The translations under genes and the position numbers were made by a program. Of a stretch of 32,102 bases of DNA, positions 1-32,102 are shown piece by piece. This stretch comes from Eutypella sp. D-1 (Eukaryota; Ascomycota; Sordariomycetes; Xylariales; Diatrypaceae). Below the pieces are notes generated by a model that was not told the origin of the DNA, made no database searches, and worked only from the letters and a program-made list of their open reading frames with translations. Every line of letters starts with the position of its first letter. Positions within the stretch are counted from its first letter, which is position 1. The DNA is taken from positions 1 to 32,102 of the forward strand of contig JAJTTP010000045.1 in assembly GCA_023313575.1 (NCBI GenBank), read 5' to 3'.

Positions 1-434
1 ACGGAGGGAGACCGAAGGTCGCGAAAATCAGAAGTTAGCGCGCCATACTGAGCGGCTGCATATGGAATAGCTGCTTCATCTGATCAAACCCCCCCCCATT
101 ATCCTTTGGATTAGCGAAGCGACCCCATATTTATTTTCTAATATTAATTAAACGACTTATTCTCAATCTTTATAATCCAAATATTTACTTGAAAATAAAG
201 TATAATCCACAATAATATTTAAAGATTTTCGAGATGTAGCTAATGTATAGTAATCATTACCTGTTTATTTTTTTAGTTTTAGTAGGGCTAACGAAATACG
301 CCCAAACCAGGTGTTTAATTCATATATCACCATCTCCTTCATATTAACCAGCTAAATAACCTATAAATTTGTTATAATTAATATTATCTAAATTACTACT
401 AAAATGTCTTTTAAACCCAGGGAGGACATTTTTT
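1..434 (-). mobile_element. 5' part of cox1 intron 3 (continues past the window edge)
   Basis: This stretch follows cox1 exon 3, whose reading frame stops matching COX1 right after the GPDMA residues, so position 434 is the first intron base. I see no open intron ORF here. It is AT-rich with a GC-rich patch at its far end (1-35) that is nearly identical to 26153-26187, and a C9 run with GCGAAGCGAC near 85-125, both typical of dispersed GC clusters in large fungal mitogenomes. Intron class cannot be decided from this fragment. Confidence 0.6.
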
Positions 435-476
435 TGCCATATCAGGTCCCCCTACTAATAATGGTAACAAGAAATT
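435..476 (-). CDS. cox1: cox1 exon 3
   Basis: Fourteen codons reading [14 protein letters not shown], the COX1 stretch that directly follows GGFG. The preceding base on the minus strand is G, the normal last base of a group I intron. It is bounded downstream by an A-run where the COX1 frame is lost. Confidence 0.9.
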
Positions 477-3400
477 CATTTTGTTATAACCGTTAGGTTA
501 TATTTGGACTATCTCTTCATCCTTAATAAAGGAGCATAACGTATAGTCTCTGAGGATCCTAGAAAAATAATAAAATTTTTCATCGTTTCCTGCGGATTGT
601 CCATTTTTTTTTATAACAAGCTTATAAAAAAAATTCTTTTTACTATCTAATATTGTGTACGCTTCAACTGAGGTTTGTACTAAAAAAGTTTTCACAACTC
701 TTATAAAAAGACTTTAGGAGTTTCCCGCACATAGTTATGTAATAGGGGCAATATTGCTACTACCCACGGCAATTTCTTATAAAAATACAATATAAAAATA
801 TAGCAAGTAAAATCGCTAAGATAACCCGAGTATTAGATTATCTTTTCTAAGTGTGAAAAATCAAACGACTTACGTTTACTGTTAAATTGTGCTTTAATCA
901 TTTCAACCTCTGAGATTTCTTTTTGAGTTAAAGCTTTACCAGCACGTAATCTAGTTTGTTCAACCACAAAAGACCAATCTTTGTAAGCCAAATATTTAGA
1001 AGAATACAACGGAAAACGATCAAAATAACTTATAACCTTAGCATGGCTAGCTGCGCTGTGAGACATAACCGTAAAGGAATAAAACACTTTATCATTTTGT
1101 TCTCTAGTTCTAGAGTACAAATTTACACCTAAATATGTTGCTATTTTACTCAATATAGTAAAATAACTGGTTCCACCTTGTTCTACCGAAGCATCACGAT
1201 GATAAGTTTGTCTTATTTCAAGACGGAAAAAAGCTTGTACTCTTTTACTTGTAATTTGTCCTCTTTTCTTTCTATTTGTTAAAGTAATAGAAAAATTTCC
1301 ATCTCCATCAGCAAAACCAGCTAATCAAGCATTAGAGTCAATGCTTGACTGATCTAAACCTAAACAATTGATACTGCAATTGTCAAATTCATTAAATCAA
1401 TTTATAGCACGATGCAATGCTTCTATTTTAGGTGTACGCATATAACCATTAATTATATCAAGAATTTTTAGGACATCTTCTGTTCTTTGAATATGTCAAA
1501 TAACGCAACCTGCATTGTATTTATTATAAACTTTACCAGCATTAGTTATAGAAGCTAATTTTTTAGCTAAAGGTTCATCTGCTGTACTAAATACCACAAG
1601 TATTTTAGGACGATATTTTTTAGCATTAGAATCTTTATCATGAACGGCTATAGAACCGTCAGCTTCTATTAATCCTGCAAGGTAGGGTCCTATTTTTGAT
1701 CTTAAATTTGATTCTGTTTTAACATTTGACTCTGTACTAAAATATATTTTTACTGTATTCATCTTGATTTTACCGAAACCTCCGATCAAAGCGGGCATAA
1801 CCATAAAAAATATCATTAGTATAGCATGAGCTGTTATGATACTATTGTAGTGAACTAGAGTAGATACCACTCTTTACTTGCATTAGGTAAAGTAAAAGTA
1901 TCTACCCCTTTCCCGAACCGTACGTGAAAGTCTCCCTTCATACGGCTCTCCAGAAAATACTAACATAGTGCTTAAAGTAATTACATCTCCTTAATATTAG
2001 TACCTATCAATTAATTATATATTTATATTTTATACCCTCCTCCTCCCTTGGCAATACTAATTAAATTTGCTACTTACATCCTTCGATCTAAGAATAAAGC
2101 CAACTTACCTTTAGTATGCCCACTGACTAACTAGTTTAGTCTCTTTAGAATTAAAAAAAAATATAAAAAAAAATAATAAAAAAAAAAAATATACATATTA
2201 AGAAAAAATAACCTTAACAAAAAAGTTACAACATCTACAACTCTACTTTAACAAATCAAAATAAGACTAATTTATGCGGAGCGTCTTCAAATTAATCTTT
2301 ACCTCTAGCTCTATTCATCCCGGCTTTTATTTTACTAATTTGTTCTAAACCTTCCGGAGTTAAATGAGCCTTTTTTTCTATAAGTAAAGCTACTTGTTTA
2401 AAATCGACACAATCTTTGGCTTTTGTCCCTAATAAAGGATATTTATCAAAAAAAGGAATAATTTTAGCTAATATCTCTTTGGCACTTTCTACTTCAAATC
2501 TACCATCACTATTTTTGGCTACTTCTCTATAATAACCACAACCTAAGTATTCCACTATGTTTTGTAAAAGCTTCTTATCTAAAATATCCTGAGTTATTTG
2601 GAATTTCATAGATACTTGATAGCCAACCTTATAACCAGCAGCTTTTCTCAATTGAACAAAAAAGCAACCCTCCCCATCTGCGAATCCAGCTAATCAACTA
2701 GGATCATAGATACTACGTTCTATGTCTTGTTCTTCTGGTGTACATATTTCAGCTAGAGGCACTAAATTAGGAAATTATTCCTGTAGTTTTTCTGATAAAC
2801 CTGAATTATTAAAAGCTGCTTTGAGAGATACTATTTTAATCAAACCCTCTTTAATTAAATGTTCCTTATTAGATATCATACGCCACGCTTCTTTGAATAG
2901 CCGATAATTTTTCATTTTTCGAGTTAACAAAGGAAATTCATCTAAAAGAACAAACAATATCTCGAGATCCTTTATACTTGAAATTTGATAATGAACTCTC
3001 CCAGGTATACCTTCTGAAATGTAACCTACTCCTGATAATTCCGCTTGAATTAGTTTAAGTAAATCTAACTCTCTTTCATGTAGTATTAAGCCAAATGAAA
3101 GTTGAACCGAATAACCAATTCTCTTAGTAGAACTTTTAACTACTTTTATAAAGAAGTTTCCTTCCGCATCGATAAACCCTGCTATATAAGCTTTCACATT
3201 AAAAGCTTTTCCACTTTCAACTCATTTCCCTAATACTACGGTGGACAAGGCAGATTCGTTACGCCCATTAGCTGCTTTGCTTGAACCAAATCTCTTAATT
3301 TCCACTAAATATAACATAGTACTTAGTCTTTTTTTACTTGCTTTATCTAGTCCATTGACAACCCGAGCTAAATCATTATTTACTATAGGGCTTCGAGTTA

Positions 3401-5531
3401 TCGATGACGTAGCTCCCAATCGTGGTAGTATGCTACCATATTTTTTCTCCACCTTTTTTTGTGAAGAAAGTGTATACTTCGAAGCCAAGAGTTTAGCGCA
3501 AGAAGAATTTAATACCCTATATAAATAAGAGGCCAACTGATATTTATTTCTTACCTTACCGTAGTAATCCATTATACTTAGGAACCAAGACTGATAAAGC
3601 AAAATAATCACATCCTTATTAAAAGGAGTTCAAGTTAACTTAGGTATAGATTTTCTACCTTTCAGGAAACCTGCTTCGGTTAATTTAGATACAATACTAT
3701 TTATAGGAGCTGTAAACGTTACTGTGTCTTTGAAAGAGGAAAGTTTAAGATCTATAATAGATAAACGAACCCCTAAGAAAATTATTGATGATCCTTCCTT
3801 TGTATTAGATAAGTTAATAATCTCAAAAGCTTCTTTGGATACCTCTAAAAACAAATTTTGTTTAAAGAAATCTATAAGCAGATTCATAATATTTACACAA
3901 TCCGAATAAGAACCTATTACACCTAAAATTAACTGATCTCCAACTCTTACATAAGATAATTTAATCTCTTTAGAGAACATTTTGGTGAATTGATATTCCA
4001 AAGAAGAAATATAATTATCTACACGTTCTAAGAAGATGTCAATAAGTATAGGGTATAACAAAGATCTTAAGTTCTTAATCGGTATATCAGATACTTCAGA
4101 TTTTACACCAAAATAATGAAAATGACCTGCGTTTAAAGCCTTTCTTATCAAATCTGTAAATCTTCTGTCTTCTAATTTTTCTTCTAAAATAGACATTAAT
4201 ACGTTAAAGTCCATATGCTCGAAATATTTAAATAGATCTATCTTTATAATTCATTTGACACCTTTTAATTTTAACTTAAGCTCCCTTAAAGCATATTCAT
4301 GAGTATTTGCTGAAGGGAAGGATAAATGTGTTATTTTACCCTTAGGGTTATCGATAATTGGACGAAAGCTTTGAGGTAAAGACTTAAATAAGGGCTCATA
4401 AAAAGCTTCTAATAAAATGACTATTGCTTTAATTAATAAAATATCTTTAGCTACAGAGAAATTATTAAGAATAGTAAACTTTTTAGGTCCCCCTTTTAGA
4501 CTTAAGTCTGTAAATTTATAGTTTCCTTCTTTTATTCTAATTATTATATCCAAAATATCCGAAAGTTTTATCTCTCTCCCAAATATATTAGGATGCAGTA
4601 ATGAACATCCGAAGATGTTTTTCAAGGATAATATATCTATACCTGTAATTACTACCTTACAAGGTTGAACAGTCAACATATCATAAGCTAGTAAATAAAG
4701 ATTCTTGTCATAAAGTTGAGTGTATATTTTCTTTTTAAAGGCTACTTTTGTAAGTTGTAACATTTGTTGTTTTTTGTCATAAGCACTTAGTTTATCAACC
4801 TTACTTTGGCTGTTAAATTTAATTGTACTGTCAAAAGCAGCAACCTTAGTATAAGTAGATGCATATTTTCCTAGGACCCTTCCAAATAATTTATTCTCAT
4901 TTATTCTAAACGCTAAATGCTTTACCAGAGAGAAAAAATATATTGTACTATGATCCTTCCGTTGCCGTGATCATCTCTGACTGTAGGCAATCCCGAAGTT
5001 CCACTTAACTGCTCCTTCTAATTTATCCTTAGGTAGTCCGTTCCCTAAATTAAGAGTATATTCTACACCCCGATCAAAATGTCCTTTAGTTAGAACCCAA
5101 TTATCTAATCCTAACTCATTTTGTCTAGTCCAATCCTTAGCAAGACTAGGTCCGATAAAATAGACATCTTTTAAGTAGACTTCAAGTAGTATAACTTTTA
5201 CCTTAGATAAAGCGGCTCGAAGATAATTTAGAACATCTAAGTTAATCCTAAAAACTCCTTCTAGCAAAGATGCTGTGTTCAGCTCAGGGCTTTCCCCCTT
5301 GCCTAACTTTGATGCCGAGATTATACAAAGGAAATAATCCGTATAAGCAGTCACGGACGTTCGGCGCACTAATTGATTATCTGCAATATACTGTACACCT
5401 GGACCACTAAGCTCCATCCTGATTAGTACAGAAAACGCTGTACCTAATAACCCCGAAAATAGTGCAAAGATTAAATACAACGTTCCAATATCTTTAGCAT
5501 TAGTAGATAAGAACCACCGTTCAAACCACAT
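435..5531 (-). CDS. cox1: cytochrome c oxidase subunit 1, first three exons (partial gene)
   Basis: COX1 is the mitochondrially encoded catalytic subunit of complex IV in the inner membrane. Three exons are visible: 5370-5531 (codons 1-54), 1772-1849 (55-80) and 435-476 (81-94); the rest lies beyond the window start. Joined, they give the N-terminal COX1 sequence with [46 protein letters not shown] and [13 protein letters not shown], in phase with no gap. I chose the ATG at 5531 because it begins MWFERWF, the usual fungal COX1 start; the frame is open further upstream from a GTG at 5609 but that part is not COX1-like. Codon 54 is followed by a group II intron, codons 80 and 94 by further introns. 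trnC and cob lie just upstream on the same strand. Confidence 0.95.
477..1771 (-). mobile_element. group I intron, cox1 intron 2
   Basis: The intron separates GGFG from NFLLPLL. Its 5' two thirds is a homing endonuclease ORF in frame with exon 2. The catalytic core lies after the ORF, at about 497-780, where the minus strand shows the conserved Q/R/S-like elements: GGACAATCCGCAGGAAAC, then CCTCAGAGACTATACG, then GAAGAGATAGTCC. The same core type recurs in three cob introns in this window (cores near 23.9, 21.65 and 12.75 kb). The intron ends in G. Confidence 0.85.
833..1771 (-). CDS. LAGLIDADG homing endonuclease in cox1 intron 2
   Basis: Intron ORF of 312 residues read straight on from cox1 exon 2 and ended by TAA at 833-835; TGA codons inside must be tryptophan. 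Two LAGLIDADG helices are visible: [15 protein letters not shown] near residue 30, and [14 protein letters not shown] near residue 145, each with its acidic catalytic residue. The second domain ends in the usual [17 protein letters not shown] block. Such proteins cut an intron-less allele and drive intron homing; some also help splicing. The protein is presumably cleaved from the exon-encoded part. It looks intact, so the intron may still be mobile. Confidence 0.9.
1772..1849 (-). CDS. cox1: cox1 exon 2
   Basis: Twenty-six codons, [15 protein letters not shown] through PALIGGFG. It continues directly from the DNQL end of exon 1. Upstream the group II intron ends in AC, matching the AY rule for group II 3' ends. 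The exon ends in GGT. Confidence 0.93.
1915..1948 (-). ncRNA. group II intron domain V
   Basis: On the minus strand this reads GAGCCGTATG at the 5' arm and CGTACGGTTC at the 3' arm with a GAAGGGAGACTTTCA middle, the standard 34-nt domain V hairpin. It lies about 65 nt from the 3' splice site, with room for domain VI. This is the catalytic heart of the ribozyme and the best evidence that the cox1 intron 1 is group II. Confidence 0.93.
2292..2774 (-). pseudogene. second LAGLIDADG domain, cut off by an in-frame TAA
   Basis: Directly after the stop of the RT-LAGLIDADG ORF the same frame stays open from FPNLVPLAE to the TAA at 2292. It contains [14 protein letters not shown], a complete second LAGLIDADG helix, and [15 protein letters not shown] with [13 protein letters not shown], the usual C-terminal half of a two-motif endonuclease. 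One TAA at 2775-2777 therefore separates the two halves of a normal endonuclease. Either the stop is a recent nonsense mutation, or the C-terminal half is lost or made separately. No good start codon lies immediately after the stop. Confidence 0.75.
2775..5369 (-). CDS. group II intron ORF: degenerate RT/maturase fused to LAGLIDADG domain
   Basis: Single frame of 864 codons read on from cox1 exon 1, open only with TGA as Trp. In order it shows an RT-like region (about 4.9-3.7 kb), a maturase domain X and a LAGLIDADG half-domain. [11 protein letters not shown] (near 4230) matches the first RT palm motif with its Asp. The catalytic YADD box is replaced by VGDQ (in [12 protein letters not shown]), and the usual PQGSxLSP box is replaced by [11 protein letters not shown], so reverse transcription is very unlikely. 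Domain X is good: [17 protein letters not shown], then [18 protein letters not shown]. Near 3190 the frame runs into [14 protein letters not shown], a LAGLIDADG helix, and stops at TAA 2775. Likely role: maturase for its intron, with an acquired homing endonuclease domain. Confidence 0.85.
5370..5531 (-). CDS. cox1: cox1 exon 1
   Basis: Fifty-four codons from ATG to DNQL. It contains [17 protein letters not shown] and the first transmembrane helix of COX1. It is followed immediately by GTGCG, the group II 5' splice signal, and the frame runs on into the intron ORF. Confidence 0.95.
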
Positions 5532-5727
5532 ACTAATAGAGGATTTCAACCCCTTATTTGTCACATCTTCATCTATGTGCCTATCCTCCAGATCCTGAAC
5601 GATACACACAAGAATAAGCCTTCTTCATATAATAAATTAAAATTTATTAAAAAAAGTATATCATTAATGTATTTCATTAATTTATAGTTATAAAAAAGAA
5701 GCTAGAGTATTATTCGAATATTTCATA

Positions 5728-5796
5728 AGATTATGGAGGAATCGAACCTCATACTTAAGATCTGCAATCAAAGTGTAGACCTACTACATCATAATC
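5728..5796 (-). tRNA. trnC: tRNA-Cys (anticodon GCA)
   Basis: Cloverleaf on the minus strand: acceptor arm GATTATG pairs with CATAATC, D-arm GTAG/CTAC with a small loop, anticodon loop TTGCAGA with U33 and GCA anticodon, and a T-arm GAGG-TTCGATT-CCTC. The anticodon stem is irregular (a mismatch and an extra base on the 3' side), which is tolerated in mitochondrial tRNAs. The spot between cob and cox1 is the usual place for trnC in many ascomycete mitogenomes, which supports the identity. Confidence 0.85.
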
Positions 5797-5966
5797 TTTA
5801 TTAATTTATAATAAATAAATTAATAGTAAGTAAAAAACCAGAAAATGTTGTGTATATTTATCGGCTCTGCTGTAAAAAAATAAAATATTCAATAACCCTT
5901 AAATAATGAAGAAATTATCTTTAGGTTTTTTTTTAGGTTCAGGGTCAGCCAAAGCTAAAAAAGATA
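5797..5966. other. spacer between cob stop and trnC
   Basis: AT-rich, no gene or conserved motif recognised. Together with 5532-5727 (AT-rich leader between trnC and the cox1 ATG) it forms the short spacers around trnC. tRNA excision here probably helps release the cob 3' end and the cox1 5' end, as in other fungal mitochondria. Confidence 0.5.
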
Positions 5967-6509
5967 TTATTTATCATTTCTTCTAGATAACTCATCTTCT
6001 AAATCTGACTTACGCTGGTTTCACTCTTGCACTTCTTCATCAGTATCTAAATCAGGTATAAGATCATCTATATTATTTATAAAACTTCTTATAGTTGTAG
6101 TACTTAATTCTCTAGGTTCTCCTGATCAAAGATCATCTGACATACCAACACTACTTCTACCATCATCATCGCTTTCTTGTTCAGAAATATCACTTGCAGC
6201 ATCTTCCCTATCTGGATCAGAATTACCCCTTTGGCTACTTCTATCATCATCTTCGCTATCTTGATCAGAATTACTACTTACATCAGAATCGCTATCTTCA
6301 TCAAAATCACCCATTTCGTCATCAGAATCGGAAGGACTTTCAGCAAAAGCTGTAGAAATAAATAAAAGAGAACATAGAAATATTATTATTAAAAGATTAA
6401 CCATAAAATTCCATACTTTTCCAAAAACCTTAGACTCTAATAAATAAAAAAAAAACCTCAAGTTTTCAAACTGGAAGTATGAATCTATCTTGAACTCTAA
6501 TCATTTATC
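5967..6509 (-). other. cob C-terminal extension: membrane segment plus acidic tail
   Basis: Cytochrome b normally ends near ENTFRDL. Here the frame continues for 180 codons to TAA 5967-5969. The first part is basic and aromatic ([18 protein letters not shown]), then a hydrophobic segment at 6342-6407 ending in ISTAFA, like a signal peptide with an A-x-A site. About 70 residues dominated by Asp, Glu and Ser follow ([16 protein letters not shown] and similar), then a charged tail ([20 protein letters not shown]). Two TGA codons in the tail read as Trp, as in the core gene, so it uses the same code. Inference: an added ninth helix that would put the acidic tail in the intermembrane space, or a tail removed after translation. 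Confidence 0.85.
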
Positions 6510-7040
6510 TAAAGAAGATAAATCTCTGAAAGTATTTTCTAGTAGACTTACAAAAGGAACTATAAATACAAATTGAGCGAAGTATAAAATAGTACTTATT
6601 TGTCCAAATTCTATAAATGGTGATTCTACATGTTTAGCACCTAATTGCATTAAAACTAAGAAATTAGCTACAAAAACAAAGAAAACTATCTTACTTAAAG
6701 GTCTAAATTGTCAACCTTTTGATCTACCAAAATCTGTAATAGGTAATAACATTATAGCTAATATCGCACTGAACATAGCAATAACACCTAATAGTTTATT
6801 AGGAATAGATCTTAATATAGCATAGAAAGGTAATAAATATCATTCAGGAACAATAGCAGGCGGTGTTTGCATTGGATTAGCCATAATGTAGTTCTCTGAA
6901 TCACCCAGGTAATTAGGCATAAAGAACACAAATAAACTTAACACAAATATAAACATAAAGATTGTTATTAAATCTTTAAATAAGAAATAAGGAGCAAAAG
7001 GTAATCTGTCATAATTACCTGATACACCTATAGGGTTACT
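5967..7040 (-). CDS. cob: cob exon 9
   Basis: Starts [15 protein letters not shown] and carries the last helices of cytochrome b plus the C-terminal tail. The preceding intron ends in G (TATGCG before AGTAACCC). It contains PPAIVPEW, the PEWY motif of the Qo site, with Trp coded by TGA. Confidence 0.95.
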
Positions 7041-10000
7041 CGCATAACCACTTCGACTGTACATTAAGCATTCTATAAAGAATACCACCGGTGGTCCAGT
7101 CTGTAGCGACCATATTTTAGACAAAGTAAGGATTAATATGCCCGACGGTCTTGTGTTAAATATATTAATCTTTGACCGTATTCACCCGGCATTGCTAAAC
7201 CAAAATATCGTTCAGATATTACGATTTAAGTTCCTCCCGGAAACTTAGAGATTCAACCTTGAATCTCACAACTACTTATATATATGTTATAATCCTAACT
7301 TGTAATGCATACTAGGTACCATATATGGCAACACTAATTTTCTGAATAAAGGGAGAGATTCTTGTTTAATATACAATTGATAATTACTATTATTTTTATG
7401 CAAGCTACTTTTTAAATTAAACTTTGAATCTAAGGCTAATGACAAAAGTTCTACCTCCTCTTTTGTAAAACAGTTAGTAGCTATTCTCACACCAGGTTTT
7501 CAAGTACCATCATCCATTATTCAAATGGCTAACGCCAAAGGTGTTAATAACTCAGAAATGTTCTTAGGTACAACTTTGACCTTATGATTAGTGTAAAACA
7601 ATTTATATAATCACATTCAACTTGAAAACCCTAGGGTACCAAAACGATATGCTTGATATGTTTTATCCCCATATTTTTGCTCAAAAAGAACAGGTAAGTT
7701 TTTAGTACAATAACCCCTTTCATATAAAAAACCATGTAGCCAGAATATATACTCCTTATGCTTTACTTGCTGTCTAAATCTTACTCTTACACCTCCGTTT
7801 TGCAATCTCTCAGCGTATCCATCCCCTAATAATGAACCTACTATAACAGAGATAACCTCCTCATTGTGAGGACCAATTCGCGTATTGGGTTTAAAATTAG
7901 GTAATATAAAAGCCAAGGTCGTCTTAAGAGATGAAAGAGCTTTCATATATAGAAATTTAGGGCCAAATAACGAAGACCCTGCAGTGTCATGGAGTCCTAT
8001 TAAGTGCATTAATGCTAATGCTGCTAAAACGACAATTATATTAAATTATAATAATAAATTTGTATGTAAGTAAATAGAATACCAAAATATATTAATAAAG
8101 ATATATTAATGCATAAAGATATCTATATCCATCTATTTAAATAGAGGCATTGCAATTTTGTTTTAACCTCATCACGACGAAGTATGCCTCCTTCTTGCAT
8201 ATGTGAAGTAAGTTATCCCACAACAAAAGGAAACAACAAAGTTTACCTTTATTATGATACAAACTGCTAATTTTAGTAGTAAAGAAAAATAAACTTAACT
8301 TTTTATTCAAAAATAAAGATGATTTTGACATAGTCTAGTAGTACTTAATAACGACAAACCAGAGTATGCACCCCTTTAAAAGAAAATATAAGCCAAGCTA
8401 TACGAAGGCACTCTTTTTTACTACAAGAAGAAGTATTATTATAAAACTGAGAACACTTATTCACTATTATATATACTAATCTTGAGGAAAATTTAGTTTT
8501 TTGTATCTGTCTGATTCCTTAAGATTATTTAACCAAGTTAAATAAGATTCTTTTTTGTAACCTATTAATGGGTAATGATTTTCAAATGAAAAAAAGTTAA
8601 TAACCTTTTGGATATCTTTAACTGCTGCCATTCGAACTAGATATGCATTATTCTTCTCTGAATAATATATTTTTCTACTTGGTTCAAACAAAAGATAGAT
8701 AGCTTTCATTAAAATACTATTTCCCTTCTGACTAATACTGAACCCTATTTCTTTATTGGCTTGTACGAAAAATGAACCTTCTGCCACTACAAAACCAACC
8801 AATCAATTGTTAAAGTATCAGACCTTTGACAAAATATCAACAGGGTTGTTAAAAACAAAAGGGCTGTAGTTAGGTATAACTTCGGGTAGTAACTCTCACT
8901 TTTTAAGATTATTTTCTAAAGTATACAAAAGTAAATTGTATTGTTTTATTCTATTATCGGTTAAGAAAAATAAATTATGTTTTAACAATAAAGGTACCAA
9001 CACATGCTTTAATTCGTAATAATATAAAACAAACTTACTGCTGTCATTATCTACTTTAACAATAGACCCGCAATGTAATTTACCTAATATATACTCTAGA
9101 GTAGACAAATCTCTATTATGAAGAGCTATAACCAAATTAAACTCTATATATCCATTAGATCTTCTTCTAGCAAAGATATAACCATCACCATCAATAACAC
9201 CAACTAAAAAAGCTAAAAAGCTAACATCCACATTAGGATGTATTAATTCCCTTTTATTAGTAACAGAAGTTTTAGTTAATTCTATTTTTTTAACTCAATA
9301 ATCGTAAGTTTTAGTTTTTAAATTATTAAATTCTGCCACTAATTCAGGAATGATAAAACATACAACATTATTATAAAGTATATCCATTAACCTAGAAACG
9401 ATATACTATCATTATCTCACGACAATGTTTAGACTATTTATTATAAATATACTTGTTATATTTTACTTTACCGTATAGTCGTTGAACCTATATACTTAAA
9501 ATTAACCTAATTATCTAATTAATATGAAAATAGATATATCTGGCTTTTATGCGAAGCGACCAATTTACAGCTATTTAGTTATTATATTAAGTATATAAGA
9601 AACTTTAATTAAACGTAGAATAAATTTTTAGTATACTTTGCTGCTTATTAACATATAGTTTTTTAACTATTTCAAAAATAATATTCTATAGTCTTTCAAG
9701 CAATTAGGTAAATTTTTATACCCCATATCTTAGCAATAAGGTAATAAAAAGTGTAAAGCAAAGAATCTATTTAAAGTGGCATTATTAACAGAGAATCCAC
9801 CTCAAATGACTTATCTTATACGTATAATGTTTAATTTATACTTTACACCTTTTGAGATGTCTTAGACTATTTCTTAAATCTTCCTAACGAAGATTTTGGG
9901 GATATCGTGTTGAGCTTATTGTTGGTATAACTCACTCATTAGTCGTTGAACGTTCTTAATCCCTTTTTATATACCGAATTAAGTTCCGCTACAAATAATT

Positions 10001-13000
10001 TAATATATCGGTGGATTGTTTTTTATTAAATGTCCTTGTAATTTTCCCCATTATGCCTCTAATAAATTTATTATTAAGGAGCCCACTGCGATTATTAATT
10101 TATATTTAGGTTACGACAAACTATCCACAATATTAATTTATTTTTGAGGGTAATTTAATTTACTATAACGTGAGCTTTCACGCAAGTTATTTAATCATTG
10201 AATATATTGTATATATTTTAACCCGATTAGAGGGTGTAAGCCAGAAAACGAGAAAAAATTTATAACTTTTTGTATATCAGATTTAGAACTGACACCAAAT
10301 TGATTATAGTTGTCAGTTGTACCTATCTTTCTACTTGTATCAAAAATTAGTTTAAAAGCCTCAAATAAATTGGAATGTATTCGTTGTTTCAATTGAAAAC
10401 AACCATCATTATTACATTTAATAAAGAATGAACCTTCTGAACAGGTGAATCCTACAATTCAATTTTTAAAAAAATATAATAATGTATAATCAAATGGATT
10501 TTTAGGTATTTCAAAAACAGCAGGTATATTATTAATACTAGGAATTTCACTATATAATTTTAGATCATTTTTCAAGATATATATAGCTAAATTAAACTGA
10601 TCTATTCTAGTATTAGTTAAAAAAAAGATTTTATTATATATAAATAATGGAAACAATACTTCTTGTAAATCAGTTTTATTAATTACTAATTTGCAAGTAG
10701 GGCTTCTTAAATCTTTATATATATTTATTTTACCTAACTTTAAAACAGAATGAATATATTCTAAAGTAGAAATATCTTCTAAATGAAGAGATAAAACTAA
10801 TTTCATGGTTATAAATCCTTTTGGTGTTTTACTTATCTGGATATATCCGTCCCCATCAATCAATCCAACTAAAAAGGCTAAAAAAGATGAAGGAATTGAA
10901 ATATAATCTTTTTTATCCAATCTTAAAGATTTATTACCTTTTTTCAACGCATTCTTATGAACAACCCCTATTGTAGGTAAAGAAGCTTCCTTGGTAAAAA
11001 CTCTTGAATATAATAAATATTTGTCTATAAAAAATAAAATAAGAATACCTAAACATAAATTAATAATAAAGTTTATGAACTCAACTATGTCCTGCCCTAT
11101 TCAAGGAATAGCACTAATAAGGTTAGTAATACAAAATTAACCAATGGCGGTTCTTAGGCAGTCGTCTATTTATAAGAATTTGATTTTAAAGAAGAGTAAA
11201 CTTTTATTCTTTTTATACATTGAGCCACTACCAGCCCTTCTTTATTTTTTACAGGTTTACCATCATTTAAACGTTGAGTTACAGTATTATCACTAATATG
11301 TAAGAATTTAGCACATGAAATTCCATTAGTAAAATAATTAAAAGAACCGTTTAAAAAATAAACTTTTATAATATAAGTAGATCGAATGTATTTTTTATTC
11401 GATATTATCATAGCTCTACCTTCAGAATCTATATGTATTAAAGGTTCTGATTTAATTAAATTACTTAACACTGATTTAAAGGTTTCATCTAAAACTACAG
11501 GATTAGAATTAGTAGATAATCTATTATTATTCATAGTATTACCTAATTTAATAATTAACTCTTTACCCTTATCAGTTAAATATTTACCTTCTAATATTAA
11601 AAAAGCTATGGTTTTAAAATCCAGATAATCCTGGAATTTTTTAGTTCTAAATTCTATACTATCAAAATAAGGTATTAATATATTACAAATAAAATCTATT
11701 TGTGAGATTTCTAAAATAGAGAAAGGTTTTTGATTATTTTTTACTACCTTTTTATCATTAATGCTGATTAGTTTAGTAGTACTACCGAGTAAATAAGAAT
11801 GTTCATCCAATAAGCTTAAAATAAATTCACGAATTCTCTCTAAAACTATTCTATTTACTGTAGTAGTAACAAGTGAAACACGTACAGACAAATCGTGTTT
11901 ATTTAAATAAAATGACCCATCTCCTTCTAATAAACCTATTAAATAGTTACCTGTAATTCTCACGCTATGATAATCAGGTAAAGAAAAATTCATTCTTTTA
12001 GTATTCATACCATCCTTTAACTCAATAATACTTGAATTAATCTCTAGTAAACTTAACTCATTATTCTTTAGGCTACGCAGAGATTTAAACATAAAAAAAG
12101 CTTTTTTAAAATCTAAATAATCCAAATATTTGGTAGTGTTTAACGGAAATTTTTCAAATATAGGAATCAATACGGATTCAATATCGCTTAGTTGAGATAT
12201 TGTAAAAACTAAAACCTCTCTTTCGGCATTTAATCTCCCGCAGCCTAAAGTATTTTTTATGAATTCTAAAGTTTTTCTATCATCTCGATGTAAATAAATT
12301 CTAAATACGAATTCAAAACCTGACACTGCTCCTTTTTCATTTTTTCTTATTCTTATCAAAAAATTAGACTCTGCTTCACAGAGGCCTACAAACCACTCAA
12401 TAAACTCAGGACGTGATTTGAGTATTTCTTTATGGACACCTTCCAATACCACATTTTTTCCACTATTAGGGCGACCTTGTAGCGAATAATTTGTGAAATA
12501 AATTTGAAAATATTTAGGTATAAAAAGTGATATTAAAAAAGTAATACAATAAACCTTTGTTTTAGCATAAAAAGAAACCCAATCATCTATTATAATTAAC
12601 CATTAAACTATGGCAGTTAGTTCCTTTAGATGATTGAAAAATTTACCTTTAAGGTGGAGGCGCGACTCTCCATATCATTAAATTTCTTTAATGTATTGGA
12701 CTATATCTTCATTCTTCGCTTATTTTATCTCAAAGCGACACTTTAAGATGAGAGAAATAAAGAATGCACCACGTAAAGTCTCTGAAGATCCCACTCATAA
12801 TTATTTAAATTACTTTGGTTTCCTGCTGATTGTCTTATTCCATATAAGAGTTTCCAGCATATAGTGGTGTTTTACTACAGCTATTACTTCGCTGTTCAAC
12901 TGTAGCCAAGTCTTTAATTTACTTAATATAGCTAAAAACTAGCTTTTTCATGTTTAAATTAAGTAAACCTCGTACTTTATGCTTATATTATAAAAATAAT

Positions 13001-16000
13001 TATAATTTAGTATAAAGCCTTCTGTCTCAATGTAGCAAGATATTAATTTTATGTTGAGAAAAGACTCCGACTGTACATTAAGCATCATTTTAGATACCCA
13101 CTAGTGACCCAGTCTGTTGCGATATTTTACTCTACCGACGGTCTCTATACTAAACAAATATATTTGACCGTTATCACTAGTATTGCTGCAATATTCTGAA
13201 AAAAAAAGGAGTTCTAAGTGAATATTACCTCACTTAATTATGCAACTATGTATAACTAATAAACCTAAAATCCAGACTGAATTCCATAACTCTCGTTTTT
13301 ATATCTTCCATAACAACCCACTCACTGGATTCCTTCCAATACGAAATCTCCGAACTAGCTCTCACACAATCCCCAGGGTTCTCCCTCAAATGCTGCTCTA
13401 CAACCCCTTCGAGTTTTTGAGCAAGCGTTTTGATTTGAGGGCGATTACGTATAATGGTTTGGGATGAAATCTTTTGAAGGGTTGGAGAACGTTTCGAATC
13501 TCGTTGTTTAAGATGTTCTCGAACTGATTTCGATCTACCGCTCAACCGTCGTGGGCCATAGCGCCATTCAACGCCATTATGATGAAGATGAGGTCTCACT
13601 AGTAAAACTTAATAAAACAATGTAAAGTGTAATAAAGAAGAGAGGAAACATACCTTCCCGGTTTGATAAGGGATTCACCGATGCATTCTTTCTATTCTGA
13701 CCCTTGCTCAATTCCACGCTATCTACATACAAGTTCGCAGTAGTAGAGCCGAGAGGATCTTCATCACTACTTGAGCCAAAACCTTCAGCTGAAGGTTTAC
13801 TCAAAGAGGTTGTTGAATCATTCAAGTTGGCAATGAATTCAGCTGAACCCTCTGATAGAGTGGTTGAAAATGCGTCACCCTTCGGAGGAAAATCGTCATT
13901 CTCCCTCTTAGGACTCCGAGGTGTGGTAGGCACGGATAGATCTCGGGTGTTGATTTGACCAAAACGGTAGGTACCCGGAACACAAGGAGGAAGATTCATG
14001 ATTAAAACAAGTACAGAAGATAGCTTGATAAACAATGAGGATGCCTGCTTGATATGGTACTTTCAGAGTAAGGAGAAATGATGAAGCTTAAATAGATATA
14101 GGGAAGGAAAAATTTAATCATTCACGAACGATGACGCTTCAGAATGATGAATCATTATATCCCCATTTTACGTATTCTTATCTAGGATCTAGATCTGCCA
14201 AGATTACCCTACCCCTCGTGTATGGCCAATAGCAATAGATAAGCATAAACAAATCACATGGCAAAATCTACCATCCATCACACACCATATTCGATATACC
14301 TCATAATCATACCGCATAAACCCCTCAAAGATCAACCTAATCACCTCATCATTCATGAGTCACATGATAAATAATCTAGCAATCTTATTCGTGGTTTCAT
14401 TTTGAATTGCTAGATCCATTCTGCTTATGACGATCATTGAGTCATAAAACAAGGATCTTTCAGGAAAACAGGTTGGCTTATCTAGGACCTAGATATGCCA
14501 AGACATCTTACATCTATATATATCCAATGAAAACTCTTTTTGGCATTTACTCACTATCTAATACGAGATCAACCTTGTCATATTCCATACACTTCATTAT
14601 TGCCGCTTACTCTCACACAAACCACCATCACATTGCCTATTCTACCAATAAAAGATGAAATGACGCATCCCTTACATACAAATCATACGATAAAGACCAC
14701 TTGATAGATTTAGCTGCCTAATACGAGATGATCGTCGAGGTTTATTAGCATTAGTCACACTTGTTTCGGAGGAAGAAAAAGTGCGGATCATGACGCGTAA
14801 TCCTCCTTGTCATCATGGATCAGGCGAATACTCTAGCCAATCATTAACATTATTTCTCCTTTCAATTTAGCCACCTCCATATGCGGAGATCATTCCTAAA
14901 CTAAACTTTTAGTCTTGTGATAGCTGATCAACCAATAGATTAACCGAGATAAATGAAGATCCTCCTTAGCATTTCCCCACTATCAAATACGAGATCACAT
15001 GCTGCTCACCTAGCCGCGAGCGCATATTCCTTGAACTACCTCGCATAAATCCCTCAATCTTCTAACCAATCATATTTATTATTTCCTTATCTCTTGTTTC
15101 ATTTTTGATCATCTGCCCTCTTTACCTAATGACCATGAAATCATGCAGATCCATAATGAGTCAAGGAAAGGAATCTCGGAGAACCCCGATACCTCAGATC
15201 TTGCTTAGAAATCCAACAGAATTTTACATGTGATATTCGAAAAAAATAGTATATAAGTTGAAGCTACCTCGTATGGTTTTCTTTATCCTACTTCAATTTA
15301 CAGAATTACAATTATCCAACATTCCAGACAAACACGATACTTCTTTAAGTAGACTCCAGATAATACATTACCTTACTTAGATCATCAACCCTCAAAATGT
15401 CTTCTTATCCTACTATTGATATTCAGACCACTTACCCCATGATTAATGATCAACTCGACCTACCTATTTATACCGACCGCCTTATCATTAGAGCATTACA
15501 AAGTTCGGATCTTCTGGCATATCACAGCCTCCTGACTGATAAAGGAGCTATGAGGAACGAGCCCTTATCCCCAGACCTCTCGTACACTGAAAATGTCTTC
15601 CCAACTCCGCCCGGCGAAGCGGCAGAAGATGATCTATGGTTGGGTATCTTCCTCAAAGAACCAAACAATAGGGAAGGGAACCTGATTGGTGACGGCGGGG
15701 TGTACTATTTACTTCTCAGCACTGAATGGCCAAATTTGAGCTATCGCATCAAAGAACAGTACTGGAACAGAGGATACGCCACTGAGTTCGTGAGGGCTTT
15801 CATGAGATTTTGGTGGAGAATCCCTCGTCACCGTCAACTTAAAAACCTCACGATTCATCCAGCTACTCTGAATGCCCAGGACTCTCCTGACCAAGAGGTT
15901 AGAGAACGAGTGTATATATCCGTCACCCATGGGAATTCGGCAAATCAAAAGGTGTTGACCAAGGCAGGATTTGAGAAATTTGAAGGTATGGGGGAAGGAA

Positions 16001-19000
16001 CCACTCATTGGCGACAAATCCGGGAAAACTAGCACTTATGGAAATTACAAATTGGTTTTTCATACCGAATACGGAGAGTATAAAAGCAGATTGTCTTAGG
16101 TTCTAATTGAAGGGTAAAAAGATTAAGAAGGGATTCACGATACGTATTATAAGATAGTATTCATTCCTTGACTAGTTTAGCCCCCTACTTTATCCCTAAA
16201 GAAATCACCCGGAGGGATCAGGGTCAGAAGCATGCGACCCCAGCTCTGTTGGTTTACAGGAGACGGAGGTACAACACCTACTAGATGTCAATCATCCTGA
16301 TTTATTAGTTATACATTTGAGGCGATTTATATATTCTTTTTTACATAAGAAATTTATTTTATAAAATAAGTATGGTCTAGTTTAGTCTAATAGTGTCTTT
16401 ATACCTTTTACTGTTTTTAAATAAGTCATTCATTATATTGAATAAGTTTATAACAACTGACTGCATATAAAATAGTATCAGAAGCAGAAAAAAAGTTCAC
16501 TACTTTTTGTGCATACGAAGTTAGCGGATCCGTTTTTGAATTAAAAATTAACTGATAGCAATTAGAAGAATCAACCTTTATATTAGGTTCTCTATTTGCA
16601 ATCAATACACATTTCGCTTTAATAATATTGTAATTTTCAATACCTTTTTGCTTAATTTGACAGAAAACAGAACCTATAGCTTTAAGACCAGAAGAACATT
16701 CGGCTATTGTAAAACCTGCCAATCAATAAGGAAAGGAACTTCAATTCAGGATTTATTGAACTGAAAAATTAGTAGGCGGAGCCTCGTAAAATTCACATTT
16801 TCCCAATGTACTATATTATTATCTATAATGTAATTAAATAGAGCTAATTGATTATACCTGTTAGCAGTTAAAAATTGTAAATCATATTCTTTAAAGGTAT
16901 AATTACAGTAGTTAAATCCTTTTTTGTGCGAAGCGAACATTAATCTTATTTTATTAACTGAATCCAAATTAGAAATAGAACCACACCTAAAACTTTAGTT
17001 AAATAAGTTAGAAGAGATACATCTATTGAATGTAATCTAATAACTAAACGTGCTCTGATTGTACTCCTAGGAGTATTACCAGATTTATTATACTGTTTTT
17101 GAGGACCTATTTCAATATAACCATCACCATCAAAAAGACCCAGGACAAAACCTATTACAAAACTCCTAATAAAATCCATAAACTTATTTATTCAACTTCG
17201 ACTTAAGCTTACTCATCCTGACTGCACCTTGAGGGGTTAAATGTTCTCCTGTATTTAGCATAGTTACAATTTCTTTTCACACATAAAAATGTAATAATTT
17301 ATTTCCTGCGCCTCCTCTTCCCCTAATCCAAAGGATAAGGGGGACCGAAAAATTTACCGGAGGATAAGGGTCCTAAAGGATAATTATTAAAGTGGGGTAA
17401 TATTGTATTACCCAGATCTGATCTCTTACTTACTCTAAAGTAACTAGCCTGACCAGTTTTATGATTACTAATTAGTAGGGTTATTTTTTTTATTCTTTTT
17501 ATTCTATAGTATATTAAATTAAGAAATATTACAAAATTTAAGTGCCGGCTCATAAAAAGAATAAAAAAAAAAAATTCACCCACTAAACCTCCAAAGAAAT
17601 TTTGAATTCTATTTAATAAAACAAACTCCTTTTCATGTTAACTTTATAATAAGCTTGAAATTGTTTACTATTGGCACTTTCTGAGATATAAAATGAAGAA
17701 TCACCATCAGAAAATCCTGTAACTCAATTAGGATCTAAGGGTAAATTTAAATTATTGCTCTCTAATGGGACTTATACGGCGGAGTACTCCACATTTGGAA
17801 AGTTTTATTTTAAACCAGGAGCAAGTCCATTATTAAGTCCGATCTTCATCGAGACAATTTTAAGAGTGAAACGCCCCCTAATAAATTAGGCCATTAAAAA
17901 CCCAAAAATCAATAAAAAACTAAAATCTAAATTCAATCTCTCAATTTTGTATAATACTTAAACCCCCGCTGTAAGAATGCAGCGGGGGTTTAAGATTTGA
18001 TTTTTTATTGATTTTTAACCCTAGGCTTTTGCCTAACCTTCAGTTAGCTAAAGATAAGCCGAAGGCTAGCTTCGCTTATCCTGATCCCGAAGGGATATGG
18101 ATCGGAAAAAGGAGGTCTTGAGTAAAATGTTCCTGATTAACCATAAGGTTAACAATGGCTTTTCATATACTATAATTAAGAAATTTAGCACTTTGTAAAG
18201 GATAACGTTCAAAATGAGGGATAAGATAGTCTGTAAAATAAATTAATTTATTTACATTAAATGAGGCTTTATTTCTTTTCTCATCTATTACAATACTACC
18301 TACACCCCCCCCCAAAAAAAATATTGTTGAATTAATAATAAAAGAGGTAAATCTTTTTTATCTAGATATATATCAAATCTAGCATTAACTCGTCAACCAA
18401 GGTTATTAGCGGATCTTTTAATAATACTTATTTGAAATGATGATTAAGCACCACCAAACCCTGCGATATATCAGGGGTTTAGTATAGCCATAAATTTCTT
18501 ATAAGGCTTTGGAACAGAGGTTCCCTTACCTGTAGAATAATAAAATTTTTCACCTCATAGACTCATCTGCCCGTAGGGCAATACATACAAACTTACTTAT
18601 TAACAAGTTATGTATAATAAGCTAGAATAACTTTAAATTCGTATATTCTATTAGTTAAATCAATTTAACCAAAAGTTCCGCCTGTGCATTAAACAGCATT
18701 TCAGCCACCCATTAGTGACCCAGTCTGTCGCGATCATTTATATGACCGACGATCTTAAAGCTTAAACTTCTTTGATCGTTTTCACTAACATCGCCAAATA
18801 ATCTTAAAGACTATTCTATATCCTCGTCAGGATATACCACTTTAATCTTTCTTTCTCTATAAAAATTGCAGAAAGATTGTTACTCATGGAACTATAATTT
18901 AATATAAAAATAAAGTATAATAAAATATTGAGAATAAAATAACTATTTACTTGAAATCTTTTACTATTCATTGTCTTTTTACTAATCCTTTTTCTGTTTT

Positions 19001-22000
19001 TAATGCTCTTCTAATTGTTTTTTCGTCACAGTTTATAGATTTAGCTGCAGCTAAAATAGTAGAATATTTACCGTAAACAGTTCCATTCAAATTATACAAG
19101 ACAACAGGTCTTGTATTAGTTATACACTTTTGTTTAGTTACATCTAACATAGGAGGTCTATTTAAAGCCTTTTCTCTCATTTTTTCTATTGTTTCAGGAG
19201 AAAACTTTTTACCTTTGTTTAGATTACCGATTCTTTCACGTCTAGCGTCACTATAAATATCTTTCATTTTTTGACGATCAATTTCAGTGTGTTTGTAACC
19301 AAAACTAGAACCTGCTTCTGTCAAAATATTATAGTTAGGGACTAACAATTTTAAATATTTATCTTCTAAATCCAATAATTCTTTGTTATTTTCCTGAGTA
19401 ACAATATTAGGATATAAATCTAATACAATAAAAGCAAAATTTCTCAAATCATATTTTCTAATCGCTAACTTAACTATTTTGCTACCTCTGAAATAAATAA
19501 CATGATTACTGAATCTAGCGTAAAATCTATTAGTTGCCGCAGAACCTATATAATAGTCTTTAGTTACTTTATTAACTATAATATATATACCGCTTAAACC
19601 TCTAGTGTCGCTTAAAATCTGTTTTCTAGTTTCTTCTAAATTTAATTTTTCATAAACATACACTGGCTTTAAACCTAATTCTTGAAGAATTGTTTTTAGT
19701 CTTTCAGAAATTTCAATATTATCAGAAGGACGACTTGTACAATATCCTCTTTTTACTATGCTTTGATTAAACAGTCTATTATTGTTTACTTTGTTATATT
19801 TTATTATAACCCCTTTATTACTTATATTAAATCATTTTGGGCTATATTCATAACCCAGGAAAGCTGTAGCCACCATAAGTATAAATATAACAGTACCTAT
19901 AGCTCAAACTAATGTTCTTGGATATCTATAAGATCCGTAATATATACCTCTACCTATGTGTAAATAGACCAAAAAGAAAAAAGCAGACGCAGTGTTACTA
20001 TGTAAGTAACGAATAAACCAACCATTAGAGACATCACGCATAATCATAGGTTACAAATATTAAACAACAAATTATCATCTACTATAATCTAATCCCTAGA
20101 CGCTCTATCTATGGGCTTAGATGTGTAAATATATTTATTTTTATAAAGTCTATTTGTATCAATATAACGATTACAAGTATTACTACTAGGTTTTAATCCT
20201 AATGCCTTATGTGCTGAACTGAATGAAGTAAATGGCGATCCAGTTACCATTTCATTATTAACATAAATATAAACAATCTTAGGATTTTCAGATCTATTTT
20301 TTATACTATATTTACGCACATTCTCCGTATGTGGTATATTAAGTTTTACACAAAAAGGAGAATCTTTTTGCATAATATTCTTAAATCTTTCAGTTATATT
20401 ATTAATAACTTCATTAGTATCACTAACGGATGGATATGTACTATATCTTTTATTGATAATTCCTGCAATATCTAAAAATAAATTCTTACCTTCTGTTGTA
20501 TAATAATATCCATAAATCTTCAATAATAAAGCCATTCTTCATAATTTAAAATCTATCTCTTTACGAGAATAAAATTTAGATGAATCTAAAAACGGCAATA
20601 AATAATAGTATAAAGCATCTGTGTTAGCAATAGCTAATGATACCACATTAGTTCTTACATTAATAGTATTTGTAATGTTAATAGGTAGGATTTTACTATC
20701 AGGATCATTATTATATGTTCTAGCATTACTTGACAAGTTTAACAAAAAATTTGTTATACCATTTAAACATTCTTGACTTGTATTTTTCTGTGCTACTTGA
20801 AAATATAAAGAAGACCCTGTTTTAATTCCGAAAGTACCTTCACCTTCTATGAATCCTATGAATCAATTTGGGTTTATTATAATTTGAGATTTCGAAGCAC
20901 CATATGTGAAAATTTCTCTTTTAGAATTCATACTGTTTTTAATAGATACAATTTTTTTCATATCTACATCAGATATTGCTTTATTAGTAGCTTTTATAAG
21001 TGAAACTTCATAAAAACTAAGAAAGTCTAATTTTTTACTGGTACGAAGAGGGTAATGATTAAATATATCACATAATTTATCTATATTTAAAGAATCTTCG
21101 ACAATAAAAGAACAACTATTTCTACTGTTTTCTTCAACTATTCTACCAAAACCTAAATTAGATTCAATAGTATGAAGTACTTTTACATCATCAATATGCA
21201 AGCTAATTTTAAATCTTAATTTCACATATTTACTAGGATCGGCGTTTAAAAAAATAACCAACCTAAAATCTTAAGTATTATATAAAATTAATAAGTTAAA
21301 TTTAGATTTTAGTTGGTTATTTTTTTCACCGCAGGAGCCTCTCAATTGAAACTAAAAAATTACCTTCCGCTCTTCCCCGGAGGGGAACAGGTAAACCCGC
21401 TAAATCAGTATAAAAAGTCCTTATTTGTAAAGTTGTCCCTTTGTACGTAAAAGTTTTCATTTAAACAAGTTGTAAAGTTACGAAATCCCATTTTATTTTT
21501 AGAACCCGATACATAAATAAACAATGCTAAAATTATGCCCTCAAAAAGGCATAGACAGATAATCTGAACTACTCTACTTCACAGCAGAGATTGGACTATA
21601 TCATCACCTAGATTTAGTTCTAAATCTGATGTCAGGCGTATTAGTCTCTGAAGATCCCCCCGGGGACATAATACACATATACGTTGGTTTCCTGCTGATT
21701 GCCTTAGCAATTATAAGGTTTTCCAGCAATTAGCCCGATTTAAAGAGCACATTATGTTATATATTCAACTAAATTACATGCTTATATATATTAGGATTAG
21801 TGAACTAGAATAATATTTATCAACTTAGTGTGTTTTATCTAAAAAGAACTATTATGAATAGAAAAAAGGGGGAGATGGACGATTATTATCTCTATATGTA
21901 CTTAGTAACCCCCGGATTTCTATAGTGTTTAAATTTTCTAAATCAGGAGAAATTTCCACAGCATATTCCTCAAAGCCAGTAAAAATTTTTAGGTCAAATA

Positions 22001-25000
22001 CTGATGAGAAAAGTAACCATAAAACTCTATTAGGTGATTCGAAATTAATACTAATATGGTATTCTCTGTAATCAGACAGAAAGGGACCTATGATATCATA
22101 TGATCCCTCGATATTAGAGATAGGCTGAATAGAATATACACAATATCATATACGAGGCTCCAACTCAGGACAATGTATAACTAATCCCTGAATATTACTA
22201 TTTAACGCGTACAAACGCCTCAAATTGTATCCTGTAGGGTCCCTTAAATCTATAATAGCTCCATGATAACAATTTCCCTTTTTTAGAAGAATAGGGGTTA
22301 AATCTAATTCCAATTGCTTCCTATTATTTATAGCTAGATATAAGATAGCTAACAAAGTTAATATGATAAATCATAAGGTTAAATAATTTAAATCTAAACC
22401 TAATAGCTTCTTTATTAAAGCTATGATTTGGTCTATATTATCTAAATTAATACCATCAATGTCTAGTTCCAATCCTTCAACATCAATCCCCAGTCCCTCC
22501 AATACCTCTTTTAAACTAGGGTTTTTTTTATTAAAAAAATACATAGCTAATGTACCACCTGTTATAGTTTTTATATTAGTAACAGTACTAATATAAAAAT
22601 TTTCTCATAATAATAGTTCTATTAAATAGTTAGCAAAAAACTCTACATAATACTTATGCTCTACTGAATGAAATGCTTCCATTATACTGGGATTATAATG
22701 CCATGAGGCTATATTATTTATTTATTTAAATTAGACAACTCTTTCATCAGAGCTTCTACTTTATTTTCTCTATGAGCTGATCTAGGATTTTTATGAAGAG
22801 TATTTACAATTTGAATTCAAACTGAATATTGTAAAGCTTTATTACCCTCTAAAGGGTATTTATCAAAAAAAGGAACTAAATCATTTAAAATTTGATCTCT
22901 AGGAACTAATCTAAATTTACTTATACCTCTTTTTTCAGTGTATACTTTACCGTACCCCAAGGTATTAACTATTAAATTTAAAAGATAAATATTATCACTT
23001 TTCTGACCCATTTCAAATACAAGTGTATAATCTTTAACTACATCCCCTGCAGCTTTTTGCCTTTTTCTAGTAAAGAATGTAAAAGAACTTTCACCTGTCG
23101 CAAATCCAGATATTCATCAAGGATCTAGTTTATCCTTTATATTTAACGACTCAACGGATGATAGTTCTAATTCCACACTAGGGATTATACCTAAAGGTGC
23201 TAATTTTTCAAGTAAAGATTCAGATAAGGGATTATTTAATTTATTTATTAAAGATAATAGTTTTAAGAACCCTTCAACGTTAGTATGTAATTTATTGTTC
23301 ATAAGTTCTAATATTTTACAGAAACAAATAAAATTAACAAATTTAGTGGTTTGTAACGGATATTTTTCAAAATGTGCTATAATTGTTTTCAATTCTTGTC
23401 TAGATCTTACTCTGTAACGTGCAGTTTTATCACCAACTGTTGACACTGAACCTACACCAAAAAACAATTGAATTTTATTTAATAATTCTATATCTTTTTT
23501 ATGTAAAGTAATAATAAAACAAGGTTCTATTGCTCAACCTACAGCAGCGGTTTTAGATTTAAAGACAGACATACTGAAAGATGATTCCGCGTCAGCAAAC
23601 CCTGTAACGAATCAGGGACTTAATTTAATACCAGAATTTTTTACATCTACGATAACATTTGTGCTTGGTATGTTCGATTTATTATTTGAATTAGAAATTC
23701 CTCCATCTCTTGTGTTGTAGTTGGCTACTTTAACCGCTAAGTAAAATGTTGGAATTAATAAAGCTAATAAATAGGTAATAATATGCCCAAATTCCTTATT
23801 CTCTCGAAAGGCTGGACTATATCATCATGTGTACATTATTTTAATGAAGTAACACATGTCTTACCTTTAGTCTCTGAAGATTCAACATATTTATTTGCTG
23901 CTTCCCTGCTGATTGTCCAAAATACTATTGGGCGTTCCAGCAATTTGTAAGATTTTATAGCTACACATTTTTTCTTTCCATAGCTAATGTAACACCTGTT
24001 ATAATTTCCTGACAAATATATACGAGTAAAAAAAAAGAGAGCTTTTTAAATCGCACAATTTTCATAAGGATAATAATATAACAGGGTATACACTAGCGGT
24101 AGCTTTAGCGACACAACAACCCCAATGACTCCGAAATCTTCTCTGGTTTAAATAAACAACGTACCATTATATTAAAAGGTAACTTTGAAGGCTAAAAAGT
24201 AATTTTCTTTTACTATGCTAATTAGATAGCAGAATCGCCTCGATTTCCAACAAAAGTATAATTAAATAATACATAACTAATATAAGGGGCTCCACCTAAT
24301 ATTCATCATCAAATAATTTTTTAAATCTAAATGTACCTTTCTTTGTTGTAACAGGTGAATTTTTACTGATTCATCTGCCTACTGTTACTTTACTTACTTC
24401 AAAGTAATTAGCACATTCAGCATTAGAATTAAATCTTAAACTACTAGTGTTTTCCTCATTAGTAGCTAAAACATATGAGCCTTGTCTATGGATTACACTA
24501 GATAAACCTTTAGAGTTTTTTCTTACTTTTAATATACCTGATTGATCAGTTTCAACGTAATTATTTTCACTATATAATAAATCCAAGGTTTCTTTACTAA
24601 CGACTGGATCATTTATGTTACTATTAAGTCCCATATTTGATCTTAATTTAACAATTATATCTTTACCCTCAGGTAGAATATGTTTTCCTTCATAAACTAA
24701 AATATAAATTATAACTCAGTTTATAAAATCAACAACTTTAGTAGATAGTCAAGGTAAATTTATTAATAAAAAAATTAAAATGTAGGCAGTTTGGTTATTC
24801 TTACCTATGTATAGTTCAGTATAAGGTTTTTGTTTTAATTTATTAGATTTACTATCAAATAAGCTAATAACCATATTTGACCCGTATTTCATAAGATAGT
24901 CTTTAATATGAACTAATACGTATCTATTAATTGAGGTTTGAGCCAATTTAAAACATACGCTGAAATTATTAACATAAAAGCAACCTTCACCTTCAAAGAA

Positions 25001-25882
25001 CCCAAGTAATCATTCATTAGTTATAATTACCACATGATTTTCAGGTAATCTGAAATTAGTTCTAGCTCTATTCATAAAACTTTTAATAGATAATATTTTC
25101 TCGTGTATAATCGAATATGAAGGGTCCAAATGTAAAGGTACTTCTTTGTCTCTTTCATCCATGAAATTTAAATATAAAGTACGAGCTTCATATCAAGCTA
25201 AAAAATCTAAAACTTTTATGGTATTTAATCTGGAAAAAGAATTATACATTAATTCTAATAATTTGTTAGTATCTTCTCTAGACGTTACAGCATATTTAGC
25301 TGATTTTTCGTTTTTATTTACAACACCTATACCTCCCAGAAATCTTTGAATATTATATAACACATTTAAATCTTTTATTGCTACGTGTAATATAAAAGAA
25401 AAATTAAAACGATGATAGTCAATTAATTCACCTGACTTATTTAATCTTTTTCTGGATGTTAATGTTATTAAAAAATAACCTTCCCCGTCTGTAAAACCTC
25501 TTAATCATTCCGAAAAATTTTCCTTTCCTCCGGAATAGCTAGCTCATGATTTAACTTTATCTTCTTTTAGGTGTAAAACCCTATCTTCTAAAGATTTAAT
25601 ATTATCTTTTAACTGTGTGCATGAAAAAGAAGGAATCACAGAAGAACTTAATACGTGTTTATTTAAGATACCCACCGATGGGTATTCTGCAGGATAAAAC
25701 ATAGAGACAAAAAATTGAAAAACTTTCATCGCTAACGTTACTCCCGTAACGATTTGGACAATAAGACACAAAGCTAATAAAGACCCAAAATTTCATAAAT
25801 AGCTAATGTTACTAGGTTCTGATGCGTCAATAATATACGAATTAACTAATCTTAATAAAGGATTACTTTTTAATATTCTCAT
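5967..25882 (-). CDS. cob: cytochrome b, nine exons, with long C-terminal extension
   Basis: Cytochrome b carries the Qo and Qi quinone sites and haems of complex III in the inner membrane. Exons (minus strand): 25727-25882, 22656-22700, 19853-20044, 18552-18587, 12898-12906, 11079-11130 (or 11131), 9738-9809, 7974-8032, 5967-7040. Cumulative coding lengths at the junctions are nt 156, 201, 393, 429, about 438, 490, 562 and 621, in phase throughout, and seven of the eight introns end in G as placed. The product is 564 aa: about 384 residues of standard cytochrome b, including [43 protein letters not shown] and the C-terminal helices, then a 180-residue extra tail. The start ATG at 25882 gives [17 protein letters not shown], the classical N-terminus. 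No frameshift is needed anywhere, so this is the working gene. Confidence 0.96.
7041..7973 (-). mobile_element. group I intron, cob intron 8 (after nt 621)
   Basis: Splits HDTAGS from SNPIG. The ORF comes first, the core after it at about 7065-7225, where the minus strand reads AATACGGTCAAAG, GACCGTCGG, CAGACTGGACC and AATGTACAGTCG close to the 3' end. The core closely resembles those of cob introns 3 and 4, so these three are of one subclass. Confidence 0.85.
7287..7973 (-). CDS. LAGLIDADG (type 2) homing endonuclease in cob intron 8
   Basis: ORF of 228 residues in frame with exon 8, ended by TAA at 7287. It belongs to the LAGLIDADG_2 family rather than to LAGLIDADG_1 like most other ORFs here: first motif [17 protein letters not shown], then [19 protein letters not shown], second motif LALAIWMMDDGTWKPGVRI, then [14 protein letters not shown]. 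These match the I-SceI-like group. TGA codes Trp in the second motif region. It looks intact. Confidence 0.88.
7974..8032 (-). CDS. cob: cob exon 8
   Basis: Codes (F)[19 protein letters not shown]. Phase 1 start: exon 7 ends CCTT and this exon starts TCGTT, restoring Pro-Phe-Val. The intron before ends in G. Confidence 0.92.
8033..9737 (-). mobile_element. group I intron, cob intron 7 (after nt 562)
   Basis: Core at about 9415-9500 with GGTTCAACGACTATACGG and AAATAGTCTAAAC on the minus strand (classical R and S elements), the same type as cob intron 6. The ORF lies after the core. The 3' part (8033-8475) is AT-rich with no gene; a small open frame at 8137-8331 lacks any recognisable feature. 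Confidence 0.83.
8476..9387 (-). CDS. LAGLIDADG homing endonuclease in cob intron 7
   Basis: Free-standing ORF of 303 residues from ATG 9387 to TAG 8476. First motif [17 protein letters not shown], second motif [15 protein letters not shown], and a C-terminal block [12 protein letters not shown]...HYPLIGYK...[19 protein letters not shown]. It is a clear paralogue of the ORF in the next intron (cob intron 6) and of the broken ORF at 16417-17179. TGA is Trp before LLPEVIP. Looks intact. Confidence 0.88.
9738..9809 (-). CDS. cob: cob exon 7
   Basis: Codes (F)[23 protein letters not shown]. Trp of IWGGF is TGA. Phase 1 at both ends; the intron before ends in G. Found as a lone 72-nt island between two group I cores. 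Confidence 0.94.
9810..11078 (-). mobile_element. group I intron, cob intron 6 (after nt 490)
   Basis: Splits the Phe codon of DIVEF. The core lies at about 9870-9985 (GTTCAACGACTAATGAG and GAAATAGTCTAAGAC on the minus strand), after the ORF. Position 490 is a well-known cob insertion site in ascomycetes. Confidence 0.87.
10138..11078 (-). CDS. LAGLIDADG homing endonuclease in cob intron 6
   Basis: Continues in frame from exon 6 (phase 1) for about 313 codons to TAA at 10138. It opens with a hydrophobic stretch ([20 protein letters not shown]), then [17 protein letters not shown], a lysine-rich middle, [15 protein letters not shown] as second motif, and the family end block [12 protein letters not shown]...HPLIGLKY...[22 protein letters not shown] is Trp in the second motif and before LNNL. 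Intact; sister of the cob intron 7 ORF, which suggests intron duplication or repeated invasion by one family. Confidence 0.88.
11079..11130 (-). CDS. cob: cob exon 6
   Basis: Codes [17 protein letters not shown] plus the first base of Phe. TGA is Trp in AIPW. One base of ambiguity at its start: it could begin at 11131 (T), which would let the preceding intron end in G. Confidence 0.92.
11131..12897 (-). mobile_element. group I intron, cob intron 5 (after about nt 438)
   Basis: Lies between the micro-exon and ITNLIS. The core comes first on the minus strand, at about 12640-12870: ACAATCAGCAGGAAACC, TCTTCAGAGACTTTACG, GAAGATATAGTCC. The ORF fills the 3' part and ends about 35 nt before the 3' splice site. 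Confidence 0.83.
11166..12602 (-). CDS. LAGLIDADG endonuclease with C-terminal helix-turn-helix, cob intron 5
   Basis: Open for 478 codons from just after an in-frame TAA to TAG at 11166; the true start is unclear (no ATG; the GTG at 12452 is one option). Two LAGLIDADG motifs: [15 protein letters not shown] and [14 protein letters not shown], each followed by the [19 protein letters not shown] block. After the second domain comes a C-terminal module with [36 protein letters not shown] and an end [10 protein letters not shown], similar to the NUMOD1-type DNA-binding tail on many fungal intron endonucleases. Intact and longer than usual because of that tail. Confidence 0.82.
   Translation of the reverse strand, partial: WLIIIDDWVSFYAKTKVYCITFLISLFIPKYFQIYFTNYSLQGRPNSGKNVVLEGVHKEILKSRPEFIEWFVGLCEAESNFLIRIRKNEKGAVSGFEFVFRIYLHRDDRKTLEFIKNTLGCGRLNAEREVLVFTISQLSDIESVLIPIFEKFPLNTTKYLDYLDFKKAFFMFKSLRSLKNNELSLLEINSSIIELKDGMNTKRMNFSLPDYHSVRITGNYLIGLLEGDGSFYLNKHDLSVRVSLVTTTVNRIVLERIREFILSLLDEHSYLLGSTTKLISINDKKVVKNNQKPFSILEISQIDFICNILIPYFDSIEFRTKKFQDYLDFKTIAFLILEGKYLTDKGKELIIKLGNTMNNNRLSTNSNPVVLDETFKSVLSNLIKSEPLIHIDSEGRAMIISNKKYIRSTYIIKVYFLNGSFNYFTNGISCAKFLHISDNTVTQRLNDGKPVKNKEGLVVAQCIKRIKVYSSLKSNSYK
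12898..12906 (-). CDS. cob: cob exon 5, a micro-exon of 8-9 nt
   Basis: GCTACAGTT codes Ala-Thr-Val, exactly the residues missing between SLWG (exon 4) and ITNLIS (exon 6). It is preceded by G, as a group I intron end requires, and sits just 5' of the core of cob intron 5 and 3' of the core of intron 4. The last T could belong to exon 6 instead. So short a match is weak alone, but its place and phase are right and no other copy of ATV fits between the exons. Confidence 0.72.
13060..13205 (-). ncRNA. group I catalytic core of cob intron 4
   Basis: Nearly the same string of elements occurs at 18665-18800 (intron 3) and 7065-7225 (intron 8): a GACCGTCGG-like element, CAGACTGGGTCACTAGTGGG and GCTTAATGTACAGTCGG. 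This confirms mitochondrial intron sequence immediately next to the nuclear-type block, which begins within about 40 nt. Confidence 0.82.
13246..13999 (-). CDS. hypothetical protein, nuclear-type gene with one spliceosomal intron
   Basis: Two exons, 13655-13999 plus base 13654, and 13246-13598, joined across a 55-nt intron (13599-13653) that starts GTATGT and ends TTTTACTAG. Joined length is 699 nt, 232 residues plus stop. The ATG at 13999 begins [17 protein letters not shown]. The first exon is low-complexity, rich in Ser, Pro and Thr ([20 protein letters not shown]). The second is basic ([19 protein letters not shown]) and ends in an amphipathic part ([20 protein letters not shown]). I recognise no domain. 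Trp is TGG only, unlike the flanking mitochondrial ORFs. The stop at 13246 lies near the edge of the block, so the real nuclear gene might be longer and truncated here. Confidence 0.65.
13599..13653 (-). other. spliceosomal intron, 55 nt
   Basis: GTATGT at the 5' end and ACTAG at the 3' end on the minus strand, with a pyrimidine-rich middle. Removing it joins two open frames without loss of phase (Arg-Glu to Val-Arg). Such introns are spliced only in the nucleus, so the surrounding gene did not evolve in mitochondria. Confidence 0.7.
14000..15396. other. intergenic region of the nuclear-type block, with diverged repeats
   Basis: No gene seen. It holds diverged direct repeats: 14177-14203 and 14477-14503 (CTTATCTAGGAYCTAGATMTG followed by CCAAGA), 14541-14572 and about 14968-14999 (a block ending ATACGAGATCA), a third ATACGAGATG at 14721, and a GCATAAAYCCCTCAA motif near 14313 and 15043. 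An inverted repeat TCTAGCAAT/ATTGCTAGA sits at 14375-14414. These may be remnants of a small repeat family. The region separates two divergent genes and must hold both promoters. Confidence 0.55.
15247..15260 (+). promoter_or_regulatory. TATA-like element of the GNAT gene
   Basis: TAGTATATAAGTTG lies about 140 nt before the ATG, followed by pyrimidine-rich DNA (TTTATCCTACTTCAATTT), a typical fungal nuclear promoter layout. Confidence 0.45.
15397..16032 (+). CDS. GNAT-family N-acetyltransferase, nuclear type
   Basis: Complete 211-residue ORF, ATG in a CTCAAAATG context to TAG. It has the Acetyltransf_3 (RimJ/RimL-like) layout: [19 protein letters not shown] near residue 25, the usual strand-helix start; LWLGIFLKE and [12 protein letters not shown] as core strands; [21 protein letters not shown] near residue 115, the acetyl-CoA binding motif A with R-G-x-A; and [17 protein letters not shown] near 185, the conserved Asn and C-terminal strand. 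Such enzymes move an acetyl group from acetyl-CoA to an amine; the substrate is not predictable. All Trp codons are TGG and codon use is GC-richer than neighbours, so it fits nuclear expression. It is intact. The only large plus-strand gene in the window, inside a minus-strand cob intron. Confidence 0.85.
   Translation: MSSYPTIDIQTTYPMINDQLDLPIYTDRLIIRALQSSDLLAYHSLLTDKGAMRNEPLSPDLSYTENVFPTPPGEAAEDDLWLGIFLKEPNNREGNLIGDGGVYYLLLSTEWPNLSYRIKEQYWNRGYATEFVRAFMRFWWRIPRHRQLKNLTIHPATLNAQDSPDQEVRERVYISVTHGNSANQKVLTKAGFEKFEGMGEGTTHWRQIREN
16160..16416. other. junction region, GC cluster, no gene
   Basis: Marks the change from nuclear-type block back to mitochondrial intron DNA. It contains ACCCGGAGGGATCAGGGTC at about 16207; ACCCGGAGGGATCA recurs at about 27318 in the mitochondrial spacer. 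So the right edge of the block lies at or left of about 16200. Confidence 0.5.
16417..17179 (-). pseudogene. decayed LAGLIDADG ORF, relative of the cob intron 6/7 endonucleases
   Basis: Reads [18 protein letters not shown] (first motif), a frameshift after KVLGV where one G is missing (near 16975), then [19 protein letters not shown], a further break near 16740, then a second domain [14 protein letters not shown] in which the expected E-G/S-S-F acidic motif is altered, and [13 protein letters not shown] as family end block. Order and motifs match the intron 6 and 7 ORFs. At least two frameshifts make it a pseudogene. Confidence 0.78.
17180..17765 (-). pseudogene. decayed LAGLIDADG ORF fragment
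   Basis: Begins [17 protein letters not shown] (first LAGLIDADG motif, near 17730), breaks after NMKRSLFY at a stop, resumes in another frame with [14 protein letters not shown], followed by A/T-rich filler and [19 protein letters not shown], which is the HFxxYPL block of this family. GC-cluster-like bits (GGATAAGGG) interrupt it near 17325-17380. Not functional. Confidence 0.65.
17893..18022. repeat. long hairpin with perfect 15-bp GC-rich stem
   Basis: Arms CTTAAACCCCCGCTG (17957-17971) and CAGCGGGGGTTTAAG (17980-17994) are perfect complements with an 8-nt loop. Outer AT-rich arms (AAATCAATAAAAAA near 17903, TTTTTTATTGATTT near 18000) extend the pairing. GC clusters with CCTTCAGTTAGC and CCCGAAGGGATATGG follow to 18110. 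The type is like mobile double-hairpin elements of fungal mtDNA. Confidence 0.75.
18110..18485 (-). pseudogene. decayed LAGLIDADG ORF, 5' end of cob intron 4
   Basis: [19 protein letters not shown] is a LAGLIDADG motif with the acidic codon turned into TAA. The frame then runs through [15 protein letters not shown] (TGA as Trp) and LLLIQQYFF, then is lost at a G8 run (near 18306), and resumes as [17 protein letters not shown] and [19 protein letters not shown]. This is the original order of a single-motif half-domain, now with one nonsense and one frameshift. Confidence 0.72.
18552..18587 (-). CDS. cob: cob exon 4, codons 132-143
   Basis: Codes [12 protein letters not shown]. Trp is TGA. Introns on both sides; the one upstream ends in G. 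It contains two of the Qo-site positions tied to QoI fungicide resistance, Gly137 (18570-18572) and Gly143 (GGT, 18552-18554), both wild type. Confidence 0.95.
18588..19852 (-). mobile_element. group I intron, cob intron 3 (after nt 393)
   Basis: ORF first, then the core at about 18665-18800 (GAAAACGATCAAA, GATCGTCGG, CAGACTGGGTCACTAATGGG and TTTAATGCACAGGCGG on the minus strand). It ends in G before TATGTA. Subclass matches introns 4 and 8. Position 393 is a familiar cob site. Confidence 0.87.
18947..19852 (-). CDS. GIY-YIG homing endonuclease in cob intron 3
   Basis: ORF of 301 codons in frame with exon 3, TAA at 18947. After a linker come [21 protein letters not shown] (the GIY-10-YIG motif), FYARFSNHV with the conserved Arg, and [15 protein letters not shown] with the catalytic Glu. 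Next are NUMOD3-type repeats ([27 protein letters not shown]) and a C-terminal NUMOD1-like helix-turn-helix ([22 protein letters not shown]). A TGA near the end is Trp. This is the only GIY-YIG ORF in the window; it looks intact and probably makes the intron mobile. Confidence 0.92.
19853..20044 (-). CDS. cob: cob exon 3, codons 68-131
   Basis: Codes [20 protein letters not shown] through ATAFLG, with both the haem-region HSNTASAFF and the [13 protein letters not shown] motifs. Phe129 (19859-19861), the third QoI-related position, is wild type. The intron upstream ends in G. Confidence 0.96.
20089..21261 (-). CDS. LAGLIDADG ORF in cob intron 2, N-terminus damaged
   Basis: Open for 390 codons to TAG at 20089. 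The first half lacks its LAGLIDADG helix: it starts at [20 protein letters not shown], which normally follows that helix, and has [20 protein letters not shown]. The second half has [15 protein letters not shown], a complete motif. The C-terminus carries [25 protein letters not shown], a NUMOD1-like DNA-binding module. The sequence where the first motif should be is taken by an inverted repeat at 21245-21327. Probably not an active endonuclease, though the frame is open. Confidence 0.78.
21245..21327. repeat. inverted repeat at the broken start of the intron 2 endonuclease
   Basis: Arms AAAAAAATAACCAACCTAAA with ATCTTA (21247 onward) and TTTAGATTTTAG then TTGGTTATTTTTTT (to 21325) are near-complementary over about 26 bases, with one bulge. 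The loop is AT-rich. A mobile hairpin could have removed the first LAGLIDADG motif. Confidence 0.65.
21852..22655 (-). CDS. unrecognised membrane ORF in cob intron 2, fused to exon 2
   Basis: Read on from exon 2 without a stop for 267 codons (TAA at 21852); three TGA codons serve as Trp. No LAGLIDADG, GIY-YIG or RT motif is visible. Near residue 33 is TITGGTLAM, at DNA level almost the end of cob exon 1 (22542-22565). An acidic part ([20 protein letters not shown]), one strong transmembrane helix ([19 protein letters not shown]) and a soluble C-terminal domain follow ([56 protein letters not shown]). The frame is clean over 800 nt in an AT-rich intron, so it is probably a real coding sequence. 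Function unknown. Confidence 0.65.
22542..22565 (-). repeat. third copy of the end of cob exon 1, inside the intron 2 ORF
   Basis: ATAACAGGTGGTACATTAGC followed by TATG differs from the copy at 23979-24002 by a single base. It codes ITGGTLAM in the membrane ORF of intron 2. Confidence 0.75.
22656..22700 (-). CDS. cob: cob exon 2, codons 53-67
   Basis: Codes [15 protein letters not shown], which follows LAM in all cytochrome b. The intron before ends in G. Only 45 nt long and flanked by 2.6 and 3 kb introns. Confidence 0.95.
22718..23836 (-). CDS. LAGLIDADG homing endonuclease, second ORF of cob intron 1
   Basis: Open from about ATG 23836 (start uncertain; it overlaps the S element of the core) to TAA 22718, 372 codons. 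A hydrophobic N-terminal stretch ([18 protein letters not shown]) precedes [15 protein letters not shown], first motif, and [15 protein letters not shown], second motif. Each domain has its block [14 protein letters not shown] or [18 protein letters not shown] is Trp in the motifs. In both motifs the usual GEG/DGD is ADAES or ATGES, as often seen in the -ESS- subgroup. Looks intact. Confidence 0.83.
23979..24011 (-). repeat. second copy of the end of cob exon 1
   Basis: Codes [11 protein letters not shown]; exon 1 ends [10 protein letters not shown]. The amino acids agree but nearly every third base differs: exon 1 has ACG, GGA, GTA, ACG, GCG where this copy has ACA, GGT, GTT, ACA, GCT. A third copy at 22542-22565 matches this one at 23 of 24 bases. 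Confidence 0.8.
24296..25726 (-). CDS. LAGLIDADG endonuclease with NUMOD-like tail, first ORF of cob intron 1
   Basis: In frame with exon 1 for 476 codons, TAG at 24296. After an unrelated N-terminal linker ([19 protein letters not shown], then a charged helix) come [15 protein letters not shown] and [14 protein letters not shown], the two LAGLIDADG motifs with intact acidic residues. A NUMOD1-like C-terminal module follows ([20 protein letters not shown] then a K-rich end). Five or more TGA codons must be Trp. It looks intact and able to drive intron homing; ORFs with this fused layout are probably processed from the exon-encoded part. Confidence 0.87.
25727..25882 (-). CDS. cob: cob exon 1, codons 1-52
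   Basis: ATG at 25882; codes [19 protein letters not shown] through IVTGVTLAM with Trp30 as TGA. The last ten codons use G-ending triplets (ACG, ACG, GCG) that are rare in the rest of the gene, and CGTTAC-GGGA-GTAACG is a palindrome. Confidence 0.96.
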
Positions 25883-25920
25883 TTTTTGATTATTATTATA
25901 ATTTTGGTTAAAAAAATTTA

Positions 25921-25972
25921 GAGTTAATAAAAGCTCTTATATGTATTATATACAATTAATGTAGAAGGAAGG
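25921..25972. promoter_or_regulatory. cob leader element shared with 27594-27635
   Basis: AATTTAGAGTTAA, then ATGTATTATATACAATTAATGT, closely match 27594-27635 (AATTTAGAGTTAA, ATGTATTATATACTATTAATGT). It lies 40-90 nt upstream of the cob ATG. A copied AT-rich 13-20 nt element in front of a gene could be a mitochondrial promoter or RNA-processing site; its function is a guess. Confidence 0.4.
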
Positions 25973-26099
25973 TAATAATAATTTTTTTTTCCTTTATAAT
26001 TCACGCTATGATATCGATGATTTACCACTAAATAAACTTATTACTGCAAAAGATCCTAACGTTTTGAAGTTAACCGAGATTTTTCTACTTTTGTGCTAT

Positions 26100-26510
26100 A
26101 CTTTCTGAACCTCCGTTCCCCTAGGGAGGGGGCCCCCATCCCCGATGGGGATACGGAGGGAGACCGAAGGTCGCGAAAATAAGAAGTATGCGTCCTTGAT
26201 ATCCTCTAAAAACTACCGTGGATAATCCTTTAAACGCAGAATCTAGGGTTTTTCTCGCAAAGCGGTCCCCCCCCTGGTTTAAGTTAGACGGCCAGGGCTA
26301 CAATGGTATAAGATTAAAACCTATACAATAGTAACCGTACTACTATATTCTACCCTTAAATTCACACAGTTTTTTTTATTTTTGTGCCATATCCCATATC
26401 CTTCGGTGGCTACGCCTACAGAAGCGATCCATAAGGTAAATTTTTCCCGAAGGGATATGGATAAGGTAAATTTTTCCCAGAAGTTGGCGAGGCTTTTTTT
26501 TTTAGTTCTT
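26100..26510. repeat. GC clusters and inverted repeats in the nad5-cob spacer
   Basis: Contains CCCCATCCCCGATGGGG, GGGAGGGGGCCCCC, and a copy (26153-26187) of the first 35 bases of the window. A tandem repeat GGTAAATTTTTCCC occurs at about 26434 and 26465, and CATATCCTTCGG (26394) pairs with CCGAAGGGATATGG (26449). The latter motif recurs at 18090. No ORF here. Confidence 0.75.
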
Positions 26511-27000
26511 ATTTATATTTATTTAATATACCTTTATTTTCATTTGAACTGAGTCCACAGTTGAATAAGAAACAGTTTTAAGTTTTCCTCTTTAAGTTCA
26601 CTAAGCTCTACAGCATTAGGTGTAGAAATATTTAAAGGATATTTTCTTTATATACTCTTACCCTTATCCAAAGAACATAATTCAACAGCTGGTGATTTAA
26701 CTTAAGGGCTAGAGGCTTGTCTCATATACGGTAAACTAAACACGGGTAATTCATTAGCACCTAAACTATTATTCGATCTCGCATCTTTAATAGTACTAGT
26801 TGTATATTTATTTACTAAAATACGGGATCTTTATAAATAAGTAAAAGGTTATCCTACAGGAGTTATTTTAATTGGACATAATTAATATAGAATATTTAAT
26901 TTATCTATACTAGTTAAACCCTTATTATTAACTATTCATAAAATACCTTTATTCCTGCTAAAAATTTATAGCTTATATAGTCTCAGAATCCACGGATTCT
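26511..27000 (-). pseudogene. possible decayed ORF, AT-rich spacer
   Basis: In one minus frame a non-repetitive peptide can be followed, RILVNKYTTSTIKDARSNNS, then LGANELPVFSLPYMRQASSP, then VKSPAVELCSLDKGKSI and RKYPLNISTPNAVELSELKEE, interrupted only by TAA codons (at about 26702 and 26650, and more upstream). The composition looks like a protein, but I recognise no family. It may be a dead gene. Confidence 0.35.
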
Positions 27001-27010
27001 TACGGATTTT

Positions 27011-27213
27011 TTATAGTATCCATAAACTTAGGTTTATTTTTAGTGATCGCGCGCTTTTATCTGAGAGGACCTGACTTATACTTTCCTCTCTTTCTTTTAT
27101 TTTTTTTAGTTCACTATCTATAATCCCTCCACCTTGAGGGTTAGAATTATCAGCTTGTAGTATATTAGGTTTATATTCTTTAATTTTAGTTTCTGTCACA
27201 TCTCCACCTAAGG
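27011..27213 (-). CDS. small ORF of unknown function, doubtful
   Basis: About 65 codons without ATG (GTG at 27199 is a possible start). Hydrophilic: KEYKPNILQADNSNPQGGG and DSELKKIKEREESISQVL, the latter able to form a short coiled coil. It is in the nad5-cob spacer, perhaps a relic of an earlier C-terminal extension or integrated element. No family recognised. Confidence 0.3.
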
Positions 27214-27334
27214 TATTTTATGCCAAAAGGGTCACTTGATTTGAGCTGCATTTAATAAATCTTTAAAAGTTATACTAAAAATTGTATTAAGAGCTTGCTG
27301 TTTTTCCTCAATAAATTACCCGGAGGGATCAAGA

Positions 27335-27579
27335 ATGCCTGATCAAGAAAAAAAAAGAGATATTAAGGATTTATATACAAAACAACCTAAACTTAAAAAA
27401 AGTTTAGAATACTTAAAAACTTCATTATATAATCCTGTTAAAGACAATGTTAAACTAGTTCAACATGCTAAGAAAGCTTTACCTGGTATGTTGGCAATTA
27501 TTAAAAGTAAAGTACGCATCATAAAGAGTTTGGTTAAAATTTGAGTAAACATTCTAAAAAAAGTTTTTGTAGTTTAATT
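27335..27579 (+). CDS. lysine-rich small ORF on the plus strand
   Basis: ATG follows a GC cluster (ACCCGGAGGGATCAAGA). Eighty residues with one TGA as Trp near the end: MPDQEKKRDIKDLYTKQPKL at the start, a Lys-rich helix-forming middle, and a partly hydrophobic end (ALPGMLAIIKSKVRIIKSLV, then KIWVNILKKVFVV). Unlike all standard genes here it is on the plus strand. The K-rich amphipathic end could bind membrane or nucleic acid. Not recognised; the frame might be open by chance in such AT-rich DNA, although use of TGA=Trp and a proper ATG are in favour. Confidence 0.4.
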
Positions 27580-27593
27580 TAGGTTAGTAAAAT

Positions 27594-27635
27594 TTAGAGT
27601 TAAACATGTATTATATACTATTAATGTAAGTAATA
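27594..27635. repeat. copy of the cob leader element
   Basis: See 25921-25972; about 90% identical over two blocks. It lies between the plus-strand small ORF and the tRNA-like fold. Confidence 0.45.
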
Positions 27636-27713
27636 ATAATAATGCTTTGTCAAAAAATTCATAATATTTTATTTAATGAACTCATAATATTCTTCTAATC
27701 GTTAGAAAACAAA

Positions 27714-27786
27714 AAAAAATAAGAGACTTGAACTCCCATTTTTCGAAAATATAACGAATACTCTACCTTATTGAGTTTTTTTTTTA
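27714..27786 (-). tRNA. tRNA-like fold, probably a degenerate tRNA
   Basis: Minus strand shows a D-arm CTC-AATAAGGTA-GAG, a TTCG/CGAA stem in the anticodon position with a 9-nt loop TTATATTTT, and a T-arm GGGAG-TTCAAGT-CTCTT. The acceptor is A-run against T-run. The D- and T-arms are good, including GGTAGAG and GTTCAAGTC, but the anticodon cannot be assigned and the acceptor is suspicious. More likely a decayed tRNA or a processing signal than a working tRNA. Confidence 0.4.
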
Positions 27787-27845
27787 TTTTTTATAATGTT
27801 TATTATCATATAAATCGAATAAGAAAAAATAAACAAAAAATCCTA

Positions 27846-28190
27846 CTAATCTCTTCTACGTTTAGAAGTATCTGCTGTGATGTTATTATCTGCTACTCTT
27901 TTATTATCAGAAATTTCAGGAATATATTTCGCTCTACTACTTTTAAATTGACCTATAAGAGACATCTGATTCTCGAATTCTGATCTAATTGACTCCAATT
28001 TTTCTTTATCTTTAAGATAATTTATAGAATTAGGATCAAGCTTCTTGATATCTTCATCTATTTTTTTTATATCATCATGTACTTTATCTGCAAGAGATCT
28101 ATACACATACTGTGATCCATCCCCCGTTAAATTTTCTTTATTAGGTTCTGAAGCATACGATATAAACCCTTCAGGAGTATCGAAAAATTA
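27846..28190 (-). pseudogene. coiled-coil tail of extended nad5, shifted by one base
   Basis: Open frame from [20 protein letters not shown] through a strongly charged helix (DDIKKIDEDIKKLDPNSINY, LKDKEKLESIRSEFENQM) to KRRRD and TAG/TAA at 27846. There is no ATG at its start. Adding one T to the T5 run at 28183-28187 would join it in frame to the nad5 ORF upstream. So it looks like the last part of a nad5 extension, cut off by a one-base deletion or by a sequencing error in a homopolymer. Confidence 0.5.
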
Positions 28191-29035
28191 TACAATTTAC
28201 ATACAAGAACAATTAACATATAAATACCCCATATTAATAATCAATACGAAGAAATTATATCTTGAATTTTATAAAATAAACATAAGAGAGATTTAAAAAA
28301 ATTAGATTGTAAAAACTTATTTTTATTCTCATTATAGCCATAGTAATAGCTGAAAATACTTAATGAGAAAATAGCTAAGATCAATAATAATACCATCTTA
28401 AAACTTCATAGCCCCCAAAAAGCAACAGATAAATACCCTATAAAACCTATTAATATATATAAAGCATAACTTGTTACAACACCTGTGCTTAAAGATGAAA
28501 TAGCTTTACTTAATTTAACCAATCCTAGCTCTAGACCGAAGGGTCCTAATAACTCTATGCTTCCTTTATCCAACACTTTAGTAGTCTGTCCTCCTAAATT
28601 TAAAACTAAGTTAGTGATATATTTATTGTAAAACATTTCAACCAAAAATCTTTGATTAAAAAAACCAAATAGATTGTAACCAAACCTAGATAATTTAAAG
28701 CTGATTAAAGATTCAGGTAAATATTCTGAAAAAATAATAGCTAACATACTAAAGATAACAGTGAAGACAAAAGGTAAAAGTTTAAATATAGTAGGTACTC
28801 CAAATTCTGTCTCAATGACTATTTCATGAACAGGATGTATAAAAATACTGTTATCAATAAAAAAACTTGAACCTAAACCTATAAATAGATCTTTAGTAAT
28901 ATAACCAAAGAATATAGAAAATACAGCTAGTATTACCAGAGGTAAACTTAAAAATAAATCACCTTCATGAGCATGTTTATAATATGTCATTGATCCATTA
29001 GGATTAGTTAAGAAAGTTAAATATAGGACTTTAAA
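28127..29035 (-). CDS. nad5: NADH dehydrogenase subunit 5, 3' part, with C-terminal extension
   Basis: ND5 is a proton-pumping membrane subunit of complex I. The clean frame begins [15 protein letters not shown] and continues through [75 protein letters not shown] and [16 protein letters not shown], all diagnostic of the ND5 C-terminus. With TGA as Trp at 28406 it runs on past the usual end into about 90 further residues with two hydrophobic segments ([18 protein letters not shown] and [19 protein letters not shown]), to TAA 28127. Its place upstream of cob suits native nad5, but see the broken part at 29036-29410. Confidence 0.85.
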
Positions 29036-29412
29036 CTGAATACAATGTAGTAAATATTGCACCTATTACGACTATTACATATACAGGCTATACTACTAAA
29101 ATAATATTGACCAAAAGCAGATTCTAATATAAAATCTTTACTATAAAATCCAGTCATGAAAGGAAATGCTACTAAACTAAAGAACTAGAATTAGCATAAC
29201 AGAATAAATTAAAGGTAAGAATGAGATTAATCCACCGTATCTTCTAAAATCCTGGTTATCCCCCACTGCATGAATAACTGCTCCAGCTCCTAAGAAATAA
29301 TTCCTTTATAAAAAGCATGATTAACAAGATGAATAAGGCTATGTGATATGAGATAAACCTACTGCTATTACCATCATACCTAATTGCGACTGTTACTATC
29401 ATAAATTAAGAG
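29036..29412 (-). pseudogene. nad5: nad5 middle part with many single-base indels
   Basis: The ND5 sequence [75 protein letters not shown] and [11 protein letters not shown] can be followed through all three frames. I count at least seven one-base insertions or deletions in about 380 nt, for example a missing C in TTATTCATCTT (near 29330) and an extra T in GTTTAAAG (near 29033). Amino-acid identity stays high, so decay is recent or artificial. Confidence 0.75.
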
Positions 29413-29439
29413 CTTGTTAAAGCGTGTTAAATGTGACGT

Positions 29440-30190
29440 AAATTGGACCATTTCTTTATTAGTTTTTGTATTTTTCTCAATTGTCTTTGAATTAACTCAT
29501 TCATTTAATTTAAAAACATCTTCGTTGTGTTTAGGTAATCTCGCTAAATAAATTGTTTTATTAAATTAACTCTTTTCATTTTTTCTGTTCTAAGAGGGTA
29601 ATCACTAAAATAATTATCTATTAAATTAAAAAGTTCAGCCTTTCTATATATAACATATTTAAACGCTTCTATTTTAGGGGCTACTAATATCCACTCTTCC
29701 TCCATAAATATTTATTAAGGTTCTAATAAATATTTATTTTTTTGAGATATACCAATAAAAACTTGCCCAGATGATTCACTATAATAAACTGAACAATCAC
29801 TATCAATAAACCCACTAAATCACCCATTATTAAATGTAAGATTATCAGGATACTTCAGTTCGATACTAAATTTTACGCAAAGTTTTATTCATTTGTAATA
29901 AACGTGTAGGATTTCTAATTAATCCATTAACATCATTTATTAATGCAATTAACCTGCTCTATTCCTTAATTTATATTTAAAAGCAAGGGCATTGGAAATC
30001 TGTTTAACCGTCCCCCCATACTTATGCTGTATTAAATATAAAACTTTTTGTCTCTAGCATCCATTGTGATTTCACAACTATTATATCCATTTTTAGTTAA
30101 TATGAAGTAACCATCTCCATCTATTAACCCAGCTAATCATTCTTTAAAATGCAAGATCCTTAATGTTACTATTTATCTAAACTGTTCATA
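29440..30190 (-). pseudogene. decayed LAGLIDADG intron ORF next to nad5
   Basis: DNA is homologous to the better kept ORF at 31176-32102: compare TGTAGGATTTCTAATTAATC then CATTAAC (29908) with TGTAGGATTTCTAATTAAAC then CATTAAC (31591), and the AAATCACCCATTATT and AAATCATCCATTGTA motifs (29817, 31505), which code the GWFSGFIDSDGS-type motif. Reading frames are broken every 50-100 nt. Probably a duplicated and decayed intron ORF inside nad5. Confidence 0.65.
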
Positions 30191-30199
30191 TCTATATTT

Positions 30200-30390
30200 G
30201 TAGACTTTTTCTACTAAATATTGAACTTACGCCTAATGTTTATGTGTTTATAGTTACAAAATTAGAAAGTTTAAGGCGTCTCATTTCTATAATCAAATAT
30301 TCTATTGGTTATTCATCTAGACAATATATTATTAAATTTTATTACCTAGCCAAAAGCAAAGTTACGCAGATAAGATACTCTGCCTGATAA
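30200..30390. other. AT-rich region without gene
   Basis: Nothing recognised except a small hairpin CGCAGATAAGATACTCTGCC near 30365 that might belong to a decayed group I core. Confidence 0.4.
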
Positions 30391-30765
30391 CTATATAAAA
30401 CCACCAGAGGTGGGAGGCCTTAAAAAAAAAAATCAAAAACTAAATTCTAAATTTAGAATAATACTAAAAATAGATTCGTTTAAGAATTTATTTGGATTTT
30501 TTTTAGATAGGCTCCGCCTTAGCGAGATGATGCACGATGCTCCGCGAAATCCAACTTCTCTACCAAAGAAGCCAGAAACCATAAACCTTGATAAAGGAAA
30601 AGTTACGATGAATTTCAAAAAACCTTCAATCAATAACTTGAAGGTAGGACCTATTAAGTCTACACTCTTATAACTTACCAATAGCAAGAATTTGCTAGTC
30701 TGTGATATAATATTCTTTCCATCTAAGAGAAACCCTATTCAAAAAATTATTAGTGTAATGTACAT
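30391..30765 (-). CDS. ORF of 124 codons, unknown function
   Basis: ATG at 30765 to TAG at 30391, with two TGA codons as Trp. N-terminus hydrophobic (MYITLIIFWIGFLLDGKN), then SVDLIGPTFKLLIEGFLKFI, VTFPLSRFMVSGFFGREVGF, a basic part (ISLRRSLSKKNPNKF) and an aromatic end (FWFFFLRPPTSGGFI). It has an ATG and a non-repetitive composition, in favour of real coding, but a plus-strand frame over the same DNA is also open, so the strand is not certain. No family recognised. Confidence 0.4.
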
Positions 30766-31175
30766 TGTATATTTATTTAAAATTAAATTATTGTAAAACT
30801 TTTTTTTCCGTATGGAAGACTAAGATTAAATTACTATCTGATAGTAATGAAAAAGTATGGATTTACCACGCAACCTAAGTAATGTTTATTAAAGACAGAG
30901 AATTTTGACATTGAATTAACTAATCTAAATTCAATAAAAACTAATATCAAACGTATGGCCTCTGAGATTCCTACTAACTTACTAATAATCTCAAATTTTC
31001 ACCTTATTAACACAGACATAATATGCTGGAATAACCTTATAATGGAAGATGAATAAAAAAAACTTGAAATTATAGTGATTATAAAAATAAACACGAGCTT
31101 TGGTTATCTGCGAATTGGCTATAATTTTTTTTTATAGCTTCTACGCTACTCCTCCCTTATCATAAGTATAATAAA
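30766..31175. other. AT-rich region, possible degenerate group I core
   Basis: Minus strand GGAATCTCAGAGGCCATACG (near 30950) resembles the TCAGAGACTATACG element of the cores found elsewhere in the window. No clear partner S element. No ORF. Confidence 0.35.
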
Positions 31176-32102
31176 TTACTTATAATTTATTTTTTCTATT
31201 AAATATAATTTTTCTACTACTGATCCCTTTTTTACCTCATATAATTCTTTAATTAGACTAATTTTATTCCTTTTATTTGACATTAAAGGATATCTTACTA
31301 AGTAATTATCTATAATATTTAAAATTTCTTTTTTTCTGTAAATAGAATACTGAAAAGCTTGTCTAGAATCTAGAATTTTTATGCTACCTGAATATAATTT
31401 TATTAAAGAATCTAATAAATATTTATTTTTATGAGTTACACTTAAAATTAATTGATCTAACTTTTCATTATAATATATTGAACCATCACTATCGATGAAT
31501 CCGCTAAATCATCCATTGTAGTAAGTCAAGGGTTTAGACACTTCAAACTCTATACCATATAACTTACAAACCTTATCTAATTGTAACATTCTTGTAGGAT
31601 TTCTAATTAAACCATTAACACTACTGACTAATTTAATCAACCCGTATTTGTGGGCTAATTTATATTTTAAACCTGAAGATATCTCTTTAATAGATCCACC
31701 AAACTTATGCTTTATAGTATAAAGAGCAAATTTATCTTCTTTATCCATTACAATTTTAAAATTAGCATAACCTTTTTTAGATAAAAAAATTTACCGTCAC
31801 CATCTATTAATCCAGATAATCATTCATTAAATTCCTGTGATGTATTAGAACGTGATTGTGAAGTTATATATGTTCTTTTTTGTTGTACATTAGTAATTAA
31901 GGATTTATTTATTCTTTTTTTATTTGTACCCAATTTTATTTGTTTAATTGATTCAAATCCTTCTGAAGTAATATGAGCTTTATTTTTAATTAATTCTGCT
32001 ACACTATTAAAATCAGAAAAATCTAAATATTTAGATCCCTGTAAAGGATATTTATTAAAAAAAGGCAGAATTTTAGTGTAAATATCTTCAAATTTAGTAA
32101 CA
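31176..32102 (-). pseudogene. LAGLIDADG intron ORF, frameshifted, runs off the window end
   Basis: The N-terminal part visible (from 32102) is the end of a LAGLIDADG_1 domain (KILPFFNKYPLQGSKYLDFS, KNKAHITSEGFESIKQIKLG). It continues as FNEWLSGLIDGDGKFF, a new first motif, breaks at a T7 run (31783-31789) where one T is missing, and resumes as NFKIVMDKEDKFALYTIKHK, FGGSIKEISSGLKYKLAHKY, GWFSGFIDSDGSIYY (second motif) and VRYPLMSNKRNKISLIKELY to TAA 31176. So two endonuclease units seem fused. The lesion is one base in a homopolymer: mutation or sequencing error. Confidence 0.72.

Follow-up and report, generated by a model that had tools for sequence, protein, structure and literature searches.

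In the window (i.e., the whole 32,102-nt stretch of DNA analyzed), positions 13246-16032 hold two divergent genes, an intact GNAT acetyltransferase gene on the plus strand (GNAT1) and, on the minus strand, gene B, which has two exons; both lie within a group I intron of the mitochondrial cob gene. An earlier note on this DNA had claimed nuclear-type genes inside a mitochondrial cob intron, and this is confirmed here by the intact frames, a 55-nt GT-AG intron and the contig evidence. We consider it probable, with a probability of about 0.65, that the block is a nuclear piece in the cob-143 intron and represents a little-adapted example of a known mitochondrial N-acetyltransferase cargo. What is new, as read from the sequence, is that a neighbour gene, an intron of the spliceosomal type and a nuclear-style start region are all preserved, without TGA tryptophan codons.

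The block and the intron that holds it

The following features were placed in and around the block:
11166..12452, minus: LAGLIDADG endonuclease ORF of the next intron (Pfam, E 3.8e-30)
12676..12935, minus: group I core of the next intron, cob-146 (Rfam RF00028, 84 bits)
12899..12906, minus: probable 8-nt micro-exon GCTACAGT, giving A144, T145 and the start of V146 (P1 pairing by hand)
12907..18551, minus: group I intron behind cob residue 143 (G143), which holds the block (exon reading; the 3' end depends on the micro-exon reading)
13066..13179, minus: cob-143 intron core, read as group ID (75% identity with part of the preceding cob intron)
13246..13598, minus: gene B exon 2, ending in a TAG stop (4 relatives)
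13248..13263, no strand: left arm of a 16-nt perfect inverted repeat, at the end of gene B
13599..13653, minus: gene B intron of 55 nt (GTATGT...TAG), probably of the spliceosomal type
13654..13999, minus: gene B exon 1, 115 codons plus 1 nt (5 relatives)
14000..15396, no strand: upstream region shared by the two divergent genes (GC 0.366)
15397..16032, plus: GNAT1, intact RimJ/RimL-type N-acetyltransferase gene of 211 aa, antisense to cob (ORF, Pfam, predicted structure)
16301..16316, no strand: right arm of the 16-nt inverted repeat, in the right flank
16417..16722, minus: putative remnant of an endonuclease-like ORF, short and recognized by eye, in the right flank

The left edge of the block lies between 13180, where similarity to another intron core ends, and 13246, where the stop codon of gene B ends, and the right edge lies between 16033 and 16417; the limits of 13206-16150 proposed earlier agree with these brackets. 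The block had also been placed beside the intron core, and while its position inside a cob intron stands, the core that Rfam recognizes belongs to the next intron (cob-146), which follows the probable micro-exon; this match, at 12935-12676, was missed by faster search filters. We read the block as sitting in the cob-143 intron, upstream of 13179-13066, interpreted as the ID core of that intron itself. An Rfam search of this ID core gave no group I match, and the fold z-score of 12900-13215, which spans it, was -1.90.

GNAT1 belongs to the GNAT family (RimJ/RimL type) by profile as well as by predicted fold. It matches Pfam Acetyltransf_3 (PF13302) over profile positions 1-138 of 138 (E 7.2e-21; 75.8 bits vs a cut-off of 25.4), its AlphaFold model has a pLDDT of 89.6 and a pTM of 0.88, and the top Foldseek matches of this model are GNAT enzymes, with a query TM of about 0.5-0.6. 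NCBIfam profiles did not match GNAT1, and the other three proteins tested gave only matches far below the cut-offs. The exons of gene B, when joined, form a single frame of 232 aa. The frames of both exons recur in relatives, one of which (P0033) has a different intron length, and all four exon-2 relatives end in the same C-terminus, which rules out that gene B was truncated at the junction. Pfam found nothing for the frames of exon 1 and exon 2 or for the relative P0029, and one sub-threshold match for the relative P0035; judged by these profiles, gene B is without a known domain.

The block differs from its surroundings in composition, with a GC content of 0.400 at 13206-16150 vs 0.263 at 10000-13000 and 0.298 at 16500-20000; a host nuclear sample has 0.520, vs 0.40 for the block and 0.366 for the spacer between the two genes. 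GC3 is 0.474 in GNAT1 and 0.369 in gene B, vs 0.141-0.198 in five mitochondrial frames, and the value for GNAT1 is below that of every one of 15 sampled host nuclear ORFs (0.513-0.877). Codon use of both genes is clearly non-mitochondrial. TGA is absent from both genes, as it is from two of the five mitochondrial frames; GNAT1, which is intron-free, encodes tryptophan by TGG only (6 TGG, 0 TGA). A tetramer score was trained on nuclear sequence (34,176 bases) and on mtDNA. In each of the ten 150-nt windows with starts from 15451 to 15901 it lay above the 99th percentile of 473 mitochondrial windows, and in nine of them it did not reach the nuclear median; the 1.4-kb spacer had only intermediate scores. 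This shared upstream region carries TATATAAG, spotted by eye, about 140 nt ahead of GNAT1. A search of the gene B intron for a CTNAY branch motif found none.

Contig evidence for the junctions

The earlier note had offered a chimeric assembly as the alternative, and the block is taken as real here because spanning contigs and flank matches make such a joining of nuclear and mitochondrial sequence very unlikely. The block occurs eight times in the assembly, and each of the contigs concerned aligns with the others as mtDNA. All full-length flank matches continue into the block (6/6 on the left and 7/7 on the right), no part of it occurs elsewhere, and both junctions are crossed by five contigs that differ in indels; the junction letters are identical in 6/6 cases on the left and 6/7 on the right. 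However, the contigs have ends in common and so do not count as independent molecules. In favor of a chimera, the assembly contains numerous redundant mitochondrial contigs, and three contigs (C36, C59 and C62) stop at 13975/13976, within the block; the idea that this break marks a fork from nuclear to mitochondrial sequence is weakened since contig ends also coincide at 1356, 10945 and 32102.

Neither an empty site nor a nuclear copy of the block was found in the 48.5-Mb assembly, where no non-mitochondrial contig has any part of it. The search that had been proposed, of the same strain's nuclear genome for both genes at high identity, gave no copy; the best nuclear relative, on C12, has 34% identity. 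A tRNA scan with the bacterial code returned 0 genes, tblastn against plasmids gave no match, and scans of viral contigs gave no relatives.

Origin and fate of the block

Under the explanation that we prefer, about 2.8-3.2 kb of fungal, presumably nuclear, DNA would have been inserted into the cob-143 group I intron just upstream of its core, bringing along a complete divergent gene pair and the upstream region that both genes share. This intron probably still splices, and the cargo would be of low cost because it is taken out with the intron. GNAT1 lies on the plus strand and cob on the minus strand, so that GNAT1 is not a sense-strand ORF of its host gene and, being antisense, does not resemble a protein that a group I intron encodes and that is expressed along with it. 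It is probably unexpressed, since the start region ahead of it also looks nuclear in style; gene B would not be spliceable in the mitochondrion. The claim that mitochondrial rules would keep both genes from working went too far for GNAT1, which is intron-free and code-neutral (though antisense), and holds for gene B, which needs splicing. The most likely reading of the block is a passenger that is of nuclear origin and not expressed. Counting against this explanation are the absence of a nuclear copy, the intermediate composition, the gene B intron without CTNAY, the lack of TGA in two of the five mitochondrial frames as well, and the contig ends held in common.

The source may be an ancestor of the host or another fungus; the transfer may have had a foreign nuclear source or be an older one. 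A fresh copy of a host nuclear gene is weakened as a candidate by the missing copy and the unlike composition, and transfer from the organism's own nucleus, as suggested earlier, is unsupported given also the low GC3 of GNAT1 and its nearest named relatives, which are in other fungi. Nothing points to the mitochondrion archiving nuclear DNA. In the tree, GNAT1 clusters with P0002/P0010; the wider cluster includes Cadophora and Hyaloscypha proteins encoded on long contigs, and the host's own C12 gene falls outside it. This clustering, the lack of a nuclear copy in the host and a GC content between those of host nucleus and mtDNA would fit horizontal transfer of intron and cargo, by intron homing, from another fungus whose mtDNA had first taken up the nuclear piece, but the endonuclease of the cob-143 intron appears decayed, and we regard this course as improbable.

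An old, functional acetyltransferase locus at cob-143, shared by descent with Annulohypoxylon stygium and selected and expressed in mitochondria, is unlikely too, if the least so of these alternatives. The intron site and the four transferase intervals are as described for A. stygium, the predicted fold of GNAT1 is intact, and a 211-aa relative (P0001) differs from it by one residue; on its sequence, GNAT1 is compatible with the mitochondrial code, breaking no rule. On the other hand, GC3, the lack of TGA, the nuclear-style start region and gene B are unlike a long residence, GNAT1 is antisense to cob, and P0017, one of the two A. stygium copies, has more AT-coded residues and a different position in the tree. 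The A. stygium acetyltransferase described at the same site makes long residence conceivable, which also speaks against a passenger of nuclear origin.

The same mitogenome holds a second GNAT gene (GNAT2) downstream of cox2, between cox2 and nad5, seen on one contig only, as well as class-III aminotransferases at atp9-cox2 and atp6-rns, which have 1 and 3 in-frame TGA codons; GC3 of the aminotransferase on C36 is 0.295. Genes with little adaptation (GNAT1, GNAT2) and with more (aminotransferase) are available for comparison in one genome. We think it doubtful that fixed landing sites (the cob-143 intron and downstream of cox2) repeatedly capture nuclear acetyltransferase genes, with a mobile group I intron carrying the pair between species; if true, nuclear genes would enter mitochondria recurrently, with a bias to certain sites and independently across lineages.

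Acetyltransferase genes in other fungal mitogenomes

Fungal mitochondrial N-acetyltransferases were reportedly treated by Wai et al. in 2019. Both features of such loci, a GNAT enzyme and a site in mtDNA within a cob intron or downstream of cox2, are found here. The transfer had been called rare, but acetyltransferase genes in fungal mitogenomes are published, in A. stygium even at cob residue 143 (PMC6140425, PMC11404375, PMC5626475), and a nuclear origin has been proposed for them on phylogeny (PMC11277600). As far as its description is used here, A. stygium has transferases in the same four intervals as this mitogenome, a likeness by site: an acetyltransferase in the residue-143 intron of cob, an N-acetyltransferase downstream of cox2, a class-III aminotransferase between atp9 and cox2, and an aminotransferase-like sequence between atp6 and rns; its aminotransferase gene has two short introns (PMC6140425). 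This likeness, together with gene order, suggests that the mitogenome studied here belongs to a Sordariomycete, perhaps of the Xylariales. The P0017 copy of A. stygium differs from GNAT1 in an AT-rich-type N-terminus. The divergent neighbour gene present here goes unmentioned in that part of the description (PMC6140425). Dematophora necatrix nat1 (PMC11404375) and Stemphylium lycopersici orf217, described as a mitochondrial N-acetyltransferase (PMC5626475), likewise place an acetyltransferase in mtDNA; here, the neighbour gene, the spliceosomal-type intron and the nuclear-style start regions of the source remain visible, which makes the proposed nuclear origin directly testable.

Genes of the block and their coding features

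The assembly that holds contig C40, the source of the window, comprises 48.5 Mb in 72 contigs. GC content is about 0.30 across the window and is higher at 13.2-16.1 kb, where a block of putative nuclear origin (about 13206-16150) carries two divergent genes with a common upstream spacer (14000-15396):

15397-16032, plus strand: GNAT1, an uninterrupted frame of 211 aa for a GNAT acetyltransferase
minus strand, divergent from GNAT1: gene B, 232 aa, two exons flanking a 55-nt intron (GTATGT...TAG)

The predicted structure of GNAT1, modelled from a 14-row alignment, resembles solved GNAT enzymes at a query TM of about 0.5-0.6, and TATATAAG was found by eye about 140 nt upstream of the gene. With regard to gene B, five relatives were found for exon 1 and four for exon 2, and its C-terminus is kept in all four of the latter. 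When the read-through tails of relatives P0031 and P0032 were fitted to the gene B intron, 53 of 55 and 52 of 53 specified positions agreed, respectively; the tail of P0033 is longer than the intron (45 of 49 positions agree, with 23 gap positions). As far as sequence can tell, these three tails fit an intron in gene B. The intron is so well kept in two relatives that this hints at weak constraint on the gene B protein. CTNAY is absent from this intron, and weaker TTTAY words are present four times. The spacer contains diverged direct repeats (14177-14203/14477-14503, 93%; 14526-14571/14952-14997, 80%).

Across the genome, 15 matches to PF13302 were found, eight on mitochondrial contigs (seven GNAT1, one GNAT2) and seven on other contigs. 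Further transferase genes of the mitogenome are:

C36:37763-38995 (locus L031, 7763-8995): GNAT2, 410 codons plus stop, between cox2 and nad5
C36:23973-25244: class-III aminotransferase, between atp9 (read by eye) and cox2
C33:13315-14586: class-III aminotransferase, between atp6 and rns

GNAT2 encodes a tandem two-domain protein with two GNAT stretches, and its start region, inspected by eye, is nuclear-style, with TATAAAT and the start context CACCATCGCCATGG. As C36 is the only contig on which GNAT2 was found, the placement of this gene is less supported than that of GNAT1. GC3 is 0.474 in GNAT1, 0.452 in GNAT2, 0.369 in gene B and 0.295 in the C36 aminotransferase, as compared to 0.141-0.198 in five mitochondrial reading frames, 0.829 in a nuclear GNAT gene on C12 and 0.513-0.877 in 15 host nuclear ORFs (at least 200 aa; some perhaps spurious). 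TGA codons are absent from GNAT1, gene B and GNAT2 (which has 8 TGG), and occur in frame once in the C36 and three times in the C33 aminotransferase; since the five mitochondrial frames contain 9, 5, 1, 0 and 0, absence of TGA alone is little proof. By tetramer score, GNAT1 windows lie above 99% of 473 mitochondrial windows and mostly under the median of a nuclear sample of 34,176 bases (nine loci, eight chosen by an arbitrary pattern); the spacer falls between the two types.

Placement in the mitogenome and in cob

A DNA search with 13150-16250 gave eight matches, all on mutually aligning contigs, and mitochondrial genes lie on the segment of C36 not covered by any other of them. All six full-length matches of the left flank were on block-bearing contigs, the other listed matches being short repeats (30 matches); likewise, all seven full-length matches of the right flank were on such contigs, and the others among 62 listed were short repeats (40 of 68 candidates scored). 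Five contigs (C40, C41, C42, C46, and C60) span both junctions, with a 121-nt stretch letter-identical in 6/6 at the left junction and a 301-nt stretch identical in 6/7, all except C60, at the right. Contigs C36, C59, and C62 end inside the block at 13975/13976, and contig ends also coincide at 1356, 10945, and 32102; the contigs thus have ends in common and cannot count as independent molecules. At about 17460-18115 lie elements of roughly 90-110 nt, probably mobile mitochondrial repeats, which many other contigs of the assembly also carry at 87-98% identity.

The cob gene lies on the minus strand. The exon with G143 at its end (numbered from cob exons assembled by eye) stops at 18552, and the following long exon begins within codon 146, near 11131. 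In the 7,460 bases searched between them, GCNACNGT has a single match, at 12906-12899, which is weak taken alone given a chance expectation that we estimate at about 0.5. This match is probably an 8-nt micro-exon of cob, GCTACAGT, which restores A-T-V and, by hand, gives a P1 of 7 bp in which a U.G pair marks the splice site. The micro-exon reading yields two introns:

18551-12907, minus strand: cob-143 intron, behind residue 143, containing the block
12898-11132, minus strand: cob-146 intron, inside codon 146, with an Rfam-recognised core and a LAGLIDADG ORF

G143, directly before the cob-143 intron, is the residue of QoI fungicide resistance. Introns are said, in a passage of PMC8393795, to block the QoI-resistance mutation. 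The block adjoins 13179-13066, directly upstream within the same intron, and this stretch shares 75% identity with 18787-18677 in the preceding cob intron across 114 columns and has shorter matches elsewhere in mitochondrial DNA; we read it as the putative ID core of the cob-143 intron. An Rfam search at 13179-13066 gave no group I match, and 12900-13215 folds with somewhat higher stability than its shuffled versions (z -1.90; 4/100 as good). At 5967-6600 (minus strand), the last cob frame does not stop with the Pfam cytochrome b domain but adds a further hydrophobic segment and a low-complexity, acidic tail.

Proposed origin and fate of the block

Among 28 proteins matching GNAT1, 27 (P0001 omitted) were placed in a 31-row tree with GNAT1, the two GNAT2 halves, and the host C12 gene; of its 28 inner branches, 12 have good support and 10 are drawn open, and GNAT2a and C12 are long rows. 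GNAT1 clusters with P0002 and P0010 (100/100), nested in a 15-row group (99/98) that includes proteins of Cadophora gregata, Hyaloscypha finlandica, and Pseudofabraea citricarpa; the longest contig is 2.5 Mb for the first and 0.84 Mb for the second. Outside this group fall Annulohypoxylon stygium P0017, both Hirsutella thompsonii proteins, and the host C12 gene. The ratio of AT-coded to GC-coded residues is 1.08 in GNAT1, 2.05 in P0017, and 0.67 and 0.74 in two Xylariaceae proteins.

Nuclear DNA would have entered the mitochondrion and then been joined into an intron with a decaying endonuclease. A 16-nt perfect inverted repeat pairs the gene B end (13248-13263) with the right flank (16301-16316), and no repeat as long as this arose in 2000 shuffles of the two junction windows; since shuffling the whole 3.6 kb gave perfect inverted repeats of at least 16 nt in 20/200 (hairpins included) and BLAST E against the eight contigs is 0.069, the repeat is suggestive at best, and perhaps a trace of end joining. 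Cargo in an intron would be removed by splicing and could persist. As is well established, mitochondria have no spliceosome, which expression of gene B would require. GNAT1 obeys the mitochondrial code and is oriented antisense to cob. Judged from sequence, the block is most likely an unexpressed passenger; GNAT1 may be under selection.

Comparison with known mitochondrial transferase genes

Titles and abstract openings searched, with most subscription papers outside their coverage, described no spliceosomal-intron gene beside a mitochondrial acetyltransferase, and the word acetyltransferase is absent from PMC4162613, PMC7424523, and PMC8672057. For A. stygium, the intron table of PMC6140425 assigns 'ID; IB' to cob-i3 at position 143, and the paper gives transferase genes for the same intervals as here. 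As these intervals match, the feature represented by the block is part of a known set.
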